64,000 bases of DNA, taken from the NCBI RefSeq assembly GCF_023155855.1, contig NZ_JAKNUT010000005.1, positions 186,001 to 250,000 on the forward strand, written 5' to 3'. This DNA comes from Microbacterium aoyamense. Its GTDB lineage: Bacteria; Actinomycetota; Actinomycetes; Actinomycetales; Microbacteriaceae. Positions 1 through 64,000 of this stretch are shown here, one piece after another. The position numbers and the translations under genes were made by a program. Within the stretch, counting starts at the first letter, position 1; the number at the start of each line of letters is the position of its first letter. The notes under the pieces are model-generated. The model did not search any database and was not told where the DNA came from. It worked only from the letters and a program-made list of their open reading frames with translations.

Positions 1-860
1 GCGACAGGAACTCCGGGGTCGAGCGATTCGCTCGAGATCTTCGCGGAGGTCTCGTAGCGCGACGCGCCATTCCAACGGTCGATCTCGGCGTCGGGTGCGA
101 TAGAGGCCAGGCGCGTCGCCACGCGCTGGGACACCGCACCCGTGCCACCGAGGACGACGATCCGGTCCGGGCCCAGGCGCTCCAGTTCCGTCTCGACCGC
201 GGCGGGGAGTTCGGTCGGAGACACCAGGAGCACAGGCCCGCCGAGCATGCCCGCCGCGGGCGCGCCCGACAGCGCGTCGGCGAACGCCATTCCGTTCGCG
301 ATGAAGACGGTGTCGGCACCGTCAGCGAAGCCCCGCCGGCTGATCGCGGCCGAGGTCTCGAATCGGCTGGCGCCGGAAAGCCTCGTGACGTCGCCCTCGG
401 TCAGTGCGGCGAGGTCGGCCGCGACGGCGTCCGACACGGCGCCTCGCCCGCCGAGGACGACGATGGACTGCGGGCGGAGTCGCTCGAGCTCGACCCGAAC
501 AGGCTGCGGAAGCGCGGCGGTGTTCGAGAGCAGAAGCGGCGCGCCGTCGATGGCTGCGAGGGGAGCTGCCGACAGCGCGTCGGGAAACTGCATGCCGTTG
601 GCGACATAGGCGACCTCGACGCCGGGCGAGAACCGCTCGCGAGAGATCGACGCCGAGGTATCGAAGCGCGATGCGCCCGAGAGCCGCTCGACCTCGGCCG
701 TCGCGCCGCCCGGCACGGCGCGCGACGCGATGCCGCCCTCGGCCTCGCCCGGCGCGGCACTCGCGGGAGCCGCGAAACCGATCAGGAGCGAGGCGACGAT
801 CGCCATGACGGCCACGGTTGCGGCACCCGATCGGGCGCGCGACACAGACGGACTCGGCAT
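1..860 (-). CDS. Secreted CWB2-repeat cell-surface protein (3' end cut by window edge)
   Basis: An open frame starts at ATG 860 and runs off the left edge without a stop (about 286 codons visible). Residues 1-35 form a signal peptide with a hydrophobic core ending in APASAA. Three cell wall-binding repeat 2 units follow, starting near residues 52, 147 and 242. Each has the family pattern RLSGASRFDTS, then a VANGMQFPDALSAAP stretch and an IVVLGG strand. CWB2 repeats are known to hold proteins non-covalently on cell walls, in clostridia through an anionic polymer. No catalytic domain is visible in the part present. A GGGGGAAG ribosome site precedes the start. Function beyond surface attachment is unknown. 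Confidence 0.85.
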   Translation of the reverse strand, partial: MPSPSVSRARSGAATVAVMAIVASLLIGFAAPASAAPGEAEGGIASRAVPGGATAEVERLSGASRFDTSASISRERFSPGVEVAYVANGMQFPDALSAAPLAAIDGAPLLLSNTAALPQPVRVELERLRPQSIVVLGGRGAVSDAVAADLAALTEGDVTRLSGASRFETSAAISRRGFADGADTVFIANGMAFADALSGAPAAGMLGGPVLLVSPTELPAAVETELERLGPDRIVVLGGTGAVSQRVATRLASIAPDAEIDRWNGASRYETSAKISSESLDPGVPV

Positions 861-910
861 GCTTCCCCCATACACGCCGCGGAGCATCCCCTGCCCCTGC
901 GATCACCCGG

Positions 911-916
911 ATTCTA
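911..916 (-). promoter_or_regulatory. Putative -10 element TAGAAT
   Basis: TAGAAT lies about 50 bp upstream of the start of the leftmost CWB2 gene, leaving a leader of about 45 nt with a GGGGGAAG ribosome site. No clear -35 box is visible. Confidence 0.4.
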
Positions 917-963
917 TCCACACGGATGCACTCGCTGGGAGCGGTTTCGTGCCGGATCGGCGG

Positions 964-2127
964 TCAGCGGCGTCGTGCGACCGCCGCAACGGCCTCTGCA
1001 GCGCGGCGTCCCACACCGGCGAGCGACACGTTCGCCTTCGCCCACGAAGACCGCGCCTCGCGAGACCGTTCCGCATCGTCACGGGATGCCAGAAGCCGGC
1101 GCATCGCGTCGGCGATCTCCGCCGCGTCGAGGGCTACTGCTTCGCCGAGCCCGGCATCCGTGACGATCCGTCCGCCGGTCTCGGCGCCCGCGTAGAGCAC
1201 GGGTGTTCCGACGGCGGCCGCGGCGTAGGTCTTCGTCGGCCGCGCGAAGTCGTAGCCGATCCCCGGGACGATGCTCACGAGCGCGGCGACGGCGCCCCGC
1301 ATCCACGCCGCCGACTCCGCCGGTGAGACCACACCGCCGATGTGCACGCGACCCGGGGTCAGTCGTGCTGCGGCCGCCTCGATCGCCGGAAGCGACGTCC
1401 CGCCGCCGAAGAAGCGCAGGTCGACATCCTCGACCTGCGCGAGCGCTTCGACGAAGGCCTCGGGGCGCTGCCACTCCGACATCGTTCCCGCATAGACGAA
1501 GTAGGGGCGCTCGACCTCGGGCGCGGCCACGCTCGGCATGAAGGTGTCGGTGTCGATGCCGTTGCCGACCAGGACGATGCGAGCGGGGTCGGCGCCGATC
1601 GCGACGAGCCGCTCCGTGACCTCTGGTGACACGGACAGGATCGTGCGCGCGCCGCGCAGCACGCGCCGCTCGACTGCGCGCATGACACCGACCACCGCGT
1701 CGGGCGCACCCATCGAGATCACGCCGTCGGTCCACACATCGCCCGGGTAGTAGACGAGTGGGCGGCGACGCAGCCGGGCTGCGACCAGCGCGACCAGACC
1801 GGTGGTCGGCGGGGCTTCGGCGACGAACACGTCCGCGCGCGAGAACAGCATCCGGAAGAACACCGGGAGGTCGAAGCTCAGGTACGGGATGTAGCCCCTT
1901 ATCGCGCCCGCCACGTCGCGCAGCACCGGCGCCCGGCGCACCCGGACGCCCCGGACGGGCGCCGCCGTACCAGCCCCCCGGGGCGCGGTCGATGTCAGGA
2001 CGGTCACGTCGGCCCCGTCATCAGCGGATGCACGGGCGAGTGCCGCGATGCGGAACGATGCCGCGCTCGGCTCGGGCACGTACAGACGCGAGGCGATCAC
2101 GACGCGGGGCCGCCGGGAGGGTGTCAT
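964..2127 (-). CDS. GT4 family glycosyltransferase
   Basis: 387 aa, ATG start at 2127. The N-terminal Rossmann half (about 8-170) starts RVVIASRLYVPEPSAASFRI. The C-terminal half contains the nucleotide-sugar site region VLVGNGIDTDTF near residue 185 and KTYAAAAVGTPVLYAG near 300, the arrangement of WbuB/WcaI-like GT4 enzymes. It probably transfers a sugar from a nucleotide donor onto a lipid-linked glycan at the inner membrane face. It lies between two CWB2 surface-protein genes on the same strand, which suggests a role in the envelope polymer. Donor and acceptor cannot be told from sequence. Confidence 0.85.
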   Translation of the reverse strand: MTPSRRPRVVIASRLYVPEPSAASFRIAALARASADDGADVTVLTSTAPRGAGTAAPVRGVRVRRAPVLRDVAGAIRGYIPYLSFDLPVFFRMLFSRADVFVAEAPPTTGLVALVAARLRRRPLVYYPGDVWTDGVISMGAPDAVVGVMRAVERRVLRGARTILSVSPEVTERLVAIGADPARIVLVGNGIDTDTFMPSVAAPEVERPYFVYAGTMSEWQRPEAFVEALAQVEDVDLRFFGGGTSLPAIEAAAARLTPGRVHIGGVVSPAESAAWMRGAVAALVSIVPGIGYDFARPTKTYAAAAVGTPVLYAGAETGGRIVTDAGLGEAVALDAAEIADAMRRLLASRDDAERSREARSSWAKANVSLAGVGRRAAEAVAAVARRR

Positions 2128-2158
2128 ACTCGTCGGCCTCTCGCATCGGGCGGCGGCC

Positions 2159-2203
2159 GGGTGGACCGCGGCCCGGACCTGGCGCCCGGACCGCGATCCA
2201 CCC
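2159..2203 (-). terminator. GC-rich hairpin downstream of CWB2 gene
   Basis: Arms 2159-2176 and 2185-2203 pair over about 18 bp with two G-U compatible positions and an 8-nt loop. It lies about 80 bp after the stop of the 2285-4465 gene and before the GT4 gene. No T-run follows, which is common for terminators in high-GC actinobacteria. Confidence 0.5.
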
Positions 2204-2280
2204 TACGGGACCACGTAGCTCTGCAGCTGCGCGAGCAGGGGGTCGCTCACCATGCCCTTCCCATCATCGACGACCAGCGC
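2203..2280 (-). pseudogene. Possible remnant of a CWB2 repeat C-terminus
   Basis: On the minus strand, in a frame shifted from the neighbouring CWB2 gene, this stretch reads ALVVDDGKGMVSDPLL and then AQLQSYVVP before a TAG at 2203-2205. That resembles the last strand and helix of a CWB2 repeat (pattern IVVLGGxGAVSDxLLxxL). There is no start codon or full repeat. It may be the decayed tail of an extra repeat or of a lost gene; chance similarity is possible because it is short. Confidence 0.3.
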
Positions 2281-2284
2281 CGGC

Positions 2285-4465
2285 TCAGTCGGAGGGGTCG
2301 GTGAGATCGCGAAGCGTCGTCTGGAGTTCGTGCGAGATGACGCCGTCGTCGCCGAACAGGACGAACGACGACGGGCCGAGTTGCGGCAGCGCCGCTGTCA
2401 CCGACGGGGGGATCGCGTTCTGCCGTACCAGTATGAGCGGCGCGCCGTCGCGTGCGGCGACGGGAGCCGCGGCCAGGGCGTCCACGAGACCGGCACCACT
2501 CGCGACGAAGACCGACGCCGCTCCGTCCGGATAGTTCTCCGCCGCGATCGCGGCCGCCGTCGCGTACCGATCCACGCCCGACCACCGCTCGATCGTCGCA
2601 CCGTCGGCGATCTCGCTCAGACGCGTGGCCGCGGCATCCGACACGACGCCCTTGCCGCCGAGCACGACGATCTTCGACGGACCGAGCGCCTCGATCGCCG
2701 CGACCGTCGAGGCGGGGACGGATGCCGCGCCCACCAGCAGGATCGGTGTGTCCTGCGACCCGGCCACAGGCGCGGCCGCCAGCGCATCCGCGAGTGCGGC
2801 GCCGTTGGCCACGAAAACCGTCTCTGCTCCCTCCGGAAACGCGGACTCCGCGATCGCCGCGGCCGTCGCATAACGATCCGCGCCCGACCACCGCACGACG
2901 CTCTGCGGGGCGATCCGCGCCGCCTCCGCGAGACGGTCGACCAGGCTCTCGTCGATCGCGGCGCCGCCGCCCAGCAGAACGATCTCCTTCGGCTGAAGGC
3001 GCCGCAGCTCGGCCCACGTCGCACCCGGGATCGCCGTGCGCTGCGTCAGCAGGATCGGGTCGCCGCCCGCTCCGGCCACCGGAGCCGCAGCGAGCGCGTC
3101 GGCGAGCCCCGTCCCGTTCGCGAGGTACACGCGTTCCACGCCCGACGCGAAGTGCGAGCGCGTGATCGCCACAGCCGTGTCGTAGCGCGACTGTCCACCG
3201 AAACGCGTCGCACCTACGAGGTTCGTCAGATCCGCTTCCACCGTCTCGCCCTCCGCGACGGTGATCTCGGGGGTCCAGGTCGTCTCCCCCTCGATCTCGG
3301 AACCGAACGCGCCGAGCCGGTAGACGCCAGGCTCCACGGCGAACTCCACGAGACCGGAGTGATCCGTGTAGCGGTGCGGAATGTATTCCTCGCCGCTCAC
3401 GTGCACCGCGAGGTGTGCCGCCGGGGAGCCGCCTGAGAACGCCACCCTGGCGACGATACGTTCGTCTCGTCGCCATGAGGCATCGACGACGTGCTCCCCC
3501 GGCCCCACTACGGTGAAAGCGGTCGTGACGTCCTCACTGCGGCATCCGCTGCCCCACGGAGCGTCGACGAGCACGTAGTCGCCGGGCTCCACCCCGGCGA
3601 ACGAGTACCGGCCGTTGTCATCGGTTGTCGTCTCGAACGGGAGGACCACGCCGAGCCCGTCTGCGAGCCGAGCGACCTCGTCCACACAGGGAGCGCCCGC
3701 GGCATCCGTGATCCGACCGGTGACCCGTGCAAGTGGCAGGTCGACGTCGAAGTCGAGCTCCGTCGCGCCCGAAGGGTCGACCGTGACACGCTGAGCGTCG
3801 GCGTCGGTCGTTCCGCCACCGAAGTACTCGACGTACCGCGTGCCTTCGATCGAGGCTCTGACGAAGTAGCTTCCGGGCACCGCGAGCGTCGACCACTCAG
3901 CAACACCGTCCGACCCCACCGCGCGGTGGGTGAAATGCGTGGAGTGCGCCGCGTCGTCGGCAATGAGTATCTCGAGTTCGCGTGAGCCGGACAGGCCGGT
4001 GATGTCGATCGATCCTGACAGCGTCACACCGGCAATCAGCCGACGATCGCCGACACTCTGCTGAGGTCCGCGCCACCCGCAGAAGCTTCGCGCGTCGTCG
4101 CGGTAGCGGCCAGGCTCCAGCGCCCGATCGGTCAACGTCACGGCGGGAAAGCGATGGTCGCCCGCGAACCCCAGCTCGAAACATCTGTCGGTGACGACGG
4201 CGATCTGGAAGCGTCCGTCCGCCGCCGTGAGCGTCTCTTCGATCGGCTCATCGATCCCGTACTCGAGCGCGCGCACCGCGACGCCGGCCGCCGGCGCGCC
4301 GTCGGGTGTGAGCAGTCTCCCCTCGACCGAGATGACGCTCGGAGGCACGGGCTCCTCATCGGCGTGCGCGGGCGGCACAGCGAACAGCGACACGATGAGC
4401 GCCGCGACACTCGCACCGACGATCGCCGACCGCCGCGTCGAGTGTGCACCTGTCTCAGTCCGCAT
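2285..4465 (-). CDS. Secreted protein with carboxypeptidase-regulatory-like domains and three CWB2 repeats
   Basis: 726 aa from ATG 4465. In-frame starts further upstream would overlap the divergent GT2 gene and add sequence before the signal peptide, so they were not chosen. The signal peptide ends about PPAHADEEP. Residues about 45-420 hold beta-sandwich domains of the carboxypeptidase regulatory/CNA-B type, with turns such as GRLLTPDGAPAAGVAVRA and GRITDAAGAPC followed by DDNGRYSFAGVEPGDYVL. Three CWB2 repeats finish the protein, starting FGGQSRYDTAVAI, RWSGADRYATAAAI and RWSGVDRYATAAAI. The sandwich domains probably act as a stalk or ligand-binding region and the repeats hold it on the wall. 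No catalytic site is seen. Confidence 0.85.
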   Translation of the reverse strand: MRTETGAHSTRRSAIVGASVAALIVSLFAVPPAHADEEPVPPSVISVEGRLLTPDGAPAAGVAVRALEYGIDEPIEETLTAADGRFQIAVVTDRCFELGFAGDHRFPAVTLTDRALEPGRYRDDARSFCGWRGPQQSVGDRRLIAGVTLSGSIDITGLSGSRELEILIADDAAHSTHFTHRAVGSDGVAEWSTLAVPGSYFVRASIEGTRYVEYFGGGTTDADAQRVTVDPSGATELDFDVDLPLARVTGRITDAAGAPCVDEVARLADGLGVVLPFETTTDDNGRYSFAGVEPGDYVLVDAPWGSGCRSEDVTTAFTVVGPGEHVVDASWRRDERIVARVAFSGGSPAAHLAVHVSGEEYIPHRYTDHSGLVEFAVEPGVYRLGAFGSEIEGETTWTPEITVAEGETVEADLTNLVGATRFGGQSRYDTAVAITRSHFASGVERVYLANGTGLADALAAAPVAGAGGDPILLTQRTAIPGATWAELRRLQPKEIVLLGGGAAIDESLVDRLAEAARIAPQSVVRWSGADRYATAAAIAESAFPEGAETVFVANGAALADALAAAPVAGSQDTPILLVGAASVPASTVAAIEALGPSKIVVLGGKGVVSDAAATRLSEIADGATIERWSGVDRYATAAAIAAENYPDGAASVFVASGAGLVDALAAAPVAARDGAPLILVRQNAIPPSVTAALPQLGPSSFVLFGDDGVISHELQTTLRDLTDPSD

Positions 4466-4491
4466 GCCGCCCCCAGCTGATCGTGCGCGCC

Positions 4492-4497
4492 AGTCTA
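4492..4497 (-). promoter_or_regulatory. Putative -10 element TAGACT
   Basis: TAGACT lies 26 bp upstream of ATG 4465 on the minus strand, giving a short leader that includes the GGGGG ribosome site just before the start. Confidence is moderate because no -35 box is evident. Confidence 0.4.
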
Positions 4498-4578
4498 CGG
4501 GCGGCGGATGCTCGGACATGGTCGATCCGTGCCCAGTCGCGCCCCACTCCCCACCCCGTGCCGCGGCATCCCCTCTGT

Positions 4579-4584
4579 CACAAT
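4579..4584 (+). promoter_or_regulatory. -10 element CACAAT for a leaderless GT2 transcript
   Basis: CACAAT ends 7 bp before ATG 4592, the spacing of a leaderless actinobacterial start. The same hexamer stands 6 bp before the PH-domain gene at 18517. Confidence 0.5.
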
Positions 4585-4591
4585 GGAATCC

Positions 4592-5287
4592 ATGACTTCT
4601 CCGCCCGCACCACCGACTCCCGATCGCGGAGCGTGGGTCGTCATCCCCCTCTACAACGAGGCATCCGTCATCGGCTCGGTCATCGCGAGTCTCACTCCGT
4701 TCTTCGGCCGCATCGTGTGCGTCGACGACGGGTCCTCGGATGGGTCGGCCGAGATCGCCGAGCAGGCCGGAGCGTTCGTCGTGCGGCATCCGATCAATCT
4801 CGGCCAGGGTGCGGCGCTGCAGACCGGATTCGACTTCGTGCTCGCCCACCCCGGGGCCGAGTTCATCGTCACCTTCGACGCGGACGGGCAGCATCGGGTC
4901 ACCGACGCGGTCGCCATGGTGCGCCGCGCCCGTGAGGAGGATCTCGCCGTCGTCTTCGGCTCACGCTTCCTCGACGATCGCACGCGGCCCGGCGCGCTCA
5001 AGAAGCTCGTGCTGAAGACGGCCGTCTGGGTCACGAACATGACCACGGGTACGCGGCTGACCGACGCGCACAACGGCCTGCGAGTCATCAGACGGGATGC
5101 CGCGCAGCAGGTCCACCTGGTCCAGGACCGCATGGCGCATGCGACCGAGATCGTGCTGCAGCTCGGCCGGACGGGTCTGCCCTGGGCGGAGCAGCCGGTC
5201 GAGCTGCTCTACACCGACTATTCGAAGTCGAAGGGCCAGAGCCTGCTCAACTCGGTCAACATCCTCGTGGATCTGGTGGTGCGCTGA
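4592..5287 (+). CDS. Polyprenyl-phosphate sugar transferase (GT2, dolichol-phosphate mannosyltransferase-like)
   Basis: 231 aa. The GT2 fold starts WVVIPLYNEASVIGSVI. The donor-binding aspartates are seen in VCVDDGSSDGS and in FDADGQH (DxD-like). The family transfers a hexose from a nucleotide donor to polyprenyl phosphate, making a lipid-linked sugar for extracytoplasmic glycosylation. ATG 4592 is preferred over ATG 4583 because a CACAAT box would leave it leaderless. The DUF2304 gene overlaps its stop by 1 bp; this pair is common in Gram-positive wall-glycan clusters, where the small membrane partner probably anchors or assists the transferase. It is the only pair on the plus strand in this block. 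Confidence 0.88.
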   Translation: MTSPPAPPTPDRGAWVVIPLYNEASVIGSVIASLTPFFGRIVCVDDGSSDGSAEIAEQAGAFVVRHPINLGQGAALQTGFDFVLAHPGAEFIVTFDADGQHRVTDAVAMVRRAREEDLAVVFGSRFLDDRTRPGALKKLVLKTAVWVTNMTTGTRLTDAHNGLRVIRRDAAQQVHLVQDRMAHATEIVLQLGRTGLPWAEQPVELLYTDYSKSKGQSLLNSVNILVDLVVR

Positions 5288-5643
5288 TGTGGATCCAGCT
5301 CCTTCTCATCGTCGCGATCGTGACCCTCGGCTTCTTCGTCATGCGGCGTACGGGCGCGGACTCCCACCTCGCCATCCGACGCATCTTCTTCGCGCTCTTC
5401 ATCGTCGCAGCGATCCTCTCGGTGCTGTTCCCCGCCTGGCTGACCTGGTTCGCACGACTGGTCGGCGTCGGCCGCGGAACAGACCTGCTGCTGTACGCGC
5501 TGGTGGTCGTCTTCCTCGTGTTCGTGTACTCGCAGTACCGACGCAACACGGCCACCCAGCGTCAGCTGACGCAGCTCGCGCGCCGCGTCGCGCTGCTGGA
5601 TGCCCGCGAGCGCGAGCATTCGGACGACGACAGCGAGCGCTGA
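5287..5643 (+). CDS. DUF2304 small membrane protein
   Basis: 118 aa with three hydrophobic segments (about 2-20, 35-55, 68-84) and a charged, coiled-coil-like C-terminal tail (QRQLTQLARRVALLDARERE). Topology and position directly after a GT2 gene (TGATG overlap) match DUF2304 proteins, which accompany polyprenyl-sugar transferases. It probably partners the upstream enzyme at the membrane; biochemical role is not established. Confidence 0.85.
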   Translation: MWIQLLLIVAIVTLGFFVMRRTGADSHLAIRRIFFALFIVAAILSVLFPAWLTWFARLVGVGRGTDLLLYALVVVFLVFVYSQYRRNTATQRQLTQLARRVALLDAREREHSDDDSER

Positions 5644-5647
5644 GCGC

Positions 5648-7603
5648 TCAATCGCAGGCGGTCACCCGCCAGAGCATCGCGTCACCTTCGCGGTCGACGA
5701 GTTCGAACCCGGGCTGGCCGTCGATGTCCGTGAACCCGGGCATGATCCATCGCCCGGGGTACTGTTCGCCCGGACCGAAGTCCAGGACGTACCGGGCGCC
5801 GAACGCGTCCAGCGCCGGGCAGACCTCGGGGTTGGTCGCGACGTCGCGCAGCGACTCCCACAGGATCGGGTAGTCGGGCCCACCGGGGGGTGCCCAGCTG
5901 TGCGGGATGACGTTGCGTCCGCTGAGCGCGTAGCCGAAGGCCATCCCGGTGCTCGGATTCCCGATGACGGCGGCATCCTCGGGCACCGTCTCAGCGAGGC
6001 GCCGCAGGACGGCGAGCTCGTCCGCGCTGAGGAACGAGTCCGCCGTCACGGCGTACAGGTTCGGGTCCACCCGGTGGGCGAAGACATCCCGTCGTGCGAT
6101 CTGCGGCGCGACGACGAGAGAGATGACGCCGATGGCCGCGACGACACCGAGCGCGGTCCAGGTCGCGGCGCGCGTGGCGCCCGCGTCGACGTCCTCGCCC
6201 CTTCGACCCCACACCACGCTCGCCCGCGCGACGATCGCGGCGGCGCCGGCTCCCGCGAGGGGGAGCGCGACGACGGGGATCAGCGCGGCGAGCCGGTACG
6301 GATCCTCGTACCACGGGCCGACGAGCACGGCCCGGAGCCGCGGGTCACCGATCGCGGCGGCGACGCCGTAGAGCACCACGAGCACGATCCAGGTCGTCGC
6401 GATGCCGCGAAGACGTGGCATCCGGACCGCCACGACGATGCCGATGATCATGAGGATGCTCGTGAGCACGGCCCAGGGATACCCGAGGAACCCGTTCATG
6501 ACGACCTCTACCCCGGCGGTCAGCAGCCGGGTGCTCGGCGGCCACGTGACCGAGGTCGACGCCGAGAAGAGCGCCCACACCCCCGCCGTCAGGAACAGAC
6601 CGACGCCCAGGCCGCCGAGCGCCAGGATGCGAAGACGACGCGTCAGCCTCGACCACCGGGCGACGAGAGCCCACGCGCCGATCGAGAGAGCCGCGAGCGC
6701 CCAGGCGAGCGCCACCGACGGCTGTGCGGCGAGGATCGCGCCGACCGCGAGGGCGGCGACGACCCCGAGACGCAGTGACCTCGCCCATCGGGCTCCGGCA
6801 TCCTCACTTCCGATCAGACGTCGCGCATCCGCGACGACGGCGATCGCGGCGGGCAGGACCGCCGTCGCCAGGAGTTGGGGATACAACACACCCCACTGCA
6901 CGAGAAGGAGCGGGAAGGCGGAGATGGATGCCGCGAGCGCGGCGGCGATGGATGCGGCGACCGGCCCCGCGACCACCCGCGTGAGGTACGCGATTCCGAG
7001 GGTCCACGCCCCGGCCGAGAGCACGAGAGTCACGACGTTCGCCGCGACCTCGACCGACGTGCCGGTCAGCTGCACGACCAGGGAGGCCAGGACATGCCAG
7101 GCGGACGGGTAGAAGCCGGACTGGCTGACCACGCCGTTCAGTCGGAGCGGAGACGCCCAGCCCGTCTCGACCGCGAACCGCAGGGCGTTGAGGTGGAACG
7201 CGCCGTCGTTGGTCTGCGAGATCGCCCCGGCATCGCCGATGTACAGTCCGACGCGCAGGGCCACCAGCACGATGCCGATGGCGATCCCCGCGCTGAGGAG
7301 CAATCGTGCTCGCCGATCGGTGCGCGCCGCCGGCGCCGGACCGAGCCCGAGGAGGTGACGCACGCCCCACACGATCAGAGCGACGACGACGAGGGAGATC
7401 GCCGCCGACAGCGGAGTCCACCCCACCCCGAAGAGCCCGAGGACGAGCGATGAGCCCGTGAGCACGGCCGCCCCGATTGCCGGCGCGATCGCCCACAGCG
7501 CGAGTCCGCGCAGCCGCAGGGCGCAGCCGACGAGAACCCCCGGGCCGAACACCACGAGCACGGCCCCGGCGAGCGCGACGCTCTCGGTGAGCCAGGACAG
7601 CAC
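5648..7603 (-). CDS. DUF6541-type multipass membrane protein, possible glycosyltransferase
   Basis: 651 aa, GTG start at 7603, one base after the ABC ATPase stop. About 13 hydrophobic segments cover residues 5-500, and the C-terminal region (about 510-651) is soluble and ends in a GFELVDREGDAMLWRVT strand. An early loop contains ISQTNDGAFHLNALRFAVE; the aspartate there sits where GT-C enzymes carry the catalytic acid of the first extracytoplasmic loop. This layout fits actinobacterial DUF6541 proteins near glycan genes. A lipid-linked sugar transferase acting outside the membrane is a reasonable inference, not shown. It is the last gene of the permease-ATPase-DUF6541 operon. Confidence 0.75.
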   Translation of the reverse strand: MLSWLTESVALAGAVLVVFGPGVLVGCALRLRGLALWAIAPAIGAAVLTGSSLVLGLFGVGWTPLSAAISLVVVALIVWGVRHLLGLGPAPAARTDRRARLLLSAGIAIGIVLVALRVGLYIGDAGAISQTNDGAFHLNALRFAVETGWASPLRLNGVVSQSGFYPSAWHVLASLVVQLTGTSVEVAANVVTLVLSAGAWTLGIAYLTRVVAGPVAASIAAALAASISAFPLLLVQWGVLYPQLLATAVLPAAIAVVADARRLIGSEDAGARWARSLRLGVVAALAVGAILAAQPSVALAWALAALSIGAWALVARWSRLTRRLRILALGGLGVGLFLTAGVWALFSASTSVTWPPSTRLLTAGVEVVMNGFLGYPWAVLTSILMIIGIVVAVRMPRLRGIATTWIVLVVLYGVAAAIGDPRLRAVLVGPWYEDPYRLAALIPVVALPLAGAGAAAIVARASVVWGRRGEDVDAGATRAATWTALGVVAAIGVISLVVAPQIARRDVFAHRVDPNLYAVTADSFLSADELAVLRRLAETVPEDAAVIGNPSTGMAFGYALSGRNVIPHSWAPPGGPDYPILWESLRDVATNPEVCPALDAFGARYVLDFGPGEQYPGRWIMPGFTDIDGQPGFELVDREGDAMLWRVTACD

Positions 7604-7604
7604 G

Positions 7605-8342
7605 TCAGACCTCGACGGTCGCGATCGCGCCCTCGATCGGCCCGTCGTAGACGACGGTGCCCGAAGAGATCACGATGCCGCGTGTACAGAGCTCGCGCAC
7701 CATCTCCATGTCGTGGCTGACCACGACGAGTGTCTTGTTCTGCGCGATGAGCTCCTGGAACTTGAGCCGGCACTTCTCCCGGAACGGTGCATCGCCGACC
7801 GAGAGGATCTCGTCCACCAGCAGGACGTCCAGTTCGACGTGGATGGCGACCGAGAAGGCGAGTCGCATGAACATGCCCGAGGAGTAGTGCTTGACCTCCT
7901 GGTCGATGAACTGCTCGATCTCACTGAACGCGACGATCTCGTCGTAGCGCGCCTCGATCTCCTTGCGGCTCATGCCCAGGATCGCGGCATTCAGGAAGAC
8001 GTTCTCGCGGCCCGAGAGCTCGGGATGGAAGCCGGCTCCGACTTCGATGAGTCCCGCCACGCGACCCCGCGTCAGCACCTCGCCGCCGTCGGGCTGCATG
8101 ACGCCTGAGATGAGCTTGAGGAAGGTCGACTTGCCGGAGCCGTTGAGGCCGAGGATGGCCACCGACTCGCCCTCGTCGATGACGACGTCCAGGCCCCGGA
8201 GCGCCTCGAACACGCTGGTCGTCTTCTTGCCTCGCAGGAGCGAGACCACGGTGTCCTTCAGCGAGAAGGCGTGGTTGAGCAGGAAGGTCTTGCGCACGTC
8301 GCGGGCGATGATGCTCGGACGGCGGGTGGATGCTGCGGTCAT
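7605..8342 (-). CDS. ABC exporter ATPase (TagH/Wzt-like) for cell-wall polysaccharide
   Basis: 245 aa from ATG 8342, overlapping the permease stop by 4 bp. Walker A is GLNGSGKSTF, the signature region is HYSSGMFMRLAFSVAI and Walker B is DVLLVDEIL. The short length without a C-terminal carbohydrate-binding domain fits the TagH/RfbB group that exports teichoic-acid or O-antigen-like polymers. A start further upstream would lie inside the permease gene and adds no family sequence. It works with the adjacent permease to move an undecaprenyl-linked glycan across the membrane. Confidence 0.9.
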   Translation of the reverse strand: MTAASTRRPSIIARDVRKTFLLNHAFSLKDTVVSLLRGKKTTSVFEALRGLDVVIDEGESVAILGLNGSGKSTFLKLISGVMQPDGGEVLTRGRVAGLIEVGAGFHPELSGRENVFLNAAILGMSRKEIEARYDEIVAFSEIEQFIDQEVKHYSSGMFMRLAFSVAIHVELDVLLVDEILSVGDAPFREKCRLKFQELIAQNKTLVVVSHDMEMVRELCTRGIVISSGTVVYDGPIEGAIATVEV

Positions 8343-9247
8343 AGGTCCTGTGCGAACCTTCCCTCGAGACGGCGGAACACCGTCTGCCCCAGCCACAGCA
8401 CGACGACGGCGATGAGGAACGTCCACAGTGTGTCGAGGGCGAGGTCAGGGGGGATCGGAAGCGCTGCGAGGCGATCGGGATCGGTCTGCTCGCTGATGGG
8501 ACGCCAGAAGGCGAAGTGATACAGCTCGACAGCCTGCGTGATCGGGTTAAGCAGATACACCCTCAGGAGCCAGTCGGGCAGGACGTCGGCGACCATCGTC
8601 CAGAAGTAGAGCACCGGTGACGCCCAGGTCGCCAGCAGGAGCAGCAGCTCGACGATGTTCTCGGAATCGCGGTAGCGCACATTGAGTGCGCCGAAGAAGA
8701 GACCGAGTCCAAGTGCGAAGACCATGATCAGAAGCGTCCCGGCGAGGATCGCGAGGACCCCGATGGCCGAGACGTGCACGATCCAGCCGAAGAACAGGCA
8801 CACGACCAGCAGCAGGCCGACTTGCGGCAGGAAGTGCACGAACGCGACGATGACAGCCGATACGGCGAACAGCTGCCGCGGAAGGTACACCTTGCGCACG
8901 AGCGCTGCATTGCCGACGATCGACGTCGTGGCGTTCTTGAACCCCTCGCTGAAGAGGTTGATGACGACGATGCCGCTGAACAGGTAGACGGCGTAGTTCG
9001 GGATGCCCTTGTCGAGGCTGAGGAAGATGCCCAGGACGACGAAGAAGACGAGGAACTGGGCCGCCGGCCGCACGTACGACCACGTCCAGCCGAGGACCGA
9101 GTTGCGGTAGCGGGTGGTGACGCCCGTGCGCACGAGGAGCCGCAGCAGATAGTGCCAGCGGAACACGTCGAGGAGTCCCCCCGCGGTCCCCGGTACGTCG
9201 AACTGCGCACGGGGCACGTGCGCGAAGAGATCTCGGGTATCGGACAC
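8339..9247 (-). CDS. ABC-2 type permease for polysaccharide export (TagG/Wzm-like)
   Basis: 302 aa, GTG start at 9247. Residues 30-60 carry the amphipathic entry FRWHYLLRLLVRTGVTTRYRN seen in Wzm/TagG permeases (shown in part), followed by six hydrophobic segments. The C-terminus contains NPITQAVELYHFAFW, a conserved feature of this family. It pairs with the ATPase encoded immediately downstream. The TAGGCA next to the GTG is too close to serve as its own -10, so the promoter is unresolved. Confidence 0.9.
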   Translation of the reverse strand: MSDTRDLFAHVPRAQFDVPGTAGGLLDVFRWHYLLRLLVRTGVTTRYRNSVLGWTWSYVRPAAQFLVFFVVLGIFLSLDKGIPNYAVYLFSGIVVINLFSEGFKNATTSIVGNAALVRKVYLPRQLFAVSAVIVAFVHFLPQVGLLLVVCLFFGWIVHVSAIGVLAILAGTLLIMVFALGLGLFFGALNVRYRDSENIVELLLLLATWASPVLYFWTMVADVLPDWLLRVYLLNPITQAVELYHFAFWRPISEQTDPDRLAALPIPPDLALDTLWTFLIAVVVLWLGQTVFRRLEGRFAQDL

Positions 9248-9276
9248 TGCCTACTCACAACGCTTCGTCGGCGACG

Positions 9277-9310
9277 GGCGCCGGGGACTCAGAAGAGTGT
9301 ACCCGGCGCC
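9277..9310 (-). terminator. Hairpin directly after CWB2 gene stop
   Basis: Perfect 9-bp stem GGCGCCGGG/CCCGGCGCC (9277-9285 with 9302-9310) and a 16-nt loop, starting 5 bp after the stop of the 9315-11525 gene. It separates that gene from the exporter operon. Confidence 0.6.
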
Positions 9311-9314
9311 GTCT

Positions 9315-11525
9315 TCAACAACGCTCCGAGCGGGCGACGCCGGCGGACAGGACGCCGGCCCCGCCGATGAGTGTCGCCGTGCTCGTCCCGTGGGTGAGCA
9401 TGTAGTCCTTCGCGGCACCGGTCATGCAGTAGTTCGGCTGCGAGAACAGCGGTGCGGCGTTGCGGCCTGCGAGCACCGTCCCCGACAGCGCGTCCGGGAA
9501 GTCCATTCCCGTCGCCAGGTACGCGGTCGAGGCGGTGCCCGGATACGTCGCGTTGTTCATGAGGAGGCTGGTCTGATACCTCGTCGAGCCGCCATATCGC
9601 GTCACGCCGAGCCCCGCATTCTTGAGCGAGGTCTCGACGCCGGCTGAGATCGCTCCGGTGCCGCCCGCGATCACGGCCTGCGTGACTCCGAGGGAACGCA
9701 GCGCGGCGAGAGTCCGTGCGTCAACGGCCCCGGCCTTTCCGTCGACGAGGAAGACCGGTGCCTTCTTCGCGCCCGCGATGGCCGAGGCTGCGAGTGCATC
9801 GGCGAAGTCGGCGCCGGTCGCGATGTACGCCGTGGACACGTTCGTGAAGGCCGCGAGGGCGAGCGACACGCTCGTCTCGTAGCGGTCCGCACCGGAGATG
9901 CGCGAGATCGCCGCGCTCGGCATCGCGGCCTGCGCCGCGCTCACCAGGGACGCCTGCAGCACGCCCTCACCGCCGACCAGCACGACCTTCGTGGGATTGA
10001 GCCGCTTCATCTCGGTCACCACCGAGGCCGGGATGCCGTCCGCGCGAGCCAGGAGCAGCGACGCACCGGTGCCGGAGGCGATCGCCGCCGCCGAGAGTGC
10101 GTCGGGGAAGTCCATGCCCGCCGCGAGGTAGACGGTCGAAGCGCCGCTCGGGTACGCCGCCTTCGAGACGGCGACGGATGTCGCGTAGCGATCGGTCCCC
10201 GAGATCCGCGTCGTCGAGTACGTCGGCGGTGCGGTCGGCGTCACGTACGCGCTGTGCACCCACGCCACGACGCCGTCCATGCGGACCCGCCACCATTCGC
10301 CGAACGTTCCCGTCCGGGTCACGATCGTGCCGGCAGTCAGGGAGCGGATGCCTTCGCTGCACACGGTCGTGGGCGCCTTGCGTGCGTAGAGGACGGATGC
10401 GGTGACCCGGTACTCCCCCGACCCCGCGGTGACGGCCGAGCCGCTCGGAGGCGTGCAGACTCCGACGGTGTTCTGCGTCGAGCCGAACCAGTCGGTGAAG
10501 TAGTTGTAGAAGTTGCGGTTGCCGTACGACGAGCACGCGTCGTTGGCGGCGGCGTAGCCCGCGGCGAGCGCCGCGCGGTTGGGCTGGTACGGCGTGTAGT
10601 AGTAGAGGTTCGCCGTCGCCTGATTCGCGATGTAGACGGGCGACGTGCCGCATGCCGCATTCGGGTGATAGCGGACGTTCCAGGTCTTGCCGGGGGCATA
10701 CCACGTGAAGTAGTTGCTCGTACCCGGCGGATTGGCGTAGCGCTTGAACTGGGCGGCGGCGCCGTACACCTGGTTCTGGAAGCCGTAGTAGTGGGTGTCG
10801 CAGGCGGCGGTGTCGGGGCAGCCCTGCCCCATCGCGATCGTGTAGCGCCACTCGCTCGGCCACACGTGCGTCACGAGCCCCTGCTCCTTCTGGAGCGTCA
10901 CGAGGATGACCTGCGGGTTGATGCCGCAGGCCTGCGCGACCTTGAAGATGATGCGGGCCGCGCTCTCGCTGCCCGCTCCGGCGTACCGTCCGCCGCACAG
11001 CAGCGACGGCTCTCGGGTGGTCGTGTTCTGTCGGAAGTCCTTGAGGCAGGTGTAGCCACTCTGACAGTTCGGCACTTTGCTGTTGAGGAATGCCTGGATC
11101 TGCGCCTCGGTCATCGTGCCCGAGTTGAAGAACACGGCGTCGCTGATGATGTTGCCCGGGTTGAATCCCGCGAGGGTCGCCGCCGTGCGCAGGCCGTCTG
11201 ACGAGGATGACGGAGTCCACCCGTCGATGTTGCCCGCCGTCGGGTCGGACGGCGTGTCGCCTGGTGCGCCGGCCTCCCACTGCGCGTACTCGGACTCGGG
11301 CTCGGGCGCCGGCGTCGGTTCCTCCGTGGGCGCGGTCTCGGGCTCAGTCGTCGGTGTCGCACTCGGCTCGACCGAAGGAGTCGGCGTCGGCATCGGCGTC
11401 GGCGTCGTGGACGCCGCCGCGGGAGTCGAGACTCCGGCGATCACCACGCCGATGACGAGAGCCGCACCGAGCGCGGATCGCACCCAGCCTGAGCGCGAAG
11501 AGGAGACCCGAGACCTGTGCACCAT
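9315..11525 (-). CDS. Secreted lysozyme-like/SH3/CWB2-repeat protein (hemagglutinin-type)
   Basis: 736 aa from ATG 11525. A signal peptide (to about residue 39) is followed by a Pro/Thr/Glu-rich linker with PTPTPTPS-like repeats, then a cysteine-rich domain (about 110-365). That domain contains VILVTLQKEQGLVTHVWPSE; the glutamate in QKEQG sits as the catalytic acid does in lysozyme/transglycosylase folds. An SH3-like region (GSGEYRVTASVLYARKAPTT) follows, then three CWB2 repeats, the last with a final cysteine. Members of this actinobacterial family are usually named hemagglutinin or peptidoglycan-active. A wall-bound murein-modifying role is inferred. An in-frame start 21 codons upstream adds non-signal sequence and was rejected. 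Confidence 0.8.
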   Translation of the reverse strand: MVHRSRVSSSRSGWVRSALGAALVIGVVIAGVSTPAAASTTPTPMPTPTPSVEPSATPTTEPETAPTEEPTPAPEPESEYAQWEAGAPGDTPSDPTAGNIDGWTPSSSSDGLRTAATLAGFNPGNIISDAVFFNSGTMTEAQIQAFLNSKVPNCQSGYTCLKDFRQNTTTREPSLLCGGRYAGAGSESAARIIFKVAQACGINPQVILVTLQKEQGLVTHVWPSEWRYTIAMGQGCPDTAACDTHYYGFQNQVYGAAAQFKRYANPPGTSNYFTWYAPGKTWNVRYHPNAACGTSPVYIANQATANLYYYTPYQPNRAALAAGYAAANDACSSYGNRNFYNYFTDWFGSTQNTVGVCTPPSGSAVTAGSGEYRVTASVLYARKAPTTVCSEGIRSLTAGTIVTRTGTFGEWWRVRMDGVVAWVHSAYVTPTAPPTYSTTRISGTDRYATSVAVSKAAYPSGASTVYLAAGMDFPDALSAAAIASGTGASLLLARADGIPASVVTEMKRLNPTKVVLVGGEGVLQASLVSAAQAAMPSAAISRISGADRYETSVSLALAAFTNVSTAYIATGADFADALAASAIAGAKKAPVFLVDGKAGAVDARTLAALRSLGVTQAVIAGGTGAISAGVETSLKNAGLGVTRYGGSTRYQTSLLMNNATYPGTASTAYLATGMDFPDALSGTVLAGRNAAPLFSQPNYCMTGAAKDYMLTHGTSTATLIGGAGVLSAGVARSERC

Positions 11526-11528
11526 GTG

Positions 11529-11556
11529 AACAGTGTGACGGAAGTCATCCACTGTT
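11529..11556 (-). promoter_or_regulatory. Inverted repeat over the promoter of the lysozyme-like CWB2 gene
   Basis: AACAGTG (11529-11535) and CACTGTT (11550-11556) form a perfect 7-bp inverted repeat with a 14-bp spacer. On the minus strand it overlaps CACACT, which ends 6 bp before ATG 11525 and looks like a leaderless -10. A repressor or activator site is inferred; the binding protein is unknown. Confidence 0.4.
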
Positions 11557-11581
11557 ACCAGTCCTCGCACGAAATCCACGC

Positions 11582-11610
11582 CCGACACGCCGAAAACACC
11601 GGCGTGTCGG
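11582..11610. promoter_or_regulatory. Perfect 10-bp inverted repeat
   Basis: CCGACACGCC (11582-11591) and GGCGTGTCGG (11601-11610) with a 9-nt loop. It lies between the terminator-like hairpin of the upstream gene and the promoter of the next, so it may be a second terminator or an operator. Confidence 0.45.
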
Positions 11611-11623
11611 CGGCACCGACGCA

Positions 11624-11674
11624 GAAGAAGTCCCCGAACAGCGACTCGTATGAGTCGAGGTCGGGGACTTCTTC
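11624..11674 (-). terminator. Nested long hairpin after CWB2 gene
   Basis: Arms GAAGAAGTCCCCGA (11624-11637) and TCGGGGACTTCTTC (11661-11674) pair perfectly over 14 bp. The loop itself holds a 6-bp stem CGACTC/GAGTCG (11642-11647 with 11652-11657). It lies 15 bp past the stop of the 11689 gene, so a terminator is the simplest reading, and on the minus strand the stem ends in a pyrimidine-rich CTTCTTC. Confidence 0.65.
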
Positions 11675-11688
11675 AGCTCGCGCGGATC

Positions 11689-13521
11689 TCAGGGTATCGC
11701 GAGCTCGAGAGCGTCGATCACGGCGGGGCTCACCGCGCCGTTGCCTCCGAGGACGACCACCCGTTCCGGCCCCAGCCGGAAGACCTCCGCCTGCACGGCG
11801 GGCGGTAGCGCGCCAGCCGGGGTCAGGAGTACGGGGCCGGCCTGCATGCCGGCGACCGGGGCTCCGGCAAGCGCGTCGGGGAAGGTCGTCCCGTTCGCGA
11901 TGAAGACGACATCGGCCCCTGTCGGGAACGCCTTCTTGCTGATCGCGACGGCCGTGTCATATCGACCCGGCCCCGACCAGCGGTCCACCGGCGCGATCCC
12001 CTCCAACTCCGAAACGACCGCAGGACCCACAGCCCCGCTACCGCCCAAGACCACGATCTTCGACGGATCGAGTCGGGCGACCTCGGCCTTCACTGCAGGC
12101 GGCAGAGCGCCAGACGGGGTCAGCAGCACCGGACCCTCATCCTTGCCGGCCACGGGAGCACCCGCCAGAGCGTCAGGGAACGCCGTCCCGTTCGCGATGA
12201 ACACCACGTCCGCGCGCGTCGGGAACGCCTTCTGGCTGATCGCAACAGCCGTGTCGTAGCGGCCGGGGCCCGACCACCGCTCCACCGGCGCGATCCCCTC
12301 CAACTCCGAAACGACCGCAGGACCCACAGCCCCGCTACCGCCCAGGACCACGATCTTCGACGGATCGAGTCGGGCGACCTCGGCCTTCACTGCAGGCGGC
12401 AGAGCGCCAGACGGGGTCAGCAGCACCGGACCCCCATCCTTGCCGGCCACGGGAGCACCCGCCAGAGCGTCAGGGAACGCCGTCCCATTCGCGATGAACA
12501 CCACGTCCGCGCCCGACGGGAACGCCTCTTGACTGATCTTCACCGCCGTGTCGTACCGACCCGGACCGGACCACCGCTGCACCGGCGACGCCTCGCAGCG
12601 CCGGGGGAAGAAGTACTGGCGATCGCCCGCATAGATGGTCTGGGTCTGACTGATCGCCGGGTCGGTGAAGTTGACGGTGACGTCTGTGATTCCCTCACGC
12701 TCGACAGGGATGGTCTTCGCAAACGTCGTGACCGTCTCGAGTGGCCCGGAATAGGTCTCGACCGACTCACCGGCGTCCTGCTGTCCGTCCATATCGGTGT
12801 CGTACCAGACCGCGATGTGGGCGACCACGCCGGCGCGACCAGGCCCACCCCCACTCCCCGCCTTCACCGTGACTTCAGCGCCGCCGGGCGTGCACACGGG
12901 CGTTCCGAAGTTCGAGTTCAGGACGAGCCCCGGAGTGACGACAGGCGGAAGCTCGGCAGCCGCGAGGAAAAGCGCTGCGCCGCTCCAGGAATCCCCCATC
13001 GCCACACTGCCGATGAGCATGACCGTCAGGTCGTCGGAGCGATCGAACGTGAACGATCCGCTGTAATGACCGGTGCGGACCGTCGCCGACGCGCCGGTCT
13101 CGATCGTCTGGATCGGAAAGTCTCCGCCATTCATCCCGTAGCCGCGATCGAAATCGTCCGCGGTTGGATTCTCCGCGAACGTGCCCCGGTATACCCCGAG
13201 CTCGGGCTGCACCGTGACCGAGGTCCAGCATCCCTGCGACCCAGGTCCACCAGGGCACGAGTCGCTCTGCGCAGGCTGCTGCCAGTCGAAGGCCAGATCG
13301 AACCCGGTCGCGGTTCCGGTGATGACCACGTTCGACACCTTCGGCCACACCACGCCCTGCGCAGCCGACCGATAGACCACCGATGCCGTCTCGGCGCTCT
13401 GCGCGGCAACCGGCAGCGCGACGGTTCCCACCAAGATGGTGGCGAGTGCGGCGACAGCCCCCAGGATGCGACGGAGGGACCTCCCCGGCGCGGAACGACC
13501 GACAGCGATTCGACTCATCAC
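11689..13521 (-). CDS. Secreted protein with unknown N-domain and three near-identical CWB2 repeats
   Basis: 610 aa from ATG 13521; ATG 13518 is an equal alternative. The signal peptide ends near VALPVAAQSAE. Residues 45-310 form an unrecognised beta-rich domain with cysteines in SCPGGPGSQGCW and a CEASP turn. Three CWB2 repeats follow, each opening VxRWSGPGRYDTAV and sharing DGGPVLLTPSGALPPAVKAE. The first two repeats are almost identical in DNA with a 297-bp period, pointing to recent duplication or gene conversion. It is probably a wall-attached surface protein; the N-domain decides its function and I cannot name it. A nested hairpin follows the stop. Confidence 0.85.
   Translation of the reverse strand: MMSRIAVGRSAPGRSLRRILGAVAALATILVGTVALPVAAQSAETASVVYRSAAQGVVWPKVSNVVITGTATGFDLAFDWQQPAQSDSCPGGPGSQGCWTSVTVQPELGVYRGTFAENPTADDFDRGYGMNGGDFPIQTIETGASATVRTGHYSGSFTFDRSDDLTVMLIGSVAMGDSWSGAALFLAAAELPPVVTPGLVLNSNFGTPVCTPGGAEVTVKAGSGGGPGRAGVVAHIAVWYDTDMDGQQDAGESVETYSGPLETVTTFAKTIPVEREGITDVTVNFTDPAISQTQTIYAGDRQYFFPRRCEASPVQRWSGPGRYDTAVKISQEAFPSGADVVFIANGTAFPDALAGAPVAGKDGGPVLLTPSGALPPAVKAEVARLDPSKIVVLGGSGAVGPAVVSELEGIAPVERWSGPGRYDTAVAISQKAFPTRADVVFIANGTAFPDALAGAPVAGKDEGPVLLTPSGALPPAVKAEVARLDPSKIVVLGGSGAVGPAVVSELEGIAPVDRWSGPGRYDTAVAISKKAFPTGADVVFIANGTTFPDALAGAPVAGMQAGPVLLTPAGALPPAVQAEVFRLGPERVVVLGGNGAVSPAVIDALELAIP
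12004..12570 (-). repeat. Two tandem 297-bp CWB2 coding repeats
   Basis: The block starting at 12004 recurs at 12301. Over roughly the first 200 bp I count only three differences (for example cccaagacc versus cccaggacc). The end of each unit diverges more. The period is exactly 99 codons, so the reading frame is kept. Confidence 0.85.
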
Positions 13522-13578
13522 AGGCTCCCCAGCATCGTGATCGACCGCAGCCCCCAGGCTCGCGGTGCATGTGCTCGC

Positions 13579-13584
13579 ATACTA
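13579..13584 (-). promoter_or_regulatory. Putative -10 element TAGTAT
   Basis: TAGTAT lies about 60 bp upstream of ATG 13521 on the minus strand, followed by a leader with a GGGGAGCC ribosome site. No -35 box is obvious. Confidence 0.35.
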
Positions 13585-13586
13585 CT

Positions 13587-13610
13587 GGTCCGGGAGGCCC
13601 GCTCCGGACC
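13587..13610 (-). terminator. Short hairpin downstream of GT4 gene
   Basis: GGTCCGG/CCGGACC 7-bp perfect stem with a 10-nt loop, 26 bp after the stop of the 13636 glycosyltransferase gene and upstream of the TAGTAT box. Confidence 0.4.
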
Positions 13611-13635
13611 GAAGCGTCTCCGACGGGCTCCGCGG

Positions 13636-14754
13636 TCAGAGTTCGGCGTGCAGCAGCCACACCTTGTCGGCCGCTTCGCGCCACGAGAAGGCGCGCCCCC
13701 GATCGCCCGCCAGCACCGCGAGCCGATCGACCGAGGACGTCGATCCGAGCGCCGCGCGGAGGGCGTTGCCGAGCGCAGACTCTCGCTGCGCGTCATCCGC
13801 CTCGTCGACCAGCACGCCCCCGTCGACCACGATCTCGCGGTGAACGGAGGAGTCTGCGGCGATCACGGGCACGCCGAGGGTCAGCGCGTCCACCAGCCGC
13901 CACGGGAAGCCCGCGCGGCGAGAGGGCGCGACGAAGACGATCGCCGCCCCGTAGACAGCGGCGCGATCCGCCGGCGCGAGTCGACCGCGCACGTGCAGGC
14001 GATGCTCGGCGATGCCGGCGGCCGCGGCGATGTCCGCCACGGCGGGCTCGTGACCATCCTCGACATCGATCACGACGACGGGAAGGTCGGTGCCGGACGC
14101 CGCGACCGCCGCGAGTCCCGTCGACAGACTCTCGGACGGCATCGGCCCGCCCGCGAGCAGCACGAAGCCCTCGGGCAGATCAAGGTGACGACGGCGGCCG
14201 ACCTCGTCGGTCGGGACGGCGAAGCCGAGCGGAGACGCGCCGGCGATGACGCGGATGCGGTCCTCCAGACGCGGCGCGATCTCGGTGAGGCGCACCGCGA
14301 GCGAATGCGTCGGCACGACGACCGCGTCGGCGTGTCGGACGGCACGCTTGAGCATCGACCGCTGCCACGCCGCGACGCCGCGAGGCAGCTCGTCGGGAGC
14401 CTCCCACGCGCGGAGGTCCCAGACCGTCACGACCGTCTGGTCGTTGTCGTGCACGCGGTCGTGCCGCACGAGGGGAGCGAACAGCGAAGGTGAGTGGATC
14501 ATGCCGCCGGCGATGCCGCTGCCGATCCCCATCTGCAGGGCGGCGGACAGCTCTCGACGTGGGAGGCCTGCCCTCCGTACCCCGGCGAGGCCGTCGACCG
14601 GGACGAATTCGCCGGACGGAACGATCGCCTCGACCTCGCAGCCCGACGGCGCGGCGATCGCGAGCGCAGTCGCGAGTTCGCGGGAGGCCTCGGCGAGGTC
14701 CGGGTCTGTCGGGGCGACGAGCTGATCGAGCACGACGCGAAGCGTGGCCACCAC
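13636..14754 (-). CDS. GT4 family glycosyltransferase
   Basis: 372 aa, GTG start at 14754, 3 bp after the LCP stop. The C-terminal nucleotide-binding half holds PEGFVLLAGGPMPSESLSTG, VRGRLAPADRAAVYGAAIVFV and the donor-site segment SRRAGFPWRLVDALTLGVPVI (given in part). The last has the GFPxxxxDALxxGVPVI form of GT4 mannosyl- and rhamnosyltransferases. Being cotranscribed with an LCP ligase, it probably adds a sugar to the wall polymer that LCP attaches. The exact donor is unknown. Confidence 0.85.
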   Translation of the reverse strand: MVATLRVVLDQLVAPTDPDLAEASRELATALAIAAPSGCEVEAIVPSGEFVPVDGLAGVRRAGLPRRELSAALQMGIGSGIAGGMIHSPSLFAPLVRHDRVHDNDQTVVTVWDLRAWEAPDELPRGVAAWQRSMLKRAVRHADAVVVPTHSLAVRLTEIAPRLEDRIRVIAGASPLGFAVPTDEVGRRRHLDLPEGFVLLAGGPMPSESLSTGLAAVAASGTDLPVVVIDVEDGHEPAVADIAAAAGIAEHRLHVRGRLAPADRAAVYGAAIVFVAPSRRAGFPWRLVDALTLGVPVIAADSSVHREIVVDGGVLVDEADDAQRESALGNALRAALGSTSSVDRLAVLAGDRGRAFSWREAADKVWLLHAEL

Positions 14755-14757
14755 GTC

Positions 14758-16236
14758 TCAGCCCTCGGGCGACGGAGTCGGGGTCGGCGGGTGGAGCGAC
14801 GTGCGCACGAGCTCCTGCACGTACGCGTAGTCGGGTGCGTACTCGTCGATTCCGCCCTCCGGGGTCAGCTCGATCGCCGTGACGGGCTGCTCCTTCGCCT
14901 TCAACGCCAGATCGGCGAGGAACGGGATCAGGGATTGCGGCAGATCGGTCTCGACGATCGCGGCACCGGCCGCCGCGACATCCTGGAACCGCGTCAGCAC
15001 CGTCTGGGGAGTGAACTGCGCGAGCATCGCCTGCTGCAGGATGCGCTGGCGCGCCATGCGATCGAAGTCGCTCGTGGTGTAGCGCGAACGCGCGTACCAC
15101 TGCGCCGTGTCGCCGTCCATGTGCTGCGCCCCGGCCTCGATCCAGCCGGTCGCCCAGTCCTCGGCCGGCTGCCCCTGATAGGCGGGGCCGCCGCCCTTGG
15201 GAAGACGCTCCGCGACCGTGATGTCGACACCGCCGAGCGCATCGATGAGGGCGGCGAACCCGTGCATGTCGATGAAGACGTAGTACGGGATCTCGATGCC
15301 CAGGATCCCCTCGGCGGCATCCTTCGTCGCCTCGATCGCGGGCGCCGAGCCGTTCGCGGCGGCATCCGGGTAGAGGAGGCTGCCGTCCTGGCAGACCTCG
15401 ACCTCGGTCCGGAGCTGGTTGATCCCGCTCCCCCAGCCGCAGTTCGCGTCCGCGTGACTCTGGTGGCCGTTCGGGTACTTGTCCTGCATGGGACCGGGGG
15501 CGAACGGGAAGTTGGGCATGTCGCGCGGGATGCCGGTGATCGTCGTGCGCCCGGTGGTGGCGTCGATCGAGACGACCGAGATGCTGTCGAAGCGCATCGA
15601 GTCCCGGCCCTCACCCGAGTCCGCGCCGAGAAGGAGGATGTTGTAGTACCCGTCGGAGGGGGGCACGGCCGGCCCGCTCTCGCCGAAGATGACCGCGATC
15701 GTGTCCCGGGTCGTGCCCGCGACGTTGGCCGCGTACGCGGCCGTGCCCGTCGAGGCGACCAGCAGCGCGATCGCGAGTCCGACGATTCCGAAGCGGGCAC
15801 CCGTGCCGGTCTTGACCAGCCGGACGAGGCGCAGCGTGTCGATCGTGAGCACGGCCCACAGAACCGCGTACGCGATGAGCACTCCCTGCGCGAGCAGCAG
15901 CGGCAGGGGCCGCAGGAGCGAGAGGAATTCGGGGATCCAGGCCCCCGTGGCGAAGCCGAGAAGCGCCGCCGGCGCGAGGAGGGCGCTCAGCAGCAGGATG
16001 GCGGCGATGACCCACATAGCCAGAGTCGCGCCGAGCCCGATCCGCCCCAGGCGGCGGTTGCCCGCCAGCACCTGCGCAGAGCCCGGGACCAGGAAGTTCA
16101 GCAGAACGAGCCACCAGCCCCGCCGCGACATGAACGCGCGGGAGCGGGTGTCGGGATGCCGGAACGGCCGCTCGTTCACGAGCTGCATCCCGCGATCCGC
16201 CGGCGACGGCACCCGCGCGGGAGCCATCACGCTCAC
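14758..16236 (-). CDS. LytR-CpsA-Psr (LCP) family wall-polymer ligase
   Basis: 492 aa, GTG start at 16236, overlapping the purE stop by 4 bp. Residues 35-185 contain about four to five membrane helices. The extracellular LCP domain follows, with [20 protein letters not shown] and [13 protein letters not shown]; these aspartate and arginine residues bind the polyprenyl pyrophosphate in the family. LCP enzymes transfer a glycopolymer from its lipid carrier to peptidoglycan, as for teichoic acid or arabinogalactan. In M. tuberculosis an LCP gene, Rv3267, lies in the equivalent neighbourhood. It is the obvious partner of the Wzm/Wzt-like exporter and GTs nearby. Confidence 0.9.
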
Positions 16237-16748
16237 AGCGAATCCTTCAGTCTGCGGTTCTTCTCCTCGACCTGGGACTCGAGGTCACGAGCGTAGGACT
16301 CGACGGCATCGGCGAGCGCTCCATCCGAGGATCCGAGGATCCGTGCGGCCAGCAGGCCCGCGTTCTTCGCGCCGTTGATCGACACGGTCGCCACGGGGAT
16401 GCCGGCGGGCATCTGAACGATGCTCAGGAGCGAATCGAGTCCGTCGAGCGTCGCGAGCTGCACGGGCACGCCGATGACGGGAAGAGCGGTGACCGAGGCG
16501 AGCATGCCCGGCAGGTGCGCGGCGCCGCCGGCGCCGGCGATGACGACGCGGATGCCGCGGCCGCGCGCCTCGCGCCCGTAGCGGATCAGCTTGTCGGGCG
16601 TGCGGTGGGCCGAGACGACCTCGACCTCGTGCGGGATGCCGAAGTCGGTGAGCACCTGCGAGGCGTCGCTCATGACCCGCCAGTCGGAGTCGGAGCCCAT
16701 CACGACCCCGACGAGGGGCGCGTCGGAGGAATGAAGTGGCCGCGTCAC
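16233..16748 (-). CDS. purE: N5-carboxyaminoimidazole ribonucleotide mutase
   Basis: 171 aa, GTG start at 16748. Class I PurE motifs are present: [25 protein letters not shown] and [11 protein letters not shown], which bind substrate phosphate and aminoimidazole. It converts N5-CAIR from PurK to CAIR in purine synthesis and acts as an octamer in the cytosol. The start is supported by TACCCT exactly 6 bp upstream. Downstream overlap with the LCP gene puts a housekeeping promoter ahead of the wall-polymer genes. Confidence 0.96.
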
Positions 16749-16754
16749 CTGCCC

Positions 16755-16760
16755 AGGGTA
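16755..16760 (-). promoter_or_regulatory. -10 element TACCCT (leaderless purE)
   Basis: TACCCT ends 6 bp before the purE GTG on the minus strand, the spacing found at many starts in this window. Confidence 0.5.
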
Positions 16761-16794
16761 GGCCGCGAGCCTGGCAGAACCCCGCAACGGCGCG

Positions 16795-17943
16795 CTAGTC
16801 GAGGAAGAGGGATGCCGCGGCCCGCGCCTCGTACGCGACGTCGTCGAGATCGGCGCCGGCGACATTGACGTGACCGACCTTGCGGCCCGGCCGCGGCGCC
16901 TTGCCGTAGGTGTGCACCTTCGCGGACGGGTGGCTCGCCAGTGCCGCGGGGATCCGCGCCTCGAGCGGTCCTTCGGTAGGCCCGCCCAGGATGTTGACCA
17001 TGACGGTCCAGGGCTCGCGCGGGGCGGGGTCGCCGAGCGGCAGATCCAGCACGGCGCGCAGGTGCTGTTCGAACTGGCCCGTGACGGCACCGTCCTGGCT
17101 CCAGTGGCCGCTGTTGTGCGGCCGCATCGCGAGCTCGTTGATGAGCAGACGCTCGTCCGTCGTCTCGAACAGCTCGACAGCCAGCATGCCGGTGACCCCG
17201 AGCCCTTCGGCGATCGCGAGGCCGATCTCCTCGGCGACCGACCGCACGCGCTCCCCCGCGTGGGGCGCCGGGGCGATGACCTCGGCGCACACACCGCCGC
17301 GCTGCACGGTCTCGACGACGGGGTAGGCCCGCATCTCGCCCGACGGGCGCCTCGCGACCTGCTGCGCGAGCTCGCGCGAGAAGTCGACGAGCTCCTCGGC
17401 GAGCAGGGCGCCGCCGCGGGCGTCTTCGGCGAGCGCGGCGAACCAGTCATCGGCCTCGGTCGCGGCCGACACGACGCGCACGCCCTTGCCGTCGTAGCCG
17501 CCGCGCGGGGTCTTGACGACGGCGCGTCCGCCGTGGGCATCGAGGAACACCTGCAGCTCCTCGGGCGTCGAGACGGCCGCCCAATCGGGCTGCGGCATCC
17601 CGAGCTCCTCGAGCCGCGCGCGCATGACCAGCTTGTCCTGCGCGATGGCGAGGGCCCCGGGGCCGGGGTGCACGCGGACGCCGGCGCCGTGGAGCGAGGC
17701 CAGGACGTCCTGCGGGACGTGTTCGTGATCGAACGTGATGACGTCGACGTCGCGCGCGAAGGCGAGGACGGTCTCGGCGTCGTGGTAGTCGCCGACGGCC
17801 GAGGCTGCCAGGGATGCCGACATCCCGGGTTCTTCGGCGAGAACCCGCAGCTCGATGCCGAGCTCGGTCGCCGGGGCGATCATCATGCGGGCCAGCTGCC
17901 CGCCGCCGACGACTCCGATGCGCAAGGTCATGGCATCCATCAT
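16795..17943 (-). CDS. purK: 5-(carboxyamino)imidazole ribonucleotide synthase
   Basis: 382 aa. ATP-grasp enzyme that carboxylates AIR using ATP and bicarbonate, feeding PurE. The N-terminus [16 protein letters not shown] is diagnostic. The ATP-grasp core contains [14 protein letters not shown] and the metal/ADP segment [12 protein letters not shown]. Starts at 17943, 17940 and 17931 are all possible; 17931 gives the commoner form [12 protein letters not shown]. It lies 20 bp after the PH-domain gene on the same strand and is followed by purE. Confidence 0.95.
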
Positions 17944-17962
17944 CCCAAACCGCGGACGCGGA

Positions 17963-18517
17963 CTACGACGTCGGAAGCGGCGGGAGCGGCGGCTGCGCGT
18001 CGCGGTGCGCGAGGATCTGGTTGACCTCGACCTGATCGATGAGCGCCTCGTGCACGAGAGCGACGCTCGGCACGTTCGCGAGGCGCAACGGGGCGTCGAC
18101 GCCGTTCGAGAGCACGAGCGTGCCCGTGCCCCACATGCGCTGCAGGATGCCGCGGCGCAGCTCGATCGTGTACCCGCGCACGTGGCCGAGCTCGCGCCGG
18201 TGGGTCGCGAAGATGCCGGAGCGCTCGATCACGCGGCGCGTCGTGATCGTGTCCACGTGCGTCCACCACACCAGGAACGGGATCAGGACGAGGAGGAGGA
18301 CGATGACGGATGCCGCGGCCACCAGCATCCAGTTCTCGAATCCGCTCGGCAGGTTGCCGTAGAAGAAGCCGACGGCTCCTGCGACGGCGATGAGCACGAG
18401 CGCGCACCACGTGAGCCGGCGCGCATGACCTCGGAACCGCGCGACGCGCAGCTCCTGCGTCGGCGCGCCGGGCGCCGGGAGCACGGGGCGCCCGCCGTAG
18501 CTCGTGGGCTGGGTCAT
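17963..18517 (-). CDS. PH-domain (bPH2/DUF304) membrane protein
   Basis: 184 aa. Two hydrophobic segments (about 38-55 and 62-84) precede a bacterial PH domain with ITTRRVIERSGIFATHRREL and GTLVLSNGVDAPLRL. The C-terminal tail is proline-rich (PPLPPLP). Rv3278c occupies the same place beside birA and purK in M. tuberculosis, so this is a conserved neighbour, though its role is unknown. A CACAAT box 6 bp before the ATG suggests a leaderless transcript. Confidence 0.85.
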   Translation of the reverse strand: MTQPTSYGGRPVLPAPGAPTQELRVARFRGHARRLTWCALVLIAVAGAVGFFYGNLPSGFENWMLVAAASVIVLLLVLIPFLVWWTHVDTITTRRVIERSGIFATHRRELGHVRGYTIELRRGILQRMWGTGTLVLSNGVDAPLRLANVPSVALVHEALIDQVEVNQILAHRDAQPPLPPLPTS

Positions 18518-18523
18518 GGTCCC

Positions 18524-18529
18524 ATTGTG
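18524..18529 (-). promoter_or_regulatory. -10 element CACAAT (leaderless PH-protein gene)
   Basis: CACAAT ends 6 bp before ATG 18517 on the minus strand. Confidence 0.5.
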
Positions 18530-18597
18530 GGGTGAGGAGCCGACGAACTCCGGTGCACACGACGCGTTTCGTCACGGATCGCGCGGCGATCGCGGGT

Positions 18598-19395
18598 TCA
18601 GCGCACGTGCACGACGTCGCCCGCCGAGACGGCGGTCTCGTTTCCCAGCGGCAGGGCGACGACGAGCCGGCCGTCCTCGTCGAGGCGTTGCGCGCGTCCC
18701 GCGAGCAGCTCGCCGCCGGGCAGGTGCACGACGACATCGCGTCCGAGCGTCGAGCACAGCGCTTCGATCTCGCCGCGGATCCCCGCGGCACTCGCATTGC
18801 CGACGGCCTCGGCGAGCGCCCTGAGCTGCTCGTCGAGGGCTGCGAGATAGTCGGCGACGAGCCGGTCCTCGTCGGCGACGAGGCCGACCGCGGCGAACGA
18901 GGTCGCGGTCGTGACCGGCAGGTCTGCGGCCGTCATGGTCGTGTTGACGCCGGCGCCGATGACGATCGCATCGGGGTCTCCCGGGATGACCTCGGCGAGG
19001 ATGCCGCACACCTTCCCTCCGTCCAGCAGGACGTCGTTGGGCCACTTGAGGGTCGCGGAGTGACCGGTCCCGCTCAGCTGCGCCGAGATCGCCCGCGTCA
19101 TCGCCGCCCCCGCGATGAGCGGGATCCAGCCCCGCGCGGCGTATGCGATGTGCGGGACCCGCACGAGCGTCGAGACGGCGAGAGCCGTGCCCGGGGCCGC
19201 GACCCAGCTGCGGTCCAGCCGCCCGCGTCCCGCGCGCTGGTCCGTCGTGAGCAGCACCGACAGGTGGGGCCAGGCGTCCGGCTCCGCCGTCGCGTGCCGC
19301 ACGACGTCGGCGTTCGTCGAGTCGGTCGTGTCGGCGACCTGGACACGCGGACTCACGGCCGCCGTGAGCGGGTACCCCTCTGCGGGAATCGTCAT
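18598..19395 (-). CDS. birA: Biotin-[acetyl-CoA-carboxylase] ligase
   Basis: 265 aa. It activates biotin to biotinyl-AMP and attaches it to the BCCP lysine, here probably that of the carboxylase encoded at 26670. The biotin-binding loop [11 protein letters not shown], the substrate strand [20 protein letters not shown] and the C-terminal beta domain (about 220-265) are present. No N-terminal DNA-binding domain exists, so it is a monofunctional class I ligase rather than a repressor. ATG 19395 is preferred over GTG 19401 because TAGCGT lies 6 bp before it. It diverges from accD. Confidence 0.95.
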
Positions 19396-19401
19396 GGCCA
19401 C

Positions 19402-19407
19402 ACGCTA
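19402..19407 (-). promoter_or_regulatory. -10 element TAGCGT (leaderless birA)
   Basis: TAGCGT ends 6 bp before the birA ATG on the minus strand. Confidence 0.55.
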
Positions 19408-19483
19408 CCCGTCATGTCGGGGCGGACAGCGGATGCCGCGGGCCTTTGTGCGATCCCTCCAACCTCGAGCGGACCCCCGTGGA

Positions 19484-19489
19484 TAGGGT
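19484..19489 (+). promoter_or_regulatory. -10 element TAGGGT (leaderless accD)
   Basis: TAGGGT ends 7 bp before GTG 19497. It supports that GTG over earlier in-frame codons. Confidence 0.55.
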
Positions 19490-19496
19490 GGAATCC

Positions 19497-21086
19497 GTGA
19501 CCGACCAGCCCGATCTCTTCACGACCGCCGGCAAGATCGCCGACCTGCGCGCCCGCTACCAGGAGGCCGTCCTCGACGCCGAGGCCGCCGCGCAGACCAA
19601 GCAGCACGCGAAGGGCAAGGGCACGGCGCGCGAGCGCATCGAGCTGCTCGTCGACCCCGGCAGCTTCGTCGAGCTCGACGAGTACGTGCGCCACCGCACG
19701 ACGGCGTTCGGCATGGACCGCTCGCGGCCGTACGGCGACTCCGTCGTCACGGGCCACGGCACGATCCACGGCCGGACGGTCGCGGTCTATGCGCAGGACT
19801 TCTCGACGTTCGGCGGGTCGCTCGGCGAGGTCGCGGGAGACAAGATCATCAAGGTCATGGAGTTCGCGCTCCGCAGCGGCATCCCGATCGTCGGCATCCT
19901 CGACTCGGGCGGCGCCCGCATCCAGGAGGGCGTCGTCGCCCTCGGCAAGTACGGCGAGATCTTCCGTCTCAACACGCGTGCGTCGGGCGTCATCCCGCAG
20001 ATCTCGATCATCATGGGTCCCGCCGCGGGCGGCGCGGTGTACTCCCCCGCACTCACCGACTTCGTCGTCATGGTCGACAAGACGAGCCAGATGTTCGTGA
20101 CCGGGCCCGACGTCATCAAGACCGTCACGGGCGAGGACGTCGGCATGGAGGAGCTCGGCGGCGCATACACGCACAACACCCGGTCGGGCGTCGCGCACTA
20201 CCTGGCCGAGGACGAGGACGATGCGATCGACTACGTCCGCACGCTCCTCGGCTTCCTCCCCGACAACAACCTCGCCGAACTGCCCGGCTACGAGCCCGTG
20301 TTCGAGTTCGAGACGACGGATGCCGACCGCACGCTCAACACCGTCATCCCCGACTCGCCGAACCAGCCGTACGACATCCACGGCGTCATCCGCCACATCG
20401 TCGACTCCGAGGACTTCCTCGAGGTGCAACCGCTGTTCGCACCCAACATCGTCATCGGCTTCGGCCGCATCGAGGGGCGCAGCGTCGGCATCATCGCCAA
20501 CCAGCCATCGCAGATGGCCGGCACGCTCAACATCGAAGCCGGCGAGAAGGCGAGCCGCTTCGTGCGGTTCTGCGACGCGTTCTCGATCCCGATCGTCACG
20601 CTCGTCGACGTGCCCGGGTACCTCCCCGGCACCGACCAGGAGTGGACGGGCGTCATCCGTCGCGGCGCGAAACTCCTCTATGCCTACGCCGAGGCGACTG
20701 TGCCGCTGGTGACCGTCATCCTGCGCAAGGCGTACGGCGGGGCCTACATCGTCATGGGTTCGAAGCAGCTCGGCGCCGACATCAACCTCGCCTGGCCGAC
20801 GGCCGAGATCGCCGTCATGGGCGGTCAGGGTGCCGTCAACATCCTCTACCGCGGCGAGATCAAGAAGGCCGAAGAGGCGGGCGAGGACGTCGCGGCCGTG
20901 CGCACCCGCCTCGCGAACGAATACACCTACAACGTGGCGTCCCCCTTCCTCGCGGCCGAACGCGGCGAGCTCGACGGCATCATCGAGCCCGCCCAGACGC
21001 GCGTCGCGATCGCCAAGGCGCTCCGGGCACTGCGCGGCAAGCGGGCGACGCTGCCGCCCAAGAAGCACGGGAACATCCCGCTGTGA
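19497..21086 (+). CDS. accD5: Acyl-CoA carboxylase beta (carboxyltransferase) subunit
   Basis: 529 aa, GTG start. It transfers CO2 from carboxybiotin to acetyl-CoA or propionyl-CoA. The crotonase-like N domain shows [31 protein letters not shown] and the oxyanion loop [13 protein letters not shown]. The C domain shows [20 protein letters not shown] and [10 protein letters not shown]. Length and position between birA and a small epsilon-like gene match AccD5 (Rv3280). The carboxybiotin partner is encoded at 26670. Whether propionyl- or acetyl-CoA is preferred cannot be set by eye. Confidence 0.95.
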
Positions 21087-21298
21087 GCCCCGACGAGCGG
21101 CCCGTGGCGATCGAGGTCACACGCGGCGATCCGACACCCGAGGAGCTCGCGGCCCTGATCGCCGTGGTCACCGAGGCCTACAGCGTCGAGGCGGCCGAAG
21201 CGGTGGCCGACGAGACCCACGTGCGATCGGCGTGGTCGGTCTCGCAGCGGTCGCTGCGCGAGCCGCTCCGACGTGAGGTCGGCTGGGTGCGCGGCTGA
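21083..21298 (+). CDS. accE5: Acyl-CoA carboxylase epsilon subunit
   Basis: 71 aa, GTG start overlapping the accD stop by 4 bp. The pattern [19 protein letters not shown] followed by a short linker and a tryptophan-containing tail ([15 protein letters not shown]) is that of actinobacterial epsilon subunits, which stabilise the alpha-beta carboxylase complex. Position matches Rv3281. Its C-terminus lies 150 bp from a strong hairpin. Confidence 0.88.
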
Positions 21299-21449
21299 CG
21301 GGCTTGTCCCCCGAAATACCTACAGACAGAGCCGGCAGGGCGCTCCGATACTGGTTGTGCTGGAACGCATTCTGCGTTCGGTCGACCTGCTTCGCCGCGA
21401 GGCGGAGCCCAGGTTCGGCCACGCGAGCGGTTTTCGGGTAATCGCTCGC

Positions 21450-21485
21450 GAGGCGAGGGGCCGGCGTCACGCCGCCCCTCGCCTC
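21450..21485. terminator. Bidirectional hairpin between convergent genes
   Basis: GAGGCGAGGGG (21450-21460) pairs with CCCCTCGCCTC (21475-21485), extended inside by CGGCG/CGCCG around a TCA loop, with one bulged C. That is about 16 paired bases. It lies between accE and the convergent kinase-like gene. The rest of the 260-bp gap shows nothing recognisable. Confidence 0.75.
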
Positions 21486-21558
21486 TCATCTACTCCGCTC
21501 TCGCGCCCGGTTCCCCTCCCCCGCACCGGTCACGGGAGCGGTATGCCGAGATGCGGCG

Positions 21559-22593
21559 TCAGTTCGTGGGCCGGACGATCTCGCGCCAGAGGTCGACGGC
21601 GTCCTCGTCCGAGAGCCCGCCGTCGGACTCCGACCGACCCACGACCGTCACGGCGACGCTGTCGTGCGGCGCCGTGCGAATGTACAGCCGGTTGGATTCC
21701 GACGTCCGCAGGGTCTCGGCGAGCTCGGCGCGGATGACGGCGAGGGATGCTTCGTCCATGCCGTCGAGCCCGCCCTCGTCGAGCACCGTCACCGTCGCAC
21801 CTCGGCGACGGGCCAGCTCCAGCTGCGCACGCACGGCGTCGTCGAGCAGTCTCGGGCCGCGCAGCTCGTCGCGCAGGCGTCCCTCGGCGATGCGAGCCTC
21901 GAGGCGATCGGCGTCGTCGAGCACGCCGCGGTTGGCGACGGTCCGCGTGAGGACGGGGCCGGCGATCGCGAGGGCTTCCTGGACCTGCACGCGCCTCTCG
22001 CGCTGGCGCACGACCTGCGATGCCTGCCATGCCGAGGCTGCGGTCTGCAGGTTGGCGAGCTGCGACGTGTCGCGTGCAGCGCGGTCGAGCGACAGGACGA
22101 GGAGCTGTGCGACGAACACCCAGACGATCGAGCCGATGAGTCCCAGTGTCAGTGCGTCGAGTCCCATCCATGCGATCGAGCCGATCGCGAGGAGTGCGGT
22201 GCCCGACCACGCCATCCACGGGCGGCGTCGCGCCATGACGATGGTCATGAGCGCGCCGATCCCGCCGAGGTACCACGTCGCATAGGACGCCGTGTAGGAG
22301 CCGGGACCGGCGGAGTACGAGATCGCCGTCGGCACGATCGCAGCCGTCGCGATCGCGAGGATCCCGGCCGTGCGCGGCAGCCGGGACTGCCGGGGCGCCG
22401 GATGCGTCGGGCGGTCGGGCTTGCGCGGCTGCCAGAAGGTGCACAGCGTCGTCGTGACGAGGTACAGCGCGAAGGCGGCGACGATGATGAGCGGATACCG
22501 CGGCGCGTCCTCGCCCCACGACAGACCCCGCGCCGCGAGATACAGCGAGAAGGCGACCGCGAGGCCAGAGAGGATGTTCCGAACGCTGATCAT
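21559..22593 (-). CDS. Membrane protein with degenerate histidine-kinase-like C-terminus
   Basis: 344 aa from ATG 22593, overlapping the sensor-kinase stop by 4 bp. About six hydrophobic segments cover residues 8-165. Residues 195-210 (RQRERRVQVQEALAI) resemble a HisKA_3 helix but lack the phospho-accepting histidine. Residues 285-325 (IRAELAETLRTSESNRLYIR, then VAVTVVGRSESDGG) resemble the HATPase N-box and G1 regions but lack the conserved asparagine and DxGxG. This suggests a pseudokinase partner of the adjacent two-component system. I know no named family for it; the homology reading is my own alignment by eye. Confidence 0.7.
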   Translation of the reverse strand: MISVRNILSGLAVAFSLYLAARGLSWGEDAPRYPLIIVAAFALYLVTTTLCTFWQPRKPDRPTHPAPRQSRLPRTAGILAIATAAIVPTAISYSAGPGSYTASYATWYLGGIGALMTIVMARRRPWMAWSGTALLAIGSIAWMGLDALTLGLIGSIVWVFVAQLLVLSLDRAARDTSQLANLQTAASAWQASQVVRQRERRVQVQEALAIAGPVLTRTVANRGVLDDADRLEARIAEGRLRDELRGPRLLDDAVRAQLELARRRGATVTVLDEGGLDGMDEASLAVIRAELAETLRTSESNRLYIRTAPHDSVAVTVVGRSESDGGLSDEDAVDLWREIVRPTN

Positions 22594-23849
22594 GCGTCCT
22601 CCAGGTAGGCGTCCCGCCGCGGCCGCCATTCCAGGCGTACCGTCGTGCCCCCGGCATCCGATTCGACATCTGTGGAGCCGCCGACCGCTGCGACGCGCGC
22701 GATGATGGATGCCCGGATGCCCAGCCGGTCGTCGGGCACGGCGTTCAGATCGAAGCCTCCGCCCGCGTCCCGCACCTCGATGTTGATGCGCTCGTCGTCG
22801 GCGTACAGCGAAGCCTCGAGACCGACTCCCCCGGCGTGCTCGACCGCATTGGCGACAGCTTGGGTCGCCGCCAGGACGAGGGCGCGGGAGATCCGTCCGG
22901 GGATGTCGAGGTCGCCGGAGCGGATCTCACGGTGCATCGCGATCCTCGTGCCGAGCTCACGCGACGCGGTCTCGATGGCCTCGGCGATGCTGTCTGCCGA
23001 GCGCACGTCGTCGCTGCCCTCTCCGGCATCCTGCTCCGTATTGGCGAGGCGGGTCAGCGCCTCGCGCGCCATCGCCACCGCCAGCACCCGCCCGCGCGGA
23101 GTGTCGGAGCGCTCGGCGGCGATGAGTGCGGCCAGGACGCTGTCGTGCATGAGCGCTGCGACAGCGACCCGCTCCTGCTCCGCGGCGTTGGCGGCGGCGG
23201 CGCGCGAGTACGACTCGACGGCGTGCGCACGGGTTTCGTCGACGCCTACGGCGACGGACCGGAACACCCAGGCGAGGGTCAGGAGGACGCCGCCGAAGAT
23301 CAGGGAGAACGACACTTCGATGATGACGTAGTACCAGAGTCCGGTCGCGAAGTTGTCGGCGATGAGCCGGACGAGTCCGTACAGGAGGGGAATCAGGACG
23401 CTCCCCGCGAGCTGGATCGGCAACGGGAAGGCCAGCACGGCGGCGAGCGTCGCGATGTTGACGATGTGCCACGGCCAGGGCGCCTCCGACAGCGGCGCGT
23501 CGGAGCCCGCCGCAGCGAGCGGCCACAGCGCAAGCACCCCGATGTACATGAAGACGAACAGCCCGGCCGTGAAGCGCACACCGCGTCCGACGAAGCACGC
23601 GATGATCATGAGCGCCAGCGGCACGAAGGCCGCGAGGACGAGCGGCTCGTGCCAGCCGGGTTGCTCGATCGTCGAGCCGAGGGCGACGACGAGCGCCTGT
23701 GCACCGAGGACGAGCGACCCCGCGCCGGCGGCGACCCAGATGATGCGCTCGACGCGCAACCTCGTGAAGGAGCCGATGCTCGCGCTCGCGTCGCGGGACT
23801 GCGGGATGTGACCCCACGCCTCGTCGAGGATCTCCTCGCTGTCGGTCAC
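22590..23849 (-). CDS. Membrane sensor histidine kinase (HisKA_3, NarL-type)
   Basis: 419 aa, GTG start at 23849, overlapping the regulator stop by 4 bp. Five to six membrane helices cover residues 36-200 with no large extracellular sensor domain. The dimerisation helix has EQERVAVAALMHDSVLAAL with histidine 235 as the phosphorylation site. The ATP-binding domain has ANAVEHAGG (N-box, about 333) and VRDAGGGFDL (G1). It presumably phosphorylates the regulator encoded just upstream. The signal is unknown. Confidence 0.9.
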   Translation of the reverse strand: MTDSEEILDEAWGHIPQSRDASASIGSFTRLRVERIIWVAAGAGSLVLGAQALVVALGSTIEQPGWHEPLVLAAFVPLALMIIACFVGRGVRFTAGLFVFMYIGVLALWPLAAAGSDAPLSEAPWPWHIVNIATLAAVLAFPLPIQLAGSVLIPLLYGLVRLIADNFATGLWYYVIIEVSFSLIFGGVLLTLAWVFRSVAVGVDETRAHAVESYSRAAAANAAEQERVAVAALMHDSVLAALIAAERSDTPRGRVLAVAMAREALTRLANTEQDAGEGSDDVRSADSIAEAIETASRELGTRIAMHREIRSGDLDIPGRISRALVLAATQAVANAVEHAGGVGLEASLYADDERINIEVRDAGGGFDLNAVPDDRLGIRASIIARVAAVGGSTDVESDAGGTTVRLEWRPRRDAYLEDA

Positions 23850-24520
23850 GGCATCCGCTCCGCACCGGGATCGGATGCGGTGCCGGCGACGATGCCGTCC
23901 TCCATCGCGCGGCGCAGCAGATCGACCTTGGTCGGGGCGGGGCGTCCGACCTCGACGTACTTCACACGGATGCGGGTGATGTTCTCCTTCGCCGTCGAGT
24001 ACGCGACGCCGAGGCGGTCCGCGACGACCTTGAGCGGCAGGCCGGCGGCGTACAGCCGCAGGACATCGCGCTCCCGGGCCGACAGCTGCGCGTCGGCGAA
24101 GTCGCGGTCGCCGTCCACGGCGCTCGCCCACTCGACGTTGTTGAGGGGCTCGCCACGGGCGACCGTGCCCACGGCCTTGATGACGTCCGAGATCGGCGAA
24201 GCCTTGCTCACGACCCCCGCGGCTCCTGCCGACAGCGCTTCCCGCACTGCGGCGGGGCGGTCGGCGACCGAGTGGATGATGACGCTCGAGCCGTCGCGGA
24301 TGAGCCGTGTGACGTTCTCGGTGACGGTCGTGCCGTCGCCAAGCGTCAGATCCAGCACGACGACGTCGGCCGTGGGAGCGCGACTGAAGGAGCGCCACTG
24401 CAGGTACTCGTTGACGCCGCTCCCCGAGAACACGACCTCGGTGCCGGGCACACGGGCGCACCACGCTTCGAGTCCGAGCCGGACGGACTCGTGGTCGTCG
24501 ATCAGCGCGACCCGCGTCAT
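23846..24520 (-). CDS. NarL/FixJ-family response regulator
   Basis: 224 aa from ATG 24520. The receiver domain has the acidic pair D8-D9 in ALIDDHESVR, the phospho-acceptor D57 in VVVLDLTLGDG, and the conserved lysine in VVSKASP. A LuxR-type helix-turn-helix follows (LSARERDVLRLYAAGLPLKV and then LGVAYSTAKENI). The gene order regulator, kinase, kinase-like protein is a compact operon with 4-bp overlaps. The start is backed by a TAGGGT box 7 bp upstream that lies inside the end of the methyltransferase gene. Confidence 0.92.
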   Translation of the reverse strand: MTRVALIDDHESVRLGLEAWCARVPGTEVVFSGSGVNEYLQWRSFSRAPTADVVVLDLTLGDGTTVTENVTRLIRDGSSVIIHSVADRPAAVREALSAGAAGVVSKASPISDVIKAVGTVARGEPLNNVEWASAVDGDRDFADAQLSARERDVLRLYAAGLPLKVVADRLGVAYSTAKENITRIRVKYVEVGRPAPTKVDLLRRAMEDGIVAGTASDPGAERMP

Positions 24521-25830
24521 GCGCTCCACCCTAGCTTCGCGGCGTCCGCGCGTCTCAGAGTCGCGACGGCCTCGACGTGGTGCGAGTTCGGGAAGATGTC
24601 CAGCGCCCGCACCGCGACGGTGTCGTAGCCGACGTCGCGGAAGGTCGCGAGGTCGCGTGCGAGGGCCACGGGATCGCATGCGACGTAGACGACCGTGCGG
24701 GCGCCGAGGTCGGCGACCGACTCGACCACGACGCGTCCGGCTCCGGCGCGCGGAGGATCCAGCAGCACGATGCCGCGCGACAGGCGTTCGCGCTGGGCGG
24801 TGGATGCCTCGGCCGCGAGCCGCGTCACCCAGCGGTCGACGCGCCCCGTCTCGGCGCGCGCACCTATCCACTCCGCGAGGTTCTCACCCGCGTGCTCGGT
24901 CGCGCGCGGATCGGACTCGACGCTCGTGACGCGCGCCGAAGACCCCGCGAGGCTCGCGAGCGTCGCGCCGAACAGGCCGACACCGCCGTACAGATCGAGG
25001 TGCCACCCGTCGGGGTCGACCGACCCCTCGGCGAGAAGCGCATCGGTGACCAGCCCGGTCAGCGAGTGCGCCGCGAGCCGGTGCACCTGCCAGAACCCGC
25101 CGGCGTCGACGCGGAAGTCGCGACCCGAAGCGCGTTCGACAACGACCTCGCGCCCGGGATCCTTGCCGTCGCGCCGTCCGCCGTCGGGGCGGCGGAGGAC
25201 GCGCACCCGGCCGTCCGCCGGCTGCACGAGGTCGATGCGTCCGGGCTCACCGCGCGTGAGTGCGAGCGCAGCCTCGGCGACCTCCGCGGTCGCGAGCGGG
25301 AGTTCGTCGACCGGGATGACGGTGTGGCTGCGCGCCGCATACGGCCCCACACGGCCCGCCTCGTCGACGTGCAGCGAGACGCGCGTCCGCCAGCCCGTGC
25401 CGTCGCCCGTCTCCTCGGCGAGGACCCGCCCGTCCGGCGCGAGGATCGGCCGCGCGGGCTCGATCGCGAATGCCGGGTTCGCCATGCCGCCGAAACGCTG
25501 CAGGGCGTCGCCCAGCACCTCGACCTTGAGCGACCGCTGGCGCTGCAGATCGATGTGCCCGAAGTCCGCGCCCCCCGGGCGGACTTCGGGCGCGACATCG
25601 ACGTCCGCCTGACGCCAGACGTGCGGGCGGCGATCGGGCGAGGCATCCAGCACCTCGATGACCTCGCCGCGCCAGAACGACTTCTTCGTGACGTCGCTCA
25701 GTCGCACGCGCACGCGCTCACCCGGGATCGCGTCGGGGACGAAGACGACCCGCCCCTCGTGGCGGCCGACGAAGACGCCGCCGTGCGCGACACCCGTGAT
25801 GTCGAGGTCGATGAGGGTGCCGGCGTCCAT
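24517..25830 (-). CDS. TrmA/RumA-type class I SAM RNA methyltransferase
   Basis: 437 aa from ATG 25830. An N-terminal TRAM domain (about 1-65, VGRHEGRVVFVPDAIPGERV) precedes the Rossmann methyltransferase. The motif I area is LDLYGGVGLFGATLA. LLDPPRAGAGR and the catalytic-cysteine loop VYVACDPVALARDL match m5U methyltransferases of tRNA or 23S rRNA. No CxxC iron-sulfur ligands are evident at the N-terminus, so it is not a classic RlmD. Target RNA is unresolved. Stop overlaps the regulator start by 4 bp; it diverges from maf. Confidence 0.9.
   Translation of the reverse strand: MDAGTLIDLDITGVAHGGVFVGRHEGRVVFVPDAIPGERVRVRLSDVTKKSFWRGEVIEVLDASPDRRPHVWRQADVDVAPEVRPGGADFGHIDLQRQRSLKVEVLGDALQRFGGMANPAFAIEPARPILAPDGRVLAEETGDGTGWRTRVSLHVDEAGRVGPYAARSHTVIPVDELPLATAEVAEAALALTRGEPGRIDLVQPADGRVRVLRRPDGGRRDGKDPGREVVVERASGRDFRVDAGGFWQVHRLAAHSLTGLVTDALLAEGSVDPDGWHLDLYGGVGLFGATLASLAGSSARVTSVESDPRATEHAGENLAEWIGARAETGRVDRWVTRLAAEASTAQRERLSRGIVLLDPPRAGAGRVVVESVADLGARTVVYVACDPVALARDLATFRDVGYDTVAVRALDIFPNSHHVEAVATLRRADAAKLGWSA
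24528..24533 (-). promoter_or_regulatory. -10 element TAGGGT (leaderless response regulator)
   Basis: TAGGGT ends 7 bp before ATG 24520 on the minus strand, within the last codons of the upstream methyltransferase. Confidence 0.5.
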
Positions 25831-25836
25831 CCCCCC

Positions 25837-25842
25837 AGTCTC
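25837..25842 (-). promoter_or_regulatory. -10 element GAGACT (leaderless methyltransferase)
   Basis: GAGACT ends 6 bp before ATG 25830 on the minus strand. It is a one-base variant of the TAGACT boxes seen elsewhere in the window. Confidence 0.4.
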
Positions 25843-25907
25843 CCATCGAGATCTGGCACGAATCGGACGATTCGTGTCGGCCTTTCGGGGGACACGGGCG
25901 CGCGGTC

Positions 25908-25913
25908 TAGCGT
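25908..25913 (+). promoter_or_regulatory. -10 element TAGCGT (leaderless maf)
   Basis: TAGCGT ends 6 bp before ATG 25920. Confidence 0.55.
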
Positions 25914-25919
25914 GGTTGC

Positions 25920-26594
25920 ATGCGCATCTGCCTCGCCTCGACCTCACCCGCCCGGCTCATGCTTCTGCGCCAGTTCGGCATCCATCCGCTCACGATCGCG
26001 CCGGACGTCGACGAAGAAGCGGTCGTCGCGGCTGTCGAGAGCGCCGAAGGGCGCACTCTGGCACCCGACGAGCACGTGCTGCTCCTCGCTCGGCGCAAGG
26101 CGGCCGACGTCGCCGCGCGGCTCGCCGACGACATCCCCGATTTCGACGGCATCGTCATCGGCGGCGATTCGATGTTCGCACTCGACGGGCAGGTGCTCGG
26201 CAAGCCCCATACGCCCGAGAACGCGATCGCACGCTGGCATGCGATGCGGGGCCGCACGGGCGTGCTGCACTCGGGGCACGCCGTCGTGCGCGTATCGCCG
26301 CAGGCGCCCGCGCGCGAAGTGCACGCGGTGGCGGAGGCGTCCGTCTCATTCGTCGCCGATGTGACGGATGCCGAGATCGAGGCGTATGTCGCGACGGGCG
26401 AGCCGCTCCACGTCGCGGGAGCCTTCACCGTCGACAGTCTCGGCGGCGCATTCATCGAGCGCGTCGAGGGCGATCCGTCCACGGTGGTCGGGATGTCGGT
26501 GTCGACGCTGCGCTCGCTCGTGCGCGAACTGGGCGTCGACTGGACGAGCCTGTGGGGGCTGGAGGATCAGGAAGCCCCTCCGTCTTTGTTGTAG
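25920..26594 (+). CDS. maf: Maf family nucleotide pyrophosphatase
   Basis: 224 aa. Maf proteins hydrolyse non-canonical or methylated nucleoside triphosphates to monophosphates, a housecleaning role also linked to septum control. The signature LASTSPARLMLLRQFG is at the N-terminus, the catalytic aspartate region is VIGGDSMFALDG, and GKPHTPENA follows. Gene order next to accD/accE and accA3 matches Rv3282. The C-terminal SLGGAFIERVEGDPSTVVGM helix-loop is typical. Confidence 0.92.
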   Translation: MRICLASTSPARLMLLRQFGIHPLTIAPDVDEEAVVAAVESAEGRTLAPDEHVLLLARRKAADVAARLADDIPDFDGIVIGGDSMFALDGQVLGKPHTPENAIARWHAMRGRTGVLHSGHAVVRVSPQAPAREVHAVAEASVSFVADVTDAEIEAYVATGEPLHVAGAFTVDSLGGAFIERVEGDPSTVVGMSVSTLRSLVRELGVDWTSLWGLEDQEAPPSLL

Positions 26595-26656
26595 GAAGCC
26601 CACGTTTCGCGTCCGTTCTTGTGCGAAGCGCTCAAAAGGCACCGGGGGTCGCTCGC

Positions 26657-26662
26657 TAGGCT
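26657..26662 (+). promoter_or_regulatory. -10 element TAGGCT (leaderless accA3)
   Basis: TAGGCT ends 7 bp before ATG 26670 and supports that start over upstream in-frame codons. Confidence 0.55.
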
Positions 26663-26669
26663 GGCATTC

Positions 26670-28451
26670 ATGCCTGCGACCCCCCCGTCCTCGATCGCCA
26701 AGGTCCTCGTCGCGAATCGCGGCGAGATCGCCGTCCGGATCGTCCGCGCCGCACGGGATGCCGGCAAGGCCTCGGTCGCCGTGTACGCCGATCAGGACCG
26801 CGATGCGATGCACGCCCGTCTCGCCGACGAGGCGTACGCGCTCGACGGGTCGACGAGCGCCGACACCTACCTGTCGATCGACAAGATCCTCTCGGTCGCC
26901 CGCCGCTCGGGTGCCGACGCCGTGCATCCCGGGTACGGATTCCTCGCCGAGAACGCCGACTTCGCCCGCGCCGTCATCGCCGCGGGCCTCACGTGGATCG
27001 GCCCGTCGCCCGAGGCGATCGAGGCTCTCGGCGACAAAGTGACGGCGCGTCACGTCGCCGAGAAGGTGGGCGCCCCGCTCGCCCCCGGCACGCCCGGCCC
27101 GGTCGAGGGAGCAGACGAGGTCGTCGCCTTCGCCCGTGAGCACGGTCTGCCCATCGCGATCAAGGCCGCGTACGGCGGCGGCGGCCGCGGGCTCAAGGTC
27201 GCGCGCGAGTTCGACGAGATCCCCGAGCTGTTCGAGTCCGCGACGCGCGAGGCGATCGGCGCCTTCGGTCGCGGCGAGTGCTTCGTCGAGAAGTACCTCG
27301 ACAAGCCCCGGCACGTCGAGACGCAGTGCCTGGCGGATGCCGCGGGCAACGTCGTCGTGGTCTCGACCCGCGACTGCTCGCTGCAGCGACGGCACCAGAA
27401 GCTCGTCGAAGAGGCGCCCGCGCCGTTCCTCACCGACGAGCAGAACGACATCCTCTACCGCGCGTCGAAGGCCATCCTGAAAGAGGTCGGCTACGTCGGT
27501 GCGGGGACGTGCGAGTTCCTCATCGGCGCCGACGGCACGATCTCGTTCCTCGAGGTCAACACGCGCCTGCAGGTCGAGCACCCCGTCTCCGAAGAAGTGA
27601 CGGGCCTCGACCTCGTGCGCGAGCAGTTCCGCCTCGCCGAGGGCGAGGAGATCGGCTACGACGACCCGCAGCCCGACGGCCACTCGATCGAGTTCCGCAT
27701 CAACGGCGAAGACCCCGGCCGCGGGTTCCTGCCGCAGCCCGGTCCGATCCGCGTCTTCAAGACGTTCGGCGGCCCCGGCATCCGCCTCGACTCCGGCGTC
27801 ACCGCGGGCGACAGCGTCTCGGGTGCGTTCGACTCGCTGCTCGCGAAGATCATCGTGACCGGCCGCGACCGCGCGGAGGCGCTGGAGCGCTCGCGCCGTG
27901 CGCTCGACGAGTTCGAGGTCGCCGGTCTGCCGACCGTGCTCCCGTTCCACCGCGCCGTCGTGCGCGATCCCGCCTTCACCGCCGAGGACGGCCGTTTCGG
28001 CGTGTTCACGCGGTGGATCGAGACCGAGTTCGTGAACGACATCCCCCCGTGGGACGGCGAGCTCGAAGGGCCGCGCGGCGAAGAGAACCGTCATACCGTC
28101 ATCGTCGAGGTCGGCGGCAAGCGTCTCGAGGTGAGCCTTCCCGACCGCATCGTCGCCGCGCCCGGCTCCGCAGGCCGTCCCGCGGCCGTTCCGCCGTCGC
28201 GGCGCTCGCACGAGACGACCGCGATGGCCGGGGCCTCGGGTGACGCCGTCAAGGCGCCCATGCAGGCGACGATCGTCAAGGTCGCCGTCGAAGAGGGCCA
28301 GCAGGTCGTCAAGGGCGACCTGGTGATCGTGCTCGAAGCGATGAAGATGGAGCAGCCGATCCAGGCGCACAAGGACGGCACGATCGGCGCGATCAACGCC
28401 GCCGCCGGTACGACGGTCTCGGCCGGCCACCAGCTCCTGACGATCGTCTGA
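26670..28451 (+). CDS. accA3: Acyl-CoA carboxylase alpha subunit (biotin carboxylase + BCCP)
   Basis: 593 aa. Biotin carboxylase spans about 8-450: [20 protein letters not shown], the ATP-grasp loop [12 protein letters not shown] and the metal/catalytic strand [16 protein letters not shown] biotinyl domain spans 515-593 with EAMKMEQ, lysine 559 being the biotin site. It carboxylates biotin with ATP and bicarbonate and passes it to AccD. Fused architecture and position after maf match AccA3 (Rv3285). The birA gene that should biotinylate it is 7 kb upstream. Confidence 0.96.
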
Positions 28452-28471
28452 CGCCGCGGCCTGACTGGCAC

Positions 28472-28477
28472 TAGCGT
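28472..28477 (+). promoter_or_regulatory. -10 element TAGCGT (leaderless lipoprotein gene)
   Basis: TAGCGT ends 6 bp before ATG 28484. Confidence 0.5.
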
Positions 28478-28483
28478 GAGCCC

Positions 28484-28945
28484 ATGCGCATCCGCCGAGC
28501 CGCCCTGGTCGCCGCCACCGTCGTCGCCCTGCTGACTGGATGCGCCGCCGCCCCTGCTGTCGACCAGGAAGCCGCCCAGAGCTGGCTGCGCGACAGCGAG
28601 AAGAGCATCGACGGGCGGACCGACCTGCTCGGAACGACGTCGGGTATGACGAGCCGCTCGTCGGACGACGGAATCACCCTCTCCTTCGACGACCCCGTCA
28701 CGGTGTCTGCCTTCGAAGTGGCGTGCTTCGGCGGAGGCTCGGCCGAGTTCGGCTACTCCCTGAGCGGTGACGGCGTGGGCATCGGCGTGCAATCCGAGGT
28801 GGAGTGCACCGAGGTGCCGGCGATGATCGACGTGGGCGTCGACGGCGCCACCGAGGTCGCGGACGTCTCGTCGGTCGTCACTCGGATGACCAGCCCCGAC
28901 TCCGACACGACGTTCACGGTCGCGGTCGTCGGCACAACGCCGTGA
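28484..28945 (+). CDS. Small secreted lipoprotein of unknown function
   Basis: 153 aa. The signal peptide MRIRRAALVAATVVALLTGC ends in a lipobox LLTGC, so the mature protein should be lipid-anchored outside. The remainder is beta-rich and soluble, with two further cysteines (VACFGGG and VECTEV) that may form a disulfide. I do not recognise a family. Stop is 21 bp from the convergent lpdA stop. Confidence 0.8.
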   Translation: MRIRRAALVAATVVALLTGCAAAPAVDQEAAQSWLRDSEKSIDGRTDLLGTTSGMTSRSSDDGITLSFDDPVTVSAFEVACFGGGSAEFGYSLSGDGVGIGVQSEVECTEVPAMIDVGVDGATEVADVSSVVTRMTSPDSDTTFTVAVVGTTP

Positions 28946-28966
28946 CCGCCGACGCTGCGGAGTCGG

Positions 28967-30415
28967 TCAGGCGCCGTAGATCGTGTGGTCGACGACGTGC
29001 ATCGCACGCGCGGCGTCGGTGATGCTGCTCGACAGCGACGGGTAGACCGCGAAGACGCGCGAGACCTGGTCGACCGTGAGGCGGCGCTCGACGGCGATCG
29101 CGATCGGATAGATGAGCTCGGATGCCCGAGGACCGACGATCACGCCGCCCACGACGCTCCCCGAGCCCTGGCGCGCGATGAGCTTGACGAAGCCGTCCTT
29201 GATGCCCATCATCTTCGCGCGCGGATTGGCGGCGAGCGGGAGCTTGTGCACGACGGCGTTGATGAGCCCGTCCTCGATGTCCTTCTCCTGCCATCCGATC
29301 GTCGCGATCTCGGGCGCGGTGAAGATGTTCGAGGTGATCCGGCGGCGCTCGAGCGGGATGACGACGTCGCCGAGAGCGTGGAAGACCGCCGTGCGGCCCT
29401 GCATGGAAGCGACCGAGGCGAGCGGGACGAACGTCGTGCAGTCGCCGGCGGCGTAGATGTTGGGCACCGAGGTGCGCGCGACGCGGTTGACTTGGATGTG
29501 TCCCGATTCGGTCATCTGGATGCCGGCCTCTTCGAGACCGATGCCCGCGGTGTTGGGGATCGAGCCCACCGCCATGAGACAGTGGCTGCCCTCGACCGTG
29601 CGGCCGTCCGACAGGGTGACGAGGACGCCCGACCCGGTGTTCTCGACCTTTTCGGCCCGAGACTTCGACAGCAGCGTCATCCCGCCGCGCTTGAAGACGC
29701 GCTCGAGCACGGCCGCGGCGTCCGCGTCCTCGCCGGGGAGCACCTGGTCGCGGCTCGAGACGAGGGTGACCTTCGCGCCGAGGTTCATGTAGGCGCCGGC
29801 GAACTCGGCGCCCGTGACGCCCGAGCCGACGACGATCAGGTGCTCGGGGAGCGCCTTCATGTCGTAGAGCTGGGTCCAGGTCAGGATGCGGACGCCGTCG
29901 GGCTTGGCGCTGTCGAGCTCGCGCGGCGAAGCGCCGACCGAGACGACGAGCGTGTCTGCCTCGACACGGTCGAAGTCGATGCCGCCCGGCTCGGTCGACA
30001 CGACGACGGCGTTGTCGCCCTCGAGGCGGCCGTGGCCCGAGATGATCTTGACCCCCGCCTCGACGAGCGATGCGCGCATGTCGTCGGACTGCTGACGCGC
30101 GAGCGAGAGCAGCCGCTTGTTCACGGCGGTCAGGTTGATCGCGATCTCGGGCTTGAGGGGCTTGCCGTCGGCCGTCTTGGCGAACAGCTGAACACCCAGG
30201 TCGCTCGCGCCCTTGATCGCGACGGCCGCGTCGGCGGTCGCGATGAGCGACTTCGACGGCACGACGTCGGTGATGACGGCCGAGCCGCCGACACCGGCTC
30301 GCTCGACGAGCGTCACCTCGGCTCCGAGCTGGGCCGCGGCGATCGCCGCTTCGTAGCCGCCGGGGCCGCCACCGAGGATGGCGACGGACTGCGTGGTCTC
30401 GAAGCTCAAGGACAT
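28967..30415 (-). CDS. lpdA: LpdA-type NAD(P)H quinone/flavoprotein reductase without redox disulfide
   Basis: 482 aa. FAD-binding VAILGGGPGGYEAAIAAAQLG opens the chain; the NAD(P) site is VVGSGVTGAEFAGAYMNLG. The place where lipoamide dehydrogenases carry CxxxxC reads GGSAVITDVVPSKSLIA, with no cysteines. That loss is known for the actinobacterial NAD(P)H-quinone dehydrogenase group typified by Rv3303c, so it is unlikely to be a true E3 subunit. The start at 30415 is supported by GAGAAT 6 bp upstream. It is convergent with the lipoprotein gene. Confidence 0.9.
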   Translation of the reverse strand: MSLSFETTQSVAILGGGPGGYEAAIAAAQLGAEVTLVERAGVGGSAVITDVVPSKSLIATADAAVAIKGASDLGVQLFAKTADGKPLKPEIAINLTAVNKRLLSLARQQSDDMRASLVEAGVKIISGHGRLEGDNAVVVSTEPGGIDFDRVEADTLVVSVGASPRELDSAKPDGVRILTWTQLYDMKALPEHLIVVGSGVTGAEFAGAYMNLGAKVTLVSSRDQVLPGEDADAAAVLERVFKRGGMTLLSKSRAEKVENTGSGVLVTLSDGRTVEGSHCLMAVGSIPNTAGIGLEEAGIQMTESGHIQVNRVARTSVPNIYAAGDCTTFVPLASVASMQGRTAVFHALGDVVIPLERRRITSNIFTAPEIATIGWQEKDIEDGLINAVVHKLPLAANPRAKMMGIKDGFVKLIARQGSGSVVGGVIVGPRASELIYPIAIAVERRLTVDQVSRVFAVYPSLSSSITDAARAMHVVDHTIYGA

Positions 30416-30421
30416 GCATCC

Positions 30422-30427
30422 ATTCTC
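30422..30427 (-). promoter_or_regulatory. -10 element GAGAAT (leaderless lpdA)
   Basis: GAGAAT ends 6 bp before ATG 30415 on the minus strand. Confidence 0.45.
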
Positions 30428-30495
30428 CCCTGTGACCGGGCGCGCCACGACACTCCCGTCGCACGGGATCTCTGGCCCCGACGGGCGCGCGTTCC

Positions 30496-30501
30496 TAGAC
30501 T
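30496..30501 (+). promoter_or_regulatory. -10 element TAGACT (leaderless PNP gene)
   Basis: TAGACT ends 6 bp before ATG 30508. Confidence 0.55.
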
Positions 30502-30507
30502 CGGGGC

Positions 30508-31338
30508 ATGTCAGAGACCAACAACCCCCTCGACGACCCCACCGCGGACCCCTTCGCGATCGCCGCCGAGGCCGCGGAAGACATCGCCCGCCTGACGGGA
30601 GTCGACCGCCACGACATCGCCCTCACGCTCGGGAGCGGGTGGGGCAAGGCCGCGGAGCTCATCGGCGAGACGACGGCCAGCTTCCCCGCGACCGAGGTCA
30701 CCGGCTTCAGCAAGCCCGCACTCGAGGGCCACGTCGGCACTCTGCGCAGCGTGCGCACGCCTAAGGGCCGGAACGTCCTCGTCATCGGGGCACGCACGCA
30801 TTTCTACGAAGGCCACGGTCCCCGCCGTGTCGTGCACAGCGTGCGCACCGCCGCGGCGACGGGCGCACGCACGATGGTGCTCACGAACGGCGCGGGGGGC
30901 ATCCGCCACACGTGGAAGCCCGGCACGCCCGTCCTGATCAGCGACCACATCAACCTCACGGGCGCATCGCCGCTCGAGGGCGCGACCTTCATCGACCTGA
31001 CCGACCTCTACTCGCTGCGCCTGCGGGACGTCGCGCGGCAGATCGATCCGTCGCTCGACGAAGGCGTCTACTGCCAGTTCCGCGGCCCGCAGTACGAGAC
31101 GCCGGCCGAAGTGCAGATGGCGAAGTCGTTCGGCGGCCACATCGTCGGCATGTCGACGGCGCTCGAGGCGATCGCCGCGCGCCAGTCCGGCATGGAGATC
31201 CTCGGAATGTCGCTCATCACCAACATGGCGGCCGGCATCCAGACCACCCCACTCAGCCATCAGGAGGTGATCGACGCCGGCCGCGAGGCCGAACCGGTCA
31301 TCTCATCGCTCCTGGCCCGCGTGATCGGCGCACTGTGA
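30508..31338 (+). CDS. punA: Purine nucleoside phosphorylase (trimeric class)
   Basis: 276 aa. It splits inosine or guanosine with phosphate into base and ribose-1-phosphate. Phosphate-binding LTLGSGWGKAAELIG and the loop IGARTHFYEGHGPRRVV are visible, as is the base pocket CQFRGPQYETPAEVQMAKSF with the conserved glutamate. NGAGGIRHTW and LISDHINLTG are also family hallmarks. It is followed with a 4-bp overlap by the sugar-phosphate mutase that can use its product. Confidence 0.94.
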   Translation: MSETNNPLDDPTADPFAIAAEAAEDIARLTGVDRHDIALTLGSGWGKAAELIGETTASFPATEVTGFSKPALEGHVGTLRSVRTPKGRNVLVIGARTHFYEGHGPRRVVHSVRTAAATGARTMVLTNGAGGIRHTWKPGTPVLISDHINLTGASPLEGATFIDLTDLYSLRLRDVARQIDPSLDEGVYCQFRGPQYETPAEVQMAKSFGGHIVGMSTALEAIAARQSGMEILGMSLITNMAAGIQTTPLSHQEVIDAGREAEPVISSLLARVIGAL

Positions 31339-33062
31339 ACGGCGACGATGCCGTCGACGAGACGGCGGGGACGGATGCCGCACCCGGCGCCTCCTCGGAC
31401 CTGCTCGCCCGCGCGCAGGCGTGGCTCGCGCAGGACCCCGACGGCCAGACGCGCGCCGAACTGCGCGATGTGATCGAGGCCGCGTCGTCCGGCGCTCCGG
31501 ACGCTGTGGGCGATCTCGCTGACCGCTTCGCCGGTCGCCTCGCGTTCGGCACGGCGGGTCTGCGCGGGCGCCTCGGCGCCGGCAGCAATCGCATGAACCG
31601 CGTGCTCGTCGGCCAGGCGGCCGCCGGCTTCGCCGCCTACCTCCTCGAGAAGAACGAGGGCGACACCCCGCCGACCGTCGTGATCGGCTACGACGGACGA
31701 CGCAACTCCGACGTCTTCGCCGTCGACTCGGCCGAGATCTTCGCGGGCGCGGGGCTCCGCGCCATCCTGCTCCCCCGCCTGCTGCCGACCCCGGTCCTCG
31801 CGTTCGCCGTGCGCCGGCTCGGCGCCGACGCGGGCGTCATGGTGACGGCATCCCACAATCCGCCGGACGACAACGGGTACAAGGTCTACCTGGGCGGCGT
31901 CGACGACGGGGCGCAGATCGTCTCGCCCGCCGATGCCGAGATCGCGGCGCACATCGAGCGCGTCGCGGCTGTCGGCGACCTGGCCGCGATCCCGCGATCG
32001 CTCGGCTACGAGACCGCTGCCGAGACCGTCGTCGAGGACTACGTCGCCGCGACCGCGGCCGTCGCCCCGGCACCCGCGGGCGCCGAGGGGCTGCGCTGGG
32101 TGTACACGGCGATGCACGGCGTCGGCGCCGAGACGCTGTCGCGCATCCTGGAGGCGGCCGGCTATCCCGCACCGACGGTCGTCGAGGCGCAGATCGAACC
32201 CGACGGACGGTTCCCCACCGTGTCGTTCCCCAACCCCGAAGAGCCCGGCGCGATGGACCTCGCGTTCGAGACCGCGCGGGCCGCCGAGGCGGAACTCATC
32301 ATCGCGAACGACCCGGACGCAGATCGCCTCGCGGTGGCGATTCCGGATGCCGCGGCGGACGGCGGCTGGCGCCGCCTCACGGGCAACCAGGTCGGTCTGC
32401 TGCTCGGATGGCGCGCGGCGCGCCTCGCCTCGCCCGGTGAGGGAGCCTCGCTGGCGTGCTCGCTCGTGTCGTCGCCCGGACTCGGCGCGGTGGCGGAGCA
32501 CTACGGACTCGACTTCCACACGACGCTCACGGGCTTCAAGTGGATCTCACGCGCGCCGGGCATGGTCTTCGGGTTCGAAGAGGCGCTCGGCTACCTCGTG
32601 AACCCCGAGACCGTGCGCGACAAGGACGGCATCTCGGCGGCGATCGCCATGCTCGGTCTCGTCGCCGAGGCACGGGGGCGCGGCGCGACGCTCGCGGACC
32701 TCCTCGCCGAGTTCGACGAGACGTTCGGCTCCTTCGCGAGCGACCAGATCTCGGTGCGGGTCGAAGACCTGTCCGACATCGGCCGCATCATGGCCGCGCT
32801 GCGGGCGCAGCATCCCGCGTCCATCGGTGACGTCGCGGTCGAGAAGGTCGACGATCTGCTCGAGGGGGTCGACGGGTTCCCGCCCGGCGATGTGCTGCGG
32901 TTCTGGCTCGAGGGCGGGTCGCGGATCATCGTGCGCCCGAGCGGCACGGAGCCCAAGCTCAAGCTCTACCTCGACGTGCGCGGCGACTCCCCCGCCGACG
33001 CCGAGGAGCGCATCGCGGCGCTGTCTTCGGGTGCGCGGGATCTCCTCGACGCGATCGGCTGA
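31335..33062 (+). CDS. pmmB: Phospho-sugar mutase (phosphomannomutase/phosphopentomutase type)
   Basis: 575 aa, GTG start overlapping the PNP stop by 4 bp. The active-site serine S173 lies in VMVTASHNPPDDNGYKVY; the metal loop is NDPDADRLAVAI and the sugar-binding region GFEEALGYLV. The C-terminal phosphate loop is VRPSGTEPKLKLY. Length of 575 aa matches the PgcA/phosphopentomutase-like group rather than the 450-aa ManB group. Placement after PNP argues for interconversion of ribose-1- and -5-phosphate, but pmmB naming follows the Rv3308 context. Substrate is therefore uncertain. Confidence 0.9.
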   Translation: MNGDDAVDETAGTDAAPGASSDLLARAQAWLAQDPDGQTRAELRDVIEAASSGAPDAVGDLADRFAGRLAFGTAGLRGRLGAGSNRMNRVLVGQAAAGFAAYLLEKNEGDTPPTVVIGYDGRRNSDVFAVDSAEIFAGAGLRAILLPRLLPTPVLAFAVRRLGADAGVMVTASHNPPDDNGYKVYLGGVDDGAQIVSPADAEIAAHIERVAAVGDLAAIPRSLGYETAAETVVEDYVAATAAVAPAPAGAEGLRWVYTAMHGVGAETLSRILEAAGYPAPTVVEAQIEPDGRFPTVSFPNPEEPGAMDLAFETARAAEAELIIANDPDADRLAVAIPDAAADGGWRRLTGNQVGLLLGWRAARLASPGEGASLACSLVSSPGLGAVAEHYGLDFHTTLTGFKWISRAPGMVFGFEEALGYLVNPETVRDKDGISAAIAMLGLVAEARGRGATLADLLAEFDETFGSFASDQISVRVEDLSDIGRIMAALRAQHPASIGDVAVEKVDDLLEGVDGFPPGDVLRFWLEGGSRIIVRPSGTEPKLKLYLDVRGDSPADAEERIAALSSGARDLLDAIG

Positions 33063-33119
33063 CGCGCTCCGGAGGGGCTCGGATGCTCGGCCGCGACGGG
33101 CTGCGTCGGGGGCTCGTGG

Positions 33120-33149
33120 TAGCGTAACGGCTCACGATATATCGCGATA
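33120..33149 (+). promoter_or_regulatory. Promoter TAGCGT with overlapping palindromes
   Basis: A -10-like TAGCGT (33120-33125) is followed within 10 bp by two overlapping 10-bp palindromes, CGATATATCG (33135-33144) and TATCGCGATA (33140-33149). These are AT-rich in a GC-rich context and lie at the likely transcription start of the MFS gene, a position typical of a repressor operator. No regulator gene is adjacent. Confidence 0.5.
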
Positions 33150-33167
33150 CCAACGAGGACGACGAAG

Positions 33168-34553
33168 GTGACTGACGACGCGCGCGCTGAATCGGCTGAG
33201 GTCGAGGCCGAGGCATCCGATCACCCTCACTGGCTGCGCAGCACGATCCTGTTCCTGAGCGGGCAGACGGCGAGCCTGTTCGGCTCGATGCTCGTGCAGT
33301 ACACCGTGTTCTGGTACCTCACGATCACCTACCAGTCCGGGCTCATCATGACCCTCGCGGCGGTGTTCGGGTTCCTGCCGCAGGCGGTCGTGTCGATCTT
33401 CGGCGGCGTGTGGGCCGACCGGCACAACCGCAAGTTCCTGATCATGGGGGCGGATGCCGTCATCGCGGCATCGACGCTGACCCTCGCGATCATCATGATG
33501 ACGGGCTTCGCCGAGGTGTGGCTCATCTTCCTGACCTTGGCGATCCGCTCGGCGGGTGCCGGCATCCAGACGCCCGCTGTGTCGGCGCTCCTCCCCCAGA
33601 TCGTGCCGACGCGCAACCTCATCCGCGTCAACGGCGTCAACGGCTCGATCCAGTCGGCGATGATGCTCCTCGCCCCCGTTGTCGGCGGTGCGCTCTACGC
33701 GTGGGCATCGGTCGTGTACGACGGCTCGGCGGCGGCACTCATCCCGATCTTCTTCATCGACGTCGTGACCGCCGTGATCGGCATCGGCCTGCTCGCGCTC
33801 ATCCCCGTGCGCGCCGTGCGGCGCGCGGCCGACACCGAGAGCGGCTACTTCGCCGACCTCGTCGACGGTGTGAGGTACATCGCACATCACGCGTTCGTGC
33901 GGTGGCTGCTCGTCCTGTTCGCGATCATCTTCGTGCTCACCGTCGCGCCGTCCAATCTGACGCCGCTCATGCTCGTCCGCACGTTCCCCGCGGGCGAGGC
34001 GCAGAACGTCGTGAACCTCGCCGTTCTCGAGATCGCGTTCAGCATCGGGATGATGCTCGGCGGCATCCTCGTGGCGTCCCTTTTCGCCAAGCGCAGCCGC
34101 GTCGGCATGATCGTGGTCTCGTCGCTCGTGTTCGGCGTGCTGTCGATCGCGCTCGGCCTCTCGGCGAACATCTGGGTCTTCTTCGGGTTCATGTTCCTGG
34201 TGGGCCTGGCAGTGCCGTTCTTCTCGACGCCGTCGATGACCCTTCTGCAGGAGACCGTCGAGCCCGAGCGCCAAGGGCGGGTGTTCGGCTTCGTCGGCAT
34301 CGTCATGGCCCTCGCGATGCCGTTCGGCATGGTCGTCTTCGGTCCGCTCGCCGACGTGCTGCCGATCGAGATCCTGCTCATCGCGGCCGGCGTCCTGACG
34401 TTCGTGGTCGTCGGGCTCGCGGTCTGGCTTCCGGCAGGGCGACGTGCGATCGTCGCGGCGCGCGAAGCGTCGACCCGCGCCGAGGCCGTCGACTCGCCGA
34501 CCGAGGCGGACCGGGCGCAACCGGGGTCGGCGCTGCCACGCGACCGGCCCTAG
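33168..34553 (+). CDS. MFS transporter, probable drug exporter
   Basis: 461 aa, GTG start with a weak GAGG ribosome site. Twelve hydrophobic segments are visible. The motif GGVWADRHNRKFLIMGAD is the MFS loop 2-3 signature. The architecture (GQTASLFGSMLVQYTVFWYL at the first helix) resembles macrolide or tetracycline exporters of the MefA/TetV group. Substrate is unknown. Stop TAG overlaps the -10 of the next gene. A palindromic operator lies at its promoter. Confidence 0.88.
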   Translation: MTDDARAESAEVEAEASDHPHWLRSTILFLSGQTASLFGSMLVQYTVFWYLTITYQSGLIMTLAAVFGFLPQAVVSIFGGVWADRHNRKFLIMGADAVIAASTLTLAIIMMTGFAEVWLIFLTLAIRSAGAGIQTPAVSALLPQIVPTRNLIRVNGVNGSIQSAMMLLAPVVGGALYAWASVVYDGSAAALIPIFFIDVVTAVIGIGLLALIPVRAVRRAADTESGYFADLVDGVRYIAHHAFVRWLLVLFAIIFVLTVAPSNLTPLMLVRTFPAGEAQNVVNLAVLEIAFSIGMMLGGILVASLFAKRSRVGMIVVSSLVFGVLSIALGLSANIWVFFGFMFLVGLAVPFFSTPSMTLLQETVEPERQGRVFGFVGIVMALAMPFGMVVFGPLADVLPIEILLIAAGVLTFVVVGLAVWLPAGRRAIVAAREASTRAEAVDSPTEADRAQPGSALPRDRP

Positions 34554-34556
34554 GCT
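34551..34556 (+). promoter_or_regulatory. -10 element TAGGCT overlapping the MFS stop codon
   Basis: TAGGCT uses the TAG stop of the MFS gene as its first three bases and ends 6 bp before ATG 34563, a leaderless arrangement. Confidence 0.5.
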
Positions 34557-34562
34557 CGGGGC

Positions 34563-35147
34563 ATGCTCCTCACTCGACCGACCGTCCTCGAGAACGAGTG
34601 GGTACGCCTCGAGCCGCTCTCGCCGGACCACGCACCCGCGCTGGGAGAGGCATCCATCGGTCTCGAACATGCCTGGTACACGTCGGTCCCGACGCCCGAG
34701 AGCGCGGCGGCGGACGTCGCGCAGCGCCTCGCGTGGGTCGCCGAAGGGCACATGAACGCCTGGGCGGTGCGACGACTCGACACGGACACGGTCATCGGCA
34801 CCACGACGTTCTGCAACATCGACCAGGCGAACCGACACGTCGAGATCGGCCACACGTGGATCGGGGTCGAGGCTCAGCGGACGGCCGTGAACACGGCATC
34901 CAAGCTCCTCCTCCTCGGCCACGCGTTCGATTCGTGCGATGCGATCGCGGTCGAGTTCCGCACGCACTGGCACAATCGCCAGTCGCGCGCCGCCATCGCG
35001 CGCCTGGGCGCGAAGCAGGACGGCGTGCTGCGCAACCACCGCCTCGGTCCCGACGGCACGCTGCGCGACACGGTGGTGTTCTCGATCCTGCCGACCGAGT
35101 GGCCCGCCGTGCGCCTCGGCCTCATCGAGCGCCTCGCCCGCCACTGA
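34563..35147 (+). CDS. GNAT family N-acetyltransferase (RimJ/RimL type)
   Basis: 194 aa. N-terminal strand VRLEPLSPDHAPAL, core VIGTTTFCNIDQANRHVEIGH and the acyl-CoA region TASKLLLLGHAFDSCDAIAV, then FRTHWHNRQSRAAIARLGAK, fit RimJ/RimL-like acetyltransferases. Substrate could be a protein N-terminus or a small amine; the neighbouring exporter hints at resistance, which is only a guess. Confidence 0.87.
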   Translation: MLLTRPTVLENEWVRLEPLSPDHAPALGEASIGLEHAWYTSVPTPESAAADVAQRLAWVAEGHMNAWAVRRLDTDTVIGTTTFCNIDQANRHVEIGHTWIGVEAQRTAVNTASKLLLLGHAFDSCDAIAVEFRTHWHNRQSRAAIARLGAKQDGVLRNHRLGPDGTLRDTVVFSILPTEWPAVRLGLIERLARH

Positions 35148-35160
35148 CGACCGCCCGCGA

Positions 35161-35206
35161 GCCTCATTCGGACCCGCACGCCTCATTCGGACCCGCGCGC
35201 CTCATT
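35161..35206. repeat. 19-bp tandem repeat
   Basis: GCCTCATTCGGACCCGCAC at 35161 recurs at 35180 with one change, and a partial third copy starts at 35199. It directly precedes the palindromic element. Confidence 0.8.
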
Positions 35207-35207
35207 C

Positions 35208-35278
35208 GGGAATGGGGTGCCCCATTCCCTTTGGGGCGCGAGATCCCGCGCCCCAAAGGGAATGCCGTGCCCCAATCG
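35208..35278. repeat. REP-like palindromic element, upstream copy
   Basis: About 70 bp that contains a perfect 17-bp inverted repeat (35224-35240 with 35247-35263, 6-nt loop). An ungapped alignment by eye gives about 80% identity to 36396-36467 on the other side of the AbiEi-like gene. Confidence 0.7.
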
Positions 35279-35392
35279 CGAGGAGTGCGCGCCGGATTCC
35301 GGACTCCTCCACAGAAGCCGACCCGGTGCAGTTGCTCAGAGCGTGCTGGCGATGAGAGCGGTCGATCGACCGCAGTGTTCGAGGATGACCCG

Positions 35393-36343
35393 ATGCCTCG
35401 CATCCACGTGCACCGCTACAAGGACCTGATCGCCTCCGGCGCATCGAAGCGCTCGCTCGCCCAGGCAGTGGCCGACAGCGCGCTGGTGCGGATCCGCTAC
35501 GGCGTCTACGCGGATGGCGATGCGATGCGTGCCGGATTTCCGGCAGACCGTGTCGTCGCGCGCGCGACCGCGGCACAGCTCGTGACTGCTGATCCGCTCG
35601 TGTTCTCGCACGAGACGGCGGCGGCTCTGCACGGTCTGCCGCTGTATCGGCCCTCACCGGATCGGGTGCACGTCATCGCACGCCCGGAGCGTCCGGGTGC
35701 CGTCGCCGGGTTGGTGCGTCATCGCGGCGATATCGAGGAGTTCGACGCGACGGACGGACTGCGGTTCACCAGCCTCTTGCAGACGGTCGCCGACGTGGCC
35801 CGGACTGCCTCGTTCGAGCAGGGCGTGGTCATTGCGGATGCCGCGCTCAGACGTCTGTGCTGGGACGAGGGCGGGTCCTATCGCGCTGATGACGCACAAG
35901 CGGTCCGCGAGCAAGTGCTCGATATCGTGCGGCGCTCGGCACACGGTCAGAATCGGGCGCGACGCGTCGTGAGTTTCGCGGATGGCCGCGCACAGCTTCC
36001 CGGCGAAAGCGTCAGTCGCGTGCGACTGCATCAGCTGGGCTTCCGAGCAGTCGGGCTCCAGCACGCGGTGCCGGCGCCTGGCGGTTCCTCGTACTTCGTC
36101 GACTTCGCGCTGGACGAGGTCAACGCGTTCGGTGAGTTCGACGGAGCCATCAAGTACGTCGACGGAAGGATGCTGGACGACCGCACCAGCAGCGAGGTGC
36201 TCGACCGCGAGAAACAGCGCGAGGACTGGATCCGGGGCACCACGCAGCGCCGCATGGCGCGCTGGGGCTGGCCGCACATCGGAACAGCCGACCAGCTGGG
36301 CGCGCGCCTCCGCACCTTCGGGATCGTCCCGCCCGGTCTGTGA
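35393..36343 (+). CDS. AbiEi-like antitoxin-domain protein with nuclease-fold C-terminus, orphan
   Basis: 316 aa. N-terminal residues 5-75 resemble the winged helix of type IV antitoxins: RYKDLIASGASKRSLAQAV, then VRIRYGVYA. A central region has VFSHETAAALHGLPLY. The C-terminus FVDFALDEVNAFGEFDG, then LDREKQREDWIRG, resembles DUF559/Vsr-like PD-(D/E)xK proteins. No AbiEii-type toxin gene is next to it. Single-gene members are common in actinobacteria and their role is unclear. Flanking palindromic repeats on both sides make it a candidate cassette. Confidence 0.75.
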   Translation: MPRIHVHRYKDLIASGASKRSLAQAVADSALVRIRYGVYADGDAMRAGFPADRVVARATAAQLVTADPLVFSHETAAALHGLPLYRPSPDRVHVIARPERPGAVAGLVRHRGDIEEFDATDGLRFTSLLQTVADVARTASFEQGVVIADAALRRLCWDEGGSYRADDAQAVREQVLDIVRRSAHGQNRARRVVSFADGRAQLPGESVSRVRLHQLGFRAVGLQHAVPAPGGSSYFVDFALDEVNAFGEFDGAIKYVDGRMLDDRTSSEVLDREKQREDWIRGTTQRRMARWGWPHIGTADQLGARLRTFGIVPPGL

Positions 36344-36395
36344 CGATCGCGCCCACAGTCGCTCTGACGGGGCTGAGCGCTGAGCCCGCCAGACC

Positions 36396-36467
36396 GGGAT
36401 TGGGGCGGCCCATTCGCCTTGGGGCGGGCGATCCCACGCCCCAACGTGAATGGGCCGCCCCAATCCC
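36396..36467. repeat. REP-like palindromic element, downstream copy
   Basis: It starts GGGATTGGGGCGGCCCATTC and ends CGCCCCAATCCC, so its ends are inverted copies of each other. About 80% identical to the 35208-35278 element. Confidence 0.7.
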
Positions 36468-36571
36468 AGCACCACAGGCCACTCCCTACGCCCAACGTGA
36501 ATGGGCCGCCCCGATCCCAGCGCCACTGGCCACCCCTGCGCCCCACGTGAATGGGCCGCCCCAATCCCAGC
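36444..36571. repeat. 27-bp direct repeat in three copies
   Basis: A 27-bp unit starting ACGTGAATGGGCCGCCCC recurs at 36444, 36495 and 36545 (spacing 50-51 bp) with at most one change between copies. It is the right arm of the adjacent palindromic element, so the element has been multiplied here. The rest of 36344-36592 shows no gene. Confidence 0.8.
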
Positions 36572-36592
36572 GCTCTCGCGAGGGTGGAGGGG

Positions 36593-38515
36593 TCAGCCGT
36601 CGATGACCGCGACCAGCTCGTCGAGGAAGCCGGCGAAGTCCGACGACCGACGTACGATGCGCTGCACGCTGTCGCGCTCGCTGAAGACCTCGACGAACTG
36701 CTCGAACACGGTCTGGAACGCCTCGCGATCGTTCTCCGAGAACGCGACGAGCGCGACCACCTGCACACGGCCCTCGCCCCACGGGATCGACGGGTCGGCG
36801 ATGCCGATCGCGATCGAGGTGCGCGAAGCGGTCATGCCGATCGCGTGCGGCACGGCGAGCGCGTCGGTGAAGGCGGTAGACGAGAGCTCTTCGCGCTGGA
36901 TCGCGCGCTCGACGTAGTCGTCGTCGATGACGCCCTGCGCGATGAGCAGCGAGCCGAGGCGATGGATGACGTCATCCGTCGACTGTCCGTCGAGCCCGCG
37001 CACGAAGGCGTCGGGCGAGAAGTACCGCTCGAGCTCCTCGCGGAGCCGCGCGAGGCGGCGCGCGCGCCGGATCCGGCCGGCGGCGGCCTGCACGCGCTCG
37101 ACATCGGCGTCGGTGAGGAACGGCTGGATCCGCACGAACCGGTCGCCCGCGACGGCCGGATCGATCGTGGTGAGCACGAGGTCGGAGTCGATGGAGGACC
37201 AGTCCGGGTCGACGCGCGTCTCGACGCCCACGACCTCGATCGCCTGCCCGAGCGAACGGTCGACCGATGAGCGCAGCAGCTCGTGCAGCTCGTAGTACCC
37301 CGGGCAGACGATCGTCGCGGCGAGCAGCTGGTCGGCGCGCCGGCTGCGCTCGAGCCTGCCACCGACGTGCATCGCGATGTAGGCGATCTCGTCGTCCAGG
37401 AGCGGGATGCCGAGCCGCTCGTGCAGGCCAGAGGCGATGAAGACGGCGACCTCGAAGATCATCGGGTACGTCGACTTGAGCGAGCGCGTGAGCGGATTGC
37501 GCGACCACGCCTGCTCCTTCGCGCGATGCAGCAGGTTCTGCACGTGCAGCGCGAGGCGCAGGATGAAGTCCTCGTGCGCGATGTCGACGAGGAACTCGGA
37601 TGCCGCCTGCCCCACGACATCGCGCACGACCGCTTCGACCTCGGGCTCGAGGCGCGATCTCGCGTGGTCGGAGGGCGTGTCGGTGCCGGGCGCGACGACA
37701 CGCGTGAGCACGAGCGTCGCGAGGTGCTGCAGATCCCCGGCGCCCAGGCGCACGTCGAGGTGCTGCTCCGACAGCGACGCGAGGATCGCCGCGACCTCCT
37801 GCTGCGCGGGGCGCACTTCGGCGGAGCCTGCGCCTTCGAGTCCACGATCGCGCGACACACGGTCGGCCGCGATCGCGATGTGCATGACGACATCGGCGAT
37901 GCCGATCTCGTTCACGAAGTAGCCGAGCGCGCCGAGCTGGGTCACGAGATCGTTCTTGAACGGGCCGAACGCGCGGGCGCCGACCGAGCCTTCGCCGAGG
38001 GTGCGGCGCAGCGCCTCGAGGTCGAAGGATCCGGCATCCATCTCGTCGTGGGCGAGCCGTGACAGCAGCCGCCGCTGAGCCATCTCGGTGCCGCGCAGGC
38101 GGGCTTGCGAGGCGGAGCGCTCGAGGGTGAGCTCCGTTCCGCCGAGCAGGCTGCGCACCCGGGCGAGATCGGCGTCGAGCGTCGCGGGGCTCACGTGCAG
38201 GGCGTCGGCGGTCTCGAAGACGTCGATCCCGTCGGGGGCGTCGAGCAGTCGCCTCACGAGCGTGTGCAGGCGATCGCGGGGCGCGTCGGCGCCGACCGTC
38301 ACGCGCAGCGCGGCCGCGGCATCCGGACCCGAACGATAGCCCTGGGGGCCCGACTCGATCGCGGATCCCTGCGGCACACGGGCGTTGACGGCCGTGACGT
38401 ACGACCGGATGCTGCGGGGCGTGACACCGAGGCTGTCGGCGAGGCTGGCCGCCGTCGCCCAGTCGCCGTCGCGCGCGAGGAGCCCCAGCAGGCGGTCCTG
38501 TCTCGCTCTCGTCAC
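36593..38515 (-). CDS. mtlR: PRD-containing mannitol operon regulator (BglG/MtlR family)
   Basis: 640 aa, GTG start at 38515. Two helix-turn-helix units come first (RQDRLLGLLARDGDWATAAS and VFETADALHVSPATLDADL). Two PRD domains follow, with conserved histidines in NEIGIADVVMHIAIA and DEIAYIAMHVGGRLE. A GatB-like EIIB region has its cysteine in TIVCPGYYELHELL. An EIIA domain ends the chain, with the phospho-histidine in AVPHAIGM. In this family PTS phosphorylation sets activity and the protein activates mtl transcription as a DNA-binding activator. It diverges from the mtl operon it probably controls. Confidence 0.92.
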   Translation of the reverse strand: MTRARQDRLLGLLARDGDWATAASLADSLGVTPRSIRSYVTAVNARVPQGSAIESGPQGYRSGPDAAAALRVTVGADAPRDRLHTLVRRLLDAPDGIDVFETADALHVSPATLDADLARVRSLLGGTELTLERSASQARLRGTEMAQRRLLSRLAHDEMDAGSFDLEALRRTLGEGSVGARAFGPFKNDLVTQLGALGYFVNEIGIADVVMHIAIAADRVSRDRGLEGAGSAEVRPAQQEVAAILASLSEQHLDVRLGAGDLQHLATLVLTRVVAPGTDTPSDHARSRLEPEVEAVVRDVVGQAASEFLVDIAHEDFILRLALHVQNLLHRAKEQAWSRNPLTRSLKSTYPMIFEVAVFIASGLHERLGIPLLDDEIAYIAMHVGGRLERSRRADQLLAATIVCPGYYELHELLRSSVDRSLGQAIEVVGVETRVDPDWSSIDSDLVLTTIDPAVAGDRFVRIQPFLTDADVERVQAAAGRIRRARRLARLREELERYFSPDAFVRGLDGQSTDDVIHRLGSLLIAQGVIDDDYVERAIQREELSSTAFTDALAVPHAIGMTASRTSIAIGIADPSIPWGEGRVQVVALVAFSENDREAFQTVFEQFVEVFSERDSVQRIVRRSSDFAGFLDELVAVIDG

Positions 38516-38622
38516 GGCACTCCTCTTCGCGTGCGCAAGCCCCCCGGCGCGCGTCCAGGCCAGTCAACCATGCATGCCCCGCACCAGGGTCGCGGTTTCC
38601 GCCCCCGCGGAAGAAGGTGTGG

Positions 38623-38651
38623 TTGTCGGCTCCCAGCGTTTTCACAAGAAT
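38623..38651 (+). promoter_or_regulatory. Putative mtl operon promoter TTGTCG-N17-AAGAAT
   Basis: A -35-like TTGTCG (38623-38628) and -10-like AAGAAT (38646-38651) are 17 bp apart and lie 21 bp ahead of the first gene. MtlR would act upstream of it; no binding site was resolved by eye. Confidence 0.35.
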
Positions 38652-38672
38652 GGCGAAGAAGGAGGCGGATCG

Positions 38673-39023
38673 ATGAGGATCCTGGTGGTCTGCGGAGCGG
38701 GTGCGTCGAGCACCTTCGTCGCGCAGCGCGTGCGCCATGCGGCGCACGACATCGGGCTCATGCATTACACCGCTTTCGCCGGCACCGAGCTGTCGCTCCC
38801 GATCGACCTCGATGCCGCGGACGTCGTCCTCGTCGGCCCGCACCTGGCTCACGCGCTCACGCGCATCGAGCACGATGCGGCCCACCGAGGGACGACGGTC
38901 GTGCTGCTGCCGTCCGACATCTTCAGCGATCTCGACGGCTCCCGGACGCTGCAACTCGTCCGCGACGCGGTCGGAGACTCCGGGGGGATCGCTCCGACCG
39001 CGAGCAGCGACCGGCCCACCTGA
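38673..39023 (+). CDS. Orphan PTS lactose/cellobiose-type IIB protein
   Basis: 116 aa, ATG 38673 with a strong GAAGGAGG ribosome site at 38658. The N-terminus MRILVVCGAGASSTFVAQRV matches the P-loop of Lac-type IIB domains, with cysteine C7 as the phosphate acceptor. No IIA or IIC of that family is in the window. It is first in the operon, ahead of ptsH, ptsI and the mannitol genes, so it may act as a phospho-relay or sensor for MtlR. That is inference. Confidence 0.75.
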   Translation: MRILVVCGAGASSTFVAQRVRHAAHDIGLMHYTAFAGTELSLPIDLDAADVVLVGPHLAHALTRIEHDAAHRGTTVVLLPSDIFSDLDGSRTLQLVRDAVGDSGGIAPTASSDRPT

Positions 39024-39068
39024 CACCACGCACCCGCACGATACGCAACGAAGAGAAAGGAACAGGCC

Positions 39069-39344
39069 TTGCCCACTCTCACCCGGACTGTCCGGATCGG
39101 CTCCTCCCATGGCCTGCACGCCCGCCCCGCGAAGCTGTTCGCACAAGCGGCGAAGGAGTCCGGCATCCCCGTCACCCTCGCCAAAGACGCCGGAGCACCC
39201 GTCAACGCGGCGAGCATCCTCGGCGTCATCGCGCTCGGCATCGAGCAGGGCGATTACGTGACCCTCACGGCCGACGGCGACAACGCCGAAGCCGTGCTCG
39301 ACCAGCTGAGCGAACTGCTCACGACCGATCACGATGCGGAGTAG
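39069..39344 (+). CDS. ptsH: Phosphocarrier protein HPr
   Basis: 91 aa, TTG start after AAGGAACAG. It passes phosphate from EI to sugar-specific IIA proteins. The active histidine is H17 in SSHGLHARPAKLF. The regulatory-serine region reads NAASILGVIALG, with S49 in place of the usual site. It overlaps no neighbour and ends 3 bp before ptsI. Confidence 0.95.
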   Translation: MPTLTRTVRIGSSHGLHARPAKLFAQAAKESGIPVTLAKDAGAPVNAASILGVIALGIEQGDYVTLTADGDNAEAVLDQLSELLTTDHDAE

Positions 39345-39347
39345 GCC

Positions 39348-41021
39348 ATGACCGAACTCCGTGGAGTGGGCATCGGCCTGGGCGTCGCCCAAGGCCCCGT
39401 CGCGCGCATGGCCGAGCCGTTGCCGGCACCGGCTGACGCGCCGAGCGCGCTGAGCGCCGATGAAGAGACGGCGCGGGCGCGGGATGCCGTGGCCGCCGTC
39501 GCCCGCGAACTCGAGTCGCGCGGCGCCCAGGCGGGCGGCGCGGCGCAGGACGTCCTCGAGGCGCAGGCCATGATGGCCGAGGACCCGACGCTCGAATCCG
39601 AGATCGACACGCGCATCGCCGCGGGCAAGACGGCCGAGTTCGCCGTCCACGACGCCTTCGCCTCGTTCCGCGACCAGCTCGTCGCGATGGGCGGGTACCT
39701 GGGCGAGCGCGCCGCCGACCTCGACGACGTCGCCCAGCGCGTCATCGCGCGGCTGCGCGGTCTTCCGGCGCCGGGCGTGCCCGACCCCGGGCATCCCTTC
39801 GTCCTCGTCGCGAAGGATCTCGCACCCGCCGACACCGCGCTGCTCGACCTCGACAAGGTGCTCGCACTCATCACGACGGAGGGCGGACCGACCTCGCATA
39901 CGGCGATCCTCGCCCGCGAGAAGTCCATCGTCGCCGTCGTCGGCACGGCCGCCGCGAAGGACCTCGCCGACGGCGAGGTCGTGATCGTGGATGCCGCGAA
40001 GGGCGTCGTGACGGCCGACCCGACCGCCGAGGAGCTCGCCCAGGCGCAGCACCGCGCCGACGCCCGACGGGACGCGTCATCCGCCCCCATCACCGACGGC
40101 GCTCTCGCCGACGGCACGCCCGTGCCGCTGCTGGCGAACCTCGGCAAGCCCGAGGGCGCTGCCGAGGCGGTCGAGCTCGGCGCCGAGGGCGTCGGACTGT
40201 TCCGCACGGAGTTCCTGTTCCTGTCGTCGAGCCAGGCGCCCACCGTGGAGCAGCAGCGCGAGGCCTACACGAAGCTCCTCGCGGCGTTCCCCGGCAAGAA
40301 GGTCGTGGTCCGCGTGCTGGATGCCGGAGCCGACAAGCCCCTCGCGTTCCTCAACGATGCGCACGAGGAGAACCCTGCGCTGGGCCTTCGCGGCATCCGC
40401 GCCCTGCGGGCGAGCGAGGACATCCTGCGCGAGCAGCTGACGGCCCTCGCCGAGGCCGACAAGGCGACGCAGGCCGACCTCTGGGTCATGGCGCCGATGA
40501 TCGCGACGATGGAGGAGACGGAGTACTTCGTCGACCTCTGCCGCGATTACGGCATCAAGACCGCCGGCGTCATGGTCGAGGTCCCCTCGGCGGCGCTCCT
40601 GGCCGACCGTGTGCTCGGTCACGCCGACTTCGCCTCCATCGGCACGAACGACCTCACCCAGTACACGATGGCGGCCGACCGGCTGCTCGGGTCGGTCGCG
40701 TCGTTCCAGGACCCGTGGCACCCCGCCGTCCTCCGCCTCATCCGCGAAGTGGGCGACGCGGGCCGCATCAACGGCAAGCCCGTCGGCATCTGCGGCGAGG
40801 CGGCGGCCGATCCTCTGCTTGCCGTCGTGCTCGTCGGCCTCGGCGCGACCTCGCTCTCGATGGCGCCGACAGCGCTCGCCGACGTGCGGGCGACCCTGCT
40901 CCAGCACTCCCTCGACGATGCGCGTGTCATCGCCGAGGCAGCCCTCGCCGCGAACGACGCGGCATCCGCAAGAACAGCGGCCCAGGATGCCGCGACCCGA
41001 TCAAAGGAGACACAGTCATGA
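39348..41021 (+). CDS. ptsI: Phosphoenolpyruvate-protein phosphotransferase (enzyme I)
   Basis: 557 aa. It autophosphorylates on PEP and charges HPr. The N domain carries the phospho-histidine H184 in TEGGPTSHTAILARE. The C-terminal PEP barrel shows GAEGVGLFRTEFLFL and GTNDLTQYTMAADR. It ends in a 4-bp overlap with mtlA. Having the general PTS genes within the mannitol operon links their supply to mannitol control. Confidence 0.95.
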   Translation: MTELRGVGIGLGVAQGPVARMAEPLPAPADAPSALSADEETARARDAVAAVARELESRGAQAGGAAQDVLEAQAMMAEDPTLESEIDTRIAAGKTAEFAVHDAFASFRDQLVAMGGYLGERAADLDDVAQRVIARLRGLPAPGVPDPGHPFVLVAKDLAPADTALLDLDKVLALITTEGGPTSHTAILAREKSIVAVVGTAAAKDLADGEVVIVDAAKGVVTADPTAEELAQAQHRADARRDASSAPITDGALADGTPVPLLANLGKPEGAAEAVELGAEGVGLFRTEFLFLSSSQAPTVEQQREAYTKLLAAFPGKKVVVRVLDAGADKPLAFLNDAHEENPALGLRGIRALRASEDILREQLTALAEADKATQADLWVMAPMIATMEETEYFVDLCRDYGIKTAGVMVEVPSAALLADRVLGHADFASIGTNDLTQYTMAADRLLGSVASFQDPWHPAVLRLIREVGDAGRINGKPVGICGEAAADPLLAVVLVGLGATSLSMAPTALADVRATLLQHSLDDARVIAEAALAANDAASARTAAQDAATRSKETQS

Positions 41022-42571
41022 CAACGGCGTCAGCGCCCGCCAAGGGCGGCAGCTCGGTACGAGTCGGAGTCCAGCGCTTCGGCACGTACCTGTCCGGCAT
41101 GATCATGCCGAACATCCCCGCGCTCATCGCGTGGGGCATCTTCACGGCGTTCTTCATCGACGTGGGGTGGACGCCCAACGCCGACCTCGCCACCATCGTC
41201 GGGCCGTTCATCCACTACCTGCTGCCGATCATCATCGCCTACACGGGTGGCAGCATCGTCTACGGCGTGCGTGGTGGCGTGGTCGCCTCGATCGCCGTCA
41301 TGGGTGCGATCGCGGGATCCGACAAGCTCATCGCGGACGTCAACGCGGCACTGCCCGAGGGCGCATCGCAGCTCGGCCAGGTCCACATGTTCATCGGCGC
41401 GATGATCATGGCTCCGCTCGCGGCCTACACGATGAAGTGGCTCGACTCCCTCTGGGAAGGCAAGATCAAGGCCGGCTTCGAGATGCTCGTGAACATGTTC
41501 TCGGCGGGCATCTGGGGCTTCGTGATGGCCGTCGTCGGGTTCTACCCGATCGCCTGGCTGGTCAACGGCCTGATGCAGATCCTCAGCAATGCGGTCAACT
41601 GGCTCGTCGAGATGAACCTGCTGCCGCTCACGAGCATCCTCATCGAGCCGGCCAAGGTCCTGTTCCTCAACAACGCCATCAACCACGGCGTGCTGACGCC
41701 ACTGGGCATCCAGCAGTCGGCTGAGGAGGGATCGTCGATCCTGTTCCTGCTCGAGGCGAACCCCGGCCCCGGTGTGGGTCTGCTGCTGGCCTTCACGTTC
41801 TTCGGTCTGGGCGCAGCGCGCGCCTCGGCTCCGGGAGCGGCGGTCATCCAGTTCTTCGGCGGCATCCACGAGGTGTACTTCCCGTACGCCCTTATGAAGC
41901 CGATGCTCATCCTCGCCCTCATCGCGGGTGGCGCGACCGGCGTCACGACGAACATGCTCCTGGGCGGCGCGCTGCGCGCACCTGCGGCACCCGGCAGCAT
42001 CCTCGCCGTGCTCGCGCAGACAGCCGACGGGTCGTACTTCGCCGTCATCCTGTCGGTGGTCCTCGCCGCGGCTGTCACCTTCGTGGTCTCGTGGGTCATC
42101 CTTCGTGCATCGCGCAAGCGCGACCTCGAAGCCATGGCGGCGACGGATGACGCGTTCGGCGCCGCGATCACCCAGACTGAGGCGGCGAAGGGCAAGTCGT
42201 CCGACTCGCTCGCGAACCTGCGCGGCGGCGCCGCGACGCAGGCGGGCGGCGGCATCGAGCCGGCCACGATGACCGAGCGCGAGATCAAGAACATCGTGTT
42301 CGCATGCGACGCCGGCATGGGCTCGTCGGCGATGGGCGCGAGCGTCCTGCGCAACAAGATCAAGAAGGCGGGCGTCGAGGACGTCACGGTCGTCAACAAG
42401 GCGATCGCGAACCTCGACGGCACGGCAGACCTGATCATCACGCAGAACCAGCTGACCGATCGCGCTCGTGCACAGGCGCCCAATGCCGTGCACGTCTCGG
42501 TCGACAACTTCATGAACTCGCCGAAGTACGACGAGGTCGTGGAGCTCGTGAAGGACCAGCACGAGAGCTGA
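41018..42571 (+). CDS. mtlA: PTS mannitol transporter subunit IICB
   Basis: 517 aa. The IIC membrane domain (about 20-370) shows SGMIMPNIPALIAWGIF and the family signature FFGGIHEVYFPYAL. The IIB domain has FACDAGMGSSAMGASVL with C430 as phospho-site. The IIA domain is encoded separately by mtlF, as in many Gram-positives. It imports mannitol as mannitol-1-phosphate. A strong hairpin with a T-run separates it from mtlF. Confidence 0.95.
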   Translation: MTTASAPAKGGSSVRVGVQRFGTYLSGMIMPNIPALIAWGIFTAFFIDVGWTPNADLATIVGPFIHYLLPIIIAYTGGSIVYGVRGGVVASIAVMGAIAGSDKLIADVNAALPEGASQLGQVHMFIGAMIMAPLAAYTMKWLDSLWEGKIKAGFEMLVNMFSAGIWGFVMAVVGFYPIAWLVNGLMQILSNAVNWLVEMNLLPLTSILIEPAKVLFLNNAINHGVLTPLGIQQSAEEGSSILFLLEANPGPGVGLLLAFTFFGLGAARASAPGAAVIQFFGGIHEVYFPYALMKPMLILALIAGGATGVTTNMLLGGALRAPAAPGSILAVLAQTADGSYFAVILSVVLAAAVTFVVSWVILRASRKRDLEAMAATDDAFGAAITQTEAAKGKSSDSLANLRGGAATQAGGGIEPATMTEREIKNIVFACDAGMGSSAMGASVLRNKIKKAGVEDVTVVNKAIANLDGTADLIITQNQLTDRARAQAPNAVHVSVDNFMNSPKYDEVVELVKDQHES

Positions 42572-42584
42572 TTCCAGACCGCTG

Positions 42585-42616
42585 CGGGGCCGGACGGCGG
42601 GAGGCCTCCGGCCCCG
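42585..42616 (+). terminator. Hairpin with T-run between mtlA and mtlF
   Basis: CGGGGCCGGA/TCCGGCCCCG (10-bp perfect stem, 12-nt loop), followed by TGGCTTTTGCTC. It should terminate part of the transcripts, reducing expression of mtlF and mtlD. Confidence 0.65.
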
Positions 42617-42694
42617 TGGCTTTTGCTCGATCACATCGGTACGTTCGAAACAGACGGTTCCGCGGCATCCCGCGGACGACAGGAAGGCATGATC

Positions 42695-43132
42695 ATGGCA
42701 CGCGAGGTCCTCAGCATCGGTCAGGTGCGCATCCACTCCGGCAGCGCGACGCGCGAGGAGGCGATGAAGGAGGCCGCCGACATCCTCGAGTCCGCCGGCG
42801 CCGTCACGAACGCGTACTTCGACGCGATGCAGCAGCGCGAGCAGACCGTGTCGACGTACATGGGCAACGAGCTCGCGATCCCGCACGGCACGAACGAGAC
42901 CAAGCACACGATCCTCGATTCGGCCCTGTCGGTCGTCCGCTACGACGGCGGGGTCGACTGGGGCGGCGAGCCGGTGACCTTCGTCGTCGGCATCGCCGGC
43001 AAGGGCGACGAGCACCTCGAGATCCTGTCCCAGATCGCGATCCTCTTCTCGGACGAGGACGAGGTCGCCAAGCTGAAGGCCGCCTCGACGCCCGAGGAGC
43101 TCTACGGGCTCGTCGCCGCGACGGGCGTGTGA
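42695..43132 (+). CDS. mtlF: PTS mannitol subunit IIA
   Basis: 145 aa. ATG 42695 is preferred: AGGAAGG at 42681 gives 7-bp spacing, while ATG 42689 would give 1 bp. The phospho-histidine is H64 in NELAIPHGTNETK. It accepts phosphate from HPr and passes it to the IIB domain of MtlA. Its stop overlaps the mtlD start by 1 bp. Confidence 0.95.
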   Translation: MAREVLSIGQVRIHSGSATREEAMKEAADILESAGAVTNAYFDAMQQREQTVSTYMGNELAIPHGTNETKHTILDSALSVVRYDGGVDWGGEPVTFVVGIAGKGDEHLEILSQIAILFSDEDEVAKLKAASTPEELYGLVAATGV

Positions 43133-44283
43133 TGAAGGCCGTCCACTTCGGCGCCGGCAACATCGGCCGGGGGTTCGTCGGCCTGCTCCTGCACCAGGGC
43201 GGGTACGAGCTCGTGTTCTCGGATGTCGCGGCGCCCCTCGTCGACGCGATCAACGGCGTCTCGGAGTACACGGTGCACGAGGTCGGCGAGGGCGGCGTCG
43301 ACACCGTCGTCACCGGATTCCGCGCCATCAACAGCGCCGAGCATCCGGATCAGGTCATAGAGGAGATCGCGGGCGCGAACGTCGTGACAACGGCCGTGGG
43401 CCCCACGATCCTGAAGTTCGTCGCCCCGAACATCGTCGCCGCGCTCGCACTGCGCGATCCGTCGTCCCCCCCGCTGCAGATCATGGCGTGCGAGAACGCG
43501 ATCAACGCCACCGACCTGCTCCGCGACGAGATGAAGAACGTCGCGGGCGACGCCTGGGACGCCCTCGAAGGACGCGCCGTCTTCGCCAACACCGCCGTCG
43601 ACCGGATCGTGCCGGCGCAGCCGCCGGGCGAAGGAGTGGATGTCACCGTCGAGCCGTTCTTCGAGTGGGCGATCGAGCGGCCGCCGTTCGGCGACGACCC
43701 GCCGAACATCCCCGGCGCGCACTTCGTGGACGATCTCGCACCGTACATCGAGCGCAAGCTCTTCACTGTCAACACGGGGCACGCGACGACGGCGTACTTC
43801 GGTGCGCAGGCCGGCGTCGACACGATCGCCGGCGCTCTCGCCGATCCCGCCGTCGCGGCAGCGGTCGAGAAGGCTCTGGAAGAGACATCCGCCCTTCTCG
43901 TCGCGAAGCACGAGCTCGATCCGCAGGTGCAGGCGGACTATCGCGCGACGATCCTGCGGCGCTTCCGCAACACCGAGCTGCCCGACACCGTCTGGCGCGT
44001 CGGTCGTCAGCCGCTGCGCAAGCTCTCGCGCCACGAGCGGTTCGTCGGGCCCGCCGCCGAGGCCGCCGAGCGCGGGCTCGAGACCGAGGGCCTCGTCGCG
44101 GCGATGGGCGCGGCGCTCGCCTTCGACGACACCGAGGACCCGCAGTCGGTCGATCTCCAGCGGCAGATCCGGGAGATGGATGCCGCGGCCTTCACGGCAT
44201 CCGTCACGGGCCTCGAGCCCGGCCATCCGCTCTTCGCGCGCGTGCAGAAGGTCGTCGAGGAGCGCCAGGCCGAGATCGCGTGA
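43132..44283 (+). CDS. mtlD: Mannitol-1-phosphate 5-dehydrogenase
   Basis: 383 aa. It oxidises mannitol-1-phosphate to fructose-6-phosphate with NAD. NAD-binding KAVHFGAGNIGRGFVGLLL opens the chain; the catalytic lysine region is ERKLFTVNTGHATTAYFG. ACENAINATDLL is also typical. Length is standard. It follows mtlF with 1-bp overlap. Confidence 0.96.
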   Translation: MKAVHFGAGNIGRGFVGLLLHQGGYELVFSDVAAPLVDAINGVSEYTVHEVGEGGVDTVVTGFRAINSAEHPDQVIEEIAGANVVTTAVGPTILKFVAPNIVAALALRDPSSPPLQIMACENAINATDLLRDEMKNVAGDAWDALEGRAVFANTAVDRIVPAQPPGEGVDVTVEPFFEWAIERPPFGDDPPNIPGAHFVDDLAPYIERKLFTVNTGHATTAYFGAQAGVDTIAGALADPAVAAAVEKALEETSALLVAKHELDPQVQADYRATILRRFRNTELPDTVWRVGRQPLRKLSRHERFVGPAAEAAERGLETEGLVAAMGAALAFDDTEDPQSVDLQRQIREMDAAAFTASVTGLEPGHPLFARVQKVVEERQAEIA

Positions 44284-45038
44284 CGACGTCCAAGGCGCCG
44301 CGCTGGCGTCGAATCCTCTGGTGGGTCCTCGGATCGCTCGGAGCGCTCGTGCTCGTGGCGGCGATCGCCATCGTCGTGTGGAGCCAGGTCGGGGTCATGG
44401 CCGCCGAGCCCGAGCCTCTCGCGGCGGTGCGCGCGGACGACCGCATCGTCATCACGGAGGACTCCGCCGGCATCGTGCTCGCCCCGGCATCCGGCGCATC
44501 CGACATCGGGCTCGTCTACATCCCGGGCGCGAAGGTGGACCCGTGGGCGTACGCGGCGAAGCTGTCGGGCGTCGTGGCCGACGACGGCGTCACGGTCGTC
44601 ATCACGAAACCGTGGCTCAACCTCGCGTTCTTCGATCTGCGGCCGCTCGACGCCTTCACGGCGCTTGCTCCCGATGTGGGCACCTGGATCGTCGGCGGGC
44701 ACTCGCTCGGCGGGGTGCGGGCGTGCATGATGGCGACGGATGCCGATGCCCTCGCGCTCTTCGCGTCGTACTGCGCGACCGATCTCTCCGGGTCGGGACT
44801 CCCCGCGATCAGCATCTCGGGGTCGGAAGACGGCCTCTCCACGCCGCAGAAGATCGAGGATGCTCGGCACCTGCTGCCCCCGGACGCCGACTTCGTCGAG
44901 ATCGAGGGCGCGAGCCACTCGTCGTTCGGCGACTACGGGCCGCAGGACGGCGACGGGACGCCGGCGATCTCCGACGAGGAGATGACGGCGCAGCTGACCG
45001 AGCTCGTCGGCGGGTTCGCGGCATCCCTCTCCGGCTGA
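44280..45038 (+). CDS. Membrane-anchored alpha/beta hydrolase
   Basis: 252 aa, GTG start overlapping mtlD by 4 bp. One N-terminal membrane helix (about 13-36) is followed by an extracellular alpha/beta hydrolase domain. The nucleophile elbow is IVGGHSLGGVRA; an acid is plausible at SGSEDGL and the histidine in IEGASHSSFGDYG. It fits the Hydrolase_5 family. Why it is part of the mannitol operon is not clear. Confidence 0.82.
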   Translation: MTTSKAPRWRRILWWVLGSLGALVLVAAIAIVVWSQVGVMAAEPEPLAAVRADDRIVITEDSAGIVLAPASGASDIGLVYIPGAKVDPWAYAAKLSGVVADDGVTVVITKPWLNLAFFDLRPLDAFTALAPDVGTWIVGGHSLGGVRACMMATDADALALFASYCATDLSGSGLPAISISGSEDGLSTPQKIEDARHLLPPDADFVEIEGASHSSFGDYGPQDGDGTPAISDEEMTAQLTELVGGFAASLSG

Positions 45039-45046
45039 ACACCTCC

Positions 45047-45130
45047 CGCCGAATCAACTTCCTCCTCACGAGACAGCTTCGTATTCGCGCGCGCGACGCG
45101 CCGTCTCGTGAATACGAAGTCGATTCGGCG
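45047..45130. repeat. Compound palindromic repeat between genes
   Basis: Outer arms 45047-45061 and 45116-45130 are inverted copies (14 of 15 bases). Inner pairs CTTCGTATTC/GAATACGAAG and CTCACGAGAC/GTCTCGTGA also match. It fills most of the gap between the hydrolase and the TSUP gene and looks like a REP-like element or a terminator. Confidence 0.55.
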
Positions 45131-45166
45131 AGCGCGAAGGCGCGAACCGCCGTCACCGGCGGCACG

Positions 45167-45172
45167 TAGACT
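45167..45172 (+). promoter_or_regulatory. -10 element TAGACT (near-leaderless TSUP gene)
   Basis: TAGACT ends 8 bp before GTG 45181. Confidence 0.4.
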
Positions 45173-45180
45173 TTCCCGCC

Positions 45181-45903
45181 GTGACCCTCGCTCTCGCCTG
45201 CCTCGCCGCGTTCGTCGCGGCGGTCATCCAGCGCATCACAGGGCTCGGGTTCGTCCTCGTGCTCCTCGGCCCGATCGTCCTGTTCTACGGCCCCCTCGAG
45301 GGCATCACGATCGGCGTGCTGCTCGCGCTCGTCGCGTCGCTCAGCGCCGTGCCCCTCGTGTGGCGCGAGGTCGAGTGGACGCGCGCGTGGTGGCTCATCT
45401 GGCCGGGTCTCGTGGCGGCGCCGTTCGCGGCGCTCCTCGTACGCGTGCTGCATGAAGCCGCGCAGCTGCTCCTCATCGCCGCGATGGCGTACTTCGCCCT
45501 CGTCGCGGGATGGATCCCCGCACTGTCGGCGGCGCTGCGCGGGCGGTCAGGCGCCGTGGTCGCAGGATCCGCCGCGGGCTTCATGCATGTCGCGAGCGGC
45601 CTCTCGGGCCCGCCGCTGGCCGCCTACGCCGTCGGCGACAGATGGGAGCAGCGCCGATTCGCCGCGAGCGTCCAGGTCATCTTCCTCGTGTTCTCGACGG
45701 TCTCGGTGGTGTTGAGAGGCCTCCCGGCATCCCCCGTCGCCGACGTCTGGCTGCTCATCGCGGCGACGGCCGCGGGCATCCTCATCGGCACGCTCCTCAC
45801 GCGGTTCGTCCCCCCGCGCATCGCCCGCATCGCGATGCTCTCGATCGCGTGGGCCGGAGCCACGGTGGTGCTCGTGCGCGGCATCCTGGCACTGTTGTCA
45901 TGA
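45181..45903 (+). CDS. TSUP family membrane transporter (TauE/SafE)
   Basis: 240 aa with about eight hydrophobic segments. The repeated half-motifs (RITGLGFVLVLLGPIVLF near the N-terminus and GFMHVASGLSGPPLAAYAV in the second half) define TauE/SafE transporters, which move sulfite, sulfoacetate or similar organic anions. Substrate is unknown. It is alone between repeat DNA and the FMO operon. Confidence 0.85.
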   Translation: MTLALACLAAFVAAVIQRITGLGFVLVLLGPIVLFYGPLEGITIGVLLALVASLSAVPLVWREVEWTRAWWLIWPGLVAAPFAALLVRVLHEAAQLLLIAAMAYFALVAGWIPALSAALRGRSGAVVAGSAAGFMHVASGLSGPPLAAYAVGDRWEQRRFAASVQVIFLVFSTVSVVLRGLPASPVADVWLLIAATAAGILIGTLLTRFVPPRIARIAMLSIAWAGATVVLVRGILALLS

Positions 45904-45930
45904 CGATGCGGGATTTCAGTTAAGAACCGC

Positions 45931-45936
45931 TAACAT
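45931..45936 (+). promoter_or_regulatory. Putative -10 element TAACAT
   Basis: TAACAT lies about 50 bp before ATG 45985. The leader contains a 7-bp inverted repeat CGTGTCG/CGACACG and the GGAG ribosome site. Confidence 0.35.
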
Positions 45937-45984
45937 CGTGTCGTCGTCAGGGTGGACGCCCGACACGAAGACGTGTGGAGAAGT

Positions 45985-47322
45985 ATGGATCAGCAGCGGT
46001 ACGCGATCATAGGTGCGGGCCCGTCGGGCCTGTCTGCGGCGCGCGCGCTCCAGAAGGCGGGCATCGCCTTCGACGGCTACGAGGCCGGAGCGGGCGTCGG
46101 GGGCCTGTGGGACATCGACAACCCCCGGTCGACGATGTACGAGTCCGCGCACCTCATCTCGTCTCGCACGACGACGGAGTTCGCCGAGTTCCCGATGGAT
46201 TCCACGGCCGACTATCCGAGCCACAAGACCCTCATCCGGTACTTCCGCGACTTCGCCGATCGTTTCGGCATCACCGAGCGGTTCCGCTTCGACACGAAGG
46301 TCACCTCCCTGGAGCCCGTCGGAGAGGGATGGATGCTGCGCGCCACCGCTCGCGACGGTGATCTCGCACAGCGCTACGACGGCGTCATCCTCGCCAATGG
46401 CACGCTGGCCGAGCCCAACGTCCCGACCTTCCGGGGCGAGTTCACGGGCGAGCTCATGCACACCTCGGCATATAAGTCCGCGACACAGCTGACGGGCAAG
46501 CGCGTGCTCATCATCGGCGCCGGCAATTCGGGCTGCGACATCGCCGTCGATGCCGTGCACCATGCGGCATCCGTCGACATGAGCGTGCGCCGCGGCTACT
46601 ACTTCGTGCCGCGCTACCTCTTCGGCAAGCCCTCCGACACCCTCAATCAGGGCAAACCGCTGCCGGCCCGCATCAAGCAGTTCGTCGACAAGCGCGTCCT
46701 GCAGGCGTTCACGGGCGACCCCGTGCGTTTCGGATTCCCGAAGCCCGACTACAAGCTCTACGAGTCGCATCCGATCGTCAACACCCTCATCCTCAACCAT
46801 CTCGGGCAGGGCGATCTGCAAATCCGGCCCGACATCGACCGGTTCGACGGCAAGACCGTGCACTTCCGCGACGGCTCGTCGGCCGAGTACGACACGATCC
46901 TGCTCGCGACCGGCTACACGCTCGACTACCCGTTCGTCGCGCGTGACCAGCTCAACTGGACGGGCTGGTCGCCGAAGCTCTTCCTCAACGTGTTCCCTCC
47001 CTCGTTCAACGGGCTCTACGTCATGGGCATGATCGAAGCCTCGGGCATCGGCTGGCAGGGCCGCTACGAGCAGGCGGACCTCATCGCGTCCTACCTCTCC
47101 GCTCCCCCGGTGCAGCAGGCCGCGTTCCGCCGTCGCGTCGCGGACGAGCCGTGGCCCAATCTGACCGGCGGATACAAGTACCTGGGGCTCGAGCGCATGT
47201 CGTACTACGTCAACAAGGACGCCTACCGGGCCGCGGTGAAGGATGCCGCGGCAGAGCTCCGCCGCGATCCCTCCGCATCCAGCGCCTCGCACAAGCCGTC
47301 GAAGAAGAAGGCGCGCGCATGA
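45985..47322 (+). CDS. Flavin-containing monooxygenase-like oxidoreductase
   Basis: 445 aa from ATG 45985, preceded by GTGGAG; a GTG at 45952 is possible. FAD site YAIIGAGPSGLSAARALQKAG (part) and NADPH site VLIIGAGNSGCDIAVDA are both visible. Between them is FPMDSTADYPSHKTLIRYFRD, which matches FMO-type enzymes. It likely hydroxylates or N/S-oxidises a small lipophilic molecule using NADPH. It heads a three-gene operon with a bile-acid-type symporter and an SDR. Confidence 0.88.
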   Translation: MDQQRYAIIGAGPSGLSAARALQKAGIAFDGYEAGAGVGGLWDIDNPRSTMYESAHLISSRTTTEFAEFPMDSTADYPSHKTLIRYFRDFADRFGITERFRFDTKVTSLEPVGEGWMLRATARDGDLAQRYDGVILANGTLAEPNVPTFRGEFTGELMHTSAYKSATQLTGKRVLIIGAGNSGCDIAVDAVHHAASVDMSVRRGYYFVPRYLFGKPSDTLNQGKPLPARIKQFVDKRVLQAFTGDPVRFGFPKPDYKLYESHPIVNTLILNHLGQGDLQIRPDIDRFDGKTVHFRDGSSAEYDTILLATGYTLDYPFVARDQLNWTGWSPKLFLNVFPPSFNGLYVMGMIEASGIGWQGRYEQADLIASYLSAPPVQQAAFRRRVADEPWPNLTGGYKYLGLERMSYYVNKDAYRAAVKDAAAELRRDPSASSASHKPSKKKARA

Positions 47323-48272
47323 ATCCCGACGACATCGCCCTGAACTTCAACCCGGGCACCCTGGTGATCCTCAACGTCGTGCTCGGGCTCATCATGTTCG
47401 GGATCGCGCTCGATACGACGATCGACGACTTCAAGGCCGTCGCGCGCAAGCCCAAGCCCTTCGTCATCGCGATCCTCGCGCAGCTCATCGTGCTCCCGGC
47501 GGTGACGTTCGGCCTGACGCTCATCCTGCCCGTGACGCCCTCGATGGCGCTCGGCATGATCCTCGTCGCGTGCTGCCCACCCGGCAACATCTCGCAGGTG
47601 CTCACGCATCGCTCCGGCGGCAATGTCGCCCTCTCGGTGTCCATGACCGCCGTGTCGAACGTCATCTACATCTTCGTGCTTCCTCTTTCGGTCGCGTTCT
47701 GGGGATCGCTGCACCCGACCGCACGCGGACTGCTCGAGACCGTCGAGCTCAACCCCTGGACGATGCTGATCGACATCCTCCTCATCATCGGCTTGCCGTT
47801 CGCTGCCGGCCTCCTCATCCGCAACCGCCTCCCCTCGTTCGCCATCAAGGTCCAGCCGTTCGTGAAGTGGTTCTCGCTCCTCGCGCTCGTGGGGTTCATC
47901 GTCGCAGCGCTCGCGGGCAACTGGCAGTTCTTCATCGCGTTCTTGGGCATCATCGTGCTGGTGGTGACGGTGCACGACGCCGTCGCCCTCGCGATCGGCT
48001 ACGGCACGGCGGTGGCCGGAGGCCTGGGCACGCGCGAGCGCAAGGCCATGACGTTCGAGGTCGGCATCCGCAACGCCGGACTCGGCCTCGGTCTCGTGTT
48101 CGCCTTCTTCGGCGGCCTCGGCGGCATGGCGATCGTCGCGGGCTGGTGGGGCATCTGGGACATCATCGCGGGGCTCCTCGTCGCGGCGCTGTGGGCGCGG
48201 CACACGAAGAAGCGGACGGGTTCTTCGAAGGGGGATGCCTCGCGCCACGCGACGCCGGAGGTCACCTCGTGA
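47319..48272 (+). CDS. Bile acid:sodium symporter family (BASS) protein
   Basis: 317 aa with nine to ten hydrophobic segments, ATGA overlap with the FMO gene. The family signatures VACCPPGNISQVLTHRSGGN and MTFEVGIRNAGLGLGLVFAF are present; these form the crossover sodium site. BASS proteins move bile acids, pantoate, pyruvate or other organic anions. Actual substrate is unknown; the flanking FMO and SDR suggest the operon handles one molecule. Confidence 0.9.
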   Translation: MNPDDIALNFNPGTLVILNVVLGLIMFGIALDTTIDDFKAVARKPKPFVIAILAQLIVLPAVTFGLTLILPVTPSMALGMILVACCPPGNISQVLTHRSGGNVALSVSMTAVSNVIYIFVLPLSVAFWGSLHPTARGLLETVELNPWTMLIDILLIIGLPFAAGLLIRNRLPSFAIKVQPFVKWFSLLALVGFIVAALAGNWQFFIAFLGIIVLVVTVHDAVALAIGYGTAVAGGLGTRERKAMTFEVGIRNAGLGLGLVFAFFGGLGGMAIVAGWWGIWDIIAGLLVAALWARHTKKRTGSSKGDASRHATPEVTS

Positions 48273-49219
48273 CACGGGTCCTCGTCACCGGCGGGGCGGG
48301 CTTCCTCGGCTCGCACGTCGTCGCGGCCCTCGTCGCGCGCGACGACGTCGACCTCGTCGTCGCGGGCGATGTGCGACGGCCGGAGCATCCCATCGAGGGC
48401 GTCATCTACGACGACTGCGACGTGACGCGCTCCGCGGGTCTCGTGCCGCTGCTCGAACGACACGGCATCGACGTCGTGGTGCACCTCGCGGCGATCGTCA
48501 ACCCCGGCCGAGATCACGATCTCGAGTACCGGGTGGACGTCGACGGATCACGCAACGTCCTGGACGCCTGCCGCGCCGCGGGCGTGCGTCGCCTGGTCGT
48601 CTCGTCGTCGGGCGCGGCCTACGGCTACCACGCCGACAGCCCGGAGTGGCTCATCGAGACCGACCCCGTACGCGGCAACGACGAGTTCGCCTACTCGAAG
48701 CACAAGCGGCTCGTCGAAGAGATGCTCGCCGCGGCGCGCGAGAGCGACCGGCAGCTCGAGCAGGTCGTGTTCCGGATCGGCACGATCCTCGGACCGACGG
48801 TGCAGAACCAGATCACCGCCCTGTGGGACGGCCGCGCGATCCTCGCGATCGCAGGCGCCGACTCACCCTTCGTCTTCGTGTGGGTCGACGATGTCGCCGG
48901 CGCGATGGCGCGGGCCGCGACCGACGGGCCCGCCGGCATCTACAACGTCGCCGGCGACGGCCGCGTCACCGTGCAGGAGCTCGCGAAGCGGCTCGGCAAA
49001 CCGCGCGTCACCGTGCCGGCGGGAGTTCTCGCACTCGGTCTGCGCATCGGGCGCGCGCTGCGCCTCACGGTGCACGGCCCCGAGCAGGTCGGGTTCCTGC
49101 GCTATCGCCCCGTGCTCGACAACACCGCTCTGAAGCAGGAGTTCGGCTTCACGCCCGCCAAGACCTCGGCCGAGGCGTTCGAGGCGTACCTCGCGACCCA
49201 CCCCGGGGTCGCGAGGTAG
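48269..49219 (+). CDS. NAD(P)-dependent epimerase/dehydratase (extended SDR)
   Basis: 316 aa, GTG start with GTGA overlap. NAD(P) site VLVTGGAGFLGSHVVAAL is at the N-terminus; the catalytic triad area shows SSSGAAYGYH and FAYSKHKRLVEE (YxxxK). It resembles 3-beta-hydroxysteroid dehydrogenase or UDP-sugar epimerase types. The neighbours favour a small-molecule rather than nucleotide-sugar substrate, but this is not settled. Its stop is 5 bp from the convergent nagB stop. Confidence 0.87.
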   Translation: MTRVLVTGGAGFLGSHVVAALVARDDVDLVVAGDVRRPEHPIEGVIYDDCDVTRSAGLVPLLERHGIDVVVHLAAIVNPGRDHDLEYRVDVDGSRNVLDACRAAGVRRLVVSSSGAAYGYHADSPEWLIETDPVRGNDEFAYSKHKRLVEEMLAAARESDRQLEQVVFRIGTILGPTVQNQITALWDGRAILAIAGADSPFVFVWVDDVAGAMARAATDGPAGIYNVAGDGRVTVQELAKRLGKPRVTVPAGVLALGLRIGRALRLTVHGPEQVGFLRYRPVLDNTALKQEFGFTPAKTSAEAFEAYLATHPGVAR

Positions 49220-49224
49220 GTGCC

Positions 49225-50010
49225 TCAGAGCCCCTGCCAGTCCGGCTTGTGGGCGAGCGCGTAGCGGTAGTAGTCGCTGAGCTTCAGGTGCGCCGCGGCG
49301 GCCTCATCGACCACGACAGTGGCGTGGCGGTGCAGCTGGACGGCCGAGCCCGGGCTGCTGGCCGTCACCGGACCCTCGAGTGCCGCGGCCACGGCATCCG
49401 CCTTCGCATCGCCGAACGCGAGCAGGAACACGTGCCGCGCCTCGAGGATCGTGCCGATCCCCTGCGTGATGCAGTGCACGGGTACGTCGTCGGGCGAGTC
49501 GAAGAAGCGCGCGTTGTCGATGCGGGTCGGCTCGGTGAGCGTCTTGACGCGCGTGCGGGATGCCAGTGAGCTGCCCGGCTCGTTGAAGCCGATGTGTCCG
49601 GTGCGTCCGATGCCGAGGATCTGCAGGTCCACTCCCCCGGCGGCGGCGATCGCCGCTTCGTAGTCCTCGCCCGCGGTCTGGATGCTGGTCGCGTTCTCAC
49701 CCGGGACGAGCACGCGCGCGGGGTCGAGTCCGAGCGGCTCGACGACCTCGCGTGTGATGACCGCGCGGTAGCTCTCGGGGTGGCCCACCGGCAGGCCCAC
49801 GTACTCGTCGAGCGCGAATCCGCGCACGTGCGAGACGTCCAGCCCCTCCGCGGCGACGATGCCCGCGAGAGCCTCGTACACCCGCAGCGGCGTCGACCCC
49901 GTCGCGAGGCCGAGCACGGCATCCGGCTTCGCGGCGATCAGGTCGGCGATCGCCCGCCCGACGATCCCCCCGGCCTCCTGCTGGTCCTTCACGATGAGCA
50001 CTTCGGCCAT
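49225..50010 (-). CDS. nagB: Glucosamine-6-phosphate deaminase
   Basis: 261 aa, ATG 50010 with GGAGGA upstream. It turns glucosamine-6-phosphate into fructose-6-phosphate and ammonia. Substrate loop VLGLATGSTPLRVYEAL, catalytic FALDEYVGL and GIGRTGHIGFNEPGSS are hallmarks. It diverges from the GlcNAc PTS gene; no nagA is in the window. In-frame starts further upstream would enter the divergent promoter region. Confidence 0.95.
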   Translation of the reverse strand: MAEVLIVKDQQEAGGIVGRAIADLIAAKPDAVLGLATGSTPLRVYEALAGIVAAEGLDVSHVRGFALDEYVGLPVGHPESYRAVITREVVEPLGLDPARVLVPGENATSIQTAGEDYEAAIAAAGGVDLQILGIGRTGHIGFNEPGSSLASRTRVKTLTEPTRIDNARFFDSPDDVPVHCITQGIGTILEARHVFLLAFGDAKADAVAAALEGPVTASSPGSAVQLHRHATVVVDEAAAAHLKLSDYYRYALAHKPDWQGL

Positions 50011-50141
50011 GGTTCCTCCGTCGGTCTGGGGGTCGCGGGTGATGCGCGCCACGGTATATCTTCGCCACTGAAGGCATGCCCCCGCCACTCGCGCCCGGCA
50101 CGAACTCCATCCCGGGCTCGGATGACCCTCAGGGAGACACG

Positions 50142-52148
50142 ATGAAGTTCATGCAGAGGCTCGGCCGTTCGTTCATGCTCCCGGTGGCGGTGCTGCCGGT
50201 CGCCGCGATCCTCGTCGGCCTGTCGAACTGGGCGATCGGGATCTTCGGCCCCAACGTCGTCTCGACGTTCATCAGCGCGGCCGGCATCGCGATGCTCGAC
50301 AACATGGCGCTGCTGTTCGCTGTCGGCATCTCGCTCGGCATGGCGAACAAGACCGACGGCACATCGGCTCTTGCGGGGCTCGTGTCATGGCTCACGGTGC
50401 AGGCGATCCTCGCCCCTGTGACGGTGTCGGTGCTCTACGGCATCGACGTCGAGTCGGTCGATCCCGCGTTCGGCCGCGTCAACAACGTCTTCGTCGGCAT
50501 CGTCTGCGGCCTCATCGGCGCATGGAGCTACAACAAGTTCAAAGACACGAAGCTCCCCGACGCGCTCTCGTTCTTCTCGGGTCGCCGGTCCGTCGCCCTG
50601 GTCGCTGCCGGCGTCTCGCTCGTCTTCGCGGCCATTCTGCTCTTCCTCTGGCCCTTCGTCTTCGGCGGTCTCGTCATCTTCGGCGAGTGGATCGTGACTC
50701 TCGGGCCGGTCGGCGCGGGCATCTACGGCTTCCTCAACCGTGCGCTGATCCCGCTCGGCCTGCACCACGCCCTCAACTCGGTGTTCTGGTTCGACGTCGC
50801 CGGCATCAACGACCTCAACAACTTCCTCGCGGGGTCCTCGGGCGACGGCGTGTACGGAGTCACGGGCCAATACATGACGGGCTTCTTCCCGATCATGATG
50901 TTCGGTCTGCCCGGAGCCGCTCTCGCGATGTACGTCACGGCCAAGACGACCCGCAAGAAGGTCGTCGCGGGCCTGCTGCTCTCCGCGGCGATCTCGTCGT
51001 TCTTCGTGGGGGTGACCGAGCCTCTCGAGTTCTCGTTCATGTTCCTCGCGCCGTGGCTCTACCTGACGCACGCCGTCTTCACGGGCATCTCGCTCGCGAT
51101 CGCGTCGATCCTGCCCGTGCGAATGGGCTTCGGCTTCTCGGCCGGGTTCACCGACCTCATCCTCCAGTGGACGAACCCGCTCGCGCAGAACCCGTGGATC
51201 ATCCTCGTCATGGGCGTCTTCTGGTTCTTCGTCTACTTCTTCGTCTTCCGCTTCTTCATCCGCCGGTTCAACCTCAAGACGCCCGGCCGCGAAGACGACG
51301 ATGTCGTCGAAGAGGTCGGCGACGCCGCCGTCGGCGAGGACAAGTTCGCCCTCGCCGGAGCGAAGTTCATCCGGGCCCTCGGCGGCAAGGACAACATCAT
51401 CGAGCTCGACAACTGCGCGACGAGGCTCCGCATGGAGATCGCCGACACGTCGAAGGTGGATGACGCGGCCCTCAAGCGCGCCGGCGCCTCCGGCACGATC
51501 AAACCCGGTGGGCACTCGGTGCAGGTGATCTACGGCCTCAACGTGCAGTTCGTGAAGGATGCGATGGAGCAGATCATCGAGGGCAAGCTCGACGTGCCCG
51601 AGGCGATAGAGGCGTTCCCGGGCGCCACCGCCGCTGAGACGGGCTTCGCCGCGGGCGTCGCGACGGCCGTCGGTGTGCCGAACGTCGCGGCCGCGACGAT
51701 CGCGGCCGGCGCGGCGGCCTCGTCGAAAGCGGATGCCGCGGGCCCCGTCATCCGGCTCCTCCAGCCGATCGAGGGCGCGGTCGTGCCCCTCGCCGGCGTG
51801 CCCGACCCGATGTTCGCTCAGGGGGTCATGGGCCCCGGGGCGGCGATCGACCCGTCGGGCGACACGGTCGTCGCGCCCGCTGACGCGACGGTCGCCTCGG
51901 TCTTCCCCACGGGTCACGCGATCGGACTCGAGCTCGACGGCGGCGTCGAACTGCTCATCCACGTCGGCGTCGACACCGTGAACATGAAGGGCGACGGCTT
52001 CGAGGTGCTCGTCGAGGCGGGTCAGAAGGTGTCTCGCGGGACGCCGCTGCTGCGCTTCGACCGCGCGAAGATCGAGGCCGCAGGACTGTCTGCGATCACG
52101 CCCGTCATCGTGCTGAACGACGAGACCGCGAGCGTCGCCTTCGACTGA
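50142..52148 (+). CDS. nagE: PTS N-acetylglucosamine/glucose transporter IICBA
   Basis: 668 aa, ATG 50142 with AGGGAGA upstream. IIC domain about 1-390 begins KFMQRLGRSFMLPVAVLPVA and contains LIPLGLHHALNSVFWFDVAG. IIB has C425 in IELDNCATRLRMEIAD. IIA has H607 in LLIHVGVDTVNMKGDG. Order IIC-IIB-IIA with the nagB neighbour points to N-acetylglucosamine; glucose remains possible. It imports and phosphorylates the sugar using the HPr/EI from the mtl operon. Confidence 0.92.
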   Translation: MKFMQRLGRSFMLPVAVLPVAAILVGLSNWAIGIFGPNVVSTFISAAGIAMLDNMALLFAVGISLGMANKTDGTSALAGLVSWLTVQAILAPVTVSVLYGIDVESVDPAFGRVNNVFVGIVCGLIGAWSYNKFKDTKLPDALSFFSGRRSVALVAAGVSLVFAAILLFLWPFVFGGLVIFGEWIVTLGPVGAGIYGFLNRALIPLGLHHALNSVFWFDVAGINDLNNFLAGSSGDGVYGVTGQYMTGFFPIMMFGLPGAALAMYVTAKTTRKKVVAGLLLSAAISSFFVGVTEPLEFSFMFLAPWLYLTHAVFTGISLAIASILPVRMGFGFSAGFTDLILQWTNPLAQNPWIILVMGVFWFFVYFFVFRFFIRRFNLKTPGREDDDVVEEVGDAAVGEDKFALAGAKFIRALGGKDNIIELDNCATRLRMEIADTSKVDDAALKRAGASGTIKPGGHSVQVIYGLNVQFVKDAMEQIIEGKLDVPEAIEAFPGATAAETGFAAGVATAVGVPNVAAATIAAGAAASSKADAAGPVIRLLQPIEGAVVPLAGVPDPMFAQGVMGPGAAIDPSGDTVVAPADATVASVFPTGHAIGLELDGGVELLIHVGVDTVNMKGDGFEVLVEAGQKVSRGTPLLRFDRAKIEAAGLSAITPVIVLNDETASVAFD

Positions 52149-52225
52149 CAGGCGCGCTCGTTGGGGCCTGCTCGTTCCGGCGCGACTCCGGCGTGTCGCG
52201 GCCGCAGACCTTTGCTCGCGAGGCC

Positions 52226-52400
52226 GTTGAACTTCCGGTTCACACGCGTGCTCTGCGCGCCGTTGAACTTCCAGTTCACACGCGTGCTCTGCGCGCCGTT
52301 GAACTTCCGGTTCACCCGCCTGCTCTGCGCGCCGTTGAACTTCCAGTTCACACGCGTGCTCTGCGCGCCGTTGAACTTCCAGTTCACACGCGTCGATGCG
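52226..52400. repeat. Five tandem 36-bp repeats
   Basis: Units begin at 52226, 52262, 52298, 52334 and 52370 (period exactly 36 bp). Each contains TTGAACTTCCRGTTCA, whose ends TGAAC and GTTCA are an inverted repeat, followed by a spacer such as CACGCGTGCTCTGCGCGCCG. Units are contiguous, with no unique spacers. Confidence 0.9.
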
Positions 52401-52407
52401 CAGGAGA

Positions 52408-52545
52408 CGTGTGAACCGGAAGTTCATCAGTGCGAACTGACCAACGGGCCCACCAGCGAATCCCGCCTGTGTGAACCGGAAGTTCATCGCCCCACGCGCC
52501 TCCCTACGACCAGCCCGCCCACGACGTGTGAGCCGCAGGTTCAAC
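52408..52545. repeat. Three inverted solitary copies of the 36-bp unit core
   Basis: GTGTGAACCGGAAGTTCA occurs at about 52409 and 52469, and a diverged GTGTGAGCCGCAGGTTCAAC at 52526. They are in the opposite orientation to the array. Confidence 0.8.
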
Positions 52546-52570
52546 AGCGTATGGAGATGGTCCGGGGCGA

Positions 52571-52646
52571 CGCGACACGCCGATGACCCCTGGCCGGTAT
52601 CCACGCGACACGCCGATGACCCCTGGCCGCTGTCCACGCGACACGC
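52571..52646. repeat. 33-bp direct repeat, two full copies and a partial
   Basis: A 26-bp core starting CGCGACACGCCGATGACCCC occurs at 52571 and 52604; a partial copy (CGCGACACGC) starts at 52637. It lies 40 bp after the add stop. Confidence 0.8.
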
Positions 52647-52686
52647 AGAGCAGCCCGAACCGCGCGAGGACGAGCGCAGCGACAGG

Positions 52687-53802
52687 TCAGCGGTCGAAGC
52701 CCTCGGCGATCAGCTCGATGAGCTCCTCGCGCTCCTCGACGGCGAGGAACGCGCCCGCGGCCGCGTTGAGCTGGAACGCCTCGAGATCGTCGAGCGTGTA
52801 GTCGAACGTCTCGGCGAGAAGCGCCAGCTCGCGCGTGAGCGACGTGCGGCTCATCGTGCGGTTGTCGACGTTCACCGTGACGGCGAACCCCAGCTGATAG
52901 AGCAGGTCGAAGGGGTGGTCCTCGAGCGTCGTGCCCCACTGCGTGATCGCGCCCGTCTGGAGGTTCGACGACGGCGACAGTTCGAGCGGGATCTCGCGAT
53001 CACGCACCCACCGCGCCAGATCGCCGAACTTGACGTAGACCTCATCGGCCTCGCTGGAGACGACCTCGAGGTCCTCGGCGATCCGCACGCCGTGCCCGAG
53101 GCGCAGGGCGCGTCCGTCGATGAGCGCACCCCGGATCGAGTCGAGACCCGCCGCCTCGCCGGCGTGCACCGTCGCGGGGAAGAACTCCGACGCGAGGAAG
53201 TCGAACGCCGCGCGGTGGTTGCTCGCCGGGAACCCGTCCTCGGGGCCGGCGATGTCGAACCCGACGGCGCCGCGCCCGCGCCACGCGACGGCGAGCTCGG
53301 CGATCTCGAGCGACCGGTCGGTGTGGCGCATCGCGGTGATGAGCTGACCGACCCGGATGTCGGTGCCGGCGCGCTCCGCGGCATCCTCCCCCTGGTCGAT
53401 GCCCTCCTGCACGGCCGCCACGACCTCTTCGAGCGACAGGCCGCGTGCCAGGTGCTGCTCGGGCGCCCAGCGCACTTCGCCATAGATCACACCGTCGGCA
53501 GCGAGGTCCTCGACGAACTCGCGTGCGACGCGCGTGAGGCCCTCACGCGTCTGCATGACCGCCGTCGTGAGGTCGAACGTCTTTAGGTACTCGACGAGCG
53601 AGCCCGAATCGCTCTTCTCGGCGAACCAGTCCGCGAGGTCGTCGGCGTCGGACTCGGGGACATCGAGCCCGATCGCGTCGCCCAGCTCGATGATCGTCGC
53701 GGGCCGCACGCCACCGTCGAGGTGGTCGTGCAGCGAGACTTTCGGGAGACCCCGGATCGAGAGTCCCTGCAGGTCGGCATCGCCGTGCTGATCGATGGGC
53801 AT
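52687..53802 (-). CDS. add: Adenosine deaminase
   Basis: 371 aa, ATG 53802. It converts adenosine and deoxyadenosine to inosine. Zinc-binding HDHLDGG, the substrate histidine in TVHAGEAAG and the segment RLGHGVRI are visible; SPSSNLQTG follows. It is the last gene of the nucleoside uptake and salvage operon, 20 bp after deoA. Position corresponds to Rv3313c. Confidence 0.95.
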   Translation of the reverse strand: MPIDQHGDADLQGLSIRGLPKVSLHDHLDGGVRPATIIELGDAIGLDVPESDADDLADWFAEKSDSGSLVEYLKTFDLTTAVMQTREGLTRVAREFVEDLAADGVIYGEVRWAPEQHLARGLSLEEVVAAVQEGIDQGEDAAERAGTDIRVGQLITAMRHTDRSLEIAELAVAWRGRGAVGFDIAGPEDGFPASNHRAAFDFLASEFFPATVHAGEAAGLDSIRGALIDGRALRLGHGVRIAEDLEVVSSEADEVYVKFGDLARWVRDREIPLELSPSSNLQTGAITQWGTTLEDHPFDLLYQLGFAVTVNVDNRTMSRTSLTRELALLAETFDYTLDDLEAFQLNAAAGAFLAVEEREELIELIAEGFDR

Positions 53803-53822
53803 GATGTGCTCCTTCGTGGAGG

Positions 53823-55115
53823 TCAGGCGGTGATGCGTTCGAGGACGAGTGGAGTGGATGCCGGGGCTACCGCCCCCACGTCCCACGCGCCCTCGAGGGC
53901 GTCGAGCGCGCGCTCGAATCGGGAATCATCGTGACCCAGCAAGGTGAACACGGGCTGTCCGGCGCGCACGGCATCGCCGGGCTTCACGTGCAGGTCGATG
54001 CCCGCGGCGTGCAGGATCGGGTCCTCGGCGCGGGCGCGGCCCGCGCCGAGCCGCCATGCCGCGATGCCGAAGGGCAGTGCCTCGATGCGCGTCACGAAGC
54101 CGTCAGCGGCAGCCGTGATCGTATGGGTCTCGCGCGGCTGCGGCAGCGCGGCATCCGGATCCCCGTCCTGCGCGCGGATCATGGCACGCCACGTGTCCAT
54201 CGCGCGGCCGTCCTTCAGAGCCTCCTCGACGTCCGCGTCGGGCTGGCCTGCGAGGGCGAGCATCTCCCGCGCGAGCGCGAGCGTGAGCTCGACGACGTCG
54301 GCGGGGCCCCCGCCCGCGAGCACCTCGACGGACTCGCGCACTTCGTTGGCATTCCCGATCGCGAGCCCCAGGGGCGTGTTCATGTCGGTCAGGAGCGCCG
54401 TCGTCGCGACGCCCGAGTCGGTGCCGAGCGCGACCATCGTGCGGGCGAGCTCGCGCGCACGATCGACGTCGCGCATGAACGCGCCCGAGCCGAACTTGAC
54501 GTCGAGCACGAGCGAGTCCGTGCCCTCCGCGATCTTCTTCGACATGATGCTCGACGCGATGAGCGGGATCGCCTCGACCGTGCCGGTGACGTCGCGCAGG
54601 GCGTAGAGCTTCTTGTCGGCGGGCGCGAGGCCCGAACCCGCGGCGCAGATGACGGCGCCCACATCGCGCAGCTGCGCGAACAGCTCGTCGTTCGACAGCG
54701 CTGCGCGCCACCCCGGGATGGACTCCAGCTTGTCGAGCGTGCCGCCGGTGTGCCCGAGGCCGCGGCCGGACAGCTGCGGCACGGCCACGCCGAAGGTCGC
54801 CACGAGCGGAGCGAGCGGGAGGGTGATCTTGTCGCCGACACCCCCGGTCGAGTGCTTGTCGACGGTCGGCTTGCCCAGGCCAGCGAAGCTCATGCGCTCG
54901 CCCGAGGCGATCATGGCGTCGGTCATGACGCGGATCTCGTCGCGCGTCATCCCGTTGAGGAGGACGGCCATCGCGAACGCCGCCATCTGCGAATCGGCGA
55001 CGTAGCCGCGTGTGTAGGCATCCACCATCCAGCGCAGGGCGTCTTCCGGGATCGCCGTGCCGTCGCGCTTCGCGCGGATCACATCGACGGCATCATGGGG
55101 TTCGACGTCGGTCAT
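53823..55115 (-). CDS. deoA: Thymidine phosphorylase
   Basis: 430 aa, ATG 55115 overlapping the cdd stop by 4 bp. It splits thymidine or deoxyuridine with phosphate. The phosphate loop VDKHSTGGVGDKITLPLAPL is diagnostic, as is LSGRGLGHTGGTLDKLES. The C-terminal domain is typical of the family. A longer in-frame start would overlap cdd entirely, so was rejected. Position matches Rv3314c. Confidence 0.95.
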   Translation of the reverse strand: MTDVEPHDAVDVIRAKRDGTAIPEDALRWMVDAYTRGYVADSQMAAFAMAVLLNGMTRDEIRVMTDAMIASGERMSFAGLGKPTVDKHSTGGVGDKITLPLAPLVATFGVAVPQLSGRGLGHTGGTLDKLESIPGWRAALSNDELFAQLRDVGAVICAAGSGLAPADKKLYALRDVTGTVEAIPLIASSIMSKKIAEGTDSLVLDVKFGSGAFMRDVDRARELARTMVALGTDSGVATTALLTDMNTPLGLAIGNANEVRESVEVLAGGGPADVVELTLALAREMLALAGQPDADVEEALKDGRAMDTWRAMIRAQDGDPDAALPQPRETHTITAAADGFVTRIEALPFGIAAWRLGAGRARAEDPILHAAGIDLHVKPGDAVRAGQPVFTLLGHDDSRFERALDALEGAWDVGAVAPASTPLVLERITA

Positions 55116-55513
55116 CGCGCGGCTTCTTCGAGATCGCGGGGACCGAAGGCGTCCGGCAGCACTTCGTCGATCGTGCGGATGCCCGAGACCGTCTCGAGGA
55201 GCATCCCGGGTACCGCGTGCTCGAAGAGCAGCTGGCGGCAACGACCGCACGGCATGATCGTGTGGCCGTCGTTGTTGACGCACACGAACGCGACGAGCTG
55301 GCCGCCGCCCGACATGTGGAGTTCGGACACGAGCCCGCACTCGGCGCACAGCGTGACGCCGTACGACGCGTTCTCGACGTTGCACCCCTGCACGATGCGG
55401 CCGTCCGATACGAGCGCCGCGGCGCCGACCTTGTAGCGCGAGTAGGGCGCGTAGGCGCGATGCATCGCCTCCGTCGCGGCCGCACGCAGCTCGTCCCAGT
55501 CGATGTCGGTCAC
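55112..55513 (-). CDS. cdd: Cytidine deaminase
   Basis: 133 aa, GTG start at 55513. It converts cytidine to uridine. Zinc ligands and catalytic glutamate appear as LCAECGLVSE and MPCGRCRQLL; NVENASYGVTLCAE is the family motif. Small tetrameric type. Position matches Rv3315c. It follows the ABC permease genes and overlaps deoA by 4 bp. Confidence 0.95.
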   Translation of the reverse strand: MTDIDWDELRAAATEAMHRAYAPYSRYKVGAAALVSDGRIVQGCNVENASYGVTLCAECGLVSELHMSGGGQLVAFVCVNNDGHTIMPCGRCRQLLFEHAVPGMLLETVSGIRTIDEVLPDAFGPRDLEEAAR

Positions 55514-55520
55514 GGATGCC

Positions 55521-56804
55521 TCATCCCTTTATGTACGGTTTGCCGGCCGCTGCAGGCCCGCGGATCTGTCCGGCGAAGCCCGCGACCGCGAGGATCGTCA
55601 CGACGTACGGCAGCATCGCCATGAACTCGCTCGGAATCGGGGTCTGCAGCACCGACAGCAGGTTTCGCAGGTTCGTCGCGAACCCGAACAGCAGCGCCGC
55701 GAGCGTCGCCCGGATCGGATCCCAGCGACCGAAGATGACGGCGGCGAGCGCGATGAAGCCGAGGCCGGCCGTCATGTCCTTGGTGAAGGCGGGCACCGAG
55801 ACGAGCGTGAAGTACGCGCCGCCGATGCCGGCGATGGCCCCGGCGAGCGAGACGTTCCAGAACCGCGAGGTGTTGACCTTGATGCCGACGGTGTCGGCCG
55901 CCTGCGGGTGCTCGCCGACCGCTCGCAGCCGCAGACCCCACCGGGTGCGGTAGAGGCCCCAGGCGACGACCGCGACCGTCGCGTACATGAGGTACCCGAT
56001 GAAGGTCTGGTTGAACAGGACCGGTCCGATGATCGGGATGTCTCCCAGGAGCGGGATCTTCCACCGCTCGAACGTGACCGCCCGGTTGAGCGTCGACTCG
56101 TTCGGCACCAGCAGCGCTCCGTACAGGAACCCGGTGAGTCCTGCCACGAGCACGTTGAGCACGACACCGACGATGACCTGGTCGACGAGGTACTTGATCG
56201 AGAACGCGGCGAGCACGAATGCGACGAGCACGCCGCCCGCCATGGCCCCGATGAGTCCGACGAACGGGTTGTGGGTGATGCTCGAGAGCACCGCCCCCGT
56301 GAATGCTCCGAAGAGGAACTGACCCTCGATCGCGACGTTGACGACGCCGACGCGTTCGCCGATGACACCGCCCAGCGCACCGAAGATGAGCGGGATCGAC
56401 AGCGACACCGCGCCGAACAGCAGACCCGTGACGGGCACGAGGCCGCCCGCGGCCGCCCACACGAGGAACGCGAAGATGGCGAGGAGCCCGTAGACGATCG
56501 CGAGCCACATCCCGCTCTTGCGGTAGCTGTAGGCCTGCCAGACCGCGAGCAGGGTCAGCACGAGGAGCACCGCCCAGACGATCCAGCTCGTCGCGGCGGT
56601 CGGCACCGAGACGACGGGGAGCGTCAAGGACGAACTGGCATCTCCGAGGCGGAAGCTCGATTCACCCGTCCGCGGCGAGAACAGGAAGAGGAGTGCGAGC
56701 AGGACCGTGACGATCCCGAGTGTGATCGCGAGCTTCCACGACCGCACCTTGACGGTCGTCAGCTGCGGAAGGCCCGACACATCGGCCGATGCGAGAGCGG
56801 TCAT
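55521..56804 (-). CDS. Nucleoside ABC transporter permease 2
   Basis: 427 aa, ATG 56804, 4-bp overlap with permease 1. About ten hydrophobic segments. VNVAIEGQFLFGAFTGAVLSS and GLRLRAVGEHPQAADTVGI are the family signature of RbsC/BmpD-type permeases such as NupQ. It forms the channel with permease 1 for import of nucleosides delivered by the BMP lipoprotein. Confidence 0.9.
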   Translation of the reverse strand: MTALASADVSGLPQLTTVKVRSWKLAITLGIVTVLLALLFLFSPRTGESSFRLGDASSSLTLPVVSVPTAATSWIVWAVLLVLTLLAVWQAYSYRKSGMWLAIVYGLLAIFAFLVWAAAGGLVPVTGLLFGAVSLSIPLIFGALGGVIGERVGVVNVAIEGQFLFGAFTGAVLSSITHNPFVGLIGAMAGGVLVAFVLAAFSIKYLVDQVIVGVVLNVLVAGLTGFLYGALLVPNESTLNRAVTFERWKIPLLGDIPIIGPVLFNQTFIGYLMYATVAVVAWGLYRTRWGLRLRAVGEHPQAADTVGIKVNTSRFWNVSLAGAIAGIGGAYFTLVSVPAFTKDMTAGLGFIALAAVIFGRWDPIRATLAALLFGFATNLRNLLSVLQTPIPSEFMAMLPYVVTILAVAGFAGQIRGPAAAGKPYIKG

Positions 56805-58144
56805 GACATCACCGCCTTCTTCGCCGCCTTGGCTCTCGCCTTGGCCGCCTTCTCGGCATCGGTCTTCGGGAGGAAGAAGATCGTGCGGATGAGCGGCGGA
56901 GCCGCGATGAAGAGCACGATGAGCGACTGCACGACGAGCACGATGTCGACCGGGATGCCCTGCGACGCCTGCATCGTGAACGACCCCGCCTTGAGAGCGC
57001 CGAAGAGCAGACCGGCGGCGAAGACGCCCCACGCGCGGCTGCGACCGAGGAGGGCGACCGTGATCGCGTCGAAGCCGATGCCGGCGTCGATCGTGCTGTC
57101 GAACCCGGTCGTCACGGCGCCCTGGATCTGGTTCATGCCGGCGAGGCCCGCGAGGCCGCCCGCGAAGAGCATCGCGTAGATGTACATGCGCTGCACCGAG
57201 ATGCCCGATGCCCGTGCGGCGTGCGGGTTCTCCCCGACGGCGCGCAGACGGAAGCCCAGGCTCGACCGCTCGACGAGCCACCACACGAAGACCGTCGCGC
57301 CGATGACGACGACGAAACCCCAGTCCAGGAGGGGGAAGCGCGGGCCGAAGAGCTCGGGGAACTGGGCGTTCGCCGGGGTCGCTGCCGAGATGGGCTGCCC
57401 ACCCGACGGGCGCTGCAGCACGCCGGGCGTGCGCACCATCCACTGCACGAGGTAGATCGCGACGTAGTTGAGCATGATCGTGAGGATGACCTCGTGCGCA
57501 CCCGTGCGCGCCTTGAGAAGCCCCACGATGCCGCCCCAGATCGCACCGCCCGCGATGCCGGCCGCAAGCGTGACCGGCAGCTGCAGGAACATCGGCAGGT
57601 CGAGGTTGAAGGTCAGCAGCGCCGCGACGGCGCAGCCGATGAGGATCTGCCCCCGGGCGCCGATGTTGAACAGGCCGACGCGGAACGCGAGCCCGACGCC
57701 GAGGCCGGCCGCGATGAGCGGAGCGGCGAAGCCGAGCGTGTTCGTGAGCGGACGGATCTGGGTGAGGAAGTCGTCGGCCCGCGCGTTGAAGATCGACCCG
57801 CGGAAGAGCGCCTCGTAACCGCCGTAGACCGAGTTCCAGATCGCGACGAACGTGTCGCCCGGCCGGCTGAAGAAGTAGACGGATGCCGTCTGCACCTCTT
57901 TGTTCGTCACGGCCATCAGGATGCCGCCGACGATGACCGCCGCGACGATCGCGAGGAGCGTCGTCACCCAGTTGCTGCGGAGCAGTTCCTTGAGGAAGAC
58001 GTTCTGACGCGGCGCGGGCGCGAAGTCGTCGGCCTTCGGCGACGTCGCGGACTCGCCGCCCGTGAGCGGGCCCGAGACCGGCGGCAGCTGCTCGGGGGGC
58101 AGCCCCTTCAGGGGCTCGCCGGCTCCTGGTGTCTGACCGCTCAC
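56801..58144 (-). CDS. Nucleoside ABC transporter permease 1
   Basis: 447 aa, GTG start at 58144. A 65-residue cytoplasmic, proline-rich N-terminus precedes about nine membrane segments. FNIGARGQILIGCAVAAL and GFRLRAVGENPHAARASGI give the NupP-type family. The lysine/alanine-rich tail AEKAAKARAKAAKKAV is probably cytoplasmic. It works with permease 2 and the double-ATPase subunit. Confidence 0.9.
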   Translation of the reverse strand: MSGQTPGAGEPLKGLPPEQLPPVSGPLTGGESATSPKADDFAPAPRQNVFLKELLRSNWVTTLLAIVAAVIVGGILMAVTNKEVQTASVYFFSRPGDTFVAIWNSVYGGYEALFRGSIFNARADDFLTQIRPLTNTLGFAAPLIAAGLGVGLAFRVGLFNIGARGQILIGCAVAALLTFNLDLPMFLQLPVTLAAGIAGGAIWGGIVGLLKARTGAHEVILTIMLNYVAIYLVQWMVRTPGVLQRPSGGQPISAATPANAQFPELFGPRFPLLDWGFVVVIGATVFVWWLVERSSLGFRLRAVGENPHAARASGISVQRMYIYAMLFAGGLAGLAGMNQIQGAVTTGFDSTIDAGIGFDAITVALLGRSRAWGVFAAGLLFGALKAGSFTMQASQGIPVDIVLVVQSLIVLFIAAPPLIRTIFFLPKTDAEKAAKARAKAAKKAVMS

Positions 58145-59655
58145 GCCGCCGCCTCCTCGGGCTTCTCGCCGGCCATCAGCAGGCCGAGCACGTCACGGGG
58201 GGTGTCGCCGGGCACGATGCCGACGATGCCGCCGCGGTACATCACCGCGATGCGGTCGGCAAGGGCCGAGACCTCATCGAGTTCGGTCGAGACGACGACG
58301 ACCGGGATGCCGGCATCCCTCGTCTCGATGATGCGCTTGTGGATGAACTCGATCGATCCGACGTCGACGCCGCGCGTCGGCTGCGCCGCGACGAGCAGCT
58401 TGAGCTCGCGGCTCATCTCGCGGGCGATGACGACCTTCTGCTGGTTGCCGCCCGAGAGGGTTCCGGCGGGGACCTGGGAGCCCTGCGTGCGGATGTCGTA
58501 CTCGGTGATCCGCGCCTTCGCGAACTCGTCGAGCACCGCGCGGCGGATCGTGCCGCCGCGGACGAACTCGGGGTCGGACGAGCGGTCGAGGATCAGGTTC
58601 TCGGCGACGCTGAAGCCGCCCACGAGGCCGTCCTCGGTTCGGTCTTCGGGCACGAACCCGACGCCCTCGTCGAGGATGCCGCGCACGGACTTGCCGACGA
58701 GTTCGCGGCCGTCGAGCGCGATCGAGCCGGTGACCCGATCGGCGAGACCGACGATCGCCTCGACGAGCTCGGTCTGGCCGTTGCCCTGCACACCCGCGAC
58801 GGCGAGGACCTCGCCGGGGCGCACTTCGAAGTTCACGCTGTCGACGACGACCGTGCCGTCGGGTGCGATGACCCGCAGGTCGGTCACGACGAGGCCGCCT
58901 TCGCCCACCTTCGGGGCGTCCTTGTGGACGGTCAGCTCGACCGCTCGACCCACCATGAGCGATGCGAGCTCGGTGTTGGATGCCGTCGGGGATGCCTCGC
59001 CCACGACCTTGCCGAGGCGGATCACGGTGATGCGGTCGGCGACCTCGCGCACCTCGCGGAGTTTGTGGGTGATGAAGACGATCGAGGTGCCCTCGTCACG
59101 CAGCTGGCGCATGATCGCCATGAGCTCGTCGGTCTCCTGCGGCGTGAGCACCGCGGTGGGCTCGTCGAAGACGAGGACCTTGGCCTCGCGCGAGAGCGCC
59201 TTGATGATCTCGACACGCTGCTGCACGCCGACGGGCAGATCGCCCACGAGCGCATCGGGATCCACTTCGAACCCGAACCGCTTCGCGACATCGCGGACGT
59301 GCTGACGTGCCTTCGGCAGGTCGAGGGCGCCGAGCGCCTTCGTGTCCTCGTGGCCGAGCATGACGTTCTCGGCGACCGTGAAGACGGGGATGAGCATGAA
59401 GTGCTGATGCACCATGCCGATGCCGGCGGCCATGGCATCGCCCGGCCCCCGGAAATGCTGGACGACATCGTCCAGGAGGATCTCGCCCTCGTCGGCCTGG
59501 TAGAGGCCGTAGAGCACGTTCATGAGGGTGGACTTGCCTGCGCCGTTCTCGCCCAGGAGGGCGTGGATCTCACCCGGTTCGACCACGAGATCGATGTGGT
59601 CGTTCGCGACGAGAGTCCCGAACCGCTTCGTGATCCCACGGAGCTCGAGCTTCAT
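58141..59655 (-). CDS. Nucleoside ABC transporter ATPase with two ATP-binding domains
   Basis: 504 aa, ATG 59655. Domain 1: LLGENGAGKSTLMNVLYG, LPVGVQQRVEIIKALSR, VLVFDEPTAVL. Domain 2: AVAGVQGNGQTELVEAIVGL (Walker A degenerate as in RbsA/NupO types), LSGGNQQKVVIAREM, LLVAAQPTRGVD. This tandem ATPase pattern serves sugar/nucleoside importers. It overlaps permease 1 by 4 bp. A 17-bp hairpin upstream separates it from the binding-protein gene. Confidence 0.92.
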   Translation of the reverse strand: MKLELRGITKRFGTLVANDHIDLVVEPGEIHALLGENGAGKSTLMNVLYGLYQADEGEILLDDVVQHFRGPGDAMAAGIGMVHQHFMLIPVFTVAENVMLGHEDTKALGALDLPKARQHVRDVAKRFGFEVDPDALVGDLPVGVQQRVEIIKALSREAKVLVFDEPTAVLTPQETDELMAIMRQLRDEGTSIVFITHKLREVREVADRITVIRLGKVVGEASPTASNTELASLMVGRAVELTVHKDAPKVGEGGLVVTDLRVIAPDGTVVVDSVNFEVRPGEVLAVAGVQGNGQTELVEAIVGLADRVTGSIALDGRELVGKSVRGILDEGVGFVPEDRTEDGLVGGFSVAENLILDRSSDPEFVRGGTIRRAVLDEFAKARITEYDIRTQGSQVPAGTLSGGNQQKVVIAREMSRELKLLVAAQPTRGVDVGSIEFIHKRIIETRDAGIPVVVVSTELDEVSALADRIAVMYRGGIVGIVPGDTPRDVLGLLMAGEKPEEAAA

Positions 59656-59709
59656 AGATGCACCTTATCCAGTGTCATGCGCGGCCCGGAAGGACTGCGC
59701 CGGGGATGA

Positions 59710-59746
59710 CCGCGGCCGGGTGGATGCGTCATCCACCCGGCCGCGG
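59710..59746 (-). terminator. Perfect 17-bp hairpin between BMP and ATPase genes
   Basis: CCGCGGCCGGGTGGATG (59710-59726) pairs fully with 59730-59746 around a CGT loop. On the minus strand it lies after the lipoprotein gene and before the ATPase gene. It should stop or slow part of the transcripts, keeping the binding protein more abundant than the membrane subunits. Confidence 0.7.
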
Positions 59747-59764
59747 CACGGTACTGCGGTTCGC

Positions 59765-60880
59765 TTACGGCGAGCTGGGCGAGGTGACCTCGAGCTCACC
59801 CGAGATGATCTGCTCCTGCAGGGTCGCGAGCTCGTCGGTCAGGCCGGCGGGCAGCTGCGACTCGAACGAGCCGAAGCCGGACAGGCCGACGCCCTCGTTC
59901 TCGAGCGTGCCGACGTACGGCGTGACGTCGAAGTCGCCACCGGCCGCCTGCGTCGTGGCCTCGTAGACCGCGACGTCGATGCGCTTCATGATCGAGAAGA
60001 GCACGAGGTCGGCGACCGACGGGTCGGCGACGGCGAGGTCGGAGTCGACACCGATGAGCAGGCTGCTGGAGCTGGCCTCGGTGATCGCGGCTGCGGCGCT
60101 CTGGTAGATCGGGCCGCCGACGGGCAGGAGGACGTCGACACCCTGGTCGAGAACACCCTGCATGGCCTGCTTGGAGTCGTCGTTCGCCTCGAAGTTGTTC
60201 GTGAACGAACCCTCCTGGGTCGCGACGTCCCAGCCGACCGTGCCGACCGAAGCGCCCTTGTCTTCGTTGTACTTGCCGACGCCGTCGACGAAGCCGTCCA
60301 TGAAGATCGTCACCGGCGGGATCTTGATGCCGCCGACCGTGCCGACCTTGTTGACTCCGGCCTCAGCCGACCACGCCGCCGCGGCGTAGCCGCCGAGGTA
60401 CGCGGCCTGGACCGTGTCGAACATCAGGGGCTTGATGTTGGGCGCGTCGGTCGTGCCGTCGAAGTCGGCGTCGGCCCAGTCGTCGATGATCGCGTAGTCG
60501 ATGTCGGGGTTCGCGGTCGCCGAGGCGATCGTGTCGGCCGACAGCTTGAAGCCGACCGCGACGATGAAGTCGCAGCCCTCGGCGACGAGGTTCTCGAGGT
60601 TCGACGCGTAGTCGTTGGCGCTGCGCGACTCGACCTCGATCGGCGTGACACCGAGCTCCTCGGCCGCGCGCTCCATGCCCTCGAGGGCCGACTGGTTGAA
60701 CGACTTGTCGTTGAACCCGCCGTCGTCCGACACGAGGCAGGGGACGAAATCGAGGGCTTCGGGAGCCTCCGAGCCTTCGCCGCCGGTCTCGGGCGCTGCG
60801 CCACAGCCCGCGAGGACAAGGGCGAAGGTCGCTGCTGCTGCGGCAGCTCCGACGAGCTTCTTGGTGCGTGAGATGGTCAA
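59765..60880 (-). CDS. BMP family nucleoside-binding lipoprotein
   Basis: 371 aa from TTG 60880, with GGAGG 6 bp upstream; the ATG at 60898 and GTG at 60892 would place residues before this ribosome site. The lipobox ALVLAGCGA follows a short hydrophobic segment. The mature part has the PnrA/BMP fold, with DDGGFNDKSFNQSALEGMER and EAEGCDF-type loops (NLVAEGCDFIVAVG). It captures nucleosides for the ABC importer encoded next to it. Confidence 0.92.
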   Translation of the reverse strand: MTISRTKKLVGAAAAAATFALVLAGCGAAPETGGEGSEAPEALDFVPCLVSDDGGFNDKSFNQSALEGMERAAEELGVTPIEVESRSANDYASNLENLVAEGCDFIVAVGFKLSADTIASATANPDIDYAIIDDWADADFDGTTDAPNIKPLMFDTVQAAYLGGYAAAAWSAEAGVNKVGTVGGIKIPPVTIFMDGFVDGVGKYNEDKGASVGTVGWDVATQEGSFTNNFEANDDSKQAMQGVLDQGVDVLLPVGGPIYQSAAAAITEASSSSLLIGVDSDLAVADPSVADLVLFSIMKRIDVAVYEATTQAAGGDFDVTPYVGTLENEGVGLSGFGSFESQLPAGLTDELATLQEQIISGELEVTSPSSP

Positions 60881-60920
60881 CTCAGCCTCCACATCCATGG
60901 CCCCGCGTCTCTCACGGGGA

Positions 60921-60935
60921 CGGTAAACGTTACCG
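60921..60935 (-). promoter_or_regulatory. Palindrome CGGTAA-ACG-TTACCG upstream of BMP gene
   Basis: Perfect 6-bp inverted repeat with a 3-bp spacer in the leader/promoter of the nucleoside operon, about 40 bp before the TTG. It could be a nucleoside-responsive repressor site; the regulator is not in the window. The -10 was not resolved. Confidence 0.45.
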
Positions 60936-61017
60936 AGTGTGACGCGACAGTTGCATGGTTCGCATCTCCCGAACGGGGAATGGTTACAAAGACGCAATAA
61001 CCCCGACATCCGCCTCG

Positions 61018-62133
61018 TCAGAGCACGTCGCCGCGGCCCGTGAGCTTCAATGCGTCCACGACGCCCTTCACGCGCTGCGCGTGCTCGGTCGTGGTCACCA
61101 GGAGCGCGTCCTCGGTGTCGACGATCACGATGTCCTTCACGCCGATCACGCTGATCACCCGGGGGGTCTGACTGACGACGATGCCGCTCGCGGCGTCCGC
61201 GAGCACCCGTGCGTTCGATCCCAGGATGGCCAGGTTCTCTTTGCGTCCGCCCGAATTGAGCTTCGACAGGCTCGCGAAGTCGCCCACGTCGTCCCAGTCG
61301 AAGTGACCCGGGATGACGGCGAGCCGGCCCTTCGCCGCCGCGGGCTCGGCGACGGCGTAGTCGATCGCGATCTTCGTGAGGGTCGGCCACACGCGGTCGA
61401 CGACCGGACCACGGGCATCCCGGTCGTCCCAGGCCTCCGCCAGCTCGATGAGTCCCGCGTGGAGTTCGGGCTGATTCGCCTCGATCTCGGCGAGCAGGAC
61501 GTCGGCGCGCGAGATGAACATGCCGGCGTTCCAGAGGTACGAGCGCGCCATGAGGTACTCGGTCGCCGTCTCGAGGTCGGGCTTCTCGACGAAGCTGTCG
61601 ACGAGCGCCGCCTCGGGCGCGCCGTCGATGATGAGCCCCTCGCCCTTCTTTATGTAGCCGAACCCGACCGAGGGCTCGGAGGGCTGGATGCCGATCGTGC
61701 AGATGTAGCCCTCGCGCGCCGTGGCGACCGCCTGCCGCACCGACCAATCGAACAGATGGGGGACCCGGATGACGTGATCCGCCGCGAACGAGCCGATGAT
61801 GACGTCGGGCTCGCGCCGCACGAGGATCGCGGCCGCGAGGCCGATCGCCGCGGTCGAGTCACGAGGCTCGGATTCGAGGAAGACGTTCCTGTCCGGGATG
61901 CCGGGCAGCTCCCCCTCGACGGCCGCGCGATGCGCGCGACCCGTGACCACGGCGATGCGATCGGGGCCGGTGAGGGGCTCGAGGCGATCCCACGTACCGC
62001 GCAGGAGCGTGTGCCCGGAGCCGGTGAGGTCGTGCAGGAACTTGGGCGCATCGGCTCGCGACAGCGGCCACAGTCGGCTGCCGATGCCCCCGGCCGGGAT
62101 GACGGCGTAGAAATCCTCGATCGTCTCGGTCAT
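61018..62133 (-). CDS. manC: Mannose-1-phosphate guanylyltransferase
   Basis: 371 aa. It makes GDP-mannose from mannose-1-phosphate and GTP, supplying wall and lipid mannosylation. The nucleotide loop VIPAGGIGSRLWPLSRADAPKF is clear (given in part: AGGIGSRLWPLSR). The second half has FVEKPDLETA and FDWDDVGDFASL, the product/metal region. Context matches manB (Rv3264c). Leaderless start supported by TAGCCT. It diverges from sdhC. Confidence 0.94.
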   Translation of the reverse strand: MTETIEDFYAVIPAGGIGSRLWPLSRADAPKFLHDLTGSGHTLLRGTWDRLEPLTGPDRIAVVTGRAHRAAVEGELPGIPDRNVFLESEPRDSTAAIGLAAAILVRREPDVIIGSFAADHVIRVPHLFDWSVRQAVATAREGYICTIGIQPSEPSVGFGYIKKGEGLIIDGAPEAALVDSFVEKPDLETATEYLMARSYLWNAGMFISRADVLLAEIEANQPELHAGLIELAEAWDDRDARGPVVDRVWPTLTKIAIDYAVAEPAAAKGRLAVIPGHFDWDDVGDFASLSKLNSGGRKENLAILGSNARVLADAASGIVVSQTPRVISVIGVKDIVIVDTEDALLVTTTEHAQRVKGVVDALKLTGRGDVL

Positions 62134-62139
62134 CCCCCC

Positions 62140-62145
62140 AGGCTA
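62140..62145 (-). promoter_or_regulatory. -10 element TAGCCT (leaderless manC)
   Basis: TAGCCT ends 6 bp before ATG 62133 on the minus strand. Confidence 0.55.
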
Positions 62146-62171
62146 TCGGGGCCGTCGCGCTCGAGCAGTTA

Positions 62172-62185
62172 TCTCGACATCGAGA
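62172..62185 (+). promoter_or_regulatory. Operator-like palindrome TCTCGACATCGAGA
   Basis: Perfect 6-bp inverted repeat with a CA centre, upstream of the sdh promoter and of the manC start. Its centre is 19 bp from the next palindrome, about two helical turns. A dimeric regulator site is likely; the regulator is unknown. Confidence 0.55.
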
Positions 62186-62190
62186 CAAAC

Positions 62191-62204
62191 TTAGGTGCAC
62201 CTAA
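62191..62204 (+). promoter_or_regulatory. Iron-box-like palindrome TTAGGTGCACCTAA
   Basis: Perfect 14-bp palindrome whose half-sites TTAGGT/ACCTAA match those of DtxR/IdeR iron boxes, but the centre is shorter than the classic 19-bp box. It lies 25 bp upstream of the sdh -10, so it could control succinate dehydrogenase in response to iron. Confidence 0.5.
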
Positions 62205-62228
62205 TCGCCGCTCCACCGCGGTCGGCGA

Positions 62229-62234
62229 TAGGAT
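62229..62234 (+). promoter_or_regulatory. Putative -10 element TAGGAT for sdh operon
   Basis: TAGGAT lies about 100 bp before the sdhC GTG, with the two palindromes upstream at the -35 region. Confidence 0.45.
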
Positions 62235-62337
62235 CGAGCAAGCGCCCGCGTGACGCCGGTGACCCGAATCCGCATGACGCGGGTCATCTTGGGGCATTCT
62301 TCGTCCCCGCTTCATGATCGAGTCAGGGAGGACGGCC

Positions 62338-62775
62338 GTGTCGGCACCAGCCCGCGTGACACCGTCAGTTTCAGAGACGACGTCCAAAGTCCCCCGCGGC
62401 ACGCTGTACCGCGGCAACGAAGGCATGTGGTCGTGGGTGCTGCACCGCATCACGGGTGTCGCGATCTTCTTCTTCCTGCTGGTGCACGTGCTCGACACGG
62501 CGCTCATCAGGGTCTCGCCCGAGGCGTACGACGCCGTCATCGGCACGTACAAGAACCCGATCATGGCGCTCGGCGAGGTCGTGCTCGTCGCCGCGATCGC
62601 CTATCACGCCTACAACGGCCTGCGCATCATCGCCGTCGACCTGTGGCCGTGGGCGACGCGCCACCAGCGGCAGCTCTGGTGGGGCGTCCTGGGCGTCTGG
62701 GCCGTGACGATGGCGGGCTTCGCGCCGCGTCACCTCATGCTCGCCTTCGCACCTGGCACGGGAGGGGGTCACTGA
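62338..62775 (+). CDS. sdhC: Succinate dehydrogenase cytochrome b subunit
   Basis: 145 aa, GTG 62338 preferred over ATG 62314 because AGGGAGG lies 6 bp before it. Three membrane helices. WSWVLHRITGVAIFFFLLVH carries the conserved HRxTG and heme-ligand region of SdhC; AYHAYNGLRIIAVDL follows. With SdhD it anchors the dehydrogenase and passes electrons to menaquinone. Overlaps sdhD by 1 bp. Confidence 0.94.
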   Translation: MSAPARVTPSVSETTSKVPRGTLYRGNEGMWSWVLHRITGVAIFFFLLVHVLDTALIRVSPEAYDAVIGTYKNPIMALGEVVLVAAIAYHAYNGLRIIAVDLWPWATRHQRQLWWGVLGVWAVTMAGFAPRHLMLAFAPGTGGGH

Positions 62776-63224
62776 TGACCGCGATCGCCGATCCTCGTTC
62801 CCCGCGCGTCACCGTCCGCCGCAAGGGGCCCAACCTCGAGAAGTGGGGTTGGATCTACATGCGCGTGTCGGGCGTGCTGCTGGTCGTGCTCATCTTCGGA
62901 CACCTCTTCGTCAACCTCATGGTCGGCGAAGGCATCCACGGCATCGACTTCGCCTTCGTCGCGGGCAAGTACGCCACCCCGTTCTGGCAGTGGTGGGACG
63001 TCCTGATGCTGTGGCTCGCGCTCATCCACGGCGCGAACGGCATGCGCACGATCGTCAACGACTACGTCACGCACGACCGCACACGCCGCGTCCTCGTGTG
63101 GGCCCTGTGGCTCGCCGCGGCCTTCCTCATCGTCCTCGGCACGCTGGTCGTCTTCACGTTCGACCCGTGCCTCGGCTTCGACGCGTCGACGGCCTCCGAC
63201 ACCATGATCTCCATCTGCTCGTAG
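62775..63224 (+). CDS. sdhD: Succinate dehydrogenase membrane anchor subunit
   Basis: 149 aa, ATG 62775. Three membrane helices; MRVSGVLLVVLIFGHLFVNL and ALIHGANGMRTIVNDYV hold the conserved histidines for heme and quinone. The C-terminus ends in a soluble tail with two cysteines. Partner of SdhC. Confidence 0.93.
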   Translation: MTAIADPRSPRVTVRRKGPNLEKWGWIYMRVSGVLLVVLIFGHLFVNLMVGEGIHGIDFAFVAGKYATPFWQWWDVLMLWLALIHGANGMRTIVNDYVTHDRTRRVLVWALWLAAAFLIVLGTLVVFTFDPCLGFDASTASDTMISICS

Positions 63225-63263
63225 TTCGGGCATCCCCGACGACGACTCCTGAAAGCACCCTCT

Positions 63264-64000
63264 GTGAGCACCCAGACAACCGACAGCTACGTCAAGGACG
63301 GCGTCCACTACCACGAGTTCGACATCGTCATCGTGGGCGCCGGCGGCGCCGGCATGCGTGCCGCGATCGAGGCGGGCCCCGGCGCGCGCACGGCCGTCAT
63401 CACGAAGCTCTACCCGACCCGCTCGCACACGGGCGCCGCGCAGGGCGGCATGGCCGCGGCGCTCGCGAACGTCGAGGAGGACTCGTGGGAGTGGCACACC
63501 TTCGACACCGTCAAGGGCGGCGACTACCTCGTCGACCAGGATGCCGCCGAGATCCTCGCGAAAGAGGCGATCGACGCCGTCATCGACCTCGAGAACATGG
63601 GTCTGCCCTTCAACCGCACCCCCGAGGGCAAGATCGATCAGCGCCGTTTCGGCGGCCACACGGCCGACCACGGCAAGACTCCGGTGCGCCGCGCGTGCTA
63701 CGCCGCCGACCGCACGGGCCACATGATCCTGCAGACGCTGTTCCAGAACTGCGTCAAGCTCGGCATCAACTTCTTCAACGAGTTCTACGTCCTCGACCTC
63801 ATCACGGTGAAGAAGGACGACGGCTCGACCGAGATCGCCGGCGTCGTCGCGTACGAGCTCGCGACCGGCGACCTGCACGTCTTCCACTCCAAGGCCGTCG
63901 TCTTCGCGACGGGCGGCTTCGGCAAGATCTTCAAGACGACCTCCAACGCCCACACCCTCACCGGTGACGGCGTCGGGATCATCTGGCGCAAGGGCCTGCC
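63264..64000 (+). CDS. sdhA: Succinate dehydrogenase flavoprotein subunit (3' end cut by window edge)
   Basis: GTG 63264, about 245 codons visible before the edge. FAD site [19 protein letters not shown], covalent-FAD histidine region [16 protein letters not shown], and [20 protein letters not shown] match SdhA. It oxidises succinate to fumarate in the citric acid cycle, handing electrons to the SdhB iron-sulfur subunit expected downstream. Position matches Rv3318. Confidence 0.95.

Follow-up and report, generated by a model that had tools for sequence, protein, structure and literature searches.

The window, by which we mean the whole 64,000-nucleotide stretch of DNA that was analysed, belongs to a genome of 3.9 Mb in 18 contigs (G000). 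At the locus described here, one open reading frame stands between a GNAT acetyltransferase gene and a convergent gene for a PRD/PTS-EIIA transcriptional regulator, with palindromic repeats on each of its sides (Table 1); its start is an in-frame start within a longer open frame. A preliminary description of this DNA had called the gene an orphan without a toxin neighbour, which agrees with the identity of the flanking genes, and no AbiEii nucleotidyltransferase (DUF1814) toxin was found when both adjacent genes were checked. The best 80 named relatives of the window protein come from Microbacterium (74), Humibacter (2), and other actinobacteria (4), and the genome is accordingly assigned to Microbacterium.

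Table 1. Positions of genes and repeats at the window locus (numbered from the first letter of the window), and of one locus in genome G080
Feature	Position	Strand	Remarks
GNAT acetyltransferase	34563..35147	+	left neighbour; adjoins the PTS regulator at empty sites
Three head-to-tail 19-bp units (CATTCGG type)	35154..35210	+	pitch 19 bp, as for the palindrome sites
Upstream F-F-R-R element	35207..35277		F sites 35211, 35230; R sites 35249, 35268 (35268 by eye)
AbiEi-Vsr-like gene	35393..36343	+	316 aa; predicted AbiEi-type reader (~2-199) and predicted PD-(D/E)XK Vsr-like nuclease (~200-316)
Downstream F-F-R-R element	36395..36467		F sites 36399, 36418; R sites 36437, 36456
Extra right-arm copy	36488..36518	-	R site 36507; partner 36488 by eye
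Extra right-arm copy	36539..36568	-	R sites 36539, 36557
PRD/PTS-EIIA transcriptional regulator	36593..38515	-	right neighbour, convergent
Locus in G080 (L270)	C5:276500-294000		

The AbiEi-like N terminus that had been proposed for this protein was found both by profile and by predicted fold. PADLOC AbiEi models match residues 14-165 (E down to 5e-13); the window protein itself has no match in Pfam or NCBIfam, although 16 of 29 homologs match the Pfam family AbiEi_4, with 2.6e-5 as the best E. In an AlphaFold2 model (mean pLDDT 92), similarity to AbiEi of S. agalactiae covers residues 2-197 (6y8q; Z 8.0, rmsd 7.3 over 170), and similarity to Rv2827c covers residues 5-216 (1zel; Z 7.1). The nuclease-like C terminus suggested earlier was also borne out when its structure was checked, as residues 200-316 have a predicted Vsr-type fold, similar to that of the homing endonuclease I-Bth0305I in its catalytic domain (3r3p, Z 8.9), of the endonuclease-like protein NGO0050 (3hrl, Z 8.9), and of Vsr itself (1cw0, Z 8.2). 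Two mitoribosomal chains reach Z 9.1 over the same part, and a Z of ~8-9 is not decisive by itself. The acidic/lysine core (E205, D237, E248, D250, and K254) is invariant in 29 and in 64 aligned homologs, a pattern that fits a PD-(D/E)XK-type nuclease. Searching solved structures with a profile returned a single match (E 0.37) that was discarded. Based on the model and the conserved residues, the window protein is predicted to be an AbiEi-type reader fused to a Vsr/homing-endonuclease-like nuclease.

The upstream element of ~70 bp has perfect arms of 18 bp (35223-35240 and 35247-35264; a 17-bp stem had been reported), and the downstream element, as described before, is 80% identical to it and has perfect arms of 20 bp. 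Further copies of the right arm lie at 36491-36518 and 36541-36568, two besides the element's own rather than the three that had been counted, and the 19-bp repeats noticed at the same time are present as three head-to-tail copies. Because all of these sites lie on one 19-bp pitch, each palindrome is made of two forward and two reversed sites (F-F-R-R). The downstream element matches copies elsewhere in its own genome with E values of 1e-18 to 1e-8, and a search of the entire window against Rfam at gathering scores gave no match. Two paralogs in the same genome (L002 and L003, with 44% and 34% identity) have different flanking motifs of their own, with site spacings that include 18-19 bp.

Both-sided repeats at homologous genes

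Homologous genes are flanked by long inverted repeats that agree in sequence across any one gene but vary from gene to gene. In 350-bp flanks of 31 loci, 340 cases of a 7-mer repeated exactly 19 bp away were found, distributed over 41 of 62 flanks; the same count was 3.5 (scaled) in distal stretches and 0 in gene bodies. Framing was then scored by a de novo search for a 14-mer motif on both strands, in which a locus passed if a strong motif occurred two or more times on each side; this search, with its controls, was used instead of a shared-k-mer test and an 8-mer scan, both of which were oversensitive to GC-rich words. A both-sided motif was present in 81 of 101 unique loci, or 91 of 112 when L039 and ten duplicate loci are included; the loci dropped from counts were L039 and L295, which lie at contig starts, the ten duplicates, and L111, which has a short flank. 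One base predominates in two of the 81 passing motifs, that of L124, which is a C run, and less clearly that of L119.

Among the 73 Microbacterium loci whose flanks were long enough for controls, 63 were framed on both sides (62 without the C-run word of L124). In the controls, 0 of 73 stretches taken 850 bp away passed, as did 13 of 73 combinations of an upstream flank with the downstream flank of another locus; most of these 13 join genes with similar motifs. The commonest site spacing was 19 bp, with 203 cases spread over 59 of the 85 strong unique loci. The 20 unique loci of 101 without a both-sided motif count against the reading that we favour below, and at some of these (L002, L031, and L071) repeats can be seen that came second in the search or were found on one side. 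At L024 and L026, the unit is repeated in tandem in the flanks, with a period of 41 bp or 79 bp, in place of single F-F-R-R elements.

The pairing of gene and repeat recurs in other actinobacterial genera. At non-Microbacterium loci, both-sided repeats were found in 13 of 26 cases and in 0 of 26 distal stretches, often with a spacing of 19-21 bp (14 of 27 with L295, which was dropped; L282-L284 and L288 are also in the first set). Three Tsukamurella records among these 26 are annotated as AbiEi antitoxin, hypothetical protein, and DUF559. Some homolog was detected at E 1e-3 in 52 of 59 Microbacterium genomes, and a family profile at E 1e-20 found members in 128 of 198 sampled genomes of the order, from 52 of 72 genera. 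We regard the gene-repeat pairing as well supported.

The similarity of the motifs rises with the identity of the proteins that they frame. Over 68 loci thinned below 85% identity, the Mantel correlation had a rho of 0.39 (0 of 1000 permutations), although such permutations leave some effects of common descent in this and the following values. When the two halves of the protein were compared over the same 68 loci, the AbiEi half given the nuclease half had a partial r of 0.36 (0 of 1000 permutations), and the nuclease half given the AbiEi half had a partial r of 0.04 (187 of 1000); in a run that included duplicate loci, the values were 0.37 and 0.08 (12 of 1000 for the nuclease half). These correlations suggest that the specificity signal for the repeat motif sits in the AbiEi half and not in the nuclease half, and it is very probable, judging from the sequences compared, that the protein recognises the repeat sites.

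Dispersed elements and the junctions that hold them

We counted pairs of exact sites with the 19-bp pitch across 59 Microbacterium genomes, and all counts are lower bounds. The genome of the window has 6 GGGGCG pairs, some far from the gene, and larger populations were found in G006 (77 pairs), G080 (62), G074 (49), G077 (44), and G011 and G071 (38 each); 40 of the 59 genomes have 0-3 pairs, and the reversed-pattern control gave 0-2. Of the 17 genomes with a close homolog, 14 had at least four TYGGGGCG pairs, versus 5 of 42 others, where a close homolog is one of at least 240 bits (a bit-score cut of our own rather than a tree clade) and the 17 genomes include the source genome.

Pairs of CGAGTCCA occur in 1 of 59 genomes, G010, which has 11 of them and whose gene is framed by the CGAGTCCA motif. 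Those of CGAGACCC number 35 in G013, 26 in G062, 22 in G028, and 12 in G002, with 0-9 elsewhere and a pattern control of 0 except for 5 in G028; this motif frames the genes of G013, G028, and G002 (L034, L104, and L036) and, by eye, both sides of the gene in G062. For CGAGTGCA, there are 21 pairs in G028, 10 in G032, 7 in G069, and 0-4 elsewhere, and G028 has two homologs and both element families.

Several genomes count against the favoured reading. In G080, with its 62 pairs, a close homolog was not found, and the nearest homolog has 44% identity and, by eye, another flanking motif; this population is possibly an orphan one left after gene loss. The G004 homolog (C1:1920513-1921395) matches in two overlapping frames, the AbiEi part followed by the nuclease part, and is either a broken gene or a two-protein form; the genome nonetheless keeps 11 site pairs. 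Three genomes with a close homolog have few pairs (G024, 0; G030, 0; G026, 3). From the counts as a whole, we conclude that the repeats form intergenic populations in many genomes, mostly where the matching gene occurs. The preliminary view of the repeats as borders of a cassette holds as far as their framing of the gene is concerned and is too narrow otherwise, as they are also a dispersed family, private to each gene, in many other gaps.

The intergenic position of the elements rests on a codon-usage score, by which 0 of 86 elements were coding-like compared with 78-86% of background windows. A simple GC3 gene caller placed 13 of 52 elements (an overlapping set) within coding sequence; both methods are rough, and we trusted the codon-usage score over the caller. 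Around the 86 elements, the neighbouring genes are convergent in 31 cases, tandem in 44, divergent in only 4, and undecided in 7, and most of the elements are thus not promoter-like.

Elements of the CGAG type are exactly 78 bp long in 66 of 68 cases, and those of the GGGGCG type are 63-65 bp. Because the search for elements required an exact F-F pair, the R half is the fairer test of conservation, and in four genomes its sites keep the majority base at 95-97% of positions compared with 66-74% in the spacers. In G010, the two element halves agree at 89% of site positions. The spacer arms match each other better within an element than between elements in G013, G028, and G062 (0, 0, and 1 of 2000 permutations), with inner-arm matches of 0.77, 0.79, and 0.64 within and 0.64, 0.52, and 0.50 between elements, respectively; in these genomes, the hairpin thus persists as its sequence changes. 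Arm-to-arm matching was not above chance in G002, G010, and G080, the other three of the six genomes tested (G071 was left out), and covariation of the palindrome as a general rule was rejected since it appears in only 3 of 6 genomes.

Spacers were also compared between genomes. For the GGGGCG type, the spacers of 34 site pairs of 27 bp from three genomes had an identity of 0.569 within versus 0.315 between genomes (0 of 2000 permutations), a likeness that points to copying or homogenisation inside lineages. Spacers of the CGAG type resemble each other more inside a motif subtype than across subtypes (0 of 2000), and within-genome values were not above those for genomes sharing a subtype (G062, 0.563, versus G062-G002, 0.571), nor appreciably higher in the G028 comparison (0.575 within versus 0.566 for G013-G028). 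Mean spacer identity within a genome was 0.54-0.65, with a best pair of 0.83, in four genomes. Given this divergence, recent dispersal is not evident; the exception is a set of three near-identical linked copies in G010 (L185). That such copies are scarce also counts against the favoured reading.

The region of the PTS regulator was compared in 30 genomes, the source genome included. The gene lies nearby in 17 (in G081, beyond the GNAT gene) and is absent from 13, one of which is cut by a contig end. In 8 of these 13, GNAT directly adjoins the regulator, with gaps between protein matches of 43, 43, 56, 72, 136, 249, 260, and 282 bp, whereas the distance in occupied junctions is 1341-1452 bp in the six measurable genomes. 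These lengths indicate that the gene and its repeats come or go as a unit, and the empty sites that they reveal in relatives accord with the repeat-bounded cassette first proposed. What would have refuted that proposal was a gene core to the genus, with repeats just as frequent at many ordinary gaps; the gene is not core, its close form occurring in 17 of 59 Microbacterium genomes, and the repeats do lie in many ordinary gaps, as a dispersed family.

Some empty junctions hold other palindromes, and that of G012 holds, by eye, a solo F-F-R-R element of its own type. In the cassette-less junctions L214, L212, L237, L239, and L236, which have the same PTS regulator, the palindromes are unrelated and some are F-F-R-R-like, which suggests that several repeat families may share this gap as a hot spot. 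At a second orthologous junction, a solo element is present in G013 and G004; G020 has a 49-bp gap, G008 and G014 have no such element by eye, and G011 has three GGGGCG-type elements of its own in a 1269-bp gap that contains other sequence too. A similarity search with the L142 region gave some match in 35 of 37 genomes and, besides G013, a single alignment across the element in five. At ~2660-2800 of L142 lies a recurrent sequence of 45-60 bp that has multiple matches nearby in many Microbacterium species; it is a separate repeat and is perhaps coding.

Interpretation of the gene-repeat pairing

The explanation that we favour, and consider somewhat probable, is that the gene and its repeats form a self-contained, REPtron-like gene-repeat system with a different enzyme, where binding, cutting, and copying by the protein are what we infer. 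The AbiEi half would recognise a short site private to each gene lineage, and the recognised arrangement would be F-F-R-R on the 19-bp pitch, with a site-to-site length of 63-78 bp in the families that were measured; it has copies on both sides of the gene and, in many genomes, at tens of intergenic positions. The nuclease half would most likely act at the elements, perhaps on a hairpin or cruciform form of them, and this action could drive or maintain element copying within the genome. The repeats themselves are likely to be mobile, to judge from their sequences. That this protein spreads them is an evenly balanced proposition, drawn by analogy with the RAYT tyrosine transposases that are thought to spread REPINs (PMC3116915).

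The main competing explanation, which we rate as unlikely, is that the repeats are an operator array for a protein that acts as a repressor or organises the chromosome, so that the AbiEi module controls a dispersed regulon together with its own gene and the nuclease is secondary or dormant. There is precedent in PMC7319586, where AbiEi of S. agalactiae and Rv2827c of M. tuberculosis bind inverted repeats in their own promoters, four of them in the case of Rv2827c, and the far better conservation of R-half sites than of spacers would suit an operator. An operator array accounts less well for the repeats that lie downstream of the gene, for the invariant nuclease core, and for the dispersed elements being mostly not promoter-like.

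A role in defence is improbable. The enzyme would attack invading DNA and be restrained by chromosomal copies of its site, the elements titrating it or marking self. AbiEi-like and PD-(D/E)XK folds occur in defence systems, the PADLOC AbiEi models match, and the close form of the gene is patchy. The suggestion of a defence unit in the preliminary description found no backing, in that no homolog was detected at E 1e-5 among 50,697 phage records and neither gene adjacent to the window gene is defence-like; four plasmid records contain homologs. Defence also has no need of private repeats that track the reader half, and the same junction is kept across many species.

Slightly less probable still is that the elements are ordinary REP-like bidirectional terminators lying beside the gene by chance. 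They occupy convergent and tandem gaps, and the element-less relative G001 has at the second orthologous junction, by eye, a terminator-like hairpin followed by T residues. Chance terminators, however, leave the private both-sided motif of each gene, its correlation with the AbiEi half, and the concentration of elements in genomes with the matching gene without an account; termination could be a by-product of the elements. A classical homing cassette, whose nuclease would cut the empty GNAT-PTS junction so that the gene is copied in by recombination, is favoured by the similarity to I-Bth0305I (Z 8.9) and by the clean occupied and empty sites, but we rate it as very improbable; intact repeats flank the inserted gene, so that insertion leaves these sites whole, whether or not they are what the nuclease would cut, and solo elements lie at many unrelated gaps.

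If the system of gene and private repeats is as proposed, it would place in a functional context a very common orphan family, members of which are now annotated as AbiEi antitoxin, DUF559, or hypothetical protein, and REPIN-like repeat populations would have arisen a second time with an unrelated enzyme. The chances seem even that orphan AbiEi-nucleases make up an unrecognised large class of repeat-spreading systems in Actinomycetes, a convergent and transposase-free counterpart of REPIN-RAYT. The dozens of natural protein-site pairs would be a ready code for DNA choice by AbiEi-type readers, and the system would offer a simple way to test the persistence of repeats within genomes. Among the papers listed by searches of an open-access library, none appeared from its listing to describe such a gene-repeat pairing.

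Among known systems, the AbiE type IV toxin-antitoxin systems share with the window protein the AbiEi fold, which its N-terminal two-thirds is predicted to resemble; members of the AbiEi family bind inverted repeats (PMC7319586). Here, by contrast, no AbiEii/DUF1814 toxin is adjacent, a predicted nuclease is fused to the AbiEi part, and the repeats are both-sided and dispersed. The C-terminal part has the predicted fold of Vsr, I-Bth0305I, and NGO0050 but differs from them in its fused AbiEi reader, in the dispersed repeats that frame it, and in being encoded by a free-standing gene between two others.

The closest likeness is to REPIN-RAYT. According to PMC3116915, PMC3733652, and PMC8266576, one gene is flanked by its own palindromic repeat, which also forms dispersed extragenic populations; gene and repeat co-evolve; and some REP families lack a dedicated transposase. 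Compensatory changes in REPIN hairpin spacers are described in PMC3116915. A gene flanked by its own palindromic repeats, which are also dispersed in intergenic DNA, is what we find here, as are inverted site doublets of fixed spacing that are capable of forming hairpins (F-F-R-R of 78 bp or 63-65 bp). Mobilisation in trans by a Y1 transposase was considered and rejected because such enzymes are absent from 58 of 59 Microbacterium genomes: Y1_Tnp (PF01797) matched only in G063, which has 0 GGGGCG pairs, and in neither G000 nor the large-population genomes, in a search that matched the family in 5 of 14 control genomes. The two systems thus differ in their enzymes and sites. RAYT is an HUH/Y1 transposase, whereas the protein described here combines an AbiEi-type part with a predicted PD-(D/E)XK enzyme, and its elements consist of four sites, F-F-R-R, on a 19-bp pitch, rather than carrying the GTAG or CGTC tags of the literature.
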